From positions 741,093-805,092 of the forward strand of contig JAUHVY010000001.1 of assembly GCA_030424975.1 (NCBI GenBank): 64,000 bases of DNA, written 5' to 3'. The notes below the pieces were generated by a model, which saw only the letters and a program-made list of their open reading frames with translations, had not been told where the DNA came from and did no database searches. Both the position numbers and the translations under genes were made by a program. Positions 1-64,000 of the stretch are shown here, one piece after another. Numbering within the stretch: the first letter of the stretch is position 1; each line of letters opens with the position of its first letter. Source of the stretch: Alphaproteobacteria bacterium. Its GTDB lineage: Bacteria > Pseudomonadota > Alphaproteobacteria > Micavibrionales > Micavibrionaceae.

Positions 1-635
1 CCATCGAAATCACGTGCATTGACAGCCTCGCCATAACGTTCTTCTAATCCTGCGGTATCCGCACGTGCTTCACCTGTTGCCTGTACAATTGCATCTTTTT
101 CCGCAAATTCAATCATCTCATCTGTGTAAGGAACACCAACAGTACGAAGTGCCTTTAGATGTGATTTAAGATCGTGAAGCTTTGCCCCTCTCTCCAATAA
201 GAAAGAATATGACGGCATAATTGATTCAGGAACCAGGTCACGAGGCTCTACCAAGTGCGCAATATGCCATTCATCAGAATATTTGCCACCGACACGTGCT
301 AAATCCGGACCTGTACGCTTTGATCCCCATTGGAAAGGATGGTCGTACATGCTTTCCGCCGCCAGAGAGTAGTGGCCGTAACGTACAACTTCATCACGCA
401 AAGGGCGAATTTGTTGCGAGTGACAGTTATAACAACCTTCACGAACATATATATTTTGCCCTGCAAGCTCGAGCGGCGTATACGGTCTAACACCATCCAC
501 CGGTTCGATCACGGTTTCCATTCTGAATAATGGGATAATCTCAACAATACCGCCGACGAGTACGGTAACAATAACGCACACCAGCAACAGCAAAGAGTTA
601 CGTTCTAGTTTCTCATGTTTGTTCATCAAGCTCAT
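1..635 (-). CDS. ccoO: cbb3-type cytochrome c oxidase subunit II (CcoO), partial
   Basis: Membrane-anchored monoheme cytochrome c subunit of the high-affinity cbb3 terminal oxidase; it passes electrons towards CcoN. The ORF track misses it because the gene runs off the left edge. Reading down from an ATG at 635 gives about 211 residues: a short cytoplasmic N-terminus, one membrane helix (about 13-37) and the heme motif CYNCH (C68, C71, H72), with 'QQIRPLRDE' just after it. The start overlaps the ccoN stop codon as TAATG, so translation is probably coupled. ccoQ and ccoP would be expected further left. The C-terminus is cut by the window edge, not by mutation. Family call is firm. Confidence 0.96.
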
Positions 636-2119
636 TATGCTACGGCTCCTTGCATGTCATTATTATTAACGTCTGAAGACGCATTCTTGCTTTGTTTTTG
701 TACTTCCAATGGTTCACTTTCGCGTATGTCACCTTTGATAGTACGATAGAAGTTATAAACCATCACCAATGCACCGGCTAAGTACAGAAGCCCGCCAAGA
801 ACACGAATGGCATAGAATGGTTTCATGGCCATCACACTTTCAACGAATGAGTATTTTAAGAAGCCCATTTCGTTGTAATCGCGCCACATCATACCTTGCA
901 TGATACCTGATACCCACATTGCTGCGATGTAACATACGATACCAAGTGTTGCGATCCAAAGGTGAACACTCACAAGTCTGATGGAGTAAAGGCGATCCCT
1001 GCCCCAGAGGTGTGGCACCAGATAATAGAGCGCACCGAAACTGATGAAACCAACCCAACCAAGTGCACCCGAGTGTACGTGACCGATTGTCCAGTCTGTA
1101 TAATGCGATAGCGCATTCACATAGCGAATAGACATAAGTGGGCCTTCAAAAGTACTCATACCGTAGAACGCCAAAGATACGATCATAAACTGAAGTACCG
1201 GATCTTCACGTAGCTTGTTCCATGCGCCTGACAGTGTCATAACACCGTTAATCATACCACCCCAGCTTGGCATCCATAGCATGATCGAAAATGTCATACC
1301 CAATGTCTGCGCCCAGTCAGGTAGCGCTGTATAATGAAGGTGGTGAGGCCCTGCCCAAATATAAATAAAGATCAGTGACCAAAAGTGTACGATAGACAAT
1401 CGGTATGAATATACCGGGCGCCCTGCCTGCTTAGGCACAAAGTAGTACATCATTCCTAAGAATCCGGCCGTCAGGAAGAAACCAACCGCGTTATGGCCGT
1501 ACCACCACTGGATCATGGCACTTTGAACACCGGCAAAAGCAGAATAACTTTTTGCTCCGACAGCATCGACAGGCAAAGCTAAACCGTTACCCAGGTGAAG
1601 AACAGCAACCGTAATAATAAAGGCAAGGTAGAACCAGTTTGCTACATATAGGTGCGGTTCCTTACGCTTGATCACCGTCATTAAGAAAACCAGCAGATAG
1701 GCCACCCAAACAATTGTAAGCCAAATATCAGCATACCACTCTGGTTCAGCATATTCTTTACCTTGTGTAACACCCAGAACATAACCAAGTGCCGCCATTA
1801 CAATGAAAATTTGGTATCCCCAAAAAGTAAATTTCGCGAGGCCATCACTCCAAAGCCTTACACCACAAGTTCTTTGCACAACAAAATAACTTGTTGCGAA
1901 TAAGGCATTACCACCGAATGCAAAAATAACCGCTGATGTATGTACAGGGCGCAAGCGGCCGAAGCTTAAATAAGGCTCAATATTGAGGTCCGGAAAAACC
2001 ATTTGCAAGGCGATAAAAATACCGGCTGAAAAACCGACAATTCCCCAGAAAATAGTCGCCAGCGTAAAGAGCTTTACGACATCATAATTATATTCAACTT
2101 TAGAGGATGCTGTTGTCAT
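635..2119 (-). CDS. ccoN: cbb3-type cytochrome c oxidase subunit I (CcoN)
   Basis: Catalytic heme-copper subunit of the cbb3 oxidase, reducing O2 at the inner membrane with high affinity. The 494-aa length is normal and about 12 hydrophobic helices are visible. Metal ligands are recognisable: H60 in 'RPVHTSA' (low-spin heme), H209 in 'WWYGHN' and H259/H260 in 'GPHHLHY' (CuB site), and H347/H349 in 'GHVHSG' (heme pair). It sits 13 nt after the TauE/SafE-like gene and overlaps ccoO by one base. The operon is probably induced at low oxygen through the FNR-type box upstream of the first gene. Nothing looks degraded. Confidence 0.97.
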
Positions 2120-2132
2120 TCATCATTTCCTT

Positions 2133-2837
2133 TTAAAAAAACATTGTGCCTGCAAGTGCAAACAACCAAATACCACTTACTACCATTCCACCGCGCGATA
2201 CATACATACTTGCCCTTGGAAAGCGAGTCCGAAATGCGTGCCCGCCGATTGATACCATAAATAATGCCGGCATCGTACCAATAGCAAATGCAGCCATTGC
2301 AATGGCTGACTGGAATACTGTCGGAGCTGTAGCAGAAGCCATAAGCGCCGAAACCACAAGACCGCATGGAATAAAACCAAGGAGAATCCCCATAAAATAA
2401 CGTCCTACAAATCCACGAATCTTTGATGCGCGTCCAACATGATTCCCTATATACTTATATGGCACTCCTACCTTAATTTTAAGTACCCATGGAAAAATTT
2501 CTAACAACTTTGGGAAGGCAGACACGATAAAAATAAAACCTGCGAACATTAGAATAAAGGCAGAGATAAAATCTTTCGTTTCAGAATATACAAAAGCCAA
2601 ATTAATGATGGCACTCACCAAAATTGCAAGAAATACATAAGTAGTCATGCGTCCTAAATGGTAAGCGATAAGAAGATTCGAAAAAAACGTATTTACCTTT
2701 TGTCGATCAACCTGACCAATAACAAAAGGGCTGCACATAATGGTACAGTGAAAAAAACCACCGTAAAGCCCTGCTAAAAGAAGGCTAATCGGAAGACCGT
2801 ACGACGATGTGAAGTCTTGTATACACTGACCAAGCAT
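2133..2837 (-). CDS. TauE/SafE-like (COG2836-type) membrane protein, probable cbb3 oxidase maturation factor
   Basis: A 234-aa polytopic protein with about six helices, of the small sulfite-exporter/TauE-like group related to the DsbD core. Two short cysteine motifs in helices are visible: C31/C35 in 'HCTIMCSP' and C158 in 'GFIPCGL'. Family members are often encoded beside cbb3 oxidases or copper ATPases and are thought to help copper or heme delivery; the substrate here is inferred. It is the first gene of the ccoNO operon, reading from an ATG about 26 nt downstream of the predicted FNR-dependent start site. A generic sulfite exporter is less likely given the neighbours. Confidence 0.8.
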   Translation of the reverse strand: MLGQCIQDFTSSYGLPISLLLAGLYGGFFHCTIMCSPFVIGQVDRQKVNTFFSNLLIAYHLGRMTTYVFLAILVSAIINLAFVYSETKDFISAFILMFAGFIFIVSAFPKLLEIFPWVLKIKVGVPYKYIGNHVGRASKIRGFVGRYFMGILLGFIPCGLVVSALMASATAPTVFQSAIAMAAFAIGTMPALFMVSIGGHAFRTRFPRASMYVSRGGMVVSGIWLFALAGTMFF

Positions 2838-2867
2838 TTGAATTTTACCCTAATTTACTTGAAAGAT

Positions 2868-2908
2868 ATTATATAGAAAGGGTTATAGCGATCTTTGACT
2901 AAAATCAA
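2868..2908 (-). promoter_or_regulatory. FNR/FixK-type box and -10 element for the cbb3 operon
   Basis: The box TTGAC-N4-ATCAA (2895-2908; consensus TTGAT-N4-ATCAA) is one base off consensus. On the minus strand a perfect TATAAT lies at 2873-2868. Box centre to -10 centre is 31 bp, the spacing of a class II FNR/CRP-family promoter. The predicted start is about 26 nt before the first gene. The motifs are seen directly; FNR or FixK as the factor is inferred from the motif and the cbb3 genes. Confidence 0.78.
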
Positions 2909-2970
2909 TTATCGTGCAATATATTTTAAAATTGTAAAAAACTTGAAAATTTAGTGGGTGAAATTATCAA

Positions 2971-3011
2971 TTGACCAAGATCAATTACAAATTTAGGTAT
3001 TAACCTATATT
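2971..3011 (+). promoter_or_regulatory. Second FNR/FixK-type box and -10 element, for the micro-ORF
   Basis: The box TTGAC-N4-ATCAA lies at 2971-2984 and is followed on the plus strand by a -10-like TATATT at 3006-3011. Box-to--10 centre spacing is again 31 bp. The predicted start is near 3018, about 29 nt before the 49-aa ORF. The two boxes are 76 bp apart, so each probably serves its own divergent transcript. Confidence 0.7.
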
Positions 3012-3046
3012 ACAAAAAAAGTCCTAAAAACTAAAGTGCAACGAAC

Positions 3047-3196
3047 ATGAAAATATTCAAAAAAATTAAAAAACCCGGCCGCAATATGTTCTGGGCATGG
3101 ATAGCATATCAAACAATCAAGGGTTCATTGACGCTGACATTTATCTGGGCACCGCTCATTTGGGGATGGTTTCACTATACCGGCGGCAGTCACTGA
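3047..3196 (+). CDS. 49-aa single-helix membrane micro-protein
   Basis: Too short for the ORF track. The frame ATG (3047) to TGA (3196) encodes 49 residues: a basic N-terminus (KIFKKIKKPGR), then an aromatic hydrophobic segment (about 15-42, with five Trp) and a short polar tail ending GGSH. It looks like a small inner-membrane protein with N-in topology. No strong ribosome site is visible (only 'gtgcaacgaac'). Support comes from its clean frame, position 29 nt after a predicted FNR-type promoter and composition. It resembles small subunits of terminal oxidases in size only; I cannot name a family. It may be co-transcribed with the metal genes 43 nt downstream. Confidence 0.62.
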   Translation: MKIFKKIKKPGRNMFWAWIAYQTIKGSLTLTFIWAPLIWGWFHYTGGSH

Positions 3197-3239
3197 CCTT
3201 AAATGTAACGAAATGACATCTCATTCGAATTAATATATA

Positions 3240-3629
3240 ATGATGAGAATGAAAAATTTTGTATTGATCCTAAGTGCAGTTATGTTCCTTGCTAATATTA
3301 TCACAATATCGGCATGGGCAGGCTCATGCATGAAGGGTACTATGATCTCTTCACAAGTGAGTAATTCGGTTACGAATAGTGAGGCAGCACAGATGCCTTG
3401 CCATGATACCGGCAATGAACAAAACAAAGAAAATAACAAAACGCCTATGAAGCATTGTAAAGGGTTATGCCTTTGTTTTCATACAGCAATAAGTAAAACA
3501 CCTATTATTCCTTACCAAGTTTCGTTCGCAGCACCGCAAAAAGATCATGCGCCACGTAGCTTTATAAATGATGGCGCTACCTATTGGCTAACCTCACCTC
3601 CACAACGCCCTCCTAAAATTATCTCCTGA
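3240..3629 (+). CDS. Exported Cys/His/Met-rich small protein, possible metal binder
   Basis: A 129-aa protein with an N-terminal signal-like helix (residues 5-27, cleavage plausible after AWA). The mature part carries clustered soft-metal ligands: C30, 'MPCHD' (C54, H55), then 'MKHCKGLCLCFH' (H72, C73, C77, C79, H81). The arrangement resembles small periplasmic copper-locus proteins (DUF2946/CopL-like), but I cannot confirm a family. It opens a same-strand cluster with a beta-barrel-like protein, a MerP-like and a MerT-like protein, so a periplasmic metal-binding role is the reasonable inference. Three Met codons near the start leave the exact start open by up to 9 nt. Confidence 0.6.
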   Translation: MMRMKNFVLILSAVMFLANIITISAWAGSCMKGTMISSQVSNSVTNSEAAQMPCHDTGNEQNKENNKTPMKHCKGLCLCFHTAISKTPIIPYQVSFAAPQKDHAPRSFINDGATYWLTSPPQRPPKIIS

Positions 3630-3690
3630 TCCACAATGTGATGCACTTTTTGTGTGTCTTAACGATGTTTCAAACATATCAGGAGATAAA

Positions 3691-4335
3691 ATGTATCGAT
3701 ATGTACTCTATACCCTTTTAGGAATGGGGTTATTCATTCCTTCCGTTCATGCTCGCCCGGTATCATATCCCGGAGGCTGGACACTTATGACTATGAATGA
3801 TGGTGATAAAAACACCTTACACCTTCATTATTCACCAAATGCAAAAATGTCACTCGGATACAAGTTCGAATATTGGCGCGATAAAGAAATGACCTTTAAC
3901 GGTGTGCAAATGAATAATTTGCTCAAGCGTTGGAATAAAAAGGACAGCCAAGCCAATGTTTATCTAAAATCCGGAGTTGGCATAGCCCATAGCAGCGAAG
4001 GGAAGTATGACGGTGATAATTCCGCGGCAGGCTTTACGGGCATTGCTACCGACTGGGAAAACAGGCGTTTTTTTGCATCATACGAAAACAGATATACCGA
4101 AGCCGGCAAGATTGATGATTTTTTTATGCAATCTGCACGCGTTGGTGTCGCGCCCTATGAAGGAGATTACGGCGATGTGCATACTTGGCTCATGCTTCAA
4201 GTAGAACACACACCCGAATCTGATGACCATGTCACCGTCACGCCCCTGGTGCGTGTATTCAAAGATGTCCACCTCCTGGAGGCCGGCATGAATAACCGCG
4301 GTGAAATCTTATTTAACTATGTATTTCGTTATTAA
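3691..4335 (+). CDS. Putative outer-membrane beta-barrel protein of the metal cluster
   Basis: The track ORF opens at 3652, but an AGGAG five bases before the ATG at 3691 and a signal peptide starting there (MYRYVLYTLL..VHA) fix the start, giving 214 aa. The mature protein alternates polar and aromatic residues, has no long hydrophobic helix, and ends in aromatic 'NYVFRY', the usual signature of an outer-membrane barrel. It lies 61 nt after the Cys-rich gene and 17 nt before the MerP-like gene. I do not recognise the family. By position it could be an outer-membrane route or sensor for the metal handled by its neighbours; that is inference. Confidence 0.55.
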   Translation: MYRYVLYTLLGMGLFIPSVHARPVSYPGGWTLMTMNDGDKNTLHLHYSPNAKMSLGYKFEYWRDKEMTFNGVQMNNLLKRWNKKDSQANVYLKSGVGIAHSSEGKYDGDNSAAGFTGIATDWENRRFFASYENRYTEAGKIDDFFMQSARVGVAPYEGDYGDVHTWLMLQVEHTPESDDHVTVTPLVRVFKDVHLLEAGMNNRGEILFNYVFRY

Positions 4336-4352
4336 ATCGAAAGGAAAATACC

Positions 4353-4694
4353 ATGAAAAAATTTATTCTTACACTAATCGCCCTAACATTCATTTCCATA
4401 CCTGTCGCGCATGCCCAAACGGCAACAAATAATGTTGTTTATGTGGATGTAAACGGTCTGGTCTGTGACTTCTGTGCCCGTGCGCTTGAAAAGGTATTCG
4501 GCAAACAGGATGAAGTGGCAGATATTGACGTTAACCTGGATACAAAAGTTATCACGATCAATTACAAGGAAGGACAAAGCCTTGAAGATGAAAAGGTAAA
4601 ATCTCTTATTAATGATGCAGGGTACAATGTAGTTAACATTCGTCATGAAGCGCCCGATGTAGTCCTAAATGATAGTGAGGTAAGTCATGAGTAA
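4353..4694 (+). CDS. MerP-like periplasmic heavy-metal-associated (HMA) protein
   Basis: A 113-aa protein: signal peptide (1-21, VAHA/Q), then one ferredoxin-like HMA domain with the metal motif C38-x2-C41 in 'GLVCDFCA', and an acidic tail. Such proteins bind a soft metal ion (Hg(II), Cu(I)) and hand it to a membrane partner. Ribosome site AAAGGA precedes the ATG. The gene overlaps the MerT-like gene by 8 nt, matching the MerP/MerT partnership. merA and merR are absent, so mercury detoxification is not indicated; copper is an alternative. Confidence 0.8.
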   Translation: MKKFILTLIALTFISIPVAHAQTATNNVVYVDVNGLVCDFCARALEKVFGKQDEVADIDVNLDTKVITINYKEGQSLEDEKVKSLINDAGYNVVNIRHEAPDVVLNDSEVSHE

Positions 4695-5070
4695 TATGTA
4701 CAAACAAACGGTACTGCCAACACTATCGCTTTTTACAAGCTTTGGAACACTCCTTTGCTGTGCGTTACCTGCATTACTGGTGACGCTCGGTATGGGCGCA
4801 AGCCTTGCAGGGTTTGTTGGTGCATTCCCTTGGATCACAGCAATATCCGTATATAAGAAATGGGTATTTCTCGGAGCCGGTATAATGCTTGCGATTTCAG
4901 CGTTCCTTCAATGGAGGGCACGCTATGCACCCTGCCCCGCAGATCCTGTAAAAGCAAAAGCATGCACGCGCTTGCGTAAGGTAAGCTGGGCTATATTGAT
5001 CTTTGCAATTACAGTCTACGCAATTGGCTTTTTCTTTGCCTTTTTAGCGGCCGATCTATTCTATGGATAG
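4687..5070 (+). CDS. MerT-like inner-membrane metal transport protein
   Basis: A 127-aa, three-helix protein. It keeps both cysteine pairs expected of MerT: C24-C25 in helix 1 ('LLCCALP') and a second pair C83/C93 in the loop after helix 2 ('APCPADP..KAC'). MerT accepts the ion from MerP and moves it to the cytoplasm. The start is supported by GAGGT upstream and by the 8-nt overlap with the MerP-like gene. With no reductase or MerR nearby, uptake of a nutrient metal such as copper for the adjacent cbb3 oxidase is a testable alternative to mercury transport. Confidence 0.75.
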   Translation: MSNMYKQTVLPTLSLFTSFGTLLCCALPALLVTLGMGASLAGFVGAFPWITAISVYKKWVFLGAGIMLAISAFLQWRARYAPCPADPVKAKACTRLRKVSWAILIFAITVYAIGFFFAFLAADLFYG

Positions 5071-5083
5071 AGATAAACTTTTG

Positions 5084-5106
5084 GGGGTGACGTCTTGCGT
5101 CATCCC
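5084..5106 (+). terminator. Hairpin after the MerT-like gene
   Basis: A 9-bp stem (GGGGTGACG/CGTCATCCC, one G-U pair) with a 5-nt loop starts 13 nt after the stop codon. The sequence after it is not U-rich, so it may be a weak or Rho-assisted terminator, or an RNA end stabiliser. Confidence 0.4.
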
Positions 5107-5145
5107 TATTGCTCACATATAAGTACATGAAATAATTACATAAGA

Positions 5146-6141
5146 ATGATCAGTATGCATAATAAAATTCTAATCACAGGTGCAGCAGGCTTTATTGGTT
5201 TTCATTGCGCACTAAGGTTACTACAAGCTGGCCATGATGTTGTCGGCGTTGACAACATGAATGATTATTATGATGTTCAACTGAAAGAAGATCGCCTTAC
5301 TGAGCTTTCAAATTTCACAAACTTCACCTTTATAAAAACTGATATTTCAGACAAACCAGCAATGGAAGATGTCTGGAATAATTACGGTCCGTTTAAACGT
5401 GTCATTCATCTGGCTGCACAAGCAGGCGTGCGCTATTCCCTCCAAAATCCATTCGCATATGTACAAAGCAATGTCTTAGGGCATTTGGTAATCCTTGAAC
5501 TGTGTCGTCATACAGAAGGTTTTGAGCACCTTGTTTATGCAAGCAGCTCATCAGTATATGGCGGAAACACAAAGCTTCCCTATTCTGTCACAGATCGTAC
5601 AGACCACCCAGTGTCGCTCTATGCCGCAACAAAGCGCAGTGATGAATTAATGAGCCATGCTTATTCTCACCTTTACCATTTTCCGCAAACGGGTCTGCGT
5701 TTTTTTACGGTTTACGGACCTTGGGGACGCCCGGATATGTCACCGTTTATTTTTGCGAACGCCATTACAAAGGGTCAGAAAGTGCCCGTATTTAATAATG
5801 GTAAGATGAAGCGAGATTTCACTTATATTGATGATATTGTTACTGGCGTTCTGGCTGTACTTGATCATCCGCCTGAACAAGATAATGAAAACGTTGCACA
5901 TCGTGTTTTAAACATCGGTAATACAAAAAGCGAAAATCTGATGGATTTCATTGCTACACTTGAAAATGCACTCGGCACAAAGGCTGATATTGATTTCAAG
6001 CCTATGCAAGCAGGCGATGTTAAGGAAACATTTGCAGATGTCACGGAAACCACTGCAATTTGTGGGTATAAGCCGACAACTACAATTCAGGACGGTGTCC
6101 CAAAATTCATCGACTGGTTTCAATCATATTACAAAGTTTAG
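5146..6141 (+). CDS. NAD-dependent sugar epimerase, probable UDP-glucuronate 4-epimerase
   Basis: Extended short-chain dehydrogenase of 331 aa. Visible are the NAD-binding glycine motif GAAGFIG (12-18), the 'NDYYDVQLK' segment typical of the CapI/LspL group, Ser-rich 'SSSSVYGG', and the catalytic Y159-x3-K163. The group converts UDP-glucuronate to UDP-galacturonate for capsule, LPS or glycan synthesis. It stands alone between the metal cluster and tRNA-Arg, so the glycan it serves is unknown. An ATG at 5155 is an equally possible start. Another UDP-sugar epimerase activity cannot be excluded. Confidence 0.85.
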   Translation: MISMHNKILITGAAGFIGFHCALRLLQAGHDVVGVDNMNDYYDVQLKEDRLTELSNFTNFTFIKTDISDKPAMEDVWNNYGPFKRVIHLAAQAGVRYSLQNPFAYVQSNVLGHLVILELCRHTEGFEHLVYASSSSVYGGNTKLPYSVTDRTDHPVSLYAATKRSDELMSHAYSHLYHFPQTGLRFFTVYGPWGRPDMSPFIFANAITKGQKVPVFNNGKMKRDFTYIDDIVTGVLAVLDHPPEQDNENVAHRVLNIGNTKSENLMDFIATLENALGTKADIDFKPMQAGDVKETFADVTETTAICGYKPTTTIQDGVPKFIDWFQSYYKV

Positions 6142-6149
6142 AAAATAAG

Positions 6150-6226
6150 TGGCGATCCCGGCAGGACTCGAACCTGCAACCTACTGCTTAGAAGGCAGTT
6201 GCTCTATCCGGTTGAGCTACGGGACC
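6150..6226 (-). tRNA. tRNA-Arg (anticodon TCT)
   Basis: A 77-nt minus-strand cloverleaf. The acceptor stem GGTCCCG/CGGGATC (one G-U) has an encoded CCA. The anticodon stem ACTGC/GCAGT encloses the loop CTTCTAA, giving TCT. The T-loop TTCGAGT is standard. It reads AGA/AGG arginine codons. Confidence 0.97.
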
Positions 6227-6277
6227 ACAACGGAATAAGGTCTGCACAAACTGCAGAAAAACCGAATAAAAATCAAG

Positions 6278-6580
6278 CTATTTTCCCTCTTCAACAGGGA
6301 CATATTTGAAATTATCAACATAGTTACGTGGTTTTACACGTCTAACATGCTCTGCTTGTACCATATAATCCCAGCCTTTCTTTTCAGCAAAGGCAATTGC
6401 AGATTCTTTATCATCAAAGCGAAGCTTTACTTGATTTAATGTGTCACCCGAAGAAGTCCAGCCCATTAACGGCTCTACTTCACGCGCGGTCTGCTCTTCA
6501 TATTCCAAAATCCAGTCCTGCGTCTTACCACGGCCTGACTGCATTACATTTTTGCTGGGTTTATAGATTTTGACATTCAT
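6278..6580 (-). CDS. NDUFS4-like complex I accessory protein (ETC complex I subunit region)
   Basis: A 100-aa soluble protein matching the bacterial counterpart of mitochondrial NDUFS4 (18 kDa). Signature stretches are 'MNVKIYKPSKN', 'WILEYE', 'MGWTSSGDT', 'LRFDDKESAIAFAEK' and 'KPRNYVDNF'. The family belongs to Alphaproteobacteria and mitochondria and binds the peripheral arm of NADH:ubiquinone oxidoreductase near the N-module. Length is typical. It stands between tRNA-Arg and the nrsF-like gene, away from any nuo operon, which is usual. This gene is one of the better taxonomic markers in the window. Confidence 0.9.
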   Translation of the reverse strand: MNVKIYKPSKNVMQSGRGKTQDWILEYEEQTAREVEPLMGWTSSGDTLNQVKLRFDDKESAIAFAEKKGWDYMVQAEHVRRVKPRNYVDNFKYVPVEEGK

Positions 6581-6644
6581 TGTATGAGCCGATCAATCTG
6601 TTTTGATATTAATTATTACGTAGATGATTTTAATACAAAAATAT

Positions 6645-7289
6645 CTACCATTTGTAAATATATCGTCCCAAAACAGATATAATAAATCCGACAATAACAT
6701 AAGGCATAATGTGAAACGAGAGGATGTGACCAATATCATCAGAACCGCATGTTATCCTAAGGGCAATGTAGCCTAGACTCCCCACCGCGAGGGCATTCAT
6801 GAATGCCAGCCATATTGGCCGTGTCGTTTTTCCGCTAATTGTTATAAACGCTAGAAATATTGCGGGAATAGCACCAAACACTATCCCTTCGGTAATGCAG
6901 CTATGCCAGCGCATTGTTAATAAATCATGTGGCTCAAACACCATTTTCAGGCTTATCCAAACACAAAAAAGAGCAAACAGTGCAACCGGGACGCTTAGCA
7001 TCCATTTTTGACCGCGCATATCCGGAACACAAAGCCATATTGAACAAAATGTTGAACAAATGAACATTGTCCCCATCAGGAACAATTCAAAAATATTGTA
7101 CTGATTTGTAAAGAATGCTTGCGCGTTATCACGAACACCGAAAATCCAAAGCGTAAAAAACACATAAGCAATTGCAAGTGTAAACCAAGGAATCGCACGC
7201 TTTAATGGGTGAGGCATCTTCTTGATTTTGCACAAGTCATTAGACAAGCCCTCAATCAAATCATCCATATTTTTAGCGGATTCTTTCAT
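6645..7289 (-). CDS. NrsF-like (DUF1109) membrane anti-sigma factor
   Basis: A 214-aa protein with a short soluble N-terminus and about six membrane helices, the DUF1109 layout. In Caulobacter, NrsF holds the ECF factor SigF at the membrane and releases it under chromate or cadmium stress; two conserved extracytoplasmic cysteines are needed for sensing. Cysteines are present here at residues 131 ('WHSCITEG') and 181 ('LRITCGSDD'), the same numbers I recall for Caulobacter. The gene starts 7 nt after the ECF sigma stop codon, the expected pair arrangement. Confidence 0.87.
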   Translation of the reverse strand: MKESAKNMDDLIEGLSNDLCKIKKMPHPLKRAIPWFTLAIAYVFFTLWIFGVRDNAQAFFTNQYNIFELFLMGTMFICSTFCSIWLCVPDMRGQKWMLSVPVALFALFCVWISLKMVFEPHDLLTMRWHSCITEGIVFGAIPAIFLAFITISGKTTRPIWLAFMNALAVGSLGYIALRITCGSDDIGHILSFHIMPYVIVGFIISVLGRYIYKW

Positions 7290-7296
7290 TCCTTTA

Positions 7297-7839
7297 TTAC
7301 CCTAACATATCTTTTAATTTATTTGCTGTTCTATGTGCGCTGACCTTTACGGCAGAAACACTCATGTCAAGTTCCTTTGCTACTTCTTTTGCGCTATAGC
7401 CTTCAACCTTAATCATTCTAAATATTTTTTGTTGTAACTCAGGCAGGCCGCTTATGGCGTTTTCTATATCTTTTAATTCGCCTGCATATACCTGTTCGGT
7501 TACATGTGTGTCAAAAATTTCCGTATCAGCCTTAGATTTACTTTTTAATTCTTTATGCCTGTAATGCTTTCTCAAGAAGTCGGTTTTACGAAATTGTATA
7601 ATCGCCATAAGCCAAGGTGTAAAAGGCCTGTCACCGCTATATGAATATAAAGATTTATGTACGGATATAAGAATTTCTTGTGTTATTTCATCAACCCAAT
7701 CAGGGTTGGCAAGTTGTCCGGCAATACGCGATTTAATAAACGGCACTATTGTCTTAAGCAACTCTGCGTAAGCTCTCTTATCACCGTCCTGCGCGAGAAC
7801 GGCAAGTTCTTTCCATTTTTCACTCTGAGATGCGCTCAT
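7297..7839 (-). CDS. ECF RNA polymerase sigma factor, SigF-like, partner of NrsF
   Basis: A 180-aa sigma-70 family protein. Region 2 ('DEITQEILISVHKSL..PFTPWLMAIIQFRKTD') and region 4 ('YSAKEVAKELDMSVSAVKVSAHR', a helix-turn-helix) are both intact, with no region 1 or 3, as expected for an ECF factor. Immediate linkage to a DUF1109 gene identifies its regulator. Caulobacter SigF acts on a GTAACC-N16-CGAA-type promoter; I looked for that motif upstream of this gene and did not find it, so autoregulation is not supported here. Other targets were not searched for exhaustively. Confidence 0.9.
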   Translation of the reverse strand: MSASQSEKWKELAVLAQDGDKRAYAELLKTIVPFIKSRIAGQLANPDWVDEITQEILISVHKSLYSYSGDRPFTPWLMAIIQFRKTDFLRKHYRHKELKSKSKADTEIFDTHVTEQVYAGELKDIENAISGLPELQQKIFRMIKVEGYSAKEVAKELDMSVSAVKVSAHRTANKLKDMLG

Positions 7840-7935
7840 GTAAGTATTCGCTTTTAAATAACAAGGAATAAAATAGTGCGCATATTAATATATGGCAAGA
7901 AAGCTTTGAATATATAGGGAAAAAAATTTTATAAG

Positions 7936-8012
7936 TGGTCGGAGCGGAGGGATTCGAACCCCCGACCCTCTGTTCCCAAAACAGATGCGCTACCAGGCTG
8001 CGCTACGCTCCG
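7936..8012 (-). tRNA. tRNA-Pro (anticodon TGG)
   Basis: A 77-nt minus-strand cloverleaf. The acceptor stem CGGAGCG/CGCTCCG is perfect, with discriminator A and encoded CCA. The anticodon stem TCTGT/ACAGA encloses TTTGGGA, giving TGG. The T-loop is TTCGAAT. Confidence 0.97.
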
Positions 8013-8076
8013 GCCAAATGGTTATGGGGTTGTACACGATGATTTCGAATACGGCAAGAGTTTATAACAAAAAAGA

Positions 8077-8658
8077 TCAATTTTCTTCGCTGTTATCGCT
8101 ATCGTAACGAAACACATCATGTAATAAGCGGTCACCAATATTTATTCCAAGCTTAGAAGCCTGGCCGCCGCCTACTTCCAGAACCGCCAAAGCAGGGCCA
8201 TTAGAGGGAATTCGGTCCAATGAGTATGGTACAGCATTTCTGTGAATATGACTGATGACACCGTCATCACGCAAAAATATAATGTCCAAGGGAATATATG
8301 TATTCTTCATCCAAAAGTGACGATCTTGATAATCTTGGAATATGAACAACATGCCTTTCCCATCAGGTAGAGAATTACGAAACATTAAGCCTTGACGACG
8401 CGCAGGCTCAGTATCCGCAATTTCAACATCCAAAGACAGCGGCCCCCTTTTGGCTCTAATAACAGAAAGTTTTTCTGTGTATTTTTCTACTGGAGAGGGA
8501 GAAGAAGCTGTATCAGCTTGCGCGTTATTCGCTGGTGGTGGGATTTTAACAGCATCACTTACGATAATGTTTTCTTGAACTTCGTTATTCTGAGCAACGC
8601 AATAGCCTGAAAAAAGCAAGGCAAGGGACAAAATGAATACACTCAAAACTTTCTTCAT
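8077..8658 (-). CDS. Exported DUF192 domain protein
   Basis: An ORF of 193 aa from the preferred ATG at 8658: a GGAG sits 5 nt upstream of it, whereas the track start five codons earlier overlaps that ribosome site. An N-terminal signal peptide (MKKVLSVFIL..CVAQ) is followed by a low-complexity linker and then DUF192 (about 65-180), with its hallmarks 'RRQGLMFR', 'GMLFIF', 'FWMKNTYIPLDIIFL' and 'VLEVGGG'. The function of DUF192 is not known; structures show a small beta-rich fold. It is the last gene of a five-gene minus-strand operon, starting 18 nt after the CBS gene. Confidence 0.87.
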   Translation of the reverse strand: MKKVLSVFILSLALLFSGYCVAQNNEVQENIIVSDAVKIPPPANNAQADTASSPSPVEKYTEKLSVIRAKRGPLSLDVEIADTEPARRQGLMFRNSLPDGKGMLFIFQDYQDRHFWMKNTYIPLDIIFLRDDGVISHIHRNAVPYSLDRIPSNGPALAVLEVGGGQASKLGINIGDRLLHDVFRYDSDNSEEN

Positions 8659-8676
8659 TTTCTCTCCTTTCAAACC

Positions 8677-9144
8677 CTAGCTATCTGTGGTTTCCATATT
8701 TTCTAAATCACCCAGTAAAGAATCGTATGTTATAAAACCATAAAACTTATTTTTATTGTCCACAACCGAAAGTGGCGCACCATGCCGAGATAATATGCCC
8801 ACCCCTTCCCATATCGGGGCGTCAGGGGCTATGCATACAGGCTTTCGGTTCATAACATCTGAAACCTTGCTATACTTGATATTCTGAAGACGTTTTGAAA
8901 TACCGGGCGCGGCCGGCACTTTCACGTCCATCTGAAAGCCAGATGTAGAATCGGCTACAACGGAAACCGGGATTAAGTTTGATAGCAGTATTTTTTTTGA
9001 AAAAATGCCCAAAAACACACCATCATCATCAATTACGGCAAGGGTGGAAACCTTTTCCTTTTGTATGATTTTTAATGCAAATTCGACATTATCTTCAGGC
9101 GATACTGACAAATTCTTCTTTTCCAATGCCGTGTAACAAGGCAT
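8677..9144 (-). CDS. CBS-domain pair protein
   Basis: A 155-aa soluble protein made almost entirely of two CBS motifs (about 10-60 and 90-150; 'VSTLAVIDDDGVFLGIFS' and 'SKVSDVMNRKPVCIAP..GAPLSVVDN'). CBS pairs bind adenine nucleotides and act as energy or ligand sensors, usually on a partner protein. No catalytic domain is attached. It lies 27 nt after the second alpha/beta hydrolase gene, so it may regulate a member of that operon; this is inferred from position only. Confidence 0.85.
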   Translation of the reverse strand: MPCYTALEKKNLSVSPEDNVEFALKIIQKEKVSTLAVIDDDGVFLGIFSKKILLSNLIPVSVVADSTSGFQMDVKVPAAPGISKRLQNIKYSKVSDVMNRKPVCIAPDAPIWEGVGILSRHGAPLSVVDNKNKFYGFITYDSLLGDLENMETTDS

Positions 9145-9171
9145 GTTATTCTCCGAGATATAAAATTATAC

Positions 9172-10002
9172 TCATTCATTATCCGAATTGATATTTTGTA
9201 ATCCAGACAAAAAAGAAATAATTTCATCCATTGCCGAAAAATTAAGAAGATCATTATGGTTTGCCTGTGCGTAAGTTTTCAGCACTTTCGGCTCTTTTGC
9301 AAGATCGTAGAGTTTTTTTGCGTGCGCCACGGGAATCACCTGATCTTTTTGCCCGTGAACAATTAAAACTGGTGCGGAAACTTGCGGCATTTTTTGCGCA
9401 TTATCAAATTTATCCTTCAGCAAGCGCTCTACGGGAACAAAAAAATATTGCTCCTTTGCGCGCTCTAGCAGACTTGAGAAAGGCGCCAAAAGAACAAGAG
9501 CATAAACATCATAATCTACGGCCATTTGTGTTGCCGTACCTGAACCTATTGATTCACCGAGGATAACAAGATCGCTCGTGTATATACCTTTTTTAGTGCG
9601 TAACCATTCGATATAAGCATGGCCATCTATATAGAAACCCTGCTCGCTAGGATCACCTGTATTACCACCATATCCGCGATATCCAGCAATCAGAAAATTA
9701 TACCCTGCCGCATTTAAAATACGGGCATATTCATAGCGATAACCGTAATGCCCGGCATTGCCATGAAACATCAAGATTGTTTTACCATTGGGGGTAACAT
9801 CTTGTGGCACGGGAATGAACCAACCACTTATATTCAGGCCATCCTGTGTTGTGACAGTAGCAGTTTCAATTTGTTTAAATGCCTGCGGTCTACTGCGGTC
9901 GGGAAAATAAATCAGCGATCTTTGCATGACAAATAGTGCGAGAATAAACAGGCCGTAAAAAAGGCATAAGCCGATAATGAAATTCATCATTTTCTTAATC
10001 AT
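9172..10002 (-). CDS. Membrane-anchored alpha/beta hydrolase (first of a paralogous pair)
   Basis: A 276-aa protein: one N-terminal membrane helix (about 5-28), then an alpha/beta hydrolase domain with the oxyanion segment 'LMFHGNAGHYGYR', nucleophile elbow G-E-S-I-G ('ILGESIGSG'), acid region 'LIVHGQKDQVIP' and a late His in 'ANHNDLL'. It belongs to the Bem46/ABHD13-like group; substrates are unknown. It is clearly paralogous to the next gene upstream, which it overlaps by 4 nt (ATGA). The catalytic triad looks complete. A membrane lipid or ester substrate is plausible beside an MsbA-like exporter, but not shown. Confidence 0.85.
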   Translation of the reverse strand: MIKKMMNFIIGLCLFYGLFILALFVMQRSLIYFPDRSRPQAFKQIETATVTTQDGLNISGWFIPVPQDVTPNGKTILMFHGNAGHYGYRYEYARILNAAGYNFLIAGYRGYGGNTGDPSEQGFYIDGHAYIEWLRTKKGIYTSDLVILGESIGSGTATQMAVDYDVYALVLLAPFSSLLERAKEQYFFVPVERLLKDKFDNAQKMPQVSAPVLIVHGQKDQVIPVAHAKKLYDLAKEPKVLKTYAQANHNDLLNFSAMDEIISFLSGLQNINSDNE

Positions 10003-10811
10003 TTATAATTGTCTTTAATAAATTTAGTGATCTCATTGTATGCGCCATAACTGTATAAATTTATATGCGTACCCTGTTCATAAACTATCATTTTTTTTGG
10101 CTCATTTGCTGCCTGATGTAATTTTTCAGCAAAAGATAGAGGCGTAATCACATCTTTGCCGCCATGTAGTATCAAAACAGGACAATTAACATTTTTAATT
10201 TTAATATCATTTAGATATTTATCTCTTAGTATTAGCCAAATTGGTAAATAAGGAAATTGTTGTTTCGTAACATCAAGTATAGATGAAAAAGATGACAGTA
10301 AAATCAATGCCCTCGGTTCAGCATATTTTGCCATTTCTATAGCAATGGCACTGCCTAATGATTCACCGTAATAAACGGTATTGTCAGGATTAATTCCATC
10401 TTGTTGATATAGCCAGCTCAGAAAAGCCCGCGCGTCAGAATACGCTCCGCGCTCACTAAATTTTCCTTCATGCCCAGCATATTCACGATATTCAATCATT
10501 AGCAGGCCGTAGCCATCATTTACGTAACTCTTAATATATGAATAAGTATCGCTTATTGTGAATGAATTGCCATGAAAGAAAACGATTGTGGGCATTTGCT
10601 TTTGAGCCGGAAAATACCAACCATTAAGACTTATACCATCTTCTGTCTTTACAGTAATTATTTGAGCGTTATCCGCGTCTGCAAGCACAGGAATATTCTC
10701 AACCTTCTTTGGAGAATATAACATCTCATCTTGCTTCTGAAACATAAACAGGCAAATACCTATATAACCAAAAAACAAAGTTGTGATTATAAAGGTAAAT
10801 ACATGGCTCAT
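9999..10811 (-). CDS. Membrane-anchored alpha/beta hydrolase (second of the pair)
   Basis: A 270-aa paralogue of the adjacent hydrolase with the same layout: N-terminal helix (about 4-22), 'VFFHGNSFTI', nucleophile elbow G-E-S-L-G ('YYGESLGSA'), acid in 'LILHGGKDVITP' and His in 'GTHINLY'. The pair most likely arose by tandem duplication followed by divergence. It is separated by 2 nt from the ABC exporter upstream and overlaps its downstream twin, so all three are probably translated from one mRNA. Substrate unknown. Confidence 0.85.
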   Translation of the reverse strand: MSHVFTFIITTLFFGYIGICLFMFQKQDEMLYSPKKVENIPVLADADNAQIITVKTEDGISLNGWYFPAQKQMPTIVFFHGNSFTISDTYSYIKSYVNDGYGLLMIEYREYAGHEGKFSERGAYSDARAFLSWLYQQDGINPDNTVYYGESLGSAIAIEMAKYAEPRALILLSSFSSILDVTKQQFPYLPIWLILRDKYLNDIKIKNVNCPVLILHGGKDVITPLSFAEKLHQAANEPKKMIVYEQGTHINLYSYGAYNEITKFIKDNYK

Positions 10812-10813
10812 TT

Positions 10814-12598
10814 TTATTCCCTCATGCCTGTATTATACATACTCTCATAAAGGCTTTTGTTTTTCATCAAAGTGTCGTGAGTACCCTGCTCTACGATTTG
10901 TCCATTTTGTAAAACGAGTATGTTATCGGCGCCCTGAACGGTTGTTAACCTGTGGGCAATAACAAGGGTTGTGCGTCCCTTTTGTAACTCTGCCAAAGCT
11001 TCCTGAACCAGTTTTTCTGATTCGTTATCAAGAGCTGAGGTTGCCTCATCCAAAAGTAAAATCGGTGCATCACGCAAAATGGCGCGTGCAATTGAAATAC
11101 GCTGTTTTTGTCCTCCTGATATTTTCACTCCGCTTTCACCAAGGATTGTATCATACCCCTGCTCCAGCCCGACGATAAAGTCATGTGCGGCCGCTTTTCT
11201 TGCTGCGTCCTGCACTTCTTCATCGCTTGCCTCAGGTCTGCCGTAACGAATATTTTCCCAAACTGATGCGTTAAAAATCATAATGTCCTGAGAGACCAGT
11301 GCAATATGCGAGCGCAATGACTTCTGTGTTACTTCACGAAGGCCCTGATTATCAATCATAATGCTGCCACCTGACACATCATAAAAGCGCGGAATAAGAT
11401 TTATAATAGTTGATTTTCCACCGCCGGATGGCCCAACCAGTGCGGTAACTTTGCCTTTTGGCGCTGTGAAAGACACACCGTTTAATGCCTTTAACTCACT
11501 TCCTTCATACGTAAAATCGACACTATCGAAAGTGATTTCCGCATGCTCTAACAATAATGGGTGTGCGTCTTTTGCGTCATTAATTTCCGGCTTTTCATCC
11601 ATAACTTCGAATACGCGCTCTGCTGCTCCTAAGCCGAGCTGCAATGAGTTATTCAGCTTTGCCAATTTCTTCATCGGTTCATAAGCTAGGCTGAATGCAG
11701 CAATGAAAGAAGCCAACTGCCCAGCAGATGTTGTACCTGCTATCACACTATATCCACCGTATGCGATAATTGCAGCAAAGATCATGCCGACAATGGTGTC
11801 ATTAACTGGCGTAGATAATGTTGCTACCTTAACAGATTTAATGTTCAGATCACGTACATCATGAATTGTTGCTTTTGCTTTTACGTTTTCTGATTCTTCC
11901 ATACCGTATGCTTTAACCAGTCTGATACCCGTAAAAGTTTGCGATAATATATCCGACAAGCCCCCCATTTCACGCTGTATGCTTTTTGAAATGCTGCGCA
12001 GACGCTTACCAATATAAATGACGAAAAGGGAGATCAGCGGAAAGACAATGAACGCCGCAAGTGTAAGTTTCCAATCACGATAAAACATTAAGCCGATCAG
12101 AAAAACCAAGGTAAAAACACTCTTCCCCATACCTGTCATACAGTTTGTCACCGCACCACGTAAAACATTCACATCATTTACAATTCGCGATAACAAATGC
12201 CCACTGGGGTTTCTATGAAAAAATGCCATATCCATAGACAGAAAATGTTCAAATGATTTTGTCTGAATATCCGCAACAATAGAATGCCCGATACGGTTCA
12301 TAATCAATGTATGAATATATGTCGTGATACCCCGGCCGGCGAAGGCCACAGCAATAGCAGCGCAGACAGGAACAATAAGTTCTTTCTTTTGACCATATAA
12401 AACATCATCAAGGACGGGTTGCATTAGTGCAGCAATTAAAGCTGTCATACCACCTGATATAATCATAAAAAACATGGCAATTATGATGTCAAATTTATAG
12501 GGCAACACATAACCGCGTAACAGACGTTTAATTAATGCCGTAGATGTCGCATTGCTACTTTCGTTTTTTCTAATATTTTTCGGCGGTGCAGCAGTCAT
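10814..12598 (-). CDS. MsbA-like ABC exporter (fused permease and ATPase)
   Basis: Half-size ABC exporter, 594 aa from the ATG at 12598. The track start at 12679 adds 27 residues that do not fit the family and would run into the divergent promoter region. Six membrane helices (about 34-315) precede the ATPase: Walker A GPSGGGKST (about 389-397), signature SGGQKQR (about 494), Walker B LLLDEAT (about 514), H-loop 'VIAHRLTT'. The family flips lipid A-core, other lipids or drugs as homodimers. It is the first gene of the operon with two alpha/beta hydrolases. Lipid export is favoured by similarity to MsbA; the cargo is not proven. Confidence 0.88.
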   Translation of the reverse strand: MTAAPPKNIRKNESSNATSTALIKRLLRGYVLPYKFDIIIAMFFMIISGGMTALIAALMQPVLDDVLYGQKKELIVPVCAAIAVAFAGRGITTYIHTLIMNRIGHSIVADIQTKSFEHFLSMDMAFFHRNPSGHLLSRIVNDVNVLRGAVTNCMTGMGKSVFTLVFLIGLMFYRDWKLTLAAFIVFPLISLFVIYIGKRLRSISKSIQREMGGLSDILSQTFTGIRLVKAYGMEESENVKAKATIHDVRDLNIKSVKVATLSTPVNDTIVGMIFAAIIAYGGYSVIAGTTSAGQLASFIAAFSLAYEPMKKLAKLNNSLQLGLGAAERVFEVMDEKPEINDAKDAHPLLLEHAEITFDSVDFTYEGSELKALNGVSFTAPKGKVTALVGPSGGGKSTIINLIPRFYDVSGGSIMIDNQGLREVTQKSLRSHIALVSQDIMIFNASVWENIRYGRPEASDEEVQDAARKAAAHDFIVGLEQGYDTILGESGVKISGGQKQRISIARAILRDAPILLLDEATSALDNESEKLVQEALAELQKGRTTLVIAHRLTTVQGADNILVLQNGQIVEQGTHDTLMKNKSLYESMYNTGMRE

Positions 12599-12690
12599 CA
12601 CAGTATCTTTATCTAGTTTCAGTGTGTTATAATGAAATTCTAAGAATTGTAAATGATGTCTTGTGACTGAGCAATACACGGAGACGACTT

Positions 12691-13719
12691 TTGGTATTTA
12701 ACGTTACAAACGGACAACCCGGTTTAGGCCTTGCGCTTGGTGGCGGTATGGCCAGAGGATTCGCCCATATCGGTGTCCTTAAAACACTAAACAAACATAA
12801 TATTTACCCTAGTCTTATTGCCGGCACATCGATCGGGTCGGTTGTTGGAGGTTGCTATCTGGCGGGAAAATTAGATGCTCTTGAGGAATGGGCATTATCA
12901 TTAAATCGTTTCAAAATATTTTCATATCTCGACTTTCGTGTACGTAGCGCAGGTCTTGTTGGCGGTAAGCGCTTAACTGACACTCTTAAAACTCATTTTG
13001 ATGATATGTTGCTGGAAGATCTTCCGCATCCGATGATTTGCATCGCGACGGATCTGGCGACCGGGCATGAAGTATGGATTAGGCGCGGAGATATTATTGA
13101 GGCCATGTCGGCTTCTTTTGCGCTTCCCGGTGTCTTCCCCCCTGTTTATCGCGATGAGCGTCATTTGGTCGATGGTGCACTTGTTAACCCTTGCCCGATT
13201 TCCCCCTGTCAAGCGATGGGTGCACGTATGACTATTGCTGTTGACCTGAACACAGATTTAATTGGTAAAGCAGCTAAACCCGGGCAATCTTACCAAACAA
13301 TTACAGGGTTTGACATCTTCAACAAAGATGATGTTCCGCTAGAGGATCAAAAACCGTTTTTGCAATCATCTATTTCACGCAGATTATTCCGTAGAGAAGA
13401 AAACAACCCCAGCCTGTTTGGTGTCATGGTTTCGGGGCTTGGCATTTTACAAGACCGTTTAACACGTTCACGTCTTGCGGGTGAACCGCCCGATATTCAT
13501 ATCAAACCACCAATTGGTCATATTGGCTTGCTAGAATTTGAAAAAGCGGAAGAATTAATAAGGCTCGGTGAAACCGCGACAGAACGACTTATTCCTGAGA
13601 TTAAGGCCGCAATGTGCGTTCTGCTGAAATCAGAAGTGAGCGATGCCTTCCTTCAAATGGATTTAAACGCAAATAAGGCTACGATGAACGAGCAAGCGTT
13701 TCAACAAGAAGAAGAATAA
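12691..13719 (+). CDS. Patatin-like phospholipase (RssA/NTE type)
   Basis: A 342-aa patatin-domain protein with the Ser/Asp dyad: oxyanion loop 'LGGGMARG', nucleophile elbow G-T-S-I-G ('AGTSIGS'), and catalytic Asp in 'VDGALVNP'. Such enzymes hydrolyse phospholipid or lysophospholipid acyl esters. The start is TTG at 12691, supported by GGAG 7 nt upstream; the next in-frame ATG lies inside the oxyanion loop and is too late. It diverges from the MsbA-like exporter operon across about 90 bp, so the two lipid-related units may share control. Confidence 0.88.
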   Translation: MVFNVTNGQPGLGLALGGGMARGFAHIGVLKTLNKHNIYPSLIAGTSIGSVVGGCYLAGKLDALEEWALSLNRFKIFSYLDFRVRSAGLVGGKRLTDTLKTHFDDMLLEDLPHPMICIATDLATGHEVWIRRGDIIEAMSASFALPGVFPPVYRDERHLVDGALVNPCPISPCQAMGARMTIAVDLNTDLIGKAAKPGQSYQTITGFDIFNKDDVPLEDQKPFLQSSISRRLFRREENNPSLFGVMVSGLGILQDRLTRSRLAGEPPDIHIKPPIGHIGLLEFEKAEELIRLGETATERLIPEIKAAMCVLLKSEVSDAFLQMDLNANKATMNEQAFQQEEE

Positions 13720-13739
13720 ACGTAAAAAAGGTTTATTTG

Positions 13740-14696
13740 CTATTCACCACGACGCGGCGATCTTTTCTTATGCTTACGATCAGGCAAAGCCTTACCCCAC
13801 ATAAAGTCATCAACCAGATATTTCGGACGAATATTATTATATTGGCGAATAAGAACATCTAGCGTCTTGTCAACTTCTGCCGGAGATTCGCAGTTTTTAA
13901 AAACAGATGAGTGCAAGCCGCGCTTTACCAAGCATGTGTCAATATTTACAAGCGAGCCGCCAAGAATATCATGCGCCATAGTATCACCAATCATAACCGT
14001 TTGGCCGGGATAAATACCCTTTTCCTGTAAGATACGAATGCAATATTGGAAAATTGGTTGGTGCGGTTTTCCGATATATTCAACAATACCGCCAAAATCC
14101 TTGTATCGTGCAGCCAACGTGCCCGGTCCCATAATATTTTTACCGCCCATAACACCCAAACTATCTGGGTTTGCGCAAATTGCCTTCAATTTATATCGCG
14201 CACATTGTTTTAAAATTGGCTCATAATCTTCTAATGTCTTTTCAGGAGCATCAGAACCGCTGATTAACAAGAAGTTCGCCTCTTTTGGGTCTTCGACAAC
14301 CTCAACATCCAGACCTTCTACAATGGATCTGTCACCGCCACGGCTGATAATTACGCATTTCGTGCCGATATTTTTAAAATAGCCATCAGTTTGCTCATTC
14401 AGGCCGCGCCACGTCATTTCACCAGATGTAATTAAATCGTTATAAAGATTTGCGGATATCCCCAAATCTTCCATACGTTCGCGATTCTGTTCTGCGCGCT
14501 TGCCGGAATTAGAGAGGATAATAACGTGTTTCTTACGATCCTGAAGCTCTTTCAAGCAATCAACGACACCGTCAAATGCCTTCTTGCCGTCGTGAAGCAC
14601 TCCCCACTGATCTACTATGAAACCTGAGTAACTATCAGAAATATCTGATATCCCCTGACAAAATTTTGTGTTTACCAAAGTGCTGGAACCTTGCAC
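13740..14696 (-). CDS. HAD superfamily class IIA phosphatase (TIGR01459-like)
   Basis: A 318-aa HAD hydrolase. Motif I appears as 'DQWGVLHDG', motif II as 'IILSNSGKR', and motif III/IV as 'MIGDTMAHDILGG', with the C2-type cap between. The 'DxWGVLHDG' form is typical of an alphaproteobacterial subgroup related to NagD-like and p-nitrophenylphosphate phosphatases. The physiological substrate is unknown, probably a small phosphorylated metabolite. It is convergent with the patatin gene (20 nt between) and ends in a basic tail. The start ATG is the first of the ORF. Confidence 0.85.
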   Translation of the reverse strand: MQGSSTLVNTKFCQGISDISDSYSGFIVDQWGVLHDGKKAFDGVVDCLKELQDRKKHVIILSNSGKRAEQNRERMEDLGISANLYNDLITSGEMTWRGLNEQTDGYFKNIGTKCVIISRGGDRSIVEGLDVEVVEDPKEANFLLISGSDAPEKTLEDYEPILKQCARYKLKAICANPDSLGVMGGKNIMGPGTLAARYKDFGGIVEYIGKPHQPIFQYCIRILQEKGIYPGQTVMIGDTMAHDILGGSLVNIDTCLVKRGLHSSVFKNCESPAEVDKTLDVLIRQYNNIRPKYLVDDFMWGKALPDRKHKKRSPRRGE

Positions 14697-14791
14697 GACA
14701 CGCCCCTCTATTTATTCAATCCGATTTTCACCACGAACATTATGGTCACATCGTGCAGTGTAATCAATAGTGTTTTACAAAAGGTAAATTA

Positions 14792-16261
14792 TTATGAATT
14801 TTTAAGACGTTGTACATATTCTTTGACGTCGCGTTTAATTTCAGGCGCAAACATATATAAACCAATCATGTTCGGGAAAGCCATCGCAAGGAATACGGCA
14901 TCTGTAAAATCAATAAGATCAGATAGTTTCGCTGCCGCACCGACAACAATACAAAGGCAATAGAAAATCTTGAAAATATTTTCTACGGATTTTTTTTCAC
15001 CAAAAAGATATTTTACACAAACCTCAGCATTATAATACCAGGCGATAATCGTAGAATAAGCGAATAAAATGACACAGAGCGTTAAAACATAATCCGCGTT
15101 GGTTATCCCCATTGAAAACGCCCGTGATGTCAACTCTACAGCTTCAATATCTACCGATTGCTCATATGCGCCCGTGATCACAATAACCATGGCGGTGATG
15201 TTACATATAATAATCGTATCAATAAACGGACCTAGCATCGCCACAAAACCGGTACCTACAGGTCCGTCAGTATTCGTTGTTGATTGAACAATAGCAGCGG
15301 AACCCAGCCCTGATTCATTTGAAAATGCGGCACGTTTAACACCGTTAAGGATACTGGCCATGAACGCACCGATCATACCACCGCCTGCGGCCTGTAAACC
15401 GAATGCCGATTGGAAAATCGTAGAGAACGCCGCCGGGATTTGTTGATAGTTTAAACCAATGATAATCAATCCCATAAAGACATAGATAAACGCCATGACC
15501 GGAACTAGTTTTGACGACACAGCAGCAATACTTGATAAACCGCCGACGATTACAATCCCTACTAAAAAAGCCATGACTATACCCGTGAGCCACCCATAAT
15601 CCTGAATGGGGCTTTGTGCTTCGCCGGTAATTGTTACAAGCTGTTGGAACACCTGATTAGACTGAAACATGTTTCCGCCGCCAACTGCACCCGATATACA
15701 AAAGCAACAGAAAATAACGGCGATAAGACTACCGACCTTGGGTAGGTTACGTTTTTCAAAGGCAGCCTTGATATAATACATGGGCCCGCCTGCGGTCTTT
15801 TTAGGGTTTTCAGGGTCTGGATGAATACGATATTTAACGCCAAGCATAACCTCAGCAAATTTAGATGACATCCCCAAAAATCCCATAAGGGTCATCCATA
15901 AAACAGCACCTGGCCCGCCAAGGGATATAGCTACACCAACACTCGCAATGTTACCAAGGCCGACCGTACCTGAAAGGCAAGTCATAAGGGCTTGAAACTG
16001 ACTGATTTCGCCACCATCCCCTTTTTCCATTCCCTTGCCGAAAAGAAGTTTAACAGCTGTAGGGAAATAACGAATATTTACGAAACCCAGATAGAATGTA
16101 AAAAACAGAGCCGCAAAAGCAAGCCAAAGCAGGATAAGCGGAACATCATGATCACTACCAAAGGGTATAGGGTAAAAAATTACACCTGATACGGACTCAG
16201 ATATCGGCTTAAAAAAGTTATTGATTGCCTCATCGACACTTACGGGTGCATCTGCGCTCAT
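14792..16261 (-). CDS. Alanine/glycine:cation symporter (AgcS family)
   Basis: A 489-aa inner-membrane transporter with about 11 helices. Family signatures are present: 'GTVGLGNIASVGVAISLGGPGAVLWM', 'PKKTAGGPMYYI' and 'FSNESGLGSAAIVQS'. AgcS proteins import alanine or glycine with Na+ or H+. Length is normal (450-500). It is monocistronic by position, 95 nt from the HAD gene downstream and 81 nt from the small secreted protein gene upstream. No regulatory site is obvious. Exact amino-acid specificity cannot be read from the sequence. Confidence 0.93.
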   Translation of the reverse strand: MSADAPVSVDEAINNFFKPISESVSGVIFYPIPFGSDHDVPLILLWLAFAALFFTFYLGFVNIRYFPTAVKLLFGKGMEKGDGGEISQFQALMTCLSGTVGLGNIASVGVAISLGGPGAVLWMTLMGFLGMSSKFAEVMLGVKYRIHPDPENPKKTAGGPMYYIKAAFEKRNLPKVGSLIAVIFCCFCISGAVGGGNMFQSNQVFQQLVTITGEAQSPIQDYGWLTGIVMAFLVGIVIVGGLSSIAAVSSKLVPVMAFIYVFMGLIIIGLNYQQIPAAFSTIFQSAFGLQAAGGGMIGAFMASILNGVKRAAFSNESGLGSAAIVQSTTNTDGPVGTGFVAMLGPFIDTIIICNITAMVIVITGAYEQSVDIEAVELTSRAFSMGITNADYVLTLCVILFAYSTIIAWYYNAEVCVKYLFGEKKSVENIFKIFYCLCIVVGAAAKLSDLIDFTDAVFLAMAFPNMIGLYMFAPEIKRDVKEYVQRLKNS

Positions 16262-16342
16262 TATATTTACCTACCTGTTTTTTCATACAGCGTAGTATGT
16301 TTTCAACGCCATGAAAAGAAACAGTTATTAAATATCAACAGC

Positions 16343-16825
16343 TTAATTCTTACACACGGGTTGAGAAACAGGGTATTGCGGATAGGGTGTGGCCGCCCAT
16401 TTACGAATATCTTCCTGATTCATCTTACTGGCTTGTTCGATGCGTGATGCATATGTACGGCAAAAAATATCCGGGCGCATCGTTGCAACATCATTAGAGA
16501 TTTTATTCGCAAAATTCGTACGCAATGTGTGCATAGCCTTTTCAGGCTTTGCTGTACCGTTTTTTTGCATATAGGTAAGGATAATATCTTCATACTTGGC
16601 GAAAAGCGCCTCATGCTTTTTTGTGAATTTTTTAAATTCCACATACAGATTGTTACCGTTCGCATCGGCCATATGCGCGCAATTCAAACCAATAACCATC
16701 AATTCGCTGTGAATTCTGATCCCCTGCTCTGCTTCTGCTTCTCTTTTGTCGTAACAGGCTTTTGCCCAAACTGTAGACGGTAAAAAACACACCGCGAGGA
16801 ACGTAAAATATACCCAAGTTTTCAT
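16343..16825 (-). CDS. Small secreted protein of unknown function
   Basis: A 160-aa protein with a clear signal peptide (1-21, VWA/K). The mature part is mostly helical and charged, with four cysteines (in 'AKACYDK', 'GLNCAHM', 'IFCRTY' and 'PVCKN'), enough for two disulfides in the periplasm. No domain is recognised. It lies 27 nt before the 2-hydroxyacid dehydrogenase stop, on the same strand and downstream of it, and could be in its transcript. The ribosome site is weak ('aaagggttatgaATG'). Real by signal peptide and composition; role unknown. Confidence 0.7.
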   Translation of the reverse strand: MKTWVYFTFLAVCFLPSTVWAKACYDKREAEAEQGIRIHSELMVIGLNCAHMADANGNNLYVEFKKFTKKHEALFAKYEDIILTYMQKNGTAKPEKAMHTLRTNFANKISNDVATMRPDIFCRTYASRIEQASKMNQEDIRKWAATPYPQYPVSQPVCKN

Positions 16826-16852
16826 TCATAACCCTTTTAAATGTAAATTCTT

Positions 16853-17800
16853 TTAACTCGCGAGCTTAACAGGAGTCAATAATGGTTTGCCCTCGAAATA
16901 CGCTGATAAATTATCAATCACAAGCATTCCCATTTTCGAACGTGTTTCATGCGTAGCTGAGCCGACATGCGGCGATAAAACCACATTATCCATCTTCAGC
17001 ATAGCGTCAGGAACGAATGGCTCGTTTGCAAAAACGTCAAGCCCCGCCCCTGCGATGGTTTTATTCGTGAGCGCCAATAGTAAATCATCCTCATCTACGA
17101 CAGATCCGCGAGCGATGTTAATTAAAAATCCGCGCGATCCCAATGCCTCAAGAATTTTATAATCAATCATCTTTTCCGTTTCAGGGCCACCTGCACAAGC
17201 CAAAATAAGAAAATCCGCTTCTCGTGCCATTTCCTCTAAATCATCATAGTAAACATAGGGCACATCCTTCTCACTTCGAGAGTGATATATAATTTGTGTA
17301 TTAAACGCTTCTGCGCGTTGTGCTATGGCCTGGCCAATCTGGCCAAGCCCAACAATTCCTACTGTTTTGCCCGAAATAGACGTTGATAACGGCAACGGTC
17401 CCGAACTCCAACGCCCGACGCGCACAAAAACATCGCCCTCTACGCCGCGGCGCGCAACATTGAGCATCAAGAACATCGCAACGTCAGCGGTGTCATCCGT
17501 TAAGACATCAGGCGTATTCGTAACCGCGATGTTACGTTTCTTGGCCGCCGCAAGATCAATGTTGTCATACCCGACACCGAATTGAGCAATAATCTCGAGA
17601 TTTGGTAAGGCATCCATCAGGCGATCACTGACGCCGCCACTGTTATAGGTCGATAAAACGGCCTGTACATCATTGGCGTAATCCCTAATCGTTTTATCCG
17701 GATCATTGCTTTCCCAAAGGCGCACAACCTTATAATCACACTCCAGTTTTACCATTTCATCAGGCAGCAAGGATTGGAGCGCAAGAATTGTTCTTTTCAT
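16853..17800 (-). CDS. D-isomer-specific 2-hydroxyacid dehydrogenase (glyoxylate/hydroxypyruvate reductase-like)
   Basis: A 315-aa NAD(P)-dependent dehydrogenase from ATG 17800 (AGGT upstream; the track start adds 7 residues). The Rossmann motif is 'GIVGLGQIGQA', and the catalytic triad Arg/Glu/His sits in 'NIARGSVVDE', 'DVFANEPFVP' and 'LSPHVGSAT'. The family reduces glyoxylate, hydroxypyruvate or other 2-keto acids. The cofactor loop after the Rossmann beta2 strand, 'IIYHSRSEK', contains Ser-Arg, which favours NADPH. Divergent from miaB. Substrate is assigned at family level only. Confidence 0.88.
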   Translation of the reverse strand: MKRTILALQSLLPDEMVKLECDYKVVRLWESNDPDKTIRDYANDVQAVLSTYNSGGVSDRLMDALPNLEIIAQFGVGYDNIDLAAAKKRNIAVTNTPDVLTDDTADVAMFLMLNVARRGVEGDVFVRVGRWSSGPLPLSTSISGKTVGIVGLGQIGQAIAQRAEAFNTQIIYHSRSEKDVPYVYYDDLEEMAREADFLILACAGGPETEKMIDYKILEALGSRGFLINIARGSVVDEDDLLLALTNKTIAGAGLDVFANEPFVPDAMLKMDNVVLSPHVGSATHETRSKMGMLVIDNLSAYFEGKPLLTPVKLAS

Positions 17801-17914
17801 AAATTTTACCTGCATTAGCATCGGTGGATATAAAAATCTTGATTTTCAGGCATTTTTTGTGGTTTAAGACACAGTTGAAAACCAAGAAAATATAGACATA
17901 GAGTGTAATCCAAA

Positions 17915-19276
17915 ATGACACAGACACACAAGAAACTCTTCGTAAAGACATGGGGCTGTCAGATGAACGTATATGACAGTAACCGTATGGTAGATATCCT
18001 TTCATCCCTTGGATACAAACCTGTGGATACCCCTGAAGACGCCGATATGATGATTTTAAACACATGTCATATTCGTGAAAAAGCTACGGATAAAGTTTTT
18101 TCTGAGCTTGGTCGTTTGCGCCCGCACAAAGAGGCAAAAGAAGAAAAAGGCGAAAAGATGTTAATCGCCGTTGCAGGCTGTGTCGCGCAAGCTGAAGGTG
18201 ATTTCATTCTTGAACGTGCGCCATATGTCGATATGGTTTTTGGCCCACAAACATACCACGAATTACCCGAAATGGTTTTAAAAGCCAGCGGCGCAGAACG
18301 TATTGTAAACACCGAATTCCCGACTGTATCGAAATTCGATCACTTGCCCGAACAGCACACAATCGAAGGCGCAAGTGCATATCTATCAATCCAAGAAGGC
18401 TGCGATAAATTTTGTACATTCTGTGTTGTGCCATATACACGCGGGTCAGAATATTCGCGTCCCGCGCAAGAAATTATTGATGAAGCACACCGCCTGCGTG
18501 ATCAGGGGGCGTTGGAAATTATCTTACTCGGTCAGAACGTAAATGCATATCACGGTATTGGCCCTGATGGCACGACATGGGGCTTGGCTGATCTCATCCG
18601 TAAAGTTGCCGACATAGAAGGCATAGAGCGCATTCGATACTCCACATCGCATCCGCGTGATATGGATGATGACCTAATTTTTGCACATGGCGAAATTTTG
18701 AAATTAATGCCGTTCCTCCACTTACCTGTCCAAAGTGGATCTGACCGTATTTTAGAAGCTATGAACCGCAAACATAAGGCTGATTTATATCGTGATGTTA
18801 TTGAACGCCTACGCAAAGCGCGTCCAGATATTGCGTTTTCTTCTGATTTCATTATCGGTTTCCCTGGTGAAACAGAGCAAGATTTTGAAGACACAATGCA
18901 ATTGGCGCGCGATGTTAAATATGCATCATGCTATTCATTCAAATATAGTGCACGCCCGGGAACACCTGCGGCAAACTTACAGGCAGCGCTTGTTCCTGAT
19001 CATATCGCCTCAGAGCGTTTGAGCCGTTTTCAAGCTTTGATCAACGAACAACAAGCGGAATTCAACAAGACCTGCGAAGGCCTTGTAATGCCTGTTTTGT
19101 TTGATCGTAAAGGTAAGAAAGACGGACAACTTAGTGGTCGTAGCCCTTTCTTCCAATCGGTATATGTACAAGGGAATGAGCGTCTGATCGGCAACATCAT
19201 TGACGTTAAGATCACGAGTGCTTTTGATAATTCCTTGACAGGAGACATCGTAATTTACGATGATGAAGCCGCATAA
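17915..19276 (+). CDS. miaB: tRNA-2-methylthio-N6-dimethylallyladenosine synthase MiaB
   Basis: A 453-aa radical-SAM methylthiotransferase that adds the 2-methylthio group to i6A37 of tRNAs reading UNN codons. It carries two Fe-S clusters: the UPF0004 domain cysteines C15 ('WGCQMN'), C51 ('NTCHIRE') and C89 ('AGCVAQ'), and the radical-SAM triad C163/C167/C170 ('CDKFCTFC'). A TRAM domain forms the C-terminus. 'HLPVQSGSD' and 'FSSDFIIGFPGE' are family hallmarks. It leads into the conserved alphaproteobacterial miaB-phoH-ybeY order, here interrupted by two RNase H-fold genes. Confidence 0.97.
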   Translation: MTQTHKKLFVKTWGCQMNVYDSNRMVDILSSLGYKPVDTPEDADMMILNTCHIREKATDKVFSELGRLRPHKEAKEEKGEKMLIAVAGCVAQAEGDFILERAPYVDMVFGPQTYHELPEMVLKASGAERIVNTEFPTVSKFDHLPEQHTIEGASAYLSIQEGCDKFCTFCVVPYTRGSEYSRPAQEIIDEAHRLRDQGALEIILLGQNVNAYHGIGPDGTTWGLADLIRKVADIEGIERIRYSTSHPRDMDDDLIFAHGEILKLMPFLHLPVQSGSDRILEAMNRKHKADLYRDVIERLRKARPDIAFSSDFIIGFPGETEQDFEDTMQLARDVKYASCYSFKYSARPGTPAANLQAALVPDHIASERLSRFQALINEQQAEFNKTCEGLVMPVLFDRKGKKDGQLSGRSPFFQSVYVQGNERLIGNIIDVKITSAFDNSLTGDIVIYDDEAA

Positions 19277-19310
19277 TATTGTATGCGGATAATAAAACAG
19301 GGTTAACATT

Positions 19311-19835
19311 ATGGGTGAAGATAATCGCCGCCATCTTTATGTAGACGGTAGCGCAGATATTTCCAATTCCCGCTTTGCTGTAGGCTGGGTTAAAACGGAC
19401 AGTCGCGATAATGTTATTGACCAGCAAGGGTTTCGCCTTGATATTTCAAAGGGTTGCTCGACTGTAGCCGAGGTTTATGCCGCGCGTGAAGCCCTTGAAA
19501 GTATCGCAGAAAGCCAAGCTGTCGTTCTACATAGTGATTCCGTTTGCGTTTGCGACGCCATAACCAATAACAAACTTTACGATAAAATTAGAAGATCAGC
19601 TAATAATCGTGCACTTCAAGCGGCTTGGGAAACATTATCCGAAACATTAGAAAGACATACAGATGTCGAGGCTATTCACACGCAAGAAGATGAAAACAAG
19701 CATATGGCAACAGCGCACAGCCTTGCAAATACAGCTGCACGACACAACGAAGATGATATGAGTGATAATTTTCAAAAATTCTGGGATGAAAATGAGCTGA
19801 TCGAAGATTATAGCGACAGTGAATTAAATTTTTAA
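19311..19835 (+). CDS. RNase H-fold protein with a partly degraded active site (paralogue A)
   Basis: A 174-aa protein whose first 145 residues follow RNase HI by eye: strand beta1 'HLYVDGSADIS' with D12 (E. coli D10), helix 'STVAEVYAAREALESI' with E54 (E48), strand beta4 'VVLHSDSVCVCDAI' with D76 (D70), and the last helix 'MATAHSLANTAARH', where the fourth acid (D134) is replaced by Ala/His. Three of four DEDD residues remain, so weak activity or nucleic-acid binding is possible. An acidic tail ends 'DSELNF'. It starts 34 nt after miaB and 12 nt before a paralogue. Fold assignment is my own alignment and needs a structure-based check. Confidence 0.65.
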   Translation: MGEDNRRHLYVDGSADISNSRFAVGWVKTDSRDNVIDQQGFRLDISKGCSTVAEVYAAREALESIAESQAVVLHSDSVCVCDAITNNKLYDKIRRSANNRALQAAWETLSETLERHTDVEAIHTQEDENKHMATAHSLANTAARHNEDDMSDNFQKFWDENELIEDYSDSELNF

Positions 19836-19847
19836 ACGGGGGGATAT

Positions 19848-20417
19848 ATGTCCAGTAAAAAAGATCAAAACGTATATATAGCAAGTGCAATTGATGCAGA
19901 TCATGAACATCGTGTTGGTTATGCGTGGGTAAAAACAAATGGTAAGGGCAAGCAAGCAGGAAGCTCTCAACCTATGCGTCTTTCCACTCAAGAAGCATCA
20001 ACCAGTTTAGCGGATGTTTATGCAGCCAGTGATGCCCTTAACCACCTATCGGCAGGCTCAACAGTTAAAATTTACACAGATAATGAAATGCTTGCGAATA
20101 CCCTAAATCGTCCTGCTGATAACGTGACGAAAAAAGCACGTTCACATAAAAAACACATACGAAAAGCTTGGACAGCTCTACAGGATGCCGTTGATCGTCA
20201 TGAATACGTTAGTGCGGAAGTAACAAACGCAGAAGACCCGCCTAAAGAAATGGCCACCGCCAAAGACATAGCACAGGCCGGTGCTACACAAGCTTTCGCC
20301 AAAGGCGGTACGGAAAAAAGACGCATGGAGCCAAATCCGGGCGATAAACATAAAAACCTTTCGTTCATTAACGAAGAGATCGCCTATATGGAGGATGATC
20401 AAGGGCTAAACCTTTAG
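19848..20417 (+). CDS. RNase H-fold protein, probably inactive (paralogue B)
   Basis: A 189-aa paralogue of the preceding gene. It shares the beta1-beta2 pattern ('VYIASAIDADHEHRVGYAWVKT' against 'LYVDGSADISNSRFAVGWVKT'), 'LADVYAASDAL', 'KIYTDNEMLANTL' and 'EMATAKDIAQAGA'. The catalytic positions read Ala (for D10), D56 (for E48) and D78 (for D70), so the two-metal site is broken. An added basic stretch and an acidic tail ending 'DQGLNL' echo paralogue A's ELNF. It likely has a binding or structural role, perhaps with A as a heterodimer (inference). It lies 80 nt before phoH. Confidence 0.6.
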   Translation: MSSKKDQNVYIASAIDADHEHRVGYAWVKTNGKGKQAGSSQPMRLSTQEASTSLADVYAASDALNHLSAGSTVKIYTDNEMLANTLNRPADNVTKKARSHKKHIRKAWTALQDAVDRHEYVSAEVTNAEDPPKEMATAKDIAQAGATQAFAKGGTEKRRMEPNPGDKHKNLSFINEEIAYMEDDQGLNL

Positions 20418-20497
20418 GTCTAAAAATATAGTTTTTTCAGACGGATTAGTGTAGAATTAGATTATAAGTATAGCGCACTGATCCGAAAGGTTTTTTA

Positions 20498-21475
20498 TTG
20501 TCAAAAGAGCTTATATTAGAATTCGCAGATAACGACATCGTACCGTTGTTGTTTGGTGAATATAACGATCATCTTTCCTATCTCGAAAAAAAGTTAAAAG
20601 TTAACATTTCCGATCGCGGGAATCTTTTACGTGTGAGCGGTAGCAAAGAATCAAAAGAAAAAATAAAAGTTATTTTACAATCCCTTTATACGAGATTGCG
20701 AAGCAAGGAGCTATTAAACGTGACCCATGCAGATATAGATGCCGAACTCCGTTTTATAAATTCAGGCAAACACGATAAAGGCAAGCCTAATCAGGCTGAA
20801 AAAGAAACCGACAGTAAAAGCGCGCTAATTAAGACAAAAAACAAAACGATCGCGCCTCGTTCACCCAACCAAAAACGTTATATTGAACTTATTAAACAAC
20901 GCGACATGGTCTTTGGTCTTGGCCCCGCCGGTACCGGTAAAACATATCTGGCCGTAGCAGCCGGTATTGATATGTATTTGAAAGGCGAAGTAGAACGCTT
21001 AATTTTTTGTCGCCCTGCCGTTGAGGCGGGTGAGAACCTCGGCTTTCTGCCCGGTGATATGAAGGAAAAAATAGACCCGTATTTACGGCCTATTTATGAT
21101 GCCTTGCATGATATGTTGCCATGGGATTTCTTGATGAAAAAAATGGAAATCGGAGAGATTGAGATCGCCCCACTCGCGTTTATGCGCGGCCGGACACTGG
21201 CGCATGCCTTCGTCATTTTGGATGAGGCGCAAAACGCAACATGTGCCCAAATGAAAATGTTCTTAACACGTATGGGCGAATCCTCGCATATGGTTATAAC
21301 AGGTGATGCCAGCCAGACAGATTTACCGCCCCACATCCGTTCAGGGCTTGATGAAGCACTTGAGCTTTTAGGTGGGATTGAGGATATCGGTTTTATTACC
21401 TTCGAAGGTGAAGATGTTATCCGCCATGGTTTAGTACGTAAAATCATTCATGCGTATGAAGTGAAGAAAAAATAA
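20498..21475 (+). CDS. PhoH-family ATPase
   Basis: A 325-aa PhoH/PhoL-type P-loop ATPase: Walker A GPAGTGKT (142-149), Walker B 'FVILDEAQN', and 'GDASQTDLPPHIRSGL'. Its N-terminal 70 residues form a KH-like region seen in PhoL. The family is tied to RNA metabolism and is nearly always followed by ybeY, as here (9 nt). The start is TTG at 20498 with AAAGG upstream; I see no better ATG. Walker motifs and length are normal. It begins the tight phoH-ybeY-corC-lnt run. Confidence 0.93.
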   Translation: MSKELILEFADNDIVPLLFGEYNDHLSYLEKKLKVNISDRGNLLRVSGSKESKEKIKVILQSLYTRLRSKELLNVTHADIDAELRFINSGKHDKGKPNQAEKETDSKSALIKTKNKTIAPRSPNQKRYIELIKQRDMVFGLGPAGTGKTYLAVAAGIDMYLKGEVERLIFCRPAVEAGENLGFLPGDMKEKIDPYLRPIYDALHDMLPWDFLMKKMEIGEIEIAPLAFMRGRTLAHAFVILDEAQNATCAQMKMFLTRMGESSHMVITGDASQTDLPPHIRSGLDEALELLGGIEDIGFITFEGEDVIRHGLVRKIIHAYEVKKK

Positions 21476-21484
21476 TACAGAGCC

Positions 21485-21976
21485 ATGCCAGTATTTGAAA
21501 TTGACATCACAATTGAAGATGAAAGATGGAGTGACCATTTACAGGATATCTCTCTCCTTACCGAAAAAATAATCACGCACGTCCTTTCTGAACTTATTAA
21601 AGATACTGACATTATCGAAGTTAGTATCGTTCTTGCGAATGACGAATTCATCCAAGAGCTAAACCGTGATTATCGACAAAAAGATAAACCAACCAATGTC
21701 TTATCATTCCCCATCACTGATGCTGCAGATGGAATAGATGCGGGCGGCCCGTTCGTTTCATTGGGTGATATTATTATTTCATTAGACACAATTGCGGCCG
21801 AATCTGCGCAACAAAAGAAGGATATTCATGACCATTACGTACATATGTTAGTGCACGGATGCCTGCATTTATTACATTATGATCATATTGATGATGAAGA
21901 AGCAGAAGAAATGGAAAAGTTGGAAGTTCACTTTTTAAGTGCATTTCATATAAAAAACCCTTATGAAGTCTGCTAA
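21485..21976 (+). CDS. ybeY: Endoribonuclease YbeY
   Basis: A 163-aa zinc-dependent single-strand endoribonuclease involved in 16S rRNA 3'-end maturation and ribosome quality control. The metal motif H124-G-x-L-H128-x5-H134 ('HGCLHLLHYDH') has all three His; the usual Gly before YDH is a His. The conserved Arg lies in 'LNRDYRQKDKPTNVLSFP'. It sits 9 nt after phoH and 27 nt before the corC-like gene. Confidence 0.96.
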   Translation: MPVFEIDITIEDERWSDHLQDISLLTEKIITHVLSELIKDTDIIEVSIVLANDEFIQELNRDYRQKDKPTNVLSFPITDAADGIDAGGPFVSLGDIIISLDTIAAESAQQKKDIHDHYVHMLVHGCLHLLHYDHIDDEEAEEMEKLEVHFLSAFHIKNPYEVC

Positions 21977-22003
21977 ATTTATGGCACAATATTTGGTAAG
22001 AAC

Positions 22004-22975
22004 ATGCTTAAAATGAATGATAAAGTAGAAGAAATAGAAGAACCTCCGAGTACGATCGCATCACCGATTGTAAATGGTGGTGTAGATAATAATACCAGCG
22101 GCAATTCTGACGCTGATAACGGCCCGGGTCTTATTGATCGCGTCGTGTCCCTTTTCAAAAACAAACCTGATTCTACGCTTCGTGAAACATTAGAAGAATT
22201 CATCGAAGATAGTGCCAATGGTGATGAGGGCGAAACATCTATTTCTTCACATGAAAAAACCCTGATTTCCAACATCCTGAAACTGCGGGATTTGTGCGCA
22301 GCAGATGTTATGATTCCTCGCGCTGATATCGTCGCTTTGCCTGATACGGCAACACAGGAAGACATTTTCGCATTACTTGCGGAAACACAATATAGCCGCC
22401 TCCCGATATATCATGACACACTTGATAACGTCGTTGGCTGTATTCATGTCAAAGATATACTTGCGACCTTAGCGCGCGGACAATCACTTGTAACCAAAGA
22501 CCTTGCACGTGAAGTTCCGATTGTGTCGCCGTCTATTCCGGTTCTTGATTTGCTTTTGCAAATGCGTATGAGCCGTAAACACATGGTTTTGGTTGTCGAT
22601 GAATTTGGCGGTATTGACGGTTTGGTTACCATAGGTGATTTGATCGAGGACATTGTCGGGCAGATTGATGATGAACATGATCCCGAATATCATCCAGAAA
22701 TAAGCGTGCAAACTGACGGAACTGTTGTTGCGGATGCGCGTGTAAACCTAGAAGAGTTTGAAGATCAATTCGGAAAAATGCTAAGCGATGAAGAACGGGA
22801 TGAAAACGACACACTTGGTGGTCTGGTTTTCTTTATTGCAGGGCGCGTGCCTGTGCGTGGTGAAATATTACATCACCATTCAGGAATGCGTTTTGAAGTT
22901 ATTGATGCCAGTGCACGCCGTGTTAACCGATTATGCATTCGTGATTTACCGCAAATTCAAATTGAAGAACACTAA
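22004..22975 (+). CDS. CorC/HlyC-type CBS transporter-associated protein
   Basis: A 323-aa cytoplasmic protein: acidic N-terminus, a CBS pair (about 105-225; 'DVMIPRADIVALP' and 'VVDEFGGIDGLVTIGDLIEDIVG'), and a C-terminal CorC_HlyC domain (about 240-320). Family members were linked to Mg/Co efflux (CorC) and to hemolysins, but no membrane domain is present, so it is probably a regulatory partner. Its place between ybeY and lnt is the standard order. Confidence 0.92.
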   Translation: MLKMNDKVEEIEEPPSTIASPIVNGGVDNNTSGNSDADNGPGLIDRVVSLFKNKPDSTLRETLEEFIEDSANGDEGETSISSHEKTLISNILKLRDLCAADVMIPRADIVALPDTATQEDIFALLAETQYSRLPIYHDTLDNVVGCIHVKDILATLARGQSLVTKDLAREVPIVSPSIPVLDLLLQMRMSRKHMVLVVDEFGGIDGLVTIGDLIEDIVGQIDDEHDPEYHPEISVQTDGTVVADARVNLEEFEDQFGKMLSDEERDENDTLGGLVFFIAGRVPVRGEILHHHSGMRFEVIDASARRVNRLCIRDLPQIQIEEH

Positions 22976-23018
22976 CTCCTCTCTTGAACCATCTACGTGA
23001 TATATATATGAAAGAGAA

Positions 23019-24431
23019 ATGAAAAAGGCTCTTTTCTTATTTTTATTGGGCGCATTTTCCGCTCTATCGATGGCGCCCTATAATATATGGTCGGCACTAT
23101 GTGTGGGGCTATGCGGCCTATATATATGTGTTGCACGCTGCCCGTCGGTCAAAAAGTCCTTTCTTTTAGGATTCATGTTCTCACTCGGCTATTTTACTTT
23201 CAGCCTATACTGGATTGGTAACGCCCTACTCGTTGAAGATAACCCTTATTGGTGGGCTTGGCCGTTTGCGGTTATCGGTTTACCCGCAATTCTTGCGCCG
23301 TTCACAGCGACGTTTTGTGCGATTTTTAAAATAATTAAGCCAGGGCATAGTATTAACTTAAGCGGATATATTCTTTTTTGTACATTATTGTCTGTTGCTG
23401 ATTTTTGCAGAGGTACACTATTCACAGGGTTTCCATGGAATTTATACGCTTATACATGGATAGGCATCCCTCAAATTGCGCAAGTTGCCAGTTTGTGGAA
23501 TGTTTACCTACTAAACAGCTTAACAATCTTATGGCTAACATTGCCTGCACTATTATTAAATAAGAACACCCCTTTGGTGCAAAAATACTTTATGGCTCTA
23601 TTTGTGCTTGCAGGCATTGTTGCAAGCTTTATGTATGGAAGCCATAAAACCCGCGCAATATACCCGTCTGCATCACCTGACACATCATTCATAATAGTAC
23701 AGCCAAATATTCTGCAGGCGGAAAAATGGAAGCCTGAAAACCGTGTTCCGAATTTTCAGCACCTTATAGACCTATCAAAATATAATGTTCCGACAGAGAA
23801 TGACGTTCCCGACACAATACAGCACATATTTGTTATCTGGCCGGAAACAGCAATTAGTCAGGATCTGTTAAATGCACCATGGGTTATGAATAAAATTTCA
23901 GACATGCTTAATACATATCCTCATCAAGCAACGCTCATTGCAGGTGCTCTTCGTTATGATGGTAAAAATGCATATAACAGCGTTATTGCCATTAACAACC
24001 AGGGCAAAATAACCGAAACCTATGACAAATCACATCTCGTTCCATTTGGTGAGTACATGCCATTTGATAATATTTTAAAATTATCTCCCATTGTGGGATT
24101 TACTGGATTTAAACCCGGAACAGAAAAAAAAGAATTTGCTTTCAATAACATTAAGATTAAGCCACTTATTTGCTATGAGATAATTTTTCCGGACTTATTT
24201 CGGATACAAACACAGCAGACATTCGTTGTAAATGTTACGAATGACGCTTGGTATGGAGATAGTGCAGGCCCGCAACAGCATTTAGTACAAACGCAGTTTC
24301 GCGCAATAGAAAAAAATACAATTGTATTACGCGCTGCAAATACAGGTGTTAGTGCTGCAATTAATAAAGACGGATCTATAATTTCAAAAATTAAATATAA
24401 CAATAAAGGTATAATTTCGGCATCATTTTAA
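23019..24431 (+). CDS. lnt: Apolipoprotein N-acyltransferase Lnt
   Basis: A 470-aa inner-membrane enzyme that transfers the third acyl chain to the N-terminal Cys of lipoproteins. Six or more helices fill the first 220 residues, followed by the periplasmic nitrilase domain with the Glu-Lys-Cys triad: 'WPETAIS', 'YDKSHLVPFGEYMP' and 'LICYEIIFPD'. Slightly short of E. coli (512) but complete. The next gene is 259 nt away, with a structured intergenic region between. Substrates in this window include the lipobox proteins at 32.0 and 59.4 kb. Confidence 0.95.
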   Translation: MKKALFLFLLGAFSALSMAPYNIWSALCVGLCGLYICVARCPSVKKSFLLGFMFSLGYFTFSLYWIGNALLVEDNPYWWAWPFAVIGLPAILAPFTATFCAIFKIIKPGHSINLSGYILFCTLLSVADFCRGTLFTGFPWNLYAYTWIGIPQIAQVASLWNVYLLNSLTILWLTLPALLLNKNTPLVQKYFMALFVLAGIVASFMYGSHKTRAIYPSASPDTSFIIVQPNILQAEKWKPENRVPNFQHLIDLSKYNVPTENDVPDTIQHIFVIWPETAISQDLLNAPWVMNKISDMLNTYPHQATLIAGALRYDGKNAYNSVIAINNQGKITETYDKSHLVPFGEYMPFDNILKLSPIVGFTGFKPGTEKKEFAFNNIKIKPLICYEIIFPDLFRIQTQQTFVVNVTNDAWYGDSAGPQQHLVQTQFRAIEKNTIVLRAANTGVSAAINKDGSIISKIKYNNKGIISASF

Positions 24432-24486
24432 TAGAAATCTGTATAAAAATAGGATAAATAACCAACTAAATAAAACTAGCGCTAAA

Positions 24487-24609
24487 TACTTTAGTATAAC
24501 CTATGATTGTTATGCGAATACAATATTTCACCTAAAAGGTGTTAACTATACTTTTGCACCTATATTTATTATACTAAAGTGTTATTGCATACCATAGTAC
24601 TTGTGCTAT
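24487..24609. promoter_or_regulatory. Palindrome array upstream of the XRE regulator
   Basis: Three operator-like elements lie here: ATACT-tt-AGTAT (24487-24498), its inverted near-copy ATACTAAAGTGT (24571-24582; the shared 12-mer is perfect in inverted orientation), and ATAGTAC-tt-GTGCTAT (24594-24609). A small hairpin CACCT-aaa-AGGTG (24529-24541) lies between the first two. The centres of the first two are 84 bp apart, eight helical turns. Autoregulation by the XRE protein is inferred. Confidence 0.55.
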
Positions 24610-24650
24610 AACTCCTCACTCTTGTAGAGAAACTAATATAGTTTAAGTCG

Positions 24651-24656
24651 TATAAT
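24651..24656 (+). promoter_or_regulatory. -10 element for the XRE gene
   Basis: A perfect TATAAT lies 34 nt before the ATG. I see no good -35 at 16-18 bp, so an activator or alternative recognition may be needed. Confidence 0.4.
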
Positions 24657-24690
24657 CTTTAGATATAAACCATTGGGTACAAGGTATTAA

Positions 24691-25155
24691 ATGTCAGTAG
24701 AAAAAAAGAAAAAAACTAAGGGTTTACCAGATTTCGTAGACAAGCATGTCGGTAAACAACTAAAAAACCGTAGATCTTTGCTTGGTATAAGTCAGGAAAA
24801 ACTCGCTGATGCGGTTGGAGTAACCTTTCAGCAAGTCCAGAAGTATGAACGTAGTGCAAATCGCATAAGCGCAAGTCGCCTTTATAATTTCAGTAAGGTA
24901 CTGGAAGTATCGATAGACTATTTTTATGATGGTCTGGATTTATCAGGTAAGAAATCAACTGCGGCAAGCGGTATGTCCGATAATGCGCAAGAAGATTTTG
25001 GTAGTGCTCCCGTTAAGAGTGACACACTTCCGGAAGATGTAATGAATAAAAAAGAAACCTTGGATCTTGTACGCACCTATTATTCTGTCAATGACCAGAA
25101 AAAACGTAAAGAAATGCTAAAGTTTCTAAAGACTATGGCGAAGAATATTTCATAA
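24691..25155 (+). CDS. XRE-family HTH regulator upstream of metK
   Basis: A 154-aa DNA-binding protein with a Cro/CI helix-turn-helix (about 20-75; 'LGISQEKLADAVGVTFQQVQKYERSANRISASRL'), then a variable linker and a conserved C-terminal helix ('LDLVRTYYSVNDQKKRKEML'). This exact type is common just upstream of metK in Alphaproteobacteria. Its targets are not known to me. The palindrome array upstream suggests it may control itself. A terminator separates it from metK. Confidence 0.9.
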   Translation: MSVEKKKKTKGLPDFVDKHVGKQLKNRRSLLGISQEKLADAVGVTFQQVQKYERSANRISASRLYNFSKVLEVSIDYFYDGLDLSGKKSTAASGMSDNAQEDFGSAPVKSDTLPEDVMNKKETLDLVRTYYSVNDQKKRKEMLKFLKTMAKNIS

Positions 25156-25198
25156 ATATTTCAACAACCTAGTGAAAATACCGACAAATTTCATAATT

Positions 25199-25223
25199 AA
25201 GGCTTGAACAAAGCCTTTTTTTT
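25199..25223 (+). terminator. Intrinsic terminator after the XRE gene
   Basis: A perfect 7-bp stem AAGGCTT/AAGCCTT with a 5-nt loop is followed by six more T. It lies 44 nt after the XRE stop and 73 nt before the earlier metK ATG, so metK needs its own promoter or read-through. Confidence 0.85.
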
Positions 25224-25295
25224 GATTTAGGGTTCATCACTTGAAATACATAAATTAACAGTGAGCGAAAAATGCCATACTCAGGACAAGCCATG

Positions 25296-26477
25296 CAACA
25301 AAAAGCACTTACCGACTACATTTTCACAAGCGAATCTGTATCTGAAGGTCACCCGGATAAAATCTGTGACCGTATCTCAGATGCTGTTCTTGATCTTTAT
25401 TTAAAAGCTGACCCATATTCACGCGTTGCCTGTGAAACGTTGGTGACAACAGATACCGTTGTTATTGCCGGTGAGACACGTGGCCCTGAAAGCATTACAA
25501 AAGACCTTATCGAGCAAACTGCACGTGATGTTATTAAAAGCATCGGTTATGACCAAGAAGGTTTTAGCTATAAGACTGCAAATATTGATGTGAAACTGCA
25601 CAGCCAATCAGTGGACATCGCACAAGGCGTTGACGAAGGTACAGGCGTAGATAAAGAAGAAGGCGCAGGTGACCAAGGTATTATGTTTGGTTATGCGACA
25701 AAGGAAACAGATGCCCTTATGCCTGCTCCTTTGCATTACTCTCACATGATCTTGCGCCGTATGGCCGAAGACCGCCGCTCTGGCAAGTTAAAAGGTATTG
25801 AGCCTGATTCTAAATCTCAGGTAACTTTGGAATACAAAAACGACAAGCCTGTTGGTGTAAAATCTGTAGTTGTTTCAACGCAGCATGCCGAAGGTCTATC
25901 ACAAGAAGATGTAAAAGAATTGGTTCGTCCATACATTCAAGAAGTGTTGCCTGAAGGTTGGATGCCATCTGAAGAAGAGCTATACGTTAACCCGACAGGC
26001 CGTTTTGTTATTGGTGGTCCGGTTGGTGACTGTGGTTTGACAGGTCGTAAGATTATTGTTGATACATATGGCGGTGCGGCCCCTCATGGTGGTGGTGCGT
26101 TCTCTGGTAAGGATCCGACAAAAGTTGACCGTTCAGCTGCGTATATCGCACGTTACCTTGCGAAAAACGTTGTTGCTGCTGGCTATGCAGAAGGTTGTAC
26201 AATCCAGCTTTCATACGCAATCGGTGTATCAAAGCCGATTTCTGTATACCTAAACACTCACGGTACAGGCACAGCGCCGGAAACTGCGATTGTTGATGCA
26301 CTACAACAGCTTGTTGACTTACGTCCACGCGGTATCCGTGAGCACCTAAAGCTAAACAAGCCAATCTATGAGCGCACAGCAGCTTACGGTCACTTTGGCC
26401 GTACAGCAACAGAAGATGGCGGTTTCTCATGGGAGAGAACTGACCTTGTTGATGAGCTACAGCGCATTCTTGGCTAA
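25296..26477 (+). CDS. metK: S-adenosylmethionine synthase MetK
   Basis: Makes SAM from methionine and ATP. From ATG 25296 the protein is 393 aa; AGGA lies 6 nt upstream and the protein then starts close to '[16 protein letters not shown]' as in other MetK. The track ATG at 25272 (401 aa) is possible but has a weaker ribosome site. '[12 protein letters not shown]', '[15 protein letters not shown]' and '[12 protein letters not shown]' are conserved. The stop overlaps the trmB start (TAATG). I looked for a SAM riboswitch upstream and saw none. Confidence 0.96.
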
Positions 26478-27202
26478 TGCAGGATAAGCACTTAAATAAT
26501 ACCGAAGGCTCCGCTTATAAAAAGCGGAGTCTTTTTGGTCGAAGACAAGGCCGCGCACTGAAGGGTGAGCGAAGCGTTGCTTTGGATACTGTGTTGCCTG
26601 AAATTCAAGTGCCTGATGACATACTCAGTGAGGCACATGACCTAGTCCCTGCAAGCCTATTTAAAAATTATTACAGCGCATATCATTTGGAAATAGGTTT
26701 CGGTCATGGTGAGCGCCTTATTGAAGATACACAAAAGAATAAAGATATCGCATTCCTTGGCGCCGAACCGTTTATCAACGGTATGGCGGATTTCCTTAAG
26801 AACATTCCCGAATCATCTTGCAAAAACACGCGTGTTATTATGGATGATGGCATGATTCTTGCCCGATCAATTACGCCGCAATCAATTGATAAAATTTATG
26901 TATTAAACCCTGATCCCTGGCATAAAACGCGCCACCATAAGCGCCGCATTATCAATCAGGAAAATCTAACCATTCTGTCTCACATCTTGAAACCGAATGG
27001 AAAGCTCGTTCTCACAACAGATGTTCCCGACCTTGCAGACTGGATGTGCACACAGGCTAACAACCATCCTGACTTTGTTTGGGATGCAAAAACCAAAACG
27101 GATTGGTCTACACCACCACAAGACTGGATAAAGACGCGCTACGAGCTAAAAGGTGCAAAGGGTGCAAAGAAAATGGCCTATATGATTTTCACAAAAATAT
27201 AA
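26477..27202 (+). CDS. trmB: tRNA (guanine-N7-)-methyltransferase TrmB
   Basis: A 241-aa SAM-dependent enzyme that forms m7G46 in tRNA. The SAM motif is 'LEIGFGHGE', and the substrate motif 'LNPDPWHKTRHHKRR' matches the family. Its ATG overlaps the metK stop. The first 20 codons, before conserved 'FGRRQGRAL', contain a hairpin plus T-tract that looks like an intrinsic terminator, so expression may be attenuated. Pairing with metK is logical, since the product SAM is its substrate. Confidence 0.95.
   Translation: MQDKHLNNTEGSAYKKRSLFGRRQGRALKGERSVALDTVLPEIQVPDDILSEAHDLVPASLFKNYYSAYHLEIGFGHGERLIEDTQKNKDIAFLGAEPFINGMADFLKNIPESSCKNTRVIMDDGMILARSITPQSIDKIYVLNPDPWHKTRHHKRRIINQENLTILSHILKPNGKLVLTTDVPDLADWMCTQANNHPDFVWDAKTKTDWSTPPQDWIKTRYELKGAKGAKKMAYMIFTKI
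26507..26536 (+). terminator. Terminator-like hairpin inside the 5' end of trmB
   Basis: A 10-bp stem GGCTCCGCTT/AAGCGGAGTC (one G-U), 5-nt loop ATAAA and TTTTT follow the metK stop by 30 nt. It falls in trmB codons 11-20. It may be the metK terminator that ribosomes translating trmB disrupt. Confidence 0.6.
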
Positions 27203-27271
27203 TCCTGATTTTTCCTTGCATTCTGCCGAGGATGGGCGTATAAACTTCGTAAATATCCGGCTTATAAAGAC

Positions 27272-27302
27272 GGTGGGCTCAAAAAAGAGACCCGCCTTTT
27301 TT
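27272..27302 (+). terminator. Bulged terminator hairpin between trmB and rimP
   Basis: The stem GGTGGG-CTC/GAG-a-CCCGCC has one bulged A and an A6 loop, followed by TTTTTT. It lies 69 nt after the trmB stop and 27 nt before rimP. It either terminates trmB or acts as an attenuator in the rimP leader. Confidence 0.75.
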
Positions 27303-27329
27303 GTTACCGAATGAAAAGAATGGAATAAA

Positions 27330-27836
27330 ATGCGTTACTCGCCATTAGAACAAAAGATCTATGATTTAGTTGAGCCTGTTGTAGCAGATTTGGGCTTTTC
27401 TCTGCACCATGTGAAAATCACAGGTGAAGGTAGCGCGTCCAATGTACAGATCATGGCAGAAGATCCTGCGATGAAAAATTTACTCGTTGATGACGCAGCA
27501 AAAATCAGCCGTGCAATTTCTGCGGTAATGGATGTAGAAGACCCGATTAATGGAGCGTATAGATTAGAAGTTAGCTCCCCCGGTATTGACCGCTTGCTGA
27601 TCTCTCAACAGGATTTCGAAGACTTTAAAGGGTTTGAAGCTAAGCTTGAAACCGCATTACCGGCAGAAAACGGACAAAAGCGTTTCCGTGGTGTTTTGAA
27701 CGGTATGAACGATGAAAAAATTCTTGTCACAACGGATACAGGTGATGTTGAAATCCCCTACTCCGATTTGGCTAAGGCAAAACTGGTTTTAACTGATGAA
27801 CTTATAAAAGCGACTGCTAATAATTTTAGGAGATAA
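27330..27836 (+). CDS. rimP: Ribosome maturation factor RimP
   Basis: A 168-aa 30S assembly factor. The N-terminal domain ends in 'LEVSSPGIDRLL', the clearest family signature; an SH3-like C-terminal domain follows. It begins the rimP-nusA operon; nusA starts 2 nt after the stop, with 'AGGAG' inside the rimP end. The leader carries a terminator-like hairpin, so a transcription pause or attenuation before rimP is plausible. Confidence 0.95.
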   Translation: MRYSPLEQKIYDLVEPVVADLGFSLHHVKITGEGSASNVQIMAEDPAMKNLLVDDAAKISRAISAVMDVEDPINGAYRLEVSSPGIDRLLISQQDFEDFKGFEAKLETALPAENGQKRFRGVLNGMNDEKILVTTDTGDVEIPYSDLAKAKLVLTDELIKATANNFRR

Positions 27837-27838
27837 AT

Positions 27839-29377
27839 ATGGAACTAATTCAGGTTGCAGACACAGTAGCACGTGAAAAAAATATCGATCGTGAAATCGT
27901 CCTTCAGGCGATGGAAGAAGCGATCCAAAAGGCCGGCCGTTCAAAATATGGCTACGAGCAAGACATCCGTGCGCAAATCAACCGCAGCAACGGTGATATT
28001 GAATTGAAGCGTTACCGCGAAGTGATTGCAAATGATGATGAGATTGAAAATGAAGTATCTCAATTAAAGCTGGATCAAGCGGTTCGTATCAAACCTGATG
28101 CACAGCCTGGTGATTTCCTGATTGATGAGCTTCCTCCTCTTGATTTTGGTCGTATTGCTGCACAAACAGCGAAACAGGTTATCATGCAAAAAGTGCGTGA
28201 AGCCGAGCGCGCAAGACAATATGAAGAGTTCAAAGACAAAGTTGGCGAAATCGTAAACGGCGTCGTAAAGCGTGTTGAGTACGGTAACGCAACAATTGAT
28301 ATTCAAGGTCGTGCAGAAGGCCTTCTTCGCCGTGATGAAACTATTCCTCGTGAGCCACTAAATGTGAATGACCGTATTCGTGCGATCATCTACGAAGTAC
28401 GTGAAGAAACACGCGGCCCGCAAATTTTCCTTTCACGTTCACACCCTGAATTTATGGCGAAATTGTTTACGCAAGAAGTGCCTGAGATTTATGACGGCAT
28501 TATCGAGATTAAAGCAGTTGCGCGTGATCCGGGTAGCCGTGCAAAAATCGCAGTTCTTTCACATGACAACTCAATCGATCCGGTTGGTGCGTGTGTTGGT
28601 ATGCGTGGTTCACGTGTTCAGGCCGTTGTAAACGAGCTTGGCGGTGAAAAAGTTGACATTATCCCTCATACAGAAGATCTCGGTAGCTTTGTTGTTAGTG
28701 CGCTACAACCTGCTGCGGTTTCTAAGGTTGTTTTGGATGAAGACAAAAAGCGTATGGATGTTGTTGTTCCTGAAGAGCAACTCAGCCTTGCTATCGGCCG
28801 TCGTGGTCAGAATGTGCGTCTTGCATCCATGCTAACCGGTTGGGACATTGATGTTATGACCGAAGAGCAAGAATCAGAGCGCCGCGCTGAGGAATTCAGA
28901 ACACGTTCAACATTATTCATCGAAGCATTGGATGTTGATGATGTTATCGCGCACCTTCTTGTTGCAGAAGGTTTCGTTTCTGTTGAAGACATTGCGGAGA
29001 CGCCGATTGATGAACTGAACGAAATTGAAGGTTTCGAAGAAGAAATTTCAACTGAGTTGCAACAACGTGCCATTAACTGGCTTGAACAAAAAGAGCAAGA
29101 GCTTAAAGAAAAGCAAAGTGATCTTGGTATTGCCGATGACTTGATGGAAGCCCAAGGCTTACGCCCTGAACACATCATCAAATTGGGTGAAAACGATGTG
29201 AAAACATTGGACGATCTTGCTGATCTTGCCGGTGATGAATTGGTAGAGATTCTTGGTGAAGGCCAAATGACAGAAAAAGAAGCCAATGACGTAATCATGA
29301 AGGCACGTGAACATTGGTTTGCAGATGAGCCGCAAGCAGAAGCTGAGGCAGAAACTTCAGACGAGGCGGAAGCTTAA
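27839..29377 (+). CDS. nusA: Transcription termination/antitermination factor NusA
   Basis: A 512-aa RNA-polymerase-binding factor. Domains in order: N-terminal domain (1-125), S1 (about 130-200), KH1 and KH2 (about 205-350; 'GACVGMRGSRVQAV' and 'AIGRRGQNVRLA'), then two acidic helix-hairpin-helix repeats (about 360-500), ending in an acidic tail. Translation is probably coupled to rimP. A strong terminator follows, so infB is not simply downstream in the same transcript. Confidence 0.97.
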   Translation: MELIQVADTVAREKNIDREIVLQAMEEAIQKAGRSKYGYEQDIRAQINRSNGDIELKRYREVIANDDEIENEVSQLKLDQAVRIKPDAQPGDFLIDELPPLDFGRIAAQTAKQVIMQKVREAERARQYEEFKDKVGEIVNGVVKRVEYGNATIDIQGRAEGLLRRDETIPREPLNVNDRIRAIIYEVREETRGPQIFLSRSHPEFMAKLFTQEVPEIYDGIIEIKAVARDPGSRAKIAVLSHDNSIDPVGACVGMRGSRVQAVVNELGGEKVDIIPHTEDLGSFVVSALQPAAVSKVVLDEDKKRMDVVVPEEQLSLAIGRRGQNVRLASMLTGWDIDVMTEEQESERRAEEFRTRSTLFIEALDVDDVIAHLLVAEGFVSVEDIAETPIDELNEIEGFEEEISTELQQRAINWLEQKEQELKEKQSDLGIADDLMEAQGLRPEHIIKLGENDVKTLDDLADLAGDELVEILGEGQMTEKEANDVIMKAREHWFADEPQAEAEAETSDEAEA

Positions 29378-29390
29378 TTACTAAAATAAT

Positions 29391-29423
29391 ATCAGGGGAA
29401 GAAACATTTCCTCCCCTGATTTT
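29391..29423 (+). terminator. Intrinsic terminator between nusA and infB
   Basis: ATCAGGGGA pairs with TCCCCTGAT around an 11-12 nt loop, then TTTT. It lies 14 nt after nusA. The gap from nusA to infB (113 nt) holds no YlxR-type gene, which is usual here in Alphaproteobacteria. Confidence 0.8.
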
Positions 29424-29490
29424 AAAAACAAATTTTGCACAACAGCAATCGTAGTGTATATCTAGGCGTATTAAAATTTAGGCAGAACGA

Positions 29491-31977
29491 ATGACAGAAA
29501 AAAAAGAAAAAGACAACGAAGAGAAATCAGAGAAAAAAACGCTCAGCCTTTCAGGTAAGACGCTTAGCCTGAAGGCAGGTGGTGGTTCTTCGCGTGGCTC
29601 CGGTTCCAATGTTACAACTGTACAGGTTCGTCGCAAGCGTACAACGTCATCCAAAAATACGGATGACAACAATAATGATGAAAACCTAACATCGAGTGAA
29701 AAAAATGCACGTGCCCGCGCTTTGGAAGCCGCGTTGAAAGGTGATGCAAAGAAAAAAGCATTACCGAAGCGTCGTGTTATGACACTAGAGGATAAAAAAG
29801 CTGCAGAAGCGAAAGAAGAAGAAGAACGCAAAGCGCGCGAAGAAGCAAAGCGCGCCAAAGAAGAAGCGCTAAAAGAAGCGGAAAAGCCTGCACAAACACA
29901 ATCTAAAGAAGATGATGCGGATGTAAACGCGCCTCCAGCATTAAAAGAAGACACACGCCGTGTTAAGAACTTTTCTGATGATGGTGACGATTCAAAAGAA
30001 ACGGAAAGTGTTCGCGACAAACTTAAGAAAGGCGCCGCAAAGCCATCACGCAATACCGGTGACCGCCGTGGTGGTCGTATCACAGTTACGCAAGCGCTAA
30101 ACCGTGATTATGAACGTGACCGTGGGCCGAGCCTTGCCGCACAAAAGAGAGCACGTGAAAAGGCTCGTCTTGCTGCGCAACCTTTTCAAGAGCCGACCCA
30201 AAAGGCCGTGCGTGATGTTGTTGTACCTGAAACGATCACTGTGCAGGAATTATCAAACCGTATGGCGGAACCGGGTAAAGATGTTATTAAGGCCCTTATG
30301 AAAATGGGTGTTATGGCAACGGGGTCACAAATCATTGATGCAGATACAGCTGAGCTGCTCGTTGAAGAATTTGGTCACAAAATCCGTCGTGTTACTGATG
30401 CTGACGTTGAAATCGGTCTTGACGATCATGAGGATCTAGCAGAAGAGCTACAACCTCGTCCACCGGTTGTAACAATCATGGGTCACGTTGACCACGGTAA
30501 GACATCACTATTGGATGCATTGCGTTCAACAGATGTTGTTGCAGGTGAAGCTGGTGGTATTACACAGCATATCGGTGCATATCAGGTAAACTTGTCATCA
30601 GGTGAGCGTATCACCTTCCTTGACACGCCCGGTCACGCCGCTTTTACCGAAATGCGTGCACGTGGTGCAAACGTTACGGATATCGTAGTTATCGTCGTTG
30701 CGGCAAACGACTCTATTATGCCACAAACAATCGAAGCTATTAGCCACGCTAAAGCAGCCGGCGTTCCTATTATTATCGCGGTAAACAAAATTGACCTGCC
30801 TGATGCAAATCCGAATAAAGTGAAGCAAGACCTGTTGCAGCACGAAATCGTGATTGAAGATATGGGCGGGGATGTTCAGTGCGTCGAAATTTCAGCCAAG
30901 CAAAAACTTAACCTTGATAAGCTGGAAGAGGCAATTCTTCTTCAAGCTGAGATTTTGGAACTGACCGCTAACCCACATCGTGAAGCGCAAGGTTTTGTCG
31001 TTGAATCAAAAATGGAAAAAGGCCGTGGCTCTGTTGCGACTGTATTGATCCAAAAAGGTACGCTGAAAATCGGTCACATCTTTGTTGTCGGTGCCACTTA
31101 CGGTAAAGTACGTGCCCTTATTGATGATAAAGGCCGAAACATCAAAGAAGCAATCCCAGGGCAACCGGTTGAGGTTTTAGGTGCAGATAATACACCTTCG
31201 GCCGGGGATATTTTCAACGTCACAAAAGACGAAGCAAAAGCCCGTGAGATTGCCGAATACCGTGAACGTAAAGCCAAGGAATTGGCAGCAGCTAATGCGG
31301 TTAAAGGTCGTACAACAATGGAACAACTTCTTCTACAACGTGAAGAAGGTGAAAAAACCAAGTTGCCTGTTATTATTCGCGCAGATGTTCATGGTTCCAT
31401 CGAAGCGATTTCCGGTTCATTGCACAAAATGACGGAAGAGAATGCAGATGTAGAAGTACAAATCTTGCACACAGGTGTTGGTGGTATTACCGAATCTGAC
31501 GTTATTCTTGCACATGCGTCCGGCGCATTAATTATCGGGTTTAACGTACGTGCAAACGCACAGGCACGCGATCTTGCATCACGCGATGGTGTTGAAGTTC
31601 GTTACTACAACATCATCTACAACGTCATTGATGACGCAAAAGCAATCCTAAGCGGTATGCTTGCACCGACGATCCGCGAGGAATATATCGGTCAGGCCGA
31701 AATCAAGCAGGTCTTCAACATTACCAAAGTTGGTAAAGTTGCCGGTTGTGAGGTCATCGAAGGTTCCGTTAAGCGTGGTTCGAAGGTACGTTTGTTGCGT
31801 GATAACGTAGTTATCCACGAAGGTATGCTGAAAACCCTAAAACGCTTCCAAGAAGAAGTCAAAGACGTCAAGCAGGGTCAGGAATGTGGTATGGCATTTG
31901 AAAGCTATGATGACATCAAAGACGGCGATATCATTGAATGTTTCGAGGTTATCGAAGAAGAACGCGTGATCGAGTAA
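29491..31977 (+). CDS. infB: Translation initiation factor IF-2
   Basis: An 828-aa GTPase that places initiator tRNA on the 30S subunit. The first 200 residues are a highly charged Lys/Glu/Ala-rich linker, then IF2-N ('[24 protein letters not shown]' region), the G-domain with G1 GHVDHGKT (331-338), G3 'DTPGHAAF', G4 'NKID', and domains II-IV. The start has an AGGCAG ribosome site. Because of the terminator upstream it probably has its own promoter in the 113-nt gap. Confidence 0.97.
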
Positions 31978-32003
31978 TTTTTTAGCGAAAGATAGAAATT
32001 ATT

Positions 32004-32378
32004 ATGAAGAATATTTTTATTTTAGTATGTCTGTTTGGGCTTACTTCCTGCGCATCAATCGTTTCGGGTGACAAGCAAATTATATCTGTAGAAACACCTG
32101 ATTGTGAAAGTGCAAAATGTAAGCTAACTAATGAGCAAGGCACCTATTACCTTTCAGAAACTCCAGGAACAGTAACAATAAATAGATCAGCAAGCCCTAT
32201 TTTCCTTGAGTGTAGTAAAGGTGAATTTAAGGAAACGAACACTGTTGAAAGCGGTACAAAAGCAATGGCATTCGGCAATATTTTAGCAGGTGGAGTCATT
32301 GGCGCTGCTGTTGATATGGGTACAGGTGCGGCTTATGTATATCCCGATGTTTTTGTTAACCCTCTGGTCTGTAAGTAA
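32004..32378 (+). CDS. Small lipoprotein of a widespread uncharacterised family
   Basis: A 124-aa protein with signal peptide and lipobox 'LTSC' (lipidated Cys at 16), followed by a beta-rich domain with 'TPGTVTINRS' and a conserved glycine-rich end 'AFGNILAGGVIGAAVDMGTGAAYVYP'. I recognise that last motif from small lipoproteins in many Proteobacteria whose function is unknown. It is placed 26 nt after infB and 9 nt before rbfA, inside a translation operon where no envelope gene is expected. Four further cysteines may form disulfides in the periplasm. Confidence 0.8.
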   Translation: MKNIFILVCLFGLTSCASIVSGDKQIISVETPDCESAKCKLTNEQGTYYLSETPGTVTINRSASPIFLECSKGEFKETNTVESGTKAMAFGNILAGGVIGAAVDMGTGAAYVYPDVFVNPLVCK

Positions 32379-32387
32379 AATTTATCA

Positions 32388-32798
32388 ATGAAACATCATA
32401 GAAGCAAAAACAGCGAACCGTCGCAAAGACAACGACGTGTGGGAGAGCAGATTCGACATATAATCTCCGACACGTTGCAACGCGGTCATTTCGATAGTGA
32501 GCTTTTGCTGAATAAATCAAACACGATTATCGTATCAGAGGTTCGCCCATCCCCTGACCTGAAACATGCACGTGCTTATGTTATGTCACTCAATGGTGAG
32601 AACCTTGATGAGCTTCTTCTTGATTTGAATGAAAACTCTCATGTTTTTCAAAAAGATATATCACGCGGTACGAATCTGAAATTTACCCCGCGCGTTAAGT
32701 TCGTAACCGATACATCCTTTGATGAAGCGCAGCATATCGAAAGTCTTCTTCGTGGTATTCATATCCCTGATGAAAACGGCGATAGCGAAGAGGAATAA
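32388..32798 (+). CDS. rbfA: Ribosome-binding factor A
   Basis: A 136-aa KH-like 30S maturation factor acting on the 5' helix of 16S rRNA. Recognised by 'QRRVGEQIRHIISDTLQRG', 'VSEVRPSPDLKHARAYV' and 'FTPRVKFVTDTSFDEAQHIESLL'. Followed 5 nt later by truB, as usual. Length and motifs normal. The only oddity is the lipoprotein gene between it and infB. Confidence 0.95.
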   Translation: MKHHRSKNSEPSQRQRRVGEQIRHIISDTLQRGHFDSELLLNKSNTIIVSEVRPSPDLKHARAYVMSLNGENLDELLLDLNENSHVFQKDISRGTNLKFTPRVKFVTDTSFDEAQHIESLLRGIHIPDENGDSEEE

Positions 32799-32803
32799 GC
32801 AAT

Positions 32804-33745
32804 ATGGGCAGGCGTAACAAAAAAGGTGATCCCGTTCATGGTTGGATCAACCTTGATAAACCGCTTGGCATGACGTCAACACAAGCTGTAGGCAAAGTGC
32901 GCAGATTATTAAATGCCCAAAAAGTCGGCCATGCGGGAACACTTGATCCACTTGCGAGTGGTATCCTGCCTATTGCACTTGGCGAGGCTACAAAAACAAT
33001 TCCCTTTGTTCAGGATGATATCAAGACATACGAATTCACCGTTATATGGGGTGAACAGCGCGACACCGACGATGCCGAAGGTGATGTCATCGATACATCA
33101 GACACACGCCCGAGCGAATGCGAGATAAAAGAAATTTTGCCATCATTCACCGGCGAGATTGAACAAACTCCACCACGTTTTTCCGCCATTAAAATTAACG
33201 GTCAACGTGCATACGACCTTGCACGAGACGGTAAAGACGTTGAGATAAAAAGTCGTCATGTATATATTGCAGAGCTTGCCCTCCTCTCTACCGAACAGGA
33301 TAAAGCCCATTTCGTTATGACCTGTGGCAAGGGCACATATGTTCGCTCTCTTGGTCGTGATATGGCCCTAAAACTAGGGACGGTTGGTTATATTGGTGCG
33401 CTAAGACGCATAAAAGTCGGCTGTTTCACGCAGGATAATGCGATTTCACTGGACAATTTAGAAAAGATGGACTACGTTTCCGCCCGTAACGAAGCTTTGT
33501 TGCCTTTGCAGACCGTGCTGGACGATATCCCGGCTCTGGCCTTGACGGAGGAAGAAACATCAAAACTTCGACACGGACAAAGCCTAGGTTTCACGTCCCG
33601 CCCCGATTTTACGCGTTTGCAAAATGTCGGACTAGGGACAAAAGAATGCCAAACAGCTTTGGTTTGTTTTCAAAATGAACCCGTCGCCCTTGTGGATCAG
33701 GTTCGTGCAGAAATTAAGCCGGTGCGTGTATTTAACTTGAAATGA
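32804..33745 (+). CDS. truB: tRNA pseudouridine(55) synthase TruB
   Basis: A 313-aa enzyme making pseudouridine 55 in the T-loop of tRNAs. The catalytic Asp lies in 'GHAGTLDPLASGILPIALGEATK', and 'GWINLDKPLGMTS' and 'CGKGTYVRSLGRDM' are conserved. Both the catalytic and C-terminal domains are complete. It continues the rbfA-truB-rpsO run, with rpsO 20 nt downstream. Confidence 0.96.
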   Translation: MGRRNKKGDPVHGWINLDKPLGMTSTQAVGKVRRLLNAQKVGHAGTLDPLASGILPIALGEATKTIPFVQDDIKTYEFTVIWGEQRDTDDAEGDVIDTSDTRPSECEIKEILPSFTGEIEQTPPRFSAIKINGQRAYDLARDGKDVEIKSRHVYIAELALLSTEQDKAHFVMTCGKGTYVRSLGRDMALKLGTVGYIGALRRIKVGCFTQDNAISLDNLEKMDYVSARNEALLPLQTVLDDIPALALTEEETSKLRHGQSLGFTSRPDFTRLQNVGLGTKECQTALVCFQNEPVALVDQVRAEIKPVRVFNLK

Positions 33746-33765
33746 TATTGTAAAAGGAAAAAACA

Positions 33766-34035
33766 ATGGTAATGAACGCTGACAAAAAAGCATCAGTAAT
33801 TAAAGAATTCGCAACTGGCAAAGGTGACACAGGTTCACCTGAAGTACAGGTTGCTATTTTGACAAACCGTATTGAGGAATTGTCACAACACATGCAAGTG
33901 CACAAGAAAGACTTCCACAGCCGTCGTGGTCTTTTGGCCATGGTTGCAAAGCGTCGTAAGCTTCTTGACTACCTAAAGCGTAACGATGAAGAGCGCTATC
34001 AGAAGCTTATTAAAGCTCTTGGTATCCGTCGTTAA
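33766..34035 (+). CDS. rpsO: 30S ribosomal protein S15
   Basis: An 89-aa primary 16S rRNA-binding protein, standard length. '[23 protein letters not shown]' and '[26 protein letters not shown]' are diagnostic. AGGA precedes the first ATG by 7 nt; a second ATG two codons later is possible. It ends the operon at a strong terminator, and pnp does not follow directly because gpmI and a ZIP gene lie between. Confidence 0.97.
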
Positions 34036-34060
34036 TCACGTATGTGAGATAGAATTTACA

Positions 34061-34090
34061 AAAGGCAGGGATTGTTTCCTGCCTTTTTTA
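34061..34090 (+). terminator. Intrinsic terminator after rpsO
   Basis: AAAGGCAGG pairs with CCTGCCTTT around an 8-nt loop, followed by TTT. Its reverse orientation begins with an A-rich tract and could also stop the convergent ZIP transcript. Confidence 0.88.
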
Positions 34091-34105
34091 TTTACTGGAT
34101 ATTCT

Positions 34106-34813
34106 CTAAGTATACATATAGCCGAGCATACCAACCATAAAGCCTAGTACAGCCCCCATGGGCGGTAGCCAAGCATTTTCAATTGGTACTTTTGGTGCGA
34201 CATCCTGAAAAACAAGATATAAAATTCCACCACCACAAAATGTCATCATCATTCCCATTGTCAGGTGGTTATCTTTGAGCAAGAACGCACCGAGTAAAAC
34301 ATAAATGGGCCCGGATATCCCGATAAGCAGAAATTTAGCCAGTAATTTCTTGTGGCTTTGGCTATCACTTTCATCCTTCATTTCCAAAAAAGCCGCATAC
34401 CCTTCAGGCAAATTTTGTGCGGCAATTATAATGGCTAAAAATAATGCCTTTTTAAAATCTTCCAGTATGACAACACCCAGCACCATGGCCTCTGGAATAA
34501 AGTCCATCATCATCGCAATAAGTTGCGAGATTTGCGTTCCTGATTTTTTGAGGAAATAATCCAAGGCCATCATCGACAGACCGCCAAGAAAGAAAGTAAG
34601 AAGCACACTGTATGGTGGCTGGTGTTTAACACCATCAACAACAAGAACAAGTGCTACGGCACTTAGCAAAGCACCGCCACCAAAGGCGATAATCCCGTGC
34701 TTAATTTCTTGTTCAACCCACCGTTTTTCACCAAAACTTATCGAGGATAAAAAACCGCCTAGCGTAATACTTAAACCCGCGAGCAGCGATAACAAAATCC
34801 CTGCAAGCATCAT
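34106..34813 (-). CDS. ZIP-family metal transporter
   Basis: A 235-aa membrane protein with about eight helices. The two metal-site helices read 'MMDFIPEAMVLG' and 'AAQNLPEGYAAF', the ZIP binuclear pattern, with the first HN pair changed to DF. The family imports zinc, iron or related divalent ions. It overlaps gpmI by 4 nt (ATGA), so the two are co-translated. gpmI-type mutases need Mn2+, so a link between this importer and the mutase is conceivable but unproven. Confidence 0.85.
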   Translation of the reverse strand: MMLAGILLSLLAGLSITLGGFLSSISFGEKRWVEQEIKHGIIAFGGGALLSAVALVLVVDGVKHQPPYSVLLTFFLGGLSMMALDYFLKKSGTQISQLIAMMMDFIPEAMVLGVVILEDFKKALFLAIIIAAQNLPEGYAAFLEMKDESDSQSHKKLLAKFLLIGISGPIYVLLGAFLLKDNHLTMGMMMTFCGGGILYLVFQDVAPKVPIENAWLPPMGAVLGFMVGMLGYMYT

Positions 34814-36339
34814 GATGCGATGACCTCTCCGTCCATATCAGCTGGTTGCGGAAGGCCAAGGAAATGAAGCATCGTAGGCGCAATGTCAGCAAGCTTACCT
34901 TCACGCAAATTCACATCACCTGCACCAATAACAATGAATGGCACAGGGTTTAGCGTATGCGCTGTATGCGGACCGTTCGTTTTCGGGTCAAACATTTGAT
35001 CTGCATTACCGTGATCCGCCGTAACAATCAAGACTCCACCTTTTTCCAGCACCAGCGCCTGTAGCTTGCATAGCGTGCTATCAACACTTTCAGCTGCTTT
35101 GCGCGCGGCCTCAACTGATCCCGTGTGGCCAACCATATCTGTATTGGCAAAATTCACGATCACAACATCATGCTCATCTTTTTCGACGACCGATAATAGT
35201 TTCTCTGATAATTCAGGCGCACTCATTTCAGGCTGCAAGTCATATGTAGCAACTTTTGGTGATGCGACTAAAATGCGATCTTCACCTTCAAACGGCTCTT
35301 CACGACCACAATTAAAGAAGAACGTAACATGCGGGTATTTCTCTGTTTCCGCCATACGCATTTGTTTCAACCCCTTCGCGGACAGAACTTCACCAAGGAT
35401 ATTTTTATGCTCAATCGGCAAGAATAATATATCCATGAGCGGGTTAAGCTCATCTGAATACTCAACCATACCTAAGGCCTTTGAAATATTCGGCGCGCCA
35501 CCATCACGATCAAACCCGTCAAAACCATCTACGAGCATGGCTTGCAATAATTCACGCGCACGGTCATTGCGGAAATTGGCAAAAATTATGGCATCACCAT
35601 CATTAAAACCGCTATACCCGTTTAAAATGACAGGCTCAAGAAACTCGTCTGTTATTCCCGCCGCGTAGCTGTCGGCCATTGCCTGCGTCGCATCATCCGA
35701 AGGCGTGCCCTTCGCATGTATAATTGCGTCATAAGATTTTTGTACACGTTCCCAACGTTTATCACGATCCATTGCAAAATAACGACCACATAATGTCGAT
35801 AGCGCGACACTATCGAATGCGGAAATTGCATCTTGCGTAGCCTTTATAAAGGCTTTTCCACTTTGTGGTGAGCAATCACGCCCATCAGTAAAGGCGTGGA
35901 TATGGGTTTTTATACCCTCTTCGCCCGTAATCTTGGCAAGACCAATAATATGATCCATGTGCGCATGCACGCCGCCATCGGAAACAAGCCCCATAATATG
36001 CACTGCCTTGCCGTTTTGTTTGAGATCACGGATAAGGTTTTGTATAGCCACTAAATCCTTTACCGTATCATTTACAAATGCCTTGGTGATACGCGGTAAG
36101 AATTGCATAACAACGCGTCCCGCGCCTATATTCATATGACCCACCTCGGAATTCCCCATCTGCCCTTCCGGCAATCCGACTTGCCCGCCAAAGGTGGTAA
36201 GGGTCGTATTCGGGTATTCACGCATCATCGTGTCATAACAAGGTGTATCAGCACTTGCGATGGCATCGTATTCCCCACCATCACCAATACCCCAGCCATC
36301 TAGAATGCATAAAACTACTGGTCGTTTATTCAAGGTCAT
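34810..36339 (-). CDS. gpmI: 2,3-bisphosphoglycerate-independent phosphoglycerate mutase
   Basis: Interconverts 3- and 2-phosphoglycerate using two Mn2+ ions. From ATG 36339 it is 509 aa, the usual length; the 33 extra residues from the track start (36438) do not belong to the family. 'LDGWGIGD' opens the phosphatase domain; the catalytic Ser is in 'GNSEVGHMNIGAG'; 'DGRDCSPQSG', 'FANFRNDRARE' and 'VTADHGNADQM' follow. It is divergent from pnp and coupled to the ZIP gene. Confidence 0.96.
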   Translation of the reverse strand: MTLNKRPVVLCILDGWGIGDGGEYDAIASADTPCYDTMMREYPNTTLTTFGGQVGLPEGQMGNSEVGHMNIGAGRVVMQFLPRITKAFVNDTVKDLVAIQNLIRDLKQNGKAVHIMGLVSDGGVHAHMDHIIGLAKITGEEGIKTHIHAFTDGRDCSPQSGKAFIKATQDAISAFDSVALSTLCGRYFAMDRDKRWERVQKSYDAIIHAKGTPSDDATQAMADSYAAGITDEFLEPVILNGYSGFNDGDAIIFANFRNDRARELLQAMLVDGFDGFDRDGGAPNISKALGMVEYSDELNPLMDILFLPIEHKNILGEVLSAKGLKQMRMAETEKYPHVTFFFNCGREEPFEGEDRILVASPKVATYDLQPEMSAPELSEKLLSVVEKDEHDVVIVNFANTDMVGHTGSVEAARKAAESVDSTLCKLQALVLEKGGVLIVTADHGNADQMFDPKTNGPHTAHTLNPVPFIVIGAGDVNLREGKLADIAPTMLHFLGLPQPADMDGEVIAS

Positions 36340-36431
36340 TGATCGTCTTTCTTCATATTCTCTTTGACATTTGCGGCGGATAATGCCATGTCTATACACG
36401 TTTGCAAAGCTTAATTTGGCTTGGCATCCGG

Positions 36432-36577
36432 TTGACAATTAAGGGCAGAAGCTTTCTGCTTTTAACAGTCCGCCGATGACCTCCCCCGAACTATAGCTTT
36501 CAACAAAGTAGAGTTATCTCTTTCGTGCATACGAAGGGGGTAGTAATCGTTTTTAAAACTAAGGAAACAAATATAAT
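36432..36577 (+). promoter_or_regulatory. pnp leader region with hairpins
   Basis: Contains TTGACA (36432-36437, no convincing -10 at normal spacing), a terminator-like hairpin GCAGAA-gct-TTCTGC-TTTT (36445-36463), a CCCCC run (36483-36487) that can pair with GGGGG (36536-36540), and an inner hairpin TTCGT-gcat-ACGAA (36522-36535) next to it. Leader hairpins cleaved by RNase III control pnp in E. coli; a similar role here is inferred. Confidence 0.45.
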
Positions 36578-38713
36578 ATGTTTAATGTTTACAAAAAAGA
36601 AATTGATTTTGCAGGTAAAACGCTAACGCTGGAAACCGGTAAAGTCGCACGTCAAGCCGATGGTGCCGTGTTGGCAACTATGGGTGAAACAACAGTATTA
36701 TGTGCCGTAACAGGCTCTAAATCAGTCCGCGAAGGACAAGACTTTTTCCCTCTTTCCGTTCACTATCAGGAAAAGACATATTCCGCAGGTAAAATCCCCG
36801 GTGGCTTCTTCAAACGTGAAGGCCGCCCGAGCGAGAAAGAAACACTGACATCACGTCTTATTGACCGTCCGATCCGCCCACTATTCCCAAAGGGCTTTTT
36901 GAACGAAGTTCAGGTTGTTGCAACTGTTATCTCTCATGATCTTGAAAATGATCCTGATATTGTTGCTATGGTTGGTTGTTCTGCTGCGCTTACAATATCA
37001 GGCATTCCCTTCATGGGCCCGATCGGTGGTGCGCGCGTATCATACAAAGACGGCGAATACATCGTTAACCCATCTATGCAAGATATCGCAGATTTGGATC
37101 TTGACCTTGTTGTTGCAGGTACACAAGAAGGCGTTTTGATGGTTGAATCAGAAGCGTCTGAGCTTTCAGAAGAAATCATGCTTAGCGCTGTTAATGCAGG
37201 TCACGAAGCATATCAAAGCGTTATCAACGGCATTATTGACCTTGCCGAAATGTGCGCAAAAGATATGTGGGAAATCACAGAAACACCTGAAAACATCACA
37301 AACATGGCGAAATCTTTGAAGGAGAAATATGCATCTGATGTTGAAAAAGCATACAGCATTACAGACAAGCTAGAGCGTCAGAACGCAGTCGGTGAAGTAC
37401 GTAAAGCTGCTATCGAGGCTTTCCTTGATGAAGAAAACGGCTTGAACGAGGCGGTTATCACATCAAAATTCAAGTCATTAGAAGCAGATGTTGTACGCGG
37501 CGCAATCCTTAAGACAGGCAAGCGTATTGATGAGCGTGACACAAAAACAATCCGTCCGATTGTTTCAGAAGTTGGTGTTCTTCCACGTACACACGGTTCT
37601 TGTTTGTTCACACGTGGTGAAACACAGGCTCTTGTTGTTGCAACACTAGGTACTGGCCAAGATGAGCAAATCATCGATGCACTGGAAGGCGAATACAAAG
37701 AGCGCTTTATGCTGCACTATAACTTCCCTCCATATTCTGTTGGTGAAGCTGGCCGTATGGGTTCTCCGGGTCGTCGTGAAATCGGTCATGGTAAATTGGC
37801 ATGGCGCGCAGTTCACCCACTTCTTCCTACTGCAGAAGAATTCCCATACACAATCCGTTCAGTTTCTGAAATCACAGAAAGTAACGGTTCATCATCTATG
37901 GCTACTGTTTGTGGTACATCACTTGCTTTGATGGATGCAGGTGTTCCATTGAAAAAGCCGGTTGCAGGTATTGCGATGGGCTTGATCAAAGAAGGTGATG
38001 ACTTTGCCGTTCTTTCAGACATTCTTGGTGATGAAGACCACCTAGGTGACATGGACTTCAAAGTTGCAGGTACTGATGCAGGTATTACAGCACTTCAGAT
38101 GGACATCAAGATCACATCGATCACGAAAGAAATCATGGAAGTTGCATTGGAACAGGCAAAAGACGGTCGTATTCATATTCTTTCTGAAATGGCTAAAGCC
38201 CTATCGGAAGCGCGTGGCGAGTTGAATGCAAATGCACCACAGATCGTTTCAATCCAAATCCCGACTGATAAAATCCGTGAAGTTATCGGTACAGGCGGTA
38301 AAGTGATCCGTGAAATCATCGAAGTAACAGAAACGAAAATCGACATTGAAGATGACGGTACAGTTAAAGTTGCTGCGACAAATGCTGATGCTATTGAAAA
38401 AGCTTTGAAAATGATTAAAGACATCACTGATGAGCCGGAAGTTGGTATTGTTTACACTGGTAAAGTTGTAAAATGTGTTGATTTCGGCGCATTCGTTAAC
38501 TTCATGGGTGCACGTGACGGCCTTGTTCACATTTCTGAACTTGCAGATCATCGTGTAGCCAAGACAACTGATGTTATCAACGAAGGTGACGAAGTGAAGG
38601 TTCTTCTGACAGGTATTGATGATCGCGGTAAAGTGAAGCTTTCTATGAAGCGCGTAAATCAAGAAACCGGTGAAATCATCGAAAAAGAAGAGAAAAAAGA
38701 AGCAACTGCTTAA
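36578..38713 (+). CDS. pnp: Polyribonucleotide nucleotidyltransferase (PNPase)
   Basis: A 711-aa phosphorolytic 3'-5' exoribonuclease and degradosome component. Two RNase PH domains (about 1-225 and 310-545) flank a helical domain; the active half shows 'DDRGKV'-side residues and '[14 protein letters not shown]'. KH domain ('[12 protein letters not shown]', from about 565) and S1 domain (from about 625) end the protein, with a lysine/glutamate tail. AAGGA precedes the ATG. A terminator follows 27 nt after the stop. Confidence 0.97.
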
Positions 38714-38740
38714 TTATACCCCTTCCATTCATAATTATAA

Positions 38741-38769
38741 AAAGCCGGATGATGTGTTCGGCTTTTTTA
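38741..38769 (+). terminator. Intrinsic terminator after pnp
   Basis: AAAGCCG pairs with CGGCTTT around an 11-nt loop, followed by further T. Confidence 0.85.
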
Positions 38770-38811
38770 TTTTTTCAAGCATGTTCTTGTTTTTATTGCT
38801 ATAATGGTCAT

Positions 38812-39276
38812 ATGGCTATTTCAACTGCACGACGAAACTTTCGCATTATGCTAGGGATCATGTTAATCATGAGCTTCAGCTTTGCCGCCGTTTCCTCATA
38901 TTTTTATATCTCTGTAAAACAACGTAAAATTAGTATTGTAGAAATCACCCCCGCCTTGTTCCAAATTGATATATACAGTCACTATGCGAAGTCTGTTTTT
39001 CAAGATCAGGAGGGCAAGTACAAAACAGCCAACACCCTCTATCAAAAAGGTTTTTTTAGCAACCAATATCGTCTGGCAGGCATGGACATGATTAAAACTC
39101 TGGCCGATGACGGTCATGCCCCCTCCCAAGTTTTTCAAGGAGATATTTTACTCTATCTAGGACAAGGCCCCAACGATGTAGAAGAAGCCAAAAGTTATTA
39201 TCAAGCGGCAGCAAAACAAAATTACCATCCTGCATACGAAAAACTTTCGAAACTAAAACATATTGATAAAAAATAG
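38812..39276 (+). CDS. Membrane-anchored small repeat protein (Sel1/TPR-like)
   Basis: The track ORF begins at 38749 inside the pnp terminator; the ATG at 38812 ('MAISTARRNF') is preferred, giving 154 aa. One N-terminal helix (about 12-35) is followed by helical repeats resembling Sel1/TPR units: 'YAKSVFQDQEGKYKTANTLYQKG' and 'GDILLYLGQGPNDVEEAKSYYQAAAKQNYHPAYEKL'. Such repeats mediate protein contacts at the membrane. A TATAAT (38800-38805) ends only 6 nt before the ATG, hinting at a leaderless message. Partner unknown. Confidence 0.65.
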   Translation: MAISTARRNFRIMLGIMLIMSFSFAAVSSYFYISVKQRKISIVEITPALFQIDIYSHYAKSVFQDQEGKYKTANTLYQKGFFSNQYRLAGMDMIKTLADDGHAPSQVFQGDILLYLGQGPNDVEEAKSYYQAAAKQNYHPAYEKLSKLKHIDKK

Positions 39277-39384
39277 CTTATTTATTCTGAGTTTTATTTC
39301 TTATAGGCACTTGATTTTAAATTCAAAATTGTCGACCCTATGAGCAATATTAATTTATTCAGAACAATAATAGGTCGACGCAAA

Positions 39385-40131
39385 ATGTCATTAAAAATCC
39401 CAAAAATCATCGGCCACAGAGGCGCATGTGGTTATGCTCCGGAAAATACGTTAGAAAGCATCCATACTGCGGCGGATATGGGCATTCAATGGGTGGAATT
39501 AGATGTGAAACTAACAAAGGATGAAGTGCCAATTATAATGCACGACGACACATTAGATCGTACAACAAATTCCACTGGTAATGTTGCCGAAAAAACTTAC
39601 CAGGAATTAAAAGAATTAGATGCAGGCAGCTGGTATGCAGACAGTTTTTATGGGGCACATATACCAACATTAGAACAAGCAATAGAGGTCATTATCGATC
39701 GTGGCCTTGGACTTAATCTTGAAATAAAACCTTGCCCAGGCAGAGAAAAATTAACAGCAGAAGTTGCACTAGATCTGCTCTCAACAATTTGGGATGACCA
39801 TGATCGCCTTCTTATTTCTTCATTTCAAAACGTAAGCTTAGAAACAGCGATGGATATTGCCTATGACTGGCATCGTGGGCTATTGATCGGCGAAGAGTTC
39901 CCGGAGAATATTGAGGAATTAATCAAATTTTTTGATGTTTCCTGCGTTAATGTTAATGCAAATACGATCACACGTGAGGAAGTTGAACAGATCATAGAAA
40001 TAGGCATGCCTATCCTTTCCTACACAGTTAATCAACCTGACCAAGCGCGACTACTACAAAGCTGGGGCGTGGATGGGTTCTTCTCTGATACACCTGACGT
40101 TATCCAAGAAAATATCTTTATCGTGCATTAA
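39385..40131 (+). CDS. Glycerophosphodiester phosphodiesterase (UgpQ-like)
   Basis: Cytoplasmic GDPD enzyme of 248 aa from ATG 39385 (AGGT upstream; the track start at 39340 adds 15 residues with no ribosome site). 'IIGHRGACGYAPENTLESI' contains the catalytic His and Arg; 'WVELDVKLTKDEVPIIMHDDTLDRTT' supplies the Glu/Asp metal ligands and second His; 'LNLEIKP' completes the site. Splits glycerophosphodiesters to glycerol-3-phosphate and an alcohol. No signal peptide or glp/ugp neighbours. Confidence 0.92.
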   Translation: MSLKIPKIIGHRGACGYAPENTLESIHTAADMGIQWVELDVKLTKDEVPIIMHDDTLDRTTNSTGNVAEKTYQELKELDAGSWYADSFYGAHIPTLEQAIEVIIDRGLGLNLEIKPCPGREKLTAEVALDLLSTIWDDHDRLLISSFQNVSLETAMDIAYDWHRGLLIGEEFPENIEELIKFFDVSCVNVNANTITREEVEQIIEIGMPILSYTVNQPDQARLLQSWGVDGFFSDTPDVIQENIFIVH

Positions 40132-40188
40132 TATTTTTTTCGCGCTATAGTTAACGTTTATAAATAATTTTATTATACAGTTAATGAT

Positions 40189-40647
40189 ATGGCACAAAAA
40201 TTTAACGACATTTCATACGGACCAGGCCCAATGAGTAACTATGATCAAGTTACAGCAACATTAAAACACGCAATATTTGAACAGGGTATAGAACCAGGTA
40301 AAGCTATTGATGTTATGCGTGAACTGTTTGACGATATTGCCCCTGAAACACGTACAGAGTTTGCAAAACGCCGAGTTCAAGGCACCACACCAACCCTCGA
40401 TGAGTTCCGAATCAATATGGTGTATGGTGGTGATGCTAATCCTAAATCTTGTGAGGCATTGTACAATACGTTAGTACATCTTTCGGCAGGGAAACAAAAC
40501 CAAAGCGATGCGCGCGATGTTTTTGCCAAAGTGAACGATGGTATTGATAAAATCATGGTTGAGTTTAGGGACTATCCGGACCAATTCTTTGACGGATTTG
40601 ATCAGGAAGAACCGCCTGAAGCTCCCTCCCAAGTTTATAGCTTATAA
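40189..40647 (+). CDS. Conserved-looking hypothetical protein
   Basis: A 152-aa soluble, acidic protein (many Asp/Glu, C-terminus 'DQEEPPEAP'). The middle 'EPGKAIDVMRELFDDIAPETRTEFAKRRVQG' is helical. No domain, signal or membrane segment is recognised. It has a clean frame and codon use like its neighbours, and an AT-rich promoter-like upstream region ('TATTATAC'). Convergent with fabI, 13 nt apart. Confidence 0.6.
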   Translation: MAQKFNDISYGPGPMSNYDQVTATLKHAIFEQGIEPGKAIDVMRELFDDIAPETRTEFAKRRVQGTTPTLDEFRINMVYGGDANPKSCEALYNTLVHLSAGKQNQSDARDVFAKVNDGIDKIMVEFRDYPDQFFDGFDQEEPPEAPSQVYSL

Positions 40648-40660
40648 ATAAAAAAGGCGC

Positions 40661-41464
40661 TTAGCTAGCGAGCTCTTTCAATGATTCGTGTGGCGGCATA
40701 CCAACAGCATTAAACCCGCAATCAACGTAGTGAATCTCTCCAGTCACCGCGCCCGACAACTCAGAAAGCAGGTAGACACCCGTACCCCCCAGCTCCTTAA
40801 GCTCAACAGGACGACGTAGAGGTGATGTCAGCTCGTTATACTGGAATGTTTTACGTGCGCCGCCAATAACGGCACCGGCTAGCGTACGCATCGGGCCAGC
40901 AGAAATCGCATTTACGCGAATCCCTTGTGGTCCAAGATCTGCTGCTAAATATCGAACAGATGCCTCAAGTGCAGCCTTAGCAACACCCATTACGTTATAA
41001 TTAGGCATAACCTTTTCAGCACCGTAATAACTTAGCGTAACGGCACTCGCGCCTTCGCTCATTATGTCTTTTGCGCGGCGCATTACGGAAGTAAATGAAT
41101 AGCAAGAAATATGCATTGTATTCAGGAAGTTATTTAATGTTGTATCAACATAACGCCCCTGTAATTCCTCTTTGTTTGAATACGCAATAGCATGGATGAC
41201 GAAATCAATTTCGCCCCACTCCGCCTTTAAAGTATCAAACAAACGATCAAGGTCTTCTTCCTTTGATACGTCACAATCGATAACAATGTTGGACCCAATA
41301 CTATCCGCCAAAGGCTTTACACGTTTGCCGAATGCATCGCCTTGAAATGTAAAAGCCATCTCGGCGCCCTGCTCATGCAGCGCTTTAGCCATGCCCCAAG
41401 CGATAGAGCGCTCGTTTGCAACCCCCATTACAAGACCCTTTTTGCCTTTCATAAGATCGCTCAT
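40661..41464 (-). CDS. fabI: Enoyl-[acyl-carrier-protein] reductase FabI
   Basis: A 267-aa NADH-dependent reductase for the last step of fatty-acid elongation. 'GVANERSIAWGMAKALHEQGA' is the FabI nucleotide-binding motif. The catalytic residues fall at E. coli-like numbers: Y146 ('SYYGAEK'), Y156 and K163 ('NYNVMGVAK'). It closes the fabA-fabB-csaA-fabI cluster. As a canonical FabI it would be the expected target of triclosan-type inhibitors. Confidence 0.96.
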   Translation of the reverse strand: MSDLMKGKKGLVMGVANERSIAWGMAKALHEQGAEMAFTFQGDAFGKRVKPLADSIGSNIVIDCDVSKEEDLDRLFDTLKAEWGEIDFVIHAIAYSNKEELQGRYVDTTLNNFLNTMHISCYSFTSVMRRAKDIMSEGASAVTLSYYGAEKVMPNYNVMGVAKAALEASVRYLAADLGPQGIRVNAISAGPMRTLAGAVIGGARKTFQYNELTSPLRRPVELKELGGTGVYLLSELSGAVTGEIHYVDCGFNAVGMPPHESLKELAS

Positions 41465-41488
41465 AACACTAATTCCTTACTAATCTAA

Positions 41489-41824
41489 TTAATATAATCT
41501 ACCGCCATTGGGCACTGTCTGTGATGGGTGAAGCAAAACCACCTCACCATTTTCATCCGGAACCCCGAGCGTTAAAACCTCTGACATAAACGGACCGATT
41601 TGGCGTGACTCAAAATTCACAACAGCCATAACCTGTTTACCGATTAATTCTTCTTTCGTATAATTCTTCGTAATTTGCGCAGATGTTTTTTTTCTGCCGA
41701 TCTTTTCACCAAAATCGATAAATAATTTATACGCAGGCTTCCTTGCTTCGGGAAAATCTTGCGCCTCGACTATTGTACCGACACGGATATCAACTTTTAA
41801 AAAATCATCAAATGCTATGGTCAT
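41489..41824 (-). CDS. csaA: CsaA-type tRNA-binding-domain protein
   Basis: A 111-aa single OB-fold tRNA-binding domain: 'FLKVDIRVGTIVEAQDFPEARKPAYKL', 'AQITKNY', 'VMAVVNFESRQIGPFMSEVLTLG' and 'PSQTVPNGGRLY' follow Bacillus CsaA and the C-terminal domain of MetRS. CsaA has been described as a secretion-related chaperone and binds tRNA as a homodimer. It is embedded between fabB (7 nt) and fabI (24 nt), so it is co-expressed with fatty-acid genes; why is unclear. Confidence 0.88.
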   Translation of the reverse strand: MTIAFDDFLKVDIRVGTIVEAQDFPEARKPAYKLFIDFGEKIGRKKTSAQITKNYTKEELIGKQVMAVVNFESRQIGPFMSEVLTLGVPDENGEVVLLHPSQTVPNGGRLY

Positions 41825-41831
41825 TATGGGC

Positions 41832-43058
41832 TTAATCCTTGTACTTGCTCATCGCAAGAGTACAATTCGTACCGCCAAAACCAAAACTATTCGAAATAAC
41901 TGTTTCATGATCCACGTTATCAATGCGCTCTAACGCAATCGGCATTCCTTTTGCACCGTCATCCAATGTTTCAACATTGATGCTTGGACAAACAAAATTG
42001 TGCTTCATCATCAGCAAACAATAGATCGCCTCTTGCACACCGGTCGCACCCAACGAATGACCGGTCATGGATTTTGTCGCGCTGATATACGGTAAATCCT
42101 GATCCAATGGCTCAAAAACTTCACGTACTGCGTTTAATTCCGTAATATCGCCGACAGGTGTCGATGTACCGTGTGAATTAATATATGTCACAGGTGTTTT
42201 AACAGTTGATAAAGCTTGCTTCATACAACGAACAGCACCTTCACCACTTGGTGCAACCATATCATGGCCATCTGATGTCGCGCCGTAACCTGTTACCTCA
42301 GCATAAATTTTTGCGCCACGAGCCTTGGCACGTTCAAGTTCCTCAAGAACCAGCACGCCACCGCCACCGGCAATAACAAAACCATCGCGGTTTGCATCAT
42401 ATGCACGTGCAGCTTTTTCAGGCGTATCATTATAATTCGAAGACATAGCACCCATAGCGTCGAACAAAACAGATAATGTCCAATCAAGCTCTTCGGCACC
42501 ACCAGCGAACATTACATCTTGCTTACCCCATTGGATTTGCTCAACCGCATTACCAATACAATGTGCAGACGTCGAACAGGCAGACGAAATAGAGTAATTA
42601 ATACCCTTAATTTTAAAATTCGTTGCAATTGTTGCAGATGTTGTAGAGCTCATACATTTTGGTACAGCAAACGGTCCAACACGTTTCGGCCCCTTTTCAC
42701 GCGTAATATCAGCAGCAGCCACCTGTGAACGCGTTGAAGGGCCACCAGAACCCATAATGATACCTGTACGCTCGTTGCTAATATCACCTTCTTCAAGACC
42801 GGAATCAGCAATTGCCTGTTCCATAGCGATGTGGTTATAAGCCGCAGTATCGCCCATAAAACGCAATAAACGTTTATCGATGTGTTCAGAAAAATCGATA
42901 TTCGGCTTACCATGAACCTGAGAGCGGAAACCAAGTTCCGTATATTCGGGGGCAGCAGAAATACCGGATTTCCCGGCTTTAAGAGATTCGAGAACCTCAT
43001 CTACGTTATTTCCGATACAGGACACAATCCCCATTCCGGTGATAACTACACGGCGCAT
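41832..43058 (-). CDS. fabB: 3-oxoacyl-[acyl-carrier-protein] synthase I (FabB)
   Basis: A 408-aa condensing enzyme from ATG 43058, which has a perfect AAGGAG 7 nt upstream; the track start adds 16 residues and precedes that site. The nucleophile C161 lies in '[10 protein letters not shown]', with His residues in '[12 protein letters not shown]' and '[10 protein letters not shown]'. With FabA it makes unsaturated fatty acids anaerobically; the FabB rather than FabF call rests on this pairing and overall resemblance. Confidence 0.94.
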
Positions 43059-43083
43059 GACGCACTCCTTTTTTCGATTTAAC

Positions 43084-43605
43084 TTATTTTGCTTTCGAGT
43101 TATCAAATAACCCGACCTTCATGCCTGATACTTTACAAGCAACTTCACCGTCAACATAGACGGTTCCGTCACCAATACCAAGCACAAGCTTTCCGGACAT
43201 CACACGTTTTATATCAACGACATATTTCACTAGCTTCGCAGTTGGTTGAATTTGTTCAGAAAGCTTAATCTCACCGACGCCAAGCGCACGGCCAGAACCG
43301 GGTGCACCTGTCCAACCAAGATAGAATCCCAATAACTGCCATAATGCATCAAGGCCTAAGCAGCCAGGCATGACAGGGTCACCTTCGAAGTGACACTCGA
43401 AGAACCATAGATCAGGATTAATATCGAATTCCGCAACAATCGTACCTTTACCGTATGCGCCGCCTTCGCTCGACACTTCGGTGATACGATCAAACATCAA
43501 CATCGGCGGTAAAGGAAGCTGCGCATTACCCGGGCCGAACAATTCGCCCTTGCCACATGAAATAATTTCTTCGTAAGAATAGCTGGATTTAGGTACAAAA
43601 GTCAT
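43084..43605 (-). CDS. fabA: 3-hydroxydecanoyl-[acyl-carrier-protein] dehydratase/isomerase FabA
   Basis: A 173-aa hot-dog-fold enzyme that dehydrates 3-hydroxydecanoyl-ACP and isomerises it to the cis-3 product, the entry to unsaturated fatty acids. Active-site H72 ('[11 protein letters not shown]') and D86 ('LGLDALWQL') are present, as is '[11 protein letters not shown]'. First gene of the fab cluster; a -10-like TATAAAA lies about 35 nt upstream. Length typical. Confidence 0.96.
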
Positions 43606-43697
43606 AATCTCTCACTGATTTTAATAATTACAACCTGTTTTATACGAGGTTATCCCTATGGGAGCAAGGCACTTTTGCGGATAAAAAAAGATATCAG

Positions 43698-44675
43698 TTA
43701 GTAAGATACCATATCAAAATCAAGACACACATATTTATAGCTTTCCGTGATGGCGGACATCGCCAGTGGCTTAGCTATTGCGGGCTCGATTTCCGGAAGC
43801 TCACCGCCGGATGCAACGGCAATCATTCGTCCCGCCGCCTTGGCACATGCAACGGCCTGATCGTATGGCCCAGCTAAAGATATAGCACGGAAAAAACGCA
43901 AGCATACAGGCTCTAGCTCTCGTATCAATGATACAGGCGCATTAACAGGTGTATCATTTGCCGCCAAACCAAAACGCCAGTCACTCCCTGCAGGAACACC
44001 CAAACGAACGGCCTCTTGTGTCATTGTATATACCACGCGATCAAGGTTCTCAGGCAAATCACAGCCACGGAACAAATAACAAGCATCATCAGAACTTAGG
44101 GATATCGCAAGGCGACGACCAGCAACACCACTCAATGCCGCGATACAATCACCAATCGTCCACCCCTTAAAGCCTACCTTCTGATCAATAACAACATCAC
44201 ATAATTCCTGCGCGGCGACCTCATATGCCATGCAACGCTTCACACACTCCATAAGTAATCGGAGGCTTTCTGCACGATGCACACCCATTTCTTCCCACCC
44301 AACAATAACATGGTGGAATACAGTAAGAATCAAATCATGCAGTTCAAAATTACAATCTAACCACTCCTCAAAAAACACACGCGCAGCCAAACGCCCACGC
44401 TCAGTTTCGTGATCAATGATATGCGCAGGCGGAAGTGCATATGGCGCTAACATGCCTTGTGCCGGGTGACAACCAAGCATTTCCGCAAGCTTTTTGAAAC
44501 TCGCCTGCATCGCAGAATCGGAATCATCGAATATAAGATATGTTTCCACCAACACGCCGGCCATGTGTTGAATCACTTTCATACCATCTACGCCGCGCTC
44601 ATGGTCAGCAGCAAGCTGAATCAGTGCAGAGTAGAAACGGGCGCCCATTTCCGGCTTATTTGTTAAAGCAAACAT
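43698..44675 (-). CDS. Uncharacterised 325-aa helical protein upstream of fabA
   Basis: A soluble, mostly alpha-helical protein with about ten cysteines but no CxxC motif, and no signal peptide or membrane helix. Noted stretches include 'HVIVGWEEMGVHRAESLRLLMECVKRC' and 'ASGGELPEIEPAIAKPLAM'. I do not recognise a domain. It reads in the same direction as fabA with a 92-nt gap, so read-through is possible. It is clearly a gene by length and codon use. Function unknown. Confidence 0.7.
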   Translation of the reverse strand: MFALTNKPEMGARFYSALIQLAADHERGVDGMKVIQHMAGVLVETYLIFDDSDSAMQASFKKLAEMLGCHPAQGMLAPYALPPAHIIDHETERGRLAARVFFEEWLDCNFELHDLILTVFHHVIVGWEEMGVHRAESLRLLMECVKRCMAYEVAAQELCDVVIDQKVGFKGWTIGDCIAALSGVAGRRLAISLSSDDACYLFRGCDLPENLDRVVYTMTQEAVRLGVPAGSDWRFGLAANDTPVNAPVSLIRELEPVCLRFFRAISLAGPYDQAVACAKAAGRMIAVASGGELPEIEPAIAKPLAMSAITESYKYVCLDFDMVSY

Positions 44676-44764
44676 ATTATTCTTAGAGACCTTAAAAGAC
44701 TGGGTTTGTGGAATAAGGTTAAGGAGGGAAGTGAACGCGAAGAACGAACACTATATTTATGATT

Positions 44765-45301
44765 CTAATCAATATTTTCGTGTTCGTAAACACCCCAAAG
44801 CAAATTTCTTTCGATCCATCCCGAAAAACCACCTGCTTTTATCTCGCACCACCTATCTTCACAGCGGTCAATTTCAACCAAAGATAACGGTTCAAGTTGT
44901 AGCGAAACTATTGATTTTGAATCATTATTTTTAATGGGCTTAGTATACGCATTAACCGCGACAACACCCATTATAAGGGCAGTTCTTTTTCCTGATAAAA
45001 GTGTGTGATAAACCCACCCTTCTTGCTCTTCATGGTCTTTTATTTTGCGCCAATTACCATATTCCAAGACAATTTCCACCGGAAGGTCAGCTTTTTGAAT
45101 CACCCATTTCACCGGATATTTTTGCCCCGGGCCTGTACGCACATTTGTTTCGTCACGCGATAAAGATACAAAGCGCGGCAAAGGCAAACCTGTAACACTA
45201 TATGCATCAGCCTTTTCAGCATACGAAATCCCCACCACCGCAGGCGATGATGAGAGCAAAAAGAAAACAAACAGAAAAGTGCAAAGAAATCTTGCGTTCA
45301 T
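44765..45301 (-). CDS. Secreted SH3-domain protein (DUF1058-like)
   Basis: A 178-aa protein: signal peptide (1-28), then one bacterial SH3 unit with the typical alphaproteobacterial 'RFVSLSRDETNVRTGPGQKYPVKWV' and 'EYGNWRKIKDHEEQEGWVYHTLLSGKRTA', followed by a second, weaker SH3-like unit ('LEPLSLVEIDRCEDRWCEIKAGGFSGWIER'). Such domains bind cell-wall peptides. The N-terminus faces dusA, so the two promoters overlap within about 30 bp. Confidence 0.85.
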   Translation of the reverse strand: MNARFLCTFLFVFFLLSSSPAVVGISYAEKADAYSVTGLPLPRFVSLSRDETNVRTGPGQKYPVKWVIQKADLPVEIVLEYGNWRKIKDHEEQEGWVYHTLLSGKRTALIMGVVAVNAYTKPIKNNDSKSIVSLQLEPLSLVEIDRCEDRWCEIKAGGFSGWIERNLLWGVYEHENID

Positions 45302-45329
45302 ACCCCTATTATATGATAAAAACCGCGTT

Positions 45330-46307
45330 ATGAATCAAGAGAATAAAGCATTACCGTATTTTAGTGTTGCGCCGATGATGGATTGGACTGATCGTCATTG
45401 CCGGTATTTTCATCGATTATTATCACCGCATACCTTGCTTTATACCGAAATGATTACAACGGGCGCCCTCCTTCATGGTGATGCACCGCGCTTCTTACGA
45501 TATGATCAAGCAGAGCACCCTGTTGCCCTCCAGCTTGGCGGCTCCGATCCTCGGGATCTGGCAACTTGCGCAAAGATGGGCGAAGATCACGGATACGATG
45601 AAATTAACCTGAATTGCGGTTGCCCTTCTGATCGTGTACAAAAAGGCAAAATTGGTGCAATCCTCATGGCTGAGCCCGAGCTTGTTGCACAATGCGTTGA
45701 TCAAATGCAAAAACAAGTAAAAATTCCCGTTACCGTGAAATGCCGCATCGGCATTGATGAACAAGATGATTTTGATTTTCTTGATCGGTTCATCTCAACA
45801 ATCAGTAAGAGTGGATGCGATACATTTATTATTCACGCACGCAAAGCGTGGCTTAGTGGCCTTAGCCCGAAAGAAAACCGTACAAAGCCACCAATAAATT
45901 ATGCGCGCGTTCTTGAGATTAAGGAAAAGCACCCATCACTTAATATTTCCGTGAATGGTGACATTAAAACCGTTGAGGCTGTGAAAGGTCATTTACAAAA
46001 TGTCGAAAGCGTTATGATCGGGCGCGAAGCATATCAAAACCCCTATTTGCTCGCACAACTGGAGCATGAAATTTACAAAACAGACTTAGCGGATCGTTAT
46101 AAAATTGCCCGCGCAATGATTCCCTATATTGAAAAACAGCAGAAAGATTTTGATACACCAATCAAATCAATTACGCGCCACATGACGGGTTTATTCCATG
46201 AGCAAAAAGGCGCAAAAAAATGGAGGCAACTTCTTTCGACGCTGCCTCATGAATTGGGTGCAAAACCCACTTTAATAGATGATGTACTTCAACAGATGCA
46301 TCTCTAG
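45330..46307 (+). CDS. dusA: tRNA-dihydrouridine synthase DusA
   Basis: A 325-aa FMN enzyme reducing uridine 20/20a in the tRNA D-loop. ATG 45330 fits the family N-terminus 'FSVAPMMDWTDRHCRYFHR'; the track start at 45279 lies inside the divergent SH3 gene. The proton donor Cys is in 'NLNCGCPSDRVQKGKIGA', with 'TVKCRIGID' and 'IHARKAWLSGLSPKENR' typical of DusA. Convergent with the next gene, only 1 nt between the stops. Confidence 0.95.
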   Translation: MNQENKALPYFSVAPMMDWTDRHCRYFHRLLSPHTLLYTEMITTGALLHGDAPRFLRYDQAEHPVALQLGGSDPRDLATCAKMGEDHGYDEINLNCGCPSDRVQKGKIGAILMAEPELVAQCVDQMQKQVKIPVTVKCRIGIDEQDDFDFLDRFISTISKSGCDTFIIHARKAWLSGLSPKENRTKPPINYARVLEIKEKHPSLNISVNGDIKTVEAVKGHLQNVESVMIGREAYQNPYLLAQLEHEIYKTDLADRYKIARAMIPYIEKQQKDFDTPIKSITRHMTGLFHEQKGAKKWRQLLSTLPHELGAKPTLIDDVLQQMHL

Positions 46308-46308
46308 A

Positions 46309-46935
46309 TTAAACGGAGCCAATAAGCTTATCTTCAATCATTTCAACAAAACCATCCTTTGTGACCTCAAAGTCACAGTCATATAAATAACCGCCACAAA
46401 GAATACGCGTATGAATGGCATAAACACCCATTTCAGATGCATCTTTAACACTTGATCCGATAAATTTACGCAAATGGCGTGTCTTTTCGTACTCGCTATA
46501 ATCCCTAATGAATTCGCTTTGCTGCCCCTCGATGACATAAAAAGGGAACCCCTCATCATTGACCGTAAACATATTAAAGAATTTCAGGTAATCGAAAACA
46601 TTATCAAACGTAATATTAAGTTCCGATTCTTCATTCACCTCATGGATCACATCGGAAGAACCTTTTAGCTGCACATATTCGCCGTGTCCGTATTTCAAGA
46701 AAAAGTAAAACGCAGGCTCTACATTTTCATCAAGATAGCGAATTTGTATTAAGCTTACGTCACCATAAAACGGAAGCGGTTTTATATAAACATCAGCATT
46801 CCCTTGCGTATATGTCACGTCATCAATCGGGCTGACGAAAGCCAGAAAACCTTTTTCATTCTCATACCGTTTCCAACTTTTATCTTCTTTATCAAAAATA
46901 TTTACGAGTTTATCCGTATATAGATCACTAGCCAT
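46309..46935 (-). CDS. Uncharacterised protein at the end of the suf operon
   Basis: A 208-aa soluble, acidic and aromatic-rich protein. No motif recognised; 'HTRILCGGYLYDCDFEV' holds its only two cysteines. It begins 16 nt after sufA on the same strand, so it is probably the last suf-operon gene, but no Fe-S role can be inferred beyond position. Its stop lies 1 nt from that of dusA. Clean reading frame throughout. Confidence 0.65.
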   Translation of the reverse strand: MASDLYTDKLVNIFDKEDKSWKRYENEKGFLAFVSPIDDVTYTQGNADVYIKPLPFYGDVSLIQIRYLDENVEPAFYFFLKYGHGEYVQLKGSSDVIHEVNEESELNITFDNVFDYLKFFNMFTVNDEGFPFYVIEGQQSEFIRDYSEYEKTRHLRKFIGSSVKDASEMGVYAIHTRILCGGYLYDCDFEVTKDGFVEMIEDKLIGSV

Positions 46936-46951
46936 TTATTACTCCTTATAG

Positions 46952-47320
46952 CTACGTATTACTCGGCAAAGCACCACCGACCTGAAAACTTTCACCACAA
47001 CCGCAGCGCGCTATTTCATTTGGGTTTATAAAATCAAAACGAGAATTGCCAAGTTCATCTGTGATGTAATCAATGGTCATACCAAACAGCATCCATGAAT
47101 AAATTTTTGGTATAAAAATCTCTGCGCCGTTTTCGCTGAATAACTCATCCTTTTTCAGATCGTCGCCCTGCTCCACATATTCCATTTTGTAACTATTACC
47201 CGAGCAGCCAGTCGCCTTAATCGTCAAACGAACGCCAAGCGCTCCTTCGGGAGCCTTGCTAAGCAACGCATTGATTTGCACTGCTGCTTTTTCTGTAATT
47301 TTAATGGGTGCATTTGTCAT
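46952..47320 (-). CDS. sufA: A-type Fe-S cluster carrier (SufA/IscA family)
   Basis: A 122-aa protein from ATG 47320; the longer track ORF overlaps sufT and lacks family similarity there. The three cluster-ligating cysteines are C39 ('ATGCSG'), C106 and C108 ('ARCGCGESF'). It accepts clusters from SufBCD and delivers them to apoproteins. It starts 11 nt after sufT. Assigned SufA rather than IscA/ErpA by its operon. Confidence 0.93.
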   Translation of the reverse strand: MTNAPIKITEKAAVQINALLSKAPEGALGVRLTIKATGCSGNSYKMEYVEQGDDLKKDELFSENGAEIFIPKIYSWMLFGMTIDYITDELGNSRFDFINPNEIARCGCGESFQVGGALPSNT

Positions 47321-47331
47321 TTCATTACCCT

Positions 47332-47730
47332 TTACATAAACATATTCAGCTGCATTTTCGCGGTTTCGGCCATCATTGACGGGTTCCATTGCGGCTCCCA
47401 TATAATTTCGACTTCTACACCGCCAACACCTTCCAGTGGCAAAATCGCACCCTGAATCCAGCCTGGCATTTCTTGTGCCACAGGGCATGCAGGTGAGGTC
47501 AAAGACATATTAACTTTCACATCTGATACACCATTTTCCTCAGGCAATATTGTAACTTTATAAATCAAGCCAAGCTCGTACACATTAACAGGAATTTCAG
47601 GGTCATAAATTTCCTTTAAAACCTTTTCAATTTCCGGCCAAAGCGCATGATCACGCGGCACATCCACATGCGGAGGCTGCGTTAAATGGTCATAATTTTC
47701 TTCTACTGTTTCGGGCTTGTTTTCTGACAT
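47332..47730 (-). CDS. sufT: SUF-associated DUF59/MIP18-like protein SufT
   Basis: A 132-aa protein with the DUF59 core 'VLKEIYDPEIPVNVYELGLIYKV', 'VNMSLTSPACPVAQEMPGWI' (conserved Cys) and 'VEIIWEPQWNPSMMAETAKMQL'. SufT proteins aid Fe-S maturation under high demand. The order here is sufS, a 192-aa gene, sufT, sufA; the gap to the upstream 192-aa gene is 7 nt. The N-terminal 35 residues are a variable extension. Confidence 0.93.
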   Translation of the reverse strand: MSENKPETVEENYDHLTQPPHVDVPRDHALWPEIEKVLKEIYDPEIPVNVYELGLIYKVTILPEENGVSDVKVNMSLTSPACPVAQEMPGWIQGAILPLEGVGGVEVEIIWEPQWNPSMMAETAKMQLNMFM

Positions 47731-47737
47731 ATTTTTA

Positions 47738-48316
47738 CTATTTCATACATGAACTCATTACTGATGCAGACAATACAACAGTCTCTTGATCTGGTCCTGT
47801 TTTTCCTAACGGCTTACTATTTTCAAAAAGTGCGCTAAAACCTTGCTTTTTAAAATTTGGTTTTTCTTTAAAATCAACAGCAGAAAGAGCCGCAAATTTA
47901 ACTTTTTTAGAAAAACACTCACAGTCCAACCGTGCCTTAGACCCTCCGCTATTTTCTAACAATCCATTAATGTGATTGCATGTTTTATTATTAATCTTAT
48001 TGTAGCTCACATCTGCGCACATTTGGAAGAAACTCTCCATTGTGTTCCCGCTTTTAATGATCGCTTCCTCTTCTTTAAGGCCGTCATTTATACAAGAGCA
48101 AAAATTCTTCGGCGTCGGAATTTTATAATATTTGGTAGACATTGAAGCAGGCATACAATACTCGTCAACAACGGTCGTAGCAACATAATCAGAAGAATCC
48201 TTAGCCATAGCCTCTTCTATAAAAAAAACAGACTTATTATATTCTGTAACGACCAAAAAAATAGAAACTGTTGCAAATGCAAAAGCCCCTAAAAATAAAA
48301 TTCTAATTACCCCCAC
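47738..48316 (-). CDS. Exported or membrane-anchored Cys-rich protein in the suf operon
   Basis: A 192-aa protein with an N-terminal hydrophobic helix (about 4-24; signal peptide or anchor) and eight cysteines in the extracytoplasmic part: 'EYCMPAS', 'FCSCIND', 'QMCADVS', 'KTCNHI', 'DCECFSK' and 'SSCMK'. The even number and CxC pairs suggest disulfides. No family recognised. It sits 33 nt after sufS and 7 nt before sufT, so it is co-transcribed with cytoplasmic Fe-S factors though probably located outside the cytoplasm. Confidence 0.65.
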   Translation of the reverse strand: MGVIRILFLGAFAFATVSIFLVVTEYNKSVFFIEEAMAKDSSDYVATTVVDEYCMPASMSTKYYKIPTPKNFCSCINDGLKEEEAIIKSGNTMESFFQMCADVSYNKINNKTCNHINGLLENSGGSKARLDCECFSKKVKFAALSAVDFKEKPNFKKQGFSALFENSKPLGKTGPDQETVVLSASVMSSCMK

Positions 48317-48349
48317 AAAGTATCTCCCGTAATAATAATGACAAGCTAC

Positions 48350-49588
48350 TTACCCGATAAACAATTGCTGCACTTTTTTCAAGCCATGAACCAAGGAATC
48401 TACATCATCTTGATTGTTATACATACCAAGAGACGCACGTGCGGTTGCATCTATCCCCATTGATTCCATTAACGGCATTGCACAATGATGCCCGCATCGC
48501 ACTGCCACACCACATTGATCGAGGATCATACCGATATCACTCGGATGTGCGCCTTCCATTGTGAAACTAAAAATGCCAGCTTTTTGAGAGATATCTTTTG
48601 GCCCATAAAGTGTAAGGCCGTCAATTTCACCCAACACTTTTTGTGCATAGGTCGCAAGTTCAGTTTCATACGCCGAAATTTTATCCATGCCGATTGCTGA
48701 TAAATAATCGATCGCCGCACCAAGGCCGATAACCTCAACGATAGCAGGCGTTCCCGCTTCGAATTTAAACGGCGCTTCTCGGTATGTAATACCTGATTTA
48801 AAACTAACGCGCTCTATCATATCGCCGCCGCCCTGATATGGCGGCATTGCATCAAGCAAATCATACTTTCCGTATAAAACACCTATGCCGCTCGGCGCGT
48901 ATAATTTATGCCCAGTAAAAACATAGAAATCGGCATCAATATCAACAACATTTACACGGCGGTGAACTACGCCTTGCGATCCATCGACAAGTATTTTGAT
49001 ATCCGCATTATATGCACGGGCCGTTTGAACAATTTCAGTAATCGAATTTATCGTGCCGAGCGCATTTGAAATCTCGACCACACCGATCAGCTTCGTTTTA
49101 TCAGAAAGCATTGCCTTAAATGCATCGAGGTCAAGTATTCCATCAGATGTAACAGGCACAACCTTTACCGTTATACCAAACTGATCCTCCAGAATTTTCC
49201 ACGGCACGATATTAGCATGATGCTCCATCTCCGTGATGATCACTTCATCACCGTGTGAAAGGTTCTCACGCCCCCAGCACTGCGCGACAAGGTTTATACC
49301 CTCGGTAGAGTTACGCGTAAAAACAATGTTTTTATCTGACGGCGCACCAATAAATTGCGCCACCTTTTTACGAACATCTTCAAAGCTCTGTGTCAGGTTT
49401 TGTGAAATTTCATACAAACCACGATGGATATTTGAATATCCACCACGAAGCACCGCATCCATTGCATCAATCACCGCCGATGGTTTTTGGGCGCTTGCAC
49501 CACTATCCAGGAACGCAAGAGGCTGGCCGCTCATCGTTTTTGACAGAGCAGGAAAATCATTTCGCCATGGTGATTGAATATTTACCAT
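48350..49588 (-). CDS. sufS: Cysteine desulfurase SufS
   Basis: A 412-aa PLP enzyme that removes sulfur from cysteine for SufBCD. PLP-binding K228 ('FTGHKLYAPSG'), 'TRNSTEGINLVAQ', 'ITEMEHHANIVPW' and the persulfide Cys in 'VRCGHHCAMPL' (about 365) identify the group II SufS type. Start codon overlaps the sufD stop (TAATG). No sufE or sufU gene is visible in the window, so the sulfur acceptor may be SufB directly or a partner elsewhere. Confidence 0.96.
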   Translation of the reverse strand: MVNIQSPWRNDFPALSKTMSGQPLAFLDSGASAQKPSAVIDAMDAVLRGGYSNIHRGLYEISQNLTQSFEDVRKKVAQFIGAPSDKNIVFTRNSTEGINLVAQCWGRENLSHGDEVIITEMEHHANIVPWKILEDQFGITVKVVPVTSDGILDLDAFKAMLSDKTKLIGVVEISNALGTINSITEIVQTARAYNADIKILVDGSQGVVHRRVNVVDIDADFYVFTGHKLYAPSGIGVLYGKYDLLDAMPPYQGGGDMIERVSFKSGITYREAPFKFEAGTPAIVEVIGLGAAIDYLSAIGMDKISAYETELATYAQKVLGEIDGLTLYGPKDISQKAGIFSFTMEGAHPSDIGMILDQCGVAVRCGHHCAMPLMESMGIDATARASLGMYNNQDDVDSLVHGLKKVQQLFIG

Positions 49589-50541
49589 TATAGATGCGCC
49601 TTAAGCCATTCTGCAGTCTTTTCCTTCACAGATTCACACATCGTATCATCGGCGATTTTATCAACAACCTCATCTACGAATGCCTGCATCAGCAACATCT
49701 TCGCCTGTGCCACACTCAATCCACGTGAGCGCAGATAGAATAAAGGCTCCTCGTCCAATGCGCCTGTTGTCGTTCCATGTGAACATTTAACATCATCGGC
49801 ATAGATCTCAAGCTCGGGCTTTGTGTCCATCTCTGCCTTTGGCGAGAGAAGGATAGTATTTGCAAGTTGATAACCGTCGGTTTTTTGCGCAGCCTGATGC
49901 ACATGCACTTTCCCTTGAAACACACCGCGCGCAGCATCATCCAGAATGGTGCGATAGAATTGGTTAGACACACAGTGCGGAGCGGCATGCTCCATCACGA
50001 TGGTCGTATCACCATGTTGCGCCCCCTTCAGAAGGTTTACCCCATTCAAAGAACAATCAATACCCGAACCGTTCAAAACGGCATGCATGTCATGACGCGT
50101 CATCTTGCCGCCAAGATTAATGCTAAAGCTGTTCAGGTATGAATCACGCTCCATTGTGATGTGCACCATATTTGTTTGCACACCTTCCAAGCTATCTTCC
50201 TGAATGCGAATATGGTTTAGACGCGCATTTGCACCAAGCACAATCTCCGTACCCATATTTTTCCAATATGCGCCCTGCCCGTCATGGCGTTCAATGACTG
50301 TGGCTTGCGCCCCGTCCTCAAGAATAATTTTCAGGCGATACTGATGATGCACTCCATCAACACCTGTCCACAAAATATCCTCAACTTGTTCACTGATTTG
50401 TCCACGGGTTTTGTGGATAACAATTTCCTTCACGTCCTCAGGCTCGGCAGACGCCAAATCACCAAGGGCACGAGGCAAGTTTGTATATTTCCACTCCTCT
50501 ACCTTTGGGGTCGGCAGTTCGGCGGTATTTAATTCTCTCAT
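49588..50541 (-). CDS. sufD: Fe-S cluster assembly protein SufD
   Basis: A 317-aa beta-helix scaffold subunit, shorter than E. coli SufD (423 aa) because the N-terminal helical region is reduced. 'EEWKYTNLPRAL', 'NHIRIQEDSL', 'DNVKCSHG'-like 'DDVKCSHGTTTGALDEEPLFYLRSRGLS' and the C-terminal 'MLLMQAFVDEVVDKI' are conserved. It overlaps sufC upstream and sufS downstream by one base each (TAATG twice), so the three are coupled. Confidence 0.94.
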   Translation of the reverse strand: MRELNTAELPTPKVEEWKYTNLPRALGDLASAEPEDVKEIVIHKTRGQISEQVEDILWTGVDGVHHQYRLKIILEDGAQATVIERHDGQGAYWKNMGTEIVLGANARLNHIRIQEDSLEGVQTNMVHITMERDSYLNSFSINLGGKMTRHDMHAVLNGSGIDCSLNGVNLLKGAQHGDTTIVMEHAAPHCVSNQFYRTILDDAARGVFQGKVHVHQAAQKTDGYQLANTILLSPKAEMDTKPELEIYADDVKCSHGTTTGALDEEPLFYLRSRGLSVAQAKMLLMQAFVDEVVDKIADDTMCESVKEKTAEWLKAHL

Positions 50542-51305
50542 TACGCGGCGTCCTCCAAAAATTCTGCATAGCCTTTTTCTTCCAGCTCAAGCGCAAGCTC
50601 AGGGCCACCAGTTTTCACAATACGGCCACGCGCCATCACATGCACAACATCAGGTTTGATGTAATCAAGCAGACGCTGGTAATGCGTAATCACAAGGAAA
50701 GAGCGGTTTTCATCACGTAACGCATTCACACCATCCGCAACGACCTTCAATGCGTCAATATCCAGACCGGAATCCGTTTCATCAAGAACACAGAATTTCG
50801 GCTCTAACATCGCCATTTGCAGCACTTCGTTACGTTTTTTCTCACCACCTGAGAAGCCGACATTGACCGCACGTTTAATCATTTCATCTGAGATACCAAG
50901 CTCCTTGGTCTTTGCCTTAATCAGCTTCAACATACCAAGGGCGTCAAGCTCTTCTTGGCCGCGTTGTTTACGGATTGAATTGATGGATGTCTTTAAAAAC
51001 GTGCTCATATTCACACCCGGAATTTCCACAGGGTATTGGAAAGCAAGGAATAAGCCAGCGGCTGCGCGCTCTTCCGGCTCCATATCAAGCAAATCATCAC
51101 CGTCCAATGTCGCAGAACCACCTGTAACCTCGTAATCATCACGACCGGCCAGAACATATGATAATGTCGACTTGCCCGAACCGTTCGGCCCCATAATGGC
51201 ATGCACTTCACCTGGCTTAATCGATAGTGACAGGCCCTTTAGAATTTCTTTTTCCTCACCTTCATCTGTTTCAACAGATGCGCGTAAATCTTTAATCTCA
51301 ATCAT
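50541..51305 (-). CDS. sufC: Fe-S cluster assembly ATPase SufC
   Basis: A 254-aa ABC-type ATPase that drives conformational change in SufBD. Walker A GPNGSGKST (38-46 region), 'GFSGGEKKRNEVLQMAML' signature, Walker B 'FCVLDETDSGLDIDA' and the His switch 'VITHYQRLL' are all present. It heads the second half of the split suf locus; sufB lies 2 kb upstream beyond an opposing gene, so a separate promoter for sufC is needed. I found none with good spacing in the 79-nt gap. Confidence 0.96.
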   Translation of the reverse strand: MIEIKDLRASVETDEGEEKEILKGLSLSIKPGEVHAIMGPNGSGKSTLSYVLAGRDDYEVTGGSATLDGDDLLDMEPEERAAAGLFLAFQYPVEIPGVNMSTFLKTSINSIRKQRGQEELDALGMLKLIKAKTKELGISDEMIKRAVNVGFSGGEKKRNEVLQMAMLEPKFCVLDETDSGLDIDALKVVADGVNALRDENRSFLVITHYQRLLDYIKPDVVHVMARGRIVKTGGPELALELEEKGYAEFLEDAA

Positions 51306-51384
51306 TTCTTCTCATTTTCCTCATTTTAGCGTAGGTTATGTCCTAATTTTTTCAAACGGGCAACATCCGGATTATTGATACATC

Positions 51385-52161
51385 ATGAACCTTTTATCGC
51401 GTGCAACCCGCTATTTAAATCATTTATTTAACAAGATTTGCCTTGTTCCTCCGATATTTCCGTTTTTACTATTTGGCACGTTTTTTGTTTTGCCCGTTCC
51501 ATTCCATTATCTTTTTCAATCACCACAGATTTATACAAATCACGTTTTCGCCGCCGAGGCCTTTAGCATACCAATCATCAATAACATTCTGCTCGCTATC
51601 CATATTGCGGCGGCTGTTCCGGCTATATTAACGGGTCCGTTCCTGTTTATTGCACCGTTCCGCAAAGCCTATCCGCGTATCCATATTTTATGCGGTCAGA
51701 TATATATTGCCGGCTGCCTCATCAGCGCCCTTACCGTTTTACCACTCGCGATTGTAAATAATCCCGGTACACCCGCGGCGTATGGTTTTACGCCCATGGC
51801 CACCTTGTGGTTTACGTTTTCATATCTGGCCTATACATCCGCAATTCGCAAAAATTACGTTGCACATCGCCGCTGGATATTCCGAAGCTATGCCATGACC
51901 TATGCCTTTGTTCATGTCAACATGACATGGAAGCTGATCCTGCCGTTCGAATATATGAGCCATGATGCCATCAAAGTAATGCAAAGTATGGTCAGTTGGA
52001 TGTTCAATTTATTTCTCATCGAACTATACCTAGAGGCCACATCATTTAACGGGCGTTTCCTCGGCATAGGTAAATGGATCAAAAACTCGCTTCGTTTATC
52101 GCGTGATGATCGTATGTATCTCAGTCCTAAGCGTCCTCCTGCTCGTTTAAAAAAATCATAG
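51385..52161 (+). CDS. DUF2306-like membrane protein, opposing the suf genes
   Basis: A 258-aa membrane protein with about seven helices. 'AIHIAAAVPAILTGPFLFI', 'HILCGQIYIAGCLISAL', 'YTSAIRKNYVAHRRWIFRSYAMT' match the DUF2306 pattern, with histidines at helix ends (H in 'AIHI', 'HRRW') that could hold heme or metal. Function unknown. It is read against the surrounding suf genes and splits the locus, which suggests an insertion. Its stop is 4 nt from the neighbouring minus-strand gene. Confidence 0.75.
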   Translation: MNLLSRATRYLNHLFNKICLVPPIFPFLLFGTFFVLPVPFHYLFQSPQIYTNHVFAAEAFSIPIINNILLAIHIAAAVPAILTGPFLFIAPFRKAYPRIHILCGQIYIAGCLISALTVLPLAIVNNPGTPAAYGFTPMATLWFTFSYLAYTSAIRKNYVAHRRWIFRSYAMTYAFVHVNMTWKLILPFEYMSHDAIKVMQSMVSWMFNLFLIELYLEATSFNGRFLGIGKWIKNSLRLSRDDRMYLSPKRPPARLKKS

Positions 52162-52164
52162 TCA

Positions 52165-52440
52165 TTATGGTTTTAAATCCAATAATTCGTTGTCGCTTTG
52201 CTCACCGCTAATAAAGTCAGGCAAGGGCTTTGCTTCACCTGCGGATTGCGGCTTAACATGCTGCTCGCCGGATAAAAACTGCGGGTTGTTGTAAATTTTC
52301 ACGCCGATCACAACAAACAGCATACCAACAAAGGTCAAAACAACCGTCATAAACGCAATATAGGCATAGTGAAATACACGCTCCATACCGTATGTGCGCT
52401 CTTCTGAAACATTCATCATCTTTGCGATCATATTGATCAT
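52165..52440 (-). CDS. Small single-helix membrane protein
   Basis: A 91-aa protein: a short cytoplasmic head with 'EERTYGMERVF', one strong membrane helix (about 27-52, 'AYIAFMTVVLTFVGMLFVVIG'), and a polar tail with the repeated element 'SGEQ' ('LSGEQHVKP', 'ISGEQSDNE'). No family recognised. Its ATG overlaps the stop of the NIF3-like gene by 4 nt, so it belongs to the sufB transcription unit and ends it. Confidence 0.6.
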   Translation of the reverse strand: MINMIAKMMNVSEERTYGMERVFHYAYIAFMTVVLTFVGMLFVVIGVKIYNNPQFLSGEQHVKPQSAGEAKPLPDFISGEQSDNELLDLKP

Positions 52441-52790
52441 TTCACATCACTTCGTGTTTCGCGTGTTTCTGTTACATATATAGCAGGCTCTTCCCACGGA
52501 TGGGCGGGAATCAAAACCTCGTTTAATATTTTATGCAGGGCGCGCTCATCCTTCAGGATTGAAAACTCCAATCGGCTTTCGGCACAACGCTCACGCGATC
52601 CGACCTGCCCCAATGTCGGGTTCGCACCGTTAATCGGGGTGAATTGCCCCGTACCGGGTTGTGAAAACCACAAGACATCCTTGTAATTCCCATAGGTCAG
52701 CAAACCACAATCACAGACCGCGGTAATCACGGACTCCAGATAATCTTCCGGTACAAATGTAACAATGCGATAACATTCCAGCATCCGCAT
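52437..52790 (-). CDS. NIF3/YqfO-insert-like (CutA-fold) small protein
   Basis: A 117-aa stand-alone version of the CutA-like insert domain found in some NIF3/YqfO proteins: 'YRIVTFVPEDYLESVITAVCDCGLLTYGNYKDVLW', 'GTGQFTPINGANPTLGQVG', 'ESRLEFSIL' and 'IPAHPWEEPAIYV' are the hallmark strings. The domain forms trimers and may bind metals or ligands; its role is not settled. It is 5 nt after the PCD-like gene and overlaps the following 91-aa gene. Confidence 0.85.
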   Translation of the reverse strand: MRMLECYRIVTFVPEDYLESVITAVCDCGLLTYGNYKDVLWFSQPGTGQFTPINGANPTLGQVGSRERCAESRLEFSILKDERALHKILNEVLIPAHPWEEPAIYVTETRETRSDVK

Positions 52791-52795
52791 GGCGT

Positions 52796-53098
52796 TTATC
52801 CCTTTACCTCGTTTTGCAAAACACGCTCTACTGCCTTTGCAAATTCAATATCTTTTTCCGTTACCGTGTTGCCCGCATCATGTGTGGTTAAATGCAATGT
52901 CACACGGTTATACATATTTTCAATTTTCGCATGATGGTTCATTTTTTCCGATATCATCGCCACCTGCGTTAAAAACCCGAACGCCTCGGTGAAGTTTTTG
53001 AACTTGAATTCACCGATGAGAGCGTCTTCACCCACCGACCAATTTTCATGGTCTGTGGTGAAGGTTTGTATGTCTTTTAGTTCTAATGACTTATTCAT
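52796..53098 (-). CDS. Pterin-4a-carbinolamine dehydratase family protein
   Basis: A 100-aa protein with the PCD/DCoH fold: 'FKNFTEAFGFLTQVAMISEKMNHHAKIENMYNRVTLHLTTHDAGNTVTEKDIEFAKAV'. The histidine pair in 'NHHAKIEN' and the His of 'TTHDAG' correspond to the active site; the motif usually reads EKxxHHP, and here HHA. No aromatic-amino-acid hydroxylase lies nearby, so a role in pterin recycling is not indicated by context. It overlaps the upstream 77-aa gene by 4 nt. Confidence 0.88.
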   Translation of the reverse strand: MNKSLELKDIQTFTTDHENWSVGEDALIGEFKFKNFTEAFGFLTQVAMISEKMNHHAKIENMYNRVTLHLTTHDAGNTVTEKDIEFAKAVERVLQNEVKG

Positions 53099-53328
53099 TG
53101 ATTTCCTTGCCAGTTTTTTTTAAAAAACTCAAAAATCAATATATATAATCCATAAATACTTCTGATTATTGTATAAATCCAAAACAATAAATAATGTGGC
53201 GTTACAAAAATTTCTGACCAATGATCGGTTACCCTGTCATCTGTTACTTCCAGGTTATAACGTATGATAAAGGGACTAATAATAGCCGTCATAATGCAAA
53301 AAAATGTCCACGCATTAAATTTATTCAT
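53095..53328 (-). CDS. Small two-helix membrane protein after sufB
   Basis: A 77-aa protein with two hydrophobic helices (about 5-22 and 48-69) joined by a polar segment ('[22 protein letters not shown]'). No family recognised. Both ends overlap neighbours by 4 nt (sufB stop and PCD start), a strong sign that it is translated. More AT-rich than its neighbours by eye. Confidence 0.6.
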
Positions 53329-54800
53329 CCAACGCTACCCTCCAGGCTAATGCCGACAAGCTTTTGCGCTTCGACCGCGAATTCCATCGGCAAATGCTGC
53401 ATCACTTCGCGGGCAAAACCATTCACGATCAGGGCGATAGCCTCTTCCTCGCTCAAACCGCGTTGCATACAATAAAACAGCTGATCTTCGGAAATCTTTG
53501 ACGTTGTGGCCTCATGCCCCAAGGATGCGGTGTTATTACGGCTCTCTACATACGGAACGGTATGCGCGCCGCATTGGTCACCAATAAGCAAACTGTCACA
53601 AACAGTAAAGTTCTTCGCGCCCTCGGCATTTGGCAAAATCTTTACAATGCCACGATAGGTGTTATCGCTTTTACCTGCGCTAATCCCCTTAGAGATAATA
53701 CGGCTTTTTGTGTTCTTGCCGATATGGATCATTTTCGTACCTGTATCGGCCTGTTGACGGCCATTTGTGATGGCGACGGAGTAAAACTCCCCTTGCGATC
53801 CGTCACCTTTTAAAATGCAGGACGGATATTTCCATGTAATAGCAGAACCTGTTTCAACCTGCGTCCAGCTGATCTTTGAATTCTTGCCCTCACACAAACC
53901 GCGTTTGGTCACAAAGTTGTAAATACCGCCTGCGCCCGTTTCCATGTCACCGGGATACCAGTTTTGAACGGTTGAATATTTGATCTCCGCATCTTCATGC
54001 GCGATCAATTCAACAATCGCGGCGTGGAGTTGGTTTTCATCACGCATCGGTGCGGTACACCCTTCCAGATAGGAAACGTAAGAGCCTTTTTCCGCAATAA
54101 TCAATGTACGCTCAAACTGACCTGTATTCAGTTCGTTGATACGGAAATAAGTCGATAGCTCCATTGGGCAGCGTACGCCCTCAGGGATATAAACGAAACT
54201 TCCGTCCGTGAAAACCGCACTGTTTAAACAGGCGTGCTTGTTATCTGAATACGGTACAACCGAACCCATGTATTTTTTCACAAGCTCTGGATGCTCACGA
54301 ATGGCATCAGAGATCGAGCAAAAGATAACGCCGTGCTTTTTAAGCTCTTCTTTAAAGGTGGTTGCAACAGATACGGAATCAAAGACCGCATCAACGGCAA
54401 CAGGTGTTCTGTTTTTCACGCCCGCCAGAATTTCTTGTTCGCGCAAAGGAATACCTAGCTTTGCGTATGTATCAAGTAGCTTAGGGTCTACATCATCCAA
54501 GCTCTCAGGTGCGTTTTCCAATGATTTCGGTGCGGCATAATAATATGAATCTTGGTAATTGATCGGCTCAAAATCTACCTTTGCCCATTCAGGCTCGGGC
54601 ATTTTCAACCAATGATTATACGCTTTTAATCGGCGCTCCAGCATCCATTCCGGTTCTTTTTTCTTCGCAGAAATGAAACGAATGGTGTCTTCGCTCAAAC
54701 CTTTAGGCGATTTTTCCGTTTCAATATCCGTTACGAACCCTGCCGAATATTTTCCGGCCATTTCTTCTACGGTTTGGATTGTTTCTTCTGTTGCTGCCAT
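53325..54800 (-). CDS. sufB: Fe-S cluster assembly protein SufB
   Basis: A 491-aa scaffold subunit of SufBCD. '[16 protein letters not shown]'-type N-terminus (here '[19 protein letters not shown]'), '[19 protein letters not shown]', '[18 protein letters not shown]', '[16 protein letters not shown]' and '[17 protein letters not shown]' are all conserved, including the cysteines proposed for sulfur transfer and cluster binding. It follows the Rrf2 regulator by 33 nt. In most genomes sufC comes next; here four small genes and an opposing gene intervene. Confidence 0.97.
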
Positions 54801-54833
54801 AACTTATACTACCTTGTTTAATCTTGCGGCACA

Positions 54834-55241
54834 CTACCGAGTTACGATCATATGTTCCAGTGTTATATCACTTAAAACACCACGAATTGCGCGATTTACC
54901 TCACCCCATCGCCCTTGAACACTGCAACACGAAATGAGAGAGCAATCATTGTCAGCCTCATCAACACATGACGTCACCTGAACCGGACCATCTATTGCAC
55001 TAATTATACGTTCGATGGTTAAGTCTGATGCAGGCATTGCCAGTTTATAGCCACCATGTGCACCACGAACTGAAATAACGACATCGTTCTTCGCTAAAAT
55101 TTTTAGAACTTTAGCAATTGTAGGGGATTGAATATGTGTAAGATCAGATAAAGCGCTCGCACTCATGATTACATCACCTTGCTTTGCCAATTCCGCAAGA
55201 ATGACAACCGCGTAATCCGCAAGTTTTGAGACCTTAATCAT
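54834..55241 (-). CDS. Rrf2-family SUF regulator (IscR/SufR-like)
   Basis: A 135-aa Rrf2 regulator: winged helix-turn-helix (1-75; 'KLADYAVVILAELAKQGDVIMSASALSDLTHIQSPTIAKVLKIL', 'SVRGAHGGYKLA') and a cysteine cluster C92, C100, C105, C106 that can bind an Fe-S cluster. It matches the 'SUF system regulator' group. Such proteins repress or activate suf according to Fe-S status. A palindrome directly upstream, next to a -10, suggests autoregulation. The predicted transcript start almost coincides with the ATG. Confidence 0.92.
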   Translation of the reverse strand: MIKVSKLADYAVVILAELAKQGDVIMSASALSDLTHIQSPTIAKVLKILAKNDVVISVRGAHGGYKLAMPASDLTIERIISAIDGPVQVTSCVDEADNDCSLISCCSVQGRWGEVNRAIRGVLSDITLEHMIVTR

Positions 55242-55249
55242 TTTAACAC

Positions 55250-55272
55250 TTTATATCGTACAAATTTCGTAC
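55250..55272 (-). promoter_or_regulatory. -10 element and palindromic operator of the suf operon
   Basis: The near-perfect palindrome GTACAAATTTCGTAC (55258-55272, one mismatched pair) lies immediately upstream of a minus-strand -10 TATAAA (55255-55250). A protein bound there would cover the promoter spacer. The start site would fall near 55243, within 2 nt of the ATG. Rrf2 as the binder is inferred. Confidence 0.65.
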
Positions 55273-55409
55273 CTGTTCTCTCATTCTTTACACTACATTT
55301 CAAGCTTAAAAATGACTAAAAATAACAAGTTATGCTCGATTTTTAATTTTGTGTCCTTTATAAATATATACTGTACATATAAGAAAAACATTATTTACCA
55401 GAGATTTAC

Positions 55410-57755
55410 ATGAAATTATACATCCCCGTTTTCTCGCTAACCCTATTGCTTAGTGCGACTTTACTGTTTGTTGTGCAGCCAATGTTCTCAAAAATGATTC
55501 TCCCCTTGGTTGGCGGATCACCACAAGTATGGAACACGGCAATGCTGTTCTTTCAGGTTTGCTTGCTTGGCGGATACGCATATGCGCACCTTACAACGAA
55601 GTTATTCGGCGTGAGAATACAGGCCATTATTCATGTTATTCTTCTAATCGTTCTCGGAATGGTCTTACCATTCGCGATTCCTGCTGGATGGCTTCCGCCC
55701 GAAGGCGGTGATCCGACGCTATGGCAATTATCGGTTATGGCTACCACTGTTGGAGGACCATTCTTTGCCCTTTCGGGCTCCGCCCCTATGTTCCAAAGAT
55801 GGTTTTCAAAAAGCGGTCATAAGGATTCGGATAACCCTTACTTCTTATATGGGGCGAGTAACCTTGGCTCCATGTCATCCTTATTGCTTTACCCGTTCCT
55901 GATTGAGCCTGTCCTAACCCTGAAGGAACAAGCAAATTTCTGGGCCATGGGCTATGCTGCACTTGGGTGTATGACTATTATTTGTGCGCTTATGGTTTGG
56001 TCAAAAGTTGGTAACAAAGATAAACACGGCGCAGAAAATACATCTGAGCAACCTGTCGAGAAAATCACAGGATCACAAAGACTAAAATGGATTATTTTAT
56101 CCTTTATTCCATCTTCGTTAATGTTGGGTGTAACATCATATGTTACGACTGATATTGCATCTGTTCCGCTTCTTTGGGTTATGCCCTTGGCAATATACAT
56201 CGGTACATTCATTATTGTATTTGCACGAAAACAGATATTTACAATCAACAGCTTAACTATTGCATTTGGTGTATCCCTTATCGCAATAGCCTTTAATCAA
56301 ATGGGCTTTGGTGAATCATTAAATACGCCAACAATCCCTATTATAATTCATTTTGTAGCGTTTTTCTTTGGGGCAACGCTTTGCCATCTGGCTTTGGCAC
56401 AATCCAGGCCATCCGCACAAAACCTAACTGAATTTTATTTAATCATGTCATTTGGTGGTGCACTTGGGGGATTTTTCAATGCTATTATCGTTCCAAACAT
56501 TTTTATTCTACCGATTGAATACCCGCTCGTTCTATTAATGGCAGCACTAGTTCGTCATTCAAATAAAGAAGAAATGTATTTTGCTTCAGTTCAAAAGACA
56601 CTTAAGAAATCACCCGCAGACGTATTTTCTATTGAAAAATGTATGGCGCTTGTCGTTGCAATTTTAATTGGTGTCATGGCAACAATTGTAAATTCTGATG
56701 ATTTAAAGTTCATATGCGCAGCAATCGTATCATGTTTAGCCCTTTTCTATTTAATGCGTTTCAGGTGGGCGTTTGCTTTTGCTATAACAATTATTCTACT
56801 CACAAACTACGTGTACGTTCGATCCGAAGTACTACTACAGGACAGAAACTTCTTCGGTGTCATGCGCATTGTTCAAGACCCTGACGAGCGTTTCCTTATG
56901 CATGGAACCACTAATCACGGAACACAGCCAACCGTTCCGGGCAAAGAACTGACATTAACTTCCTATTATGGCCCAACCAGTCCTGTACGCGATGCCTATG
57001 ACATATATGACACACTGGACAGACCGCAGAATGTTGGTGTTATTGGCTTAGGTGTCGGAGTTTTGGCTTGTAAACAAAAGGACGGCCGTCACTATGACTT
57101 TTTCGAAATTGATAAGGACATTGCCGATATCGCAGAAGACCCGAAATATTTTACTTATTTATCCGGTTGCGGCAGCCCGTATGACATTATTTTGGGTGAT
57201 GGGCGCATTGGCTTACAAAAGCAACCAGATAAAAAATATGACATGATTATCGGCGATGCCTTTAGCTCCGACAGTATTCCAATTCATATTGTGACGAAAG
57301 AAGCCTTTGAGATGTATCTCAATAAGATTAAGGATGACGGAATAATTGTTATTCACATTAGTAACCGTCACCTTGATATAGAGCCTGTAATCACACTGAT
57401 AGGTGAAGCCATTGATGCTTTTGTATATGCAAAGGCAGAACTTGGTACTAAAATCGAAGGTACAGATATCGAAAGCTATAATGCGCATTATATTGCCATG
57501 ACCCGTAATCCTGATGTTGTTGAACAACTCAAAGCAAAAGGATGGAGTGAAGGCCGCAAGCGTGATGGCGTAAAAATGTGGACTGATGACTTCTCTAATA
57601 TAGTAAGTGTGCTTGAAACCAAAACACAACGTGACCGGTTAATCGAGGCATACAAGCGGAAAATGGCACGTGAGGAAGCAGAGGCAGATTCACAAAGTAA
57701 AGATGATACTGATGCTGATACTACACCTGCCGCAAAGGAAAATGAGGGGCAATAA
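55410..57755 (+). CDS. Membrane protein fused to a spermidine-synthase-like domain
   Basis: A 781-aa fusion. The first half (about 1-475) holds 12 or more membrane helices. The C-terminal half (about 500-735) resembles spermidine synthase: 'VGVIGLGVGVLACKQ', 'YDFFEIDKDIADIAEDPKYFTYL', 'ILGDGRIGLQ' and 'YDMIIGDAFSSDSIPIHIVTKEAFEMY'. The fold binds decarboxylated SAM in true spermidine synthases; activity of these fusions is not established to my knowledge. The tail is acidic and Asp/Ala rich. It is divergent from the Rrf2 gene and shares a terminator with prfC. Confidence 0.85.
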   Translation: MKLYIPVFSLTLLLSATLLFVVQPMFSKMILPLVGGSPQVWNTAMLFFQVCLLGGYAYAHLTTKLFGVRIQAIIHVILLIVLGMVLPFAIPAGWLPPEGGDPTLWQLSVMATTVGGPFFALSGSAPMFQRWFSKSGHKDSDNPYFLYGASNLGSMSSLLLYPFLIEPVLTLKEQANFWAMGYAALGCMTIICALMVWSKVGNKDKHGAENTSEQPVEKITGSQRLKWIILSFIPSSLMLGVTSYVTTDIASVPLLWVMPLAIYIGTFIIVFARKQIFTINSLTIAFGVSLIAIAFNQMGFGESLNTPTIPIIIHFVAFFFGATLCHLALAQSRPSAQNLTEFYLIMSFGGALGGFFNAIIVPNIFILPIEYPLVLLMAALVRHSNKEEMYFASVQKTLKKSPADVFSIEKCMALVVAILIGVMATIVNSDDLKFICAAIVSCLALFYLMRFRWAFAFAITIILLTNYVYVRSEVLLQDRNFFGVMRIVQDPDERFLMHGTTNHGTQPTVPGKELTLTSYYGPTSPVRDAYDIYDTLDRPQNVGVIGLGVGVLACKQKDGRHYDFFEIDKDIADIAEDPKYFTYLSGCGSPYDIILGDGRIGLQKQPDKKYDMIIGDAFSSDSIPIHIVTKEAFEMYLNKIKDDGIIVIHISNRHLDIEPVITLIGEAIDAFVYAKAELGTKIEGTDIESYNAHYIAMTRNPDVVEQLKAKGWSEGRKRDGVKMWTDDFSNIVSVLETKTQRDRLIEAYKRKMAREEAEADSQSKDDTDADTTPAAKENEGQ

Positions 57756-57764
57756 CCCCTCATT
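57741..57764. terminator. Bidirectional terminator between the spermidine-synthase-like gene and prfC
   Basis: A perfect 9-bp stem AATGAGGGG/CCCCTCATT with a 6-nt loop contains the stop codon of the plus-strand gene. On the minus strand it is followed by TTCCTTT; on the plus strand by TAAAG, a weak tract. Confidence 0.7.
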
Positions 57765-57782
57765 TAAAGTTTCAAAAACAAC

Positions 57783-59360
57783 TTATTTTGTTGCTGAGAA
57801 CCGGATGTCTTTGTTTTTGCTTTGTGCATCATCCAGATGCCAAGCATTACGCGCCATGAAAACCGGATCATCATCGTGATCACGCGCAATAGAAGCTTGA
57901 TTTGCATCAATAAACTTCTTTAGAACCAAAGGATCTTCGGCCGTAATCCACCGCGCGGTATAAAGGCTTGTGGCCTCAAACTTCACAGGAATTTCGTATT
58001 CGCTACGGATACGGTCCTTCAAGACATCAAACTGTAGTGGGCCGACAACACCAACAACCCAATCAGGGTCACTGTAAGGTTTAAACACACGAGCCGCACC
58101 TTCTTCGGCTAGTTGCTCTAGTGCTTTACCTAAATGCTTCGCTTTCAAAGGATCTTCTGCGCGCGCACGCTGCATATACTCAGGTGCAAAGTTCGGAATG
58201 CCTGTAAAGACAAGCTCCTCCCCTTCGGTTAGAGCATCCCCAATACGTAAACCGCCGTAATTAGGGAGACCGATAATATCACCCGCAAAGGCTTCCTCCG
58301 CAACTTCGCGGTCCTGCGCCAGGAATAACTGCGGCGAATGAAGCGTCAGAGTCTTACCCGAACGTATGTGCTTTAGCTTCATTCCTTTACGAAACTTACC
58401 GGAGCAAATACGCATAAAGGCGATACGGTCACGGTGCTTCGGGTCCATATTCGCCTGAATTTTGAAAATAAAGGCCGTAACCTTATTTTCATCTGCCTTA
58501 ATCTCACGCGTTTCCGTTGTTTGTGTGCGCGGTGAGGGTGCAAAACGTGATAGCCCCTGTAGGAGTTCACGCACACCAAAATTATTAACAGCACTACCGA
58601 AAAACACAGGTGTTAAACCACCCTTCAAAAAACTCTCGAGGTTAAATTCAGGGAAAATTCCGCGCACAATTTCAACTTCTTCGCGTAATTTCTCTGCGTG
58701 CTCAGGCGATAGCAGTTCATCAATTTTTGGATCATCCAAACCATTACATTCAATGGCTTCGGTCAATGCCTCACCTTTTGTTCTTTCAAACAAGACAAGC
58801 TTATCCTCTAACAGGTTATAACACCCCTTGAAATCACGCCCCATACCGATTGGCCAACTGGCGGGAACTACTTCGAGTGCGAGCTTTTGCTCAACCTCGT
58901 CCAACAGATCAAACGGGTCCTGCCCGTCACGGTCCATTTTATTGATAAAGGTTACAATCGGAATATCACGTAGGCGACAAACCTCAAACAATTTCAAAGT
59001 TTGTGTTTCAATACCCTTGGCACAGTCCAAAACCATAATAGCACTGTCTACTGCAGTTAGCGTACGATATGTATCCTCGGAAAAGTCTTCGTGGCCGGGC
59101 GTATCAAGAAGGTTATACGTAACCCCCTCATTTTCAAATGTCATCACAGACGATGCAACGGAAATTCCACGCTCTTGCTCGACCTTCATCCAGTCTGAAC
59201 GCGCGCGCCGGCGCTCCCCCTTGGCCTTAACCATACCCGCCATCTGGATGGCACCACCAAAAAGCAACAGCTTTTCAGTCAGTGTTGTTTTACCGGCATC
59301 GGGGTGTGAAATAATGCCAAAAGTACGCCGTCCGGCGATGATATCTGATAATTGTGACAC
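57783..59360 (-). CDS. prfC: Peptide chain release factor 3 (RF3)
   Basis: A 525-aa translational GTPase that recycles RF1/RF2 from the ribosome. G1 'SHPDAGKTTL' , 'VEQERGISVASSVMTF', G3 'DTPGHEDFSEDTYRTL', and G4 'NKMDRDG' identify RF3 rather than EF-G. Domains II and III ('GVVGPLQFDVLKDRI') are complete. Start ATG is at 59360. It may be a single-gene unit, with the micro-lipoprotein 20 nt upstream on the same strand. Confidence 0.96.
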   Translation of the reverse strand: MSQLSDIIAGRRTFGIISHPDAGKTTLTEKLLLFGGAIQMAGMVKAKGERRRARSDWMKVEQERGISVASSVMTFENEGVTYNLLDTPGHEDFSEDTYRTLTAVDSAIMVLDCAKGIETQTLKLFEVCRLRDIPIVTFINKMDRDGQDPFDLLDEVEQKLALEVVPASWPIGMGRDFKGCYNLLEDKLVLFERTKGEALTEAIECNGLDDPKIDELLSPEHAEKLREEVEIVRGIFPEFNLESFLKGGLTPVFFGSAVNNFGVRELLQGLSRFAPSPRTQTTETREIKADENKVTAFIFKIQANMDPKHRDRIAFMRICSGKFRKGMKLKHIRSGKTLTLHSPQLFLAQDREVAEEAFAGDIIGLPNYGGLRIGDALTEGEELVFTGIPNFAPEYMQRARAEDPLKAKHLGKALEQLAEEGAARVFKPYSDPDWVVGVVGPLQFDVLKDRIRSEYEIPVKFEATSLYTARWITAEDPLVLKKFIDANQASIARDHDDDPVFMARNAWHLDDAQSKNKDIRFSATK

Positions 59361-59380
59361 GAGTCATTTAGCCTTTATAA

Positions 59381-59506
59381 TTACATAGAACCTTCTACGG
59401 CACGGCTAGCTTTACTCAAATCTTGTCCGATACCGTCCACAGTTGAGCAAGCAGAAAGTGATAAAACAGAAACACAAAGCAATGTGACAACAAAAATCTT
59501 CTTCAT
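59381..59506 (-). CDS. Entericidin-like micro-lipoprotein (41 aa)
   Basis: Too short for the ORF track. The frame from ATG 59506 to TAA 59381 encodes a lysine-started signal peptide, lipobox 'LSAC' (lipidated Cys20) and a 21-residue mature peptide with 'TVDGIGQDLSKASRAVEG', which follows the entericidin EcnA/EcnB pattern (TxxGxGxDxxxAGxAI). AAAGGA lies 6 nt upstream of the ATG. Entericidins are stationary-phase envelope lipoproteins, an antidote/toxin pair in E. coli; only one is seen here. It would be acylated by Lnt. Confidence 0.85.
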   Translation of the reverse strand: MKKIFVVTLLCVSVLSLSACSTVDGIGQDLSKASRAVEGSM

Positions 59507-59542
59507 ATTGATTCCTTTAACGATTTTCATGTTGAATAAAAC

Positions 59543-59890
59543 TTAGGTGATCATATCACCTTCGAACGGGTTTTCCATGTTTTTATCTTCGATTTCAATA
59601 ACCCATAGATCGGGGTCCCTACTCATCGCGCGCTGAATATACTGATCTGCCTCTATCTCTTCAACCAAATCTTTTTTTGTGGCATTCATCCACGATAACA
59701 CTCCATCAAGGTTTCTTTGCTGTATCAACAGCTTACAGACACCTGAAAGACCGTTAAGTTTTAGCAATATAGTCCCTGAATTTTGCTCACCCTTTTGCTG
59801 CACATAATAAAATATGCCCCTTGCATTAAGCGGCGATAATTGCGCATCAATCCATATATGGACAGGCAGGCGTGCTTCTTCTTCGTACAT
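59543..59890 (-). CDS. DUF1491 family protein
   Basis: A 115-aa soluble protein with the DUF1491 layout: 'RLPVHIWIDAQLSPLNARGIFYYVQQKG', 'GTILLKLN', and 'EIEADQYIQRAMSRDPDLWVIEIED', whose 'EADxYIxRxxxxDPDLWVxEIE' end is diagnostic. The family is essentially alphaproteobacterial and has no known function. It sits 9 nt after the 81-aa gene on the same strand. Confidence 0.88.
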   Translation of the reverse strand: MYEEEARLPVHIWIDAQLSPLNARGIFYYVQQKGEQNSGTILLKLNGLSGVCKLLIQQRNLDGVLSWMNATKKDLVEEIEADQYIQRAMSRDPDLWVIEIEDKNMENPFEGDMIT

Positions 59891-59899
59891 GATGATTAT

Positions 59900-60145
59900 T
59901 TAATGCAGGTGGCGCTCATTCACCCAACGCTCAACTGTTAAATGTTGAAGCTGTTTTGTATCCTCGGGGTGATGGTAACCATAAACAATACGCGCAGCAT
60001 CAAGAGCAACACAATTTGGACGCCCCGCATCGAGCAAGCTTTCATATGTGCGCATAACGGCCATATAACATTTACAATCGCTTGCTGCCTTTACCTCGGA
60101 TGCATCGACTTGGCTATTATCAATTTCAATTACTTTACAGGCCAT
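59900..60145 (-). CDS. Small hypothetical protein upstream of DUF1491
   Basis: An 81-aa soluble protein; 'KCYMAVMRTYESLLDAGRPNCVALDAARIVYGYHHPED' suggests a helical core with several His/Cys. No family recognised. It lies 25 nt after the fur-family gene and 9 nt before DUF1491, in one apparent operon. A clean frame and spacing support it. Confidence 0.7.
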   Translation of the reverse strand: MACKVIEIDNSQVDASEVKAASDCKCYMAVMRTYESLLDAGRPNCVALDAARIVYGYHHPEDTKQLQHLTVERWVNERHLH

Positions 60146-60170
60146 AACTCAACTAACTTTTAATATTAAC

Positions 60171-60578
60171 TTATTTTTTCTTCAGCTTTTTGCCGTATAG
60201 CTCCAGACGGTGATCAACAAGCTCGTACCCTAACTCTTCGGCAATTTTGATCTTAAGGAGTTCAAGCTCTTCATTCTGAAACTCAATTACTTTTCCCGTT
60301 TCCAAATCAACCAGATGATGATGATGATCTTGGTTCAGCTCATAACGAGAGTAGCCTTCTTGGAACTCATGACGTGTAACGAGATCCAACTCATCTAAAA
60401 GCCCTAATGTACGGTAAACAGTTGCTATTGAAATGGATTTATCAAGTTTTTTTGCACGCTCATAAACATCTTCTACAGACGGATGATCTTTTGCACTACC
60501 CAATACTTCTAAAATCACTCTGCGTTGCCCGGTCATTTTTAACCCTGCATCAACACATCTCTGCTCAAGCTCTGTCAT
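60171..60578 (-). CDS. Fur-family metalloregulator
   Basis: A 135-aa protein from ATG 60578 (GGAG 8 nt upstream; the track start 7 codons earlier precedes that site). Winged-helix DNA-binding domain (1-80; 'MTGQRRVILEVLGSAKDHPSVEDVYERA', 'ISIATVYRTLGLLDEL') and a dimerisation domain with 'HHHHLVDLETGKVIEFQ' and 'VDHRLELYG'. It lacks the CxxC pair of E. coli Fur, as is usual for alphaproteobacterial Fur/Mur. Whether it senses iron or manganese cannot be decided here. Confidence 0.9.
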   Translation of the reverse strand: MTELEQRCVDAGLKMTGQRRVILEVLGSAKDHPSVEDVYERAKKLDKSISIATVYRTLGLLDELDLVTRHEFQEGYSRYELNQDHHHHLVDLETGKVIEFQNEELELLKIKIAEELGYELVDHRLELYGKKLKKK

Positions 60579-60647
60579 AAAAGCACTCCAAAAATTCATG
60601 AATAATTATTTTATCATAAGGGTATGAACTGGTACGCGCAAGAACGT

Positions 60648-62162
60648 TTATTCAGGATATAATATTCGATTTGACGGAATGCTAAAAATCACACATGTAC
60701 CTGCCCCGGGCTCCGAGATAATATCAAACGCACCACCATGTACCGAAACCATAGCTTTTGCGAGTGGTAAACCCAGACCGGTCCCCTGCTCTGCTAAACT
60801 TCTGGTTTCAGGTGTTTCGTTTACTTGCCCGAACGGCTCCAGCGCAACTGCAATCTTGTCTTGCTCAATACCGACACCTTGATCCTGGACCGTTATGACC
60901 ATATCTCGATCCGAATTTATTTTCGACGATATCGTTATACGTGAATTAGGCGGCGAAAATTTTACCGCATTCGTCGTCAAGTTTATTAAAACCTGGCGCA
61001 ATATTCGATAATCACCCCGCACATGCGGCAGACCATCATCAACAACAGTTACAATATCAATATTACTTGCAAAAACACGGGAACTTAGCATTCTTGATAC
61101 GGATTCAATTAATTCACCAATTAAGAAGACATCCTCTACAAGCTCCAGACGCCCTGCCTCAATTTTCGACATATCGAGAACTTCATTAATGATTTCAAGC
61201 AGATGCTCTGCGCTCATGTTAATATCATCCAGATATTCAAGATATTTTTGATTATCAATCTCGCCAAATGTACCCTTTCGCATCAATTCAGAAAAACCGA
61301 TAATCGCATTCAACGGTGTACGAAGCTCATGGCTCATATTCGCAAGGAAATTTGATTTTGCGCGGTTGGCGCTATCCGCTTGATTTTTGGCCTCACGCAA
61401 TGAATGCTCCATTTTCTTGCGCAAAGTAATATCCATAACCGTAGTAACCAAAAATTTACGATTCTGACTTAAGCGTAAAGTAGCAGATGTAAACAAGACA
61501 TTTGCTACACTTCCGTCTTTCCTCAATAGCCTGGTTTCTCCGGCACTGCGAACCCCTTTTGAAATAAATTTTTCATGGTTAGTATTCGTCGTGTTTCGCT
61601 CTTCTTCTGCGACCAAAGATGTAAAATGTGTACCGACGACATCATCACGCTCCCATCCGTATGTACGAATAAAACTCTCATTCACACGGGCTATGCTTCC
61701 GGCATCATCCGTAATGATAATACCAATTTCGCTCACCTCGAAAATTGAGGCCAGCAATGATATTGCATCATCACGTTCACGCTGCAGGATTGATTGGTCC
61801 CGCATATCCATTTGCCCCAAGACATCCAGATAATCTAAATCACCGTTATCATGAAAAAATGGGCACACCCAGAAGCTTTGAATATTAATGTTCGTATTTT
61901 TAATTGGCAGACTTTGTATGGTGACTGATCGTTTGCGTGTTACCGATACCTTGAATGACTGTTCAAAGTGACGTGCATTTTCGGAATCCATAAATTCATG
62001 AATAGATGAGCCGACAGCGGCTTGGCGCGTCGCATCAAAATATTTCAATGCCATATCATTTAAATCATCGAGAATAAAGCTGCCCTCTGCTGACTTTTTA
62101 AAAATCAAACGTGGCAAAGGCATGGCATAGAAAAATTCAGAATAGGTCTTCTCAACCCCCAT
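60648..62162 (-). CDS. PAS-domain sensor histidine kinase
   Basis: A 504-aa soluble hybrid-free kinase from ATG 62162 ('AGGAAAG' upstream); the track start at 62228 would overlap the preceding gene. PAS-like domain 1 (about 8-120), PAS 2 (about 140-255; 'EIGIIITDDAGSIARVNESFIRTYGW'), HisKA with phospho-His H278 ('NMSHELRTPLNAIIGFSELM'), and the ATPase domain with N box, 'DQGVGIEQDK' and 'GTGLGLPLAKAMV'. No receiver and no membrane helix; the response regulator is not in the window. It follows the degenerate GGDEF gene by 31 nt. Confidence 0.92.
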   Translation of the reverse strand: MGVEKTYSEFFYAMPLPRLIFKKSAEGSFILDDLNDMALKYFDATRQAAVGSSIHEFMDSENARHFEQSFKVSVTRKRSVTIQSLPIKNTNINIQSFWVCPFFHDNGDLDYLDVLGQMDMRDQSILQRERDDAISLLASIFEVSEIGIIITDDAGSIARVNESFIRTYGWERDDVVGTHFTSLVAEEERNTTNTNHEKFISKGVRSAGETRLLRKDGSVANVLFTSATLRLSQNRKFLVTTVMDITLRKKMEHSLREAKNQADSANRAKSNFLANMSHELRTPLNAIIGFSELMRKGTFGEIDNQKYLEYLDDINMSAEHLLEIINEVLDMSKIEAGRLELVEDVFLIGELIESVSRMLSSRVFASNIDIVTVVDDGLPHVRGDYRILRQVLINLTTNAVKFSPPNSRITISSKINSDRDMVITVQDQGVGIEQDKIAVALEPFGQVNETPETRSLAEQGTGLGLPLAKAMVSVHGGAFDIISEPGAGTCVIFSIPSNRILYPE

Positions 62163-62193
62163 AAAAAAAAGCTTTCCTGAAAAATTGGGTGTG

Positions 62194-63129
62194 CTATTGC
62201 GTAGTCGCACCGCCACCGTCTTTGACAAAACGTTGAAGCGGGCTTAGTTCATGATATTTCAATACAGTATCAGTCTTTAATTCTTCTGCAGTCTGCAAAT
62301 CATCACGCAGGTCAGAGAGCAACGTAATAACATCATCCCCCTGAACCGGTTCCGCTATACAACACGACATACTCAAGGGAACCTCGTGGCCATCATCATT
62401 CCTAAAGGTTATCTTCTGCCTTTCAAGCTCACGGCGTAAGCGTTCCAAAGCCGAAATACCGCCTGTAACATCCGTTTGCTTTAGGCACAAAGTGAATTCG
62501 CCGTTCCCCATATGATACGCATCATCAAAAGAACGAATACTTAGTTTGACCAAATCAGCAACCAGCTTAATGTAGGCTGTAAGCTCATCAGGTTTGGTAT
62601 TTTTTTGTAACATCACAAAGTTATCGATACGCGCAAGAGAAAGACAAAAGTTCTTACCCTGACGTGCTAAACGATCAAGCTCACGCTTAACGTCTGTCGT
62701 AAGCATCGCCTTATGACGCAATCCCGTAAAAGAATCAAAGCCGCTACCTTCGGTTAAGATGTCTTTTTCAAGACGTCTGACAAAAATCATAAACTCTTCA
62801 TAGACAGTCATAAAAGACATGAATTGTTTGTGTTCAGGCTTTCGCCCCGTTTCCTTTACCTGCGCAGAGAGCATATCTGACATTTTGAATAAATCAGCAT
62901 GTAGGGCGTTAAGCTTCTCTACAATTTCCATCTGCATAGTTTTATCACGATTTGCATGCACAACCCATTGCGCAAATGATGTCGGTTTTTGCGGTACTTG
63001 GATTTCAGGCATATCACTGAAATAGAATAAATGCTCAATAAAGTCATGAAACCATGTTCCATGCTCCTCCAAAACAGGAATAAGCATATCCCAGTTTTCG
63101 GTATTATTCTTGTGGTATTCCAAGGGCAT
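62194..63129 (-). CDS. GGDEF-fold protein with a degenerate active site
   Basis: A 311-aa protein from ATG 63129 (AAGGA 7 nt upstream). An N-terminal helical domain (about 1-140) begins 'EEHGTWFHDFIEHLFYF' and continues with a 'SFAQWVVHANRD' segment, vaguely like a zinc-binding CZB domain but without its Cys. The C-terminal GGDEF fold (about 150-290) has 'FCLSLARIDNF' and the signature loop reads GNGEF, so diguanylate cyclase activity is doubtful; it may be a c-di-GMP or GTP sensor. Next to a histidine kinase gene on the same strand. Confidence 0.8.
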   Translation of the reverse strand: MPLEYHKNNTENWDMLIPVLEEHGTWFHDFIEHLFYFSDMPEIQVPQKPTSFAQWVVHANRDKTMQMEIVEKLNALHADLFKMSDMLSAQVKETGRKPEHKQFMSFMTVYEEFMIFVRRLEKDILTEGSGFDSFTGLRHKAMLTTDVKRELDRLARQGKNFCLSLARIDNFVMLQKNTKPDELTAYIKLVADLVKLSIRSFDDAYHMGNGEFTLCLKQTDVTGGISALERLRRELERQKITFRNDDGHEVPLSMSCCIAEPVQGDDVITLLSDLRDDLQTAEELKTDTVLKYHELSPLQRFVKDGGGATTQ

Positions 63130-63220
63130 TAAATATTCCTTCTGCTCTACGGGTAAATAATACACTAAAAGTCTTAATCAGACTTAAACAATATAACACA
63201 ATTCGGATAAAAGAACGGAT

Positions 63221-64000
63221 TTAGACGAGCCATTCTCTTTCAAGACTGTCTAATGTACCTGATTTGATCGCTTCGCGCACCTCGCGCATTAATTTATTCA
63301 TCGTTGCGATGTTGTGCTGTGCCAGTATTTGCGTTGCCAGAAGTTCATTAGCCTTGAGCAGATGATGTATATAAGCCTTTGAAAAATCACGTGAAGCAGG
63401 AATATCCAAACTTTCATCAAGAGGTGTATTATCTTCACGATATTTTGCATTTTTCAAATTGATTGTTTCGCCGCGAACGCCCTTCATAAACGCCGTACCA
63501 TGACGCGCAAGGCGTGTTGGAATCACACAATCAAATGTATCAATGCCAAGGCGAACAAAGCGGAACACATCTTTAATCTGGCCAATCCCAAGGAAATGGA
63601 CGGGTCGACTAGGATGAATATGTGGTGTTGACGATGCAACAACATCATACATTTCCTGATCACTTCCTCCTAAACAGCCACCAATGGCCGTACCAAAAAA
63701 CGGGCGGTCTTTTGTGTATTCCGCAGAATATTGGCGTAAATCTGAATATACCCCGCCCTGCACGATGCCATACACGGCCTGCGCTCCATTATCATGGCGC
63801 TTGAATTCCGCCAATGAGCGATCACCCCATCGAATCGACATTTCCATTGATCGTGCTGTGTATTCTTTATCCACATGGTATGGCGTACATTCATCAAACT
63901 GCATCAATAGATCCGCGCCCAATTTACGCTGAATTTCCATTGCATACTCGGGGGTTAGCTTAATTGTCTTACCATCAAAATAAGATTTAAAAACACAGCC
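63221..64000 (-). CDS. tgt: Queuine tRNA-ribosyltransferase (Tgt), partial, without zinc cysteines
   Basis: The C-terminal 259 residues of Tgt, which exchanges guanine 34 for preQ1 in GUN tRNAs; the frame stays open to the right edge (upstream 'GCVFKSYFDGKTIKLTPEYA'). 'FDECTP', 'GIVQGGVYSDLR', 'AIGGCLGG' and the nucleophile region 'DTFDCVIPTRLARHG' are conserved. At the structural zinc site, where E. coli has CDCYTC, this protein reads 'LDIPAS', so all three zinc cysteines are gone; the later His ('AQHNIA') remains. The rest aligns well, so a real but unusual Tgt is likely. Confidence 0.92.
   Translation of the reverse strand, partial: GCVFKSYFDGKTIKLTPEYAMEIQRKLGADLLMQFDECTPYHVDKEYTARSMEMSIRWGDRSLAEFKRHDNGAQAVYGIVQGGVYSDLRQYSAEYTKDRPFFGTAIGGCLGGSDQEMYDVVASSTPHIHPSRPVHFLGIGQIKDVFRFVRLGIDTFDCVIPTRLARHGTAFMKGVRGETINLKNAKYREDNTPLDESLDIPASRDFSKAYIHHLLKANELLATQILAQHNIATMNKLMREVREAIKSGTLDSLEREWLV

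Follow-up and report, generated by a model that had tools for sequence, protein, structure and literature searches.

A tandem pair of RNase H-fold genes in a variable miaB-phoH slot of Micavibrionaceae, one with a DEDH site and one with the site lost

Two adjacent open reading frames, A and B, lie between miaB and phoH in the 64,000-nucleotide stretch of Micavibrionaceae DNA that we analysed (the window). Their location raises the question of what proteins they encode, whether either could be an active nuclease, and whether their position ties them to the genes on both sides. The genes concerned are listed below; we take the names miaB, phoH (ybeZ) and ybeY from sequence and operon order on the basis of general knowledge.

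17915-19276, + strand: miaB, the upstream flank of the slot, kept in relatives (tblastn)
19311-19835, + strand: gene A, 174 aa, an RNase H-fold protein (PF00075, AlphaFold2 and Foldseek) with a DEDH site and a low-confidence acidic tail ending ELNF
19848-20417, + strand: gene B, 189 aa, an RNase H-fold paralogue with an A-D-D-K site, a basic segment at residues 82-106 and a low-confidence tail ending GLNL
20498-21475, + strand: phoH (ybeZ), the downstream flank of the slot, with a TTG start
21485-21976, + strand: ybeY, the gene after phoH; the tight phoH-ybeY gap served as a control for slot variability

The genes are closely spaced, with 34 bp between miaB and A, 12 bp between A and B and 80 bp between B and phoH. 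Given these short gaps and the absence of any terminator-like site on the + strand from the end of miaB to phoH, A and B are probably co-transcribed with the operon. A search of Rfam over positions 17500-22500 matched no RNA element. A canonical RnhA is encoded elsewhere in the genome (173.5 bits against PF00075), and A and B are consequently extra genes rather than the housekeeping RNase HI.

The two proteins are 28% identical across 127 aa (E=3e-15), confirming the proposal of the first-pass annotation that they are paralogues. In the Pfam family RNase_H (PF00075, cut-off 25.8 bits) A scored above the cut-off with 30.5 bits and B below it with 18.5 bits; B was assigned to the RNase H fold through its homology to A. 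Searching PDB by sequence alone gave no match for either protein. AlphaFold2 models, built on shallow alignments of six sequences, had a mean pLDDT of 79 for A and 69 for B, and in both the strands and helices followed the order typical of RNase H. The best PDB matches found by Foldseek were RNases H1 in each case, 4e19 for A (E=6.5e-10) and 3h08 for B (E=2e-9). By strand and helix order and by these matches, both proteins have the RNase H core of five strands with flanking helices, as first proposed, and no different fold emerged. The tails (residues 148-174 of A and 150-189 of B) were modelled with low confidence. They had been described as acidic and ending in LN(F/L); both endings are present and the tail of A is strongly acidic (net -9), but that of B is only weakly so (net -2 overall). 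An acidic tail ending in F or L at the level of A was found in one of the 67 open reading frames of the window, A itself. As a guess, this acidic C-terminus ending in Phe may mimic the tail of SSB.

Alignment with E. coli RNase HI placed the catalytic positions of the two proteins as follows.

19344-19346, + strand: A Asp12, at the position of E. coli D10
19470-19472, + strand: A Glu54, at the position of E. coli E48
19536-19538, + strand: A Asp76, at the position of E. coli D70
19716-19718, + strand: A His136, at the position of E. coli D134; His is common to ten relatives
19881-19883, + strand: B Ala12, which replaces the first catalytic Asp
20013-20015, + strand: B Asp56, which replaces the catalytic Glu
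20079-20081, + strand: B Asp78, at the position of E. coli D70, the sole catalytic residue kept in B
20262-20264, + strand: B Lys139, at the fourth catalytic position

A thus keeps three of the four acids, and the residues of B are those given in the first-pass annotation, with Lys139 at the D134 position. The accompanying description of the two sites as progressively broken holds for B, whose site is lost, but not for A. The combination of D-E-D with a His in the C-terminal helix occurs in A and in ten relatives (G094, G078, G035a, G035b, G043, G082, G088, G062, G061 and G117), while B has Lys and the family member in G019 has Thr at the fourth position. According to a superfamily-wide survey of RNase H-like proteins, the position in the C-terminal helix can be D, E or H, and active-site residues that lie in helices seem to matter less than those in strands (PMC3985635). 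Since His is common to ten relatives and D, E and H are all accepted in the superfamily, A may well be active as a nuclease, and DEDH would be the site of the whole family rather than a partly broken form of another. In E. coli RNase HI both metals are coordinated by Asp10 (PMC8900815). Because B has no equivalent of this essential first Asp, it is very probably a pseudoenzyme.

We favour the reading that A and B are a tandem, Micavibrionales-specific accessory pair in a variable slot, in which A is a DEDH nuclease and B a dead protein kept for binding or as a partner, and give it a probability of about 0.45. The pair would belong to a fast-evolving RNase H-fold family and would occupy an accessory slot of the miaB-phoH-ybeY-ybeX operon as an optional add-on, outside the conserved RNA-processing machinery. 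A would cleave RNA:DNA hybrids or structured RNA as a metal-dependent nuclease, its metals held by D12, E54 and D76, with H136 in place of E. coli D134. B would not cleave and would be retained as a nucleic-acid-binding or partner protein by way of its basic segment. This segment, which follows the fourth strand, carries a net charge of +7 (residues 82-106) versus +3 in A (residues 80-104), a difference that is compatible with nucleic-acid binding and does not prove it. Counting against our reading are the acidic folded core of A (net -8, pI 5.3), the absence of the His124 loop of RNase HI from A and its relatives in the alignment, and the six-sequence alignments behind the models. Among the ten relatives tested, seven have a core charge of net +3 to +7 and three are acidic like A. 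The pair represents a variation, specific to this lineage, on a familiar enzyme fold and does not constitute a new type of system.

The family has a restricted spread. Firm matches in the family search (alignment A1, E<1e-6) came from G000 (two), G035 (two), G088, G082, G094, G019, G078, G117, G062 and G061 and are confined to Micavibrionales (Alphaproteobacteria); the named ones comprise Micavibrio MAGs plus a single unclassified alphaproteobacterial MAG. The relative in G043 was picked up in a single-sequence search with A, and an order-wide search added further divergent relatives, for instance in G126 and G052. When 385 genomes sampled from the class were searched, the one match outside the order (L100) read as RnhA. 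A weak tier of matches (about 1e-4 to 1e-8, in many genomes) was left uncounted where it had no other support; this tier was inspected in part, and the frames read, L089 and L100, are canonical RnhA. Using A as a single-sequence query, 0 of 11 congeners matched, and scanning genome contigs with A alone gave no match. An A2 profile matched four congeners at E values of 2e-8 to 4e-7, in frames of 145-152 aa, the length of RnhA, which were left out of the counts. An origin from phages, plasmids or viruses was dismissed, as A had no tblastn match in phages or plasmids, and neither A nor alignment A3 matched viral contigs in pattern scans that reach only close relatives. An anti-phage defence protein was likewise dismissed because no PADLOC family matched at E<=1.

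Members of the family also occur at other loci. A second tandem pair lies away from miaB in G035 (L005:974-1929), and both of its members have an intact DEDH site. In G082 (L044:1495-2075) a member is located across miaB on the opposite strand, where it adjoins a homologue of the window protein encoded at 16343-16825. In two genomes of one genus (L049 and L050) a long-tailed member has enolase on one side and, on the other, a short ftsB-like gene with a pyruvate dehydrogenase-like gene after it.

Neither a full-length nor a close orthologue of B was found among these relatives. The only resemblance to B came from another genus: in G022 the slot encodes a 736-aa protein, and its N-terminal domain is B-like. 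B pairs with this domain in a tree (99/92) on a very long branch, and the match covers 60 residues (E=3e-4); we regard the kinship as a lead only. The absence or frameshifting of B in all relatives, which the first-pass annotation had said would tell against its proposal, is therefore nearly the case, with the G022 domain as an exception on limited evidence.

We also examined how constant the interval between miaB and phoH is. Among 82 resolved genomes of Micavibrionaceae, the gap was <260 bp in 49 (empty) and at least 600 bp in 33 (with an insert), an occupancy of about 40%; the two classes were set after noting that no gap falls between 260 and 600 bp. The census of the slot counted open reading frames of at least 90 aa on the coding strand at loci L011-L040, L105-L118 and L119-L178 (upstream of phoH), and as the relatives are mostly metagenome assemblies some slots are possibly misassembled. 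A gap of -41 bp in G081 is probably a start-site artefact. At 44 loci the gap between phoH and ybeY had a maximum of 183 bp, with all others at most 82 bp. Consequently, the first junction is open to insertion while its neighbour is closed.

Family RNase H-like genes were found in the slot in G000, G094 and G078, and an RNase H-like N-terminal domain in G022. The interval survey that had been suggested, run here in Micavibrionaceae, finds family members in other genomes, but 49 of the 82 slots hold nothing. Other occupants are an extra PhoH-like ATPase directly 5' of the standard phoH in six genomes (G122, G083, G033, G036, G079 and G076), related small membrane proteins in G100, G106 and G097, and RTX-like repeats in G016 and others, with many further occupants being singletons. 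With an insert in 33 of 82 slots and inserts of many unrelated kinds, a role deduced from placement in a very conserved block, as had been argued, is weak. The extra PhoH-like ATPases are located at L160, L172, L176, L021, L166 and L131, and one group of genomes has large repeat-rich RTX-like frames within the slot or next to it (L120, L178 and L017). Slot frames of G092 and G075 were considered as degenerate RNases H; they look alike by eye and score no better than shuffles. That of G018 was borderline, with 3 of 1000 shuffles scoring equally high, and none of the three was counted.

The best surviving alternative, which we think unlikely but weigh more heavily than the others, is that A and B are weakly selected cargo of the slot. 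They would have arrived in the ancestor of a single clade of Micavibrionaceae (or by recombination through the conserved flanks), duplicated, decayed and been lost frequently, with B now decaying and having no function tied to the operon. In a MiaB tree a single clade (28 rows, support 100/99) contains every firm in-slot RNase H-like gene, interspersed with 16 empty slots, a pattern that fits either a single entry followed by recurrent loss or transfer by way of the conserved flanks. In this tree the degenerate RNase H labels of G018, G092 and G075 predate the shuffle test, and the "empty" labels predate the rescue of 13 genomes, so that some "unresolved" rows are actually empty. The mixture of unrelated slot occupants also suits cargo, as does the identity of 38% between A and its nearest slot relative (G094), compared with 63% for PhoH of the same genome pair, and the loss of the fourth residue in G019. 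However, despite great divergence the frame of B is still full-length, its product is still predicted to have an RNase H core and its homology to A is clear, which is unexpected for an unconstrained pseudogene. B also has a good ribosome-binding site, judged by eye, and the GC content of A and of B is similar to that of neighbouring genes.

It is improbable, in our view, that neither protein is catalytic and that A, like B, binds only nucleic acid or protein, with His136 having a structural role. The lack of a fourth carboxylate and of the His124 loop in A, its acidic core and the G019 member without the fourth residue would all agree with such a role, but A and ten divergent relatives all retain the D-E-D residues at the first three positions, a conservation difficult to account for unless metals are bound.

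Less probable again is that A and B pair as the active and the inactive subunit of a heterodimer that joins PhoH (YbeZ) and YbeY in the maturation of rRNA or tRNA. The tandem, likely co-transcribed genes within the operon and the second tandem pair in G035 are in keeping with it, and E. coli YbeY is an endoribonuclease with an implicated part in the maturation of 16S rRNA (PMC5101352). Yet most relatives have an empty slot and others carry unrelated genes there, the pair in G035 is at another locus with DEDH intact in both members, and relatives also occur singly (G094 and G078) and at other loci. Least probable of all is its most specific form, in which a natural DEDH RNase H and a catalytically dead paralogue would have been recruited as a heterodimer to the MiaB/YbeZ/YbeY RNA-processing pathway of Micavibrio-type bacteria.

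Taken as an accessory pair, A and B can be compared with several known proteins. A resembles RNase HI (RnhA; PF00075, NF001236) in predicted fold, in the order of the catalytic positions and in the first three acids, and differs in having DEDH instead of DEDD, in lacking the His124 loop and in its acidic tail. The DEDD tetrad of RnhA is found in neither protein (DEDH in A, ADDK in B), and both score far below the 160-bit cut-off of the RnhA equivalog NF001236 of NCBIfam (22.5 bits for A and 20.8 bits for B). The D134H mutant of E. coli RNase HI (PDB 1kvb) places DEDH in the RNase HI fold and was matched by A in Foldseek (E=2e-7). This is an engineered single mutant, whereas A is natural and about 20-25% identical to solved RNases H1. 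The D134H mutant reportedly keeps activity. An RNase H1 with an altered fourth catalytic residue has reportedly been described, with Asn at that position compared with His in A. Among reverse-transcriptase-like RNase H domains (RVT_3, PF13456), the G035a relative scores above the cut-off (32.2 versus 21.6 bits) while A and B themselves do not match. The pairing of an active enzyme with a dead paralogue is known from trypanosomatid deoxyhypusine synthase (PMC3663545); A looks active and B dead in the same pattern, but that enzyme is unrelated to them.

If A is active, it would represent a natural DEDH family in which the need for the fourth carboxylate of RNase H1, and the use of His as a substitute, can be probed. 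A dead partner B would provide a case of pseudoenzyme evolution within the RNase H fold. The slot, occupied in ~40% of resolved Micavibrionaceae next to a closed junction, offers a natural series for the entry of accessory genes into a conserved operon. If A and B are mere cargo, the finding is an ordinary one. A PhoH-like gene was also seen near an RNase H-like protein of a different kind: on the second contig (G000:C2, L003:60-2127) it lies two genes from a protein with DEDD and a C-terminal extension, relatives of which are found in G092 and G109/G110 (L093, L085 and L083).
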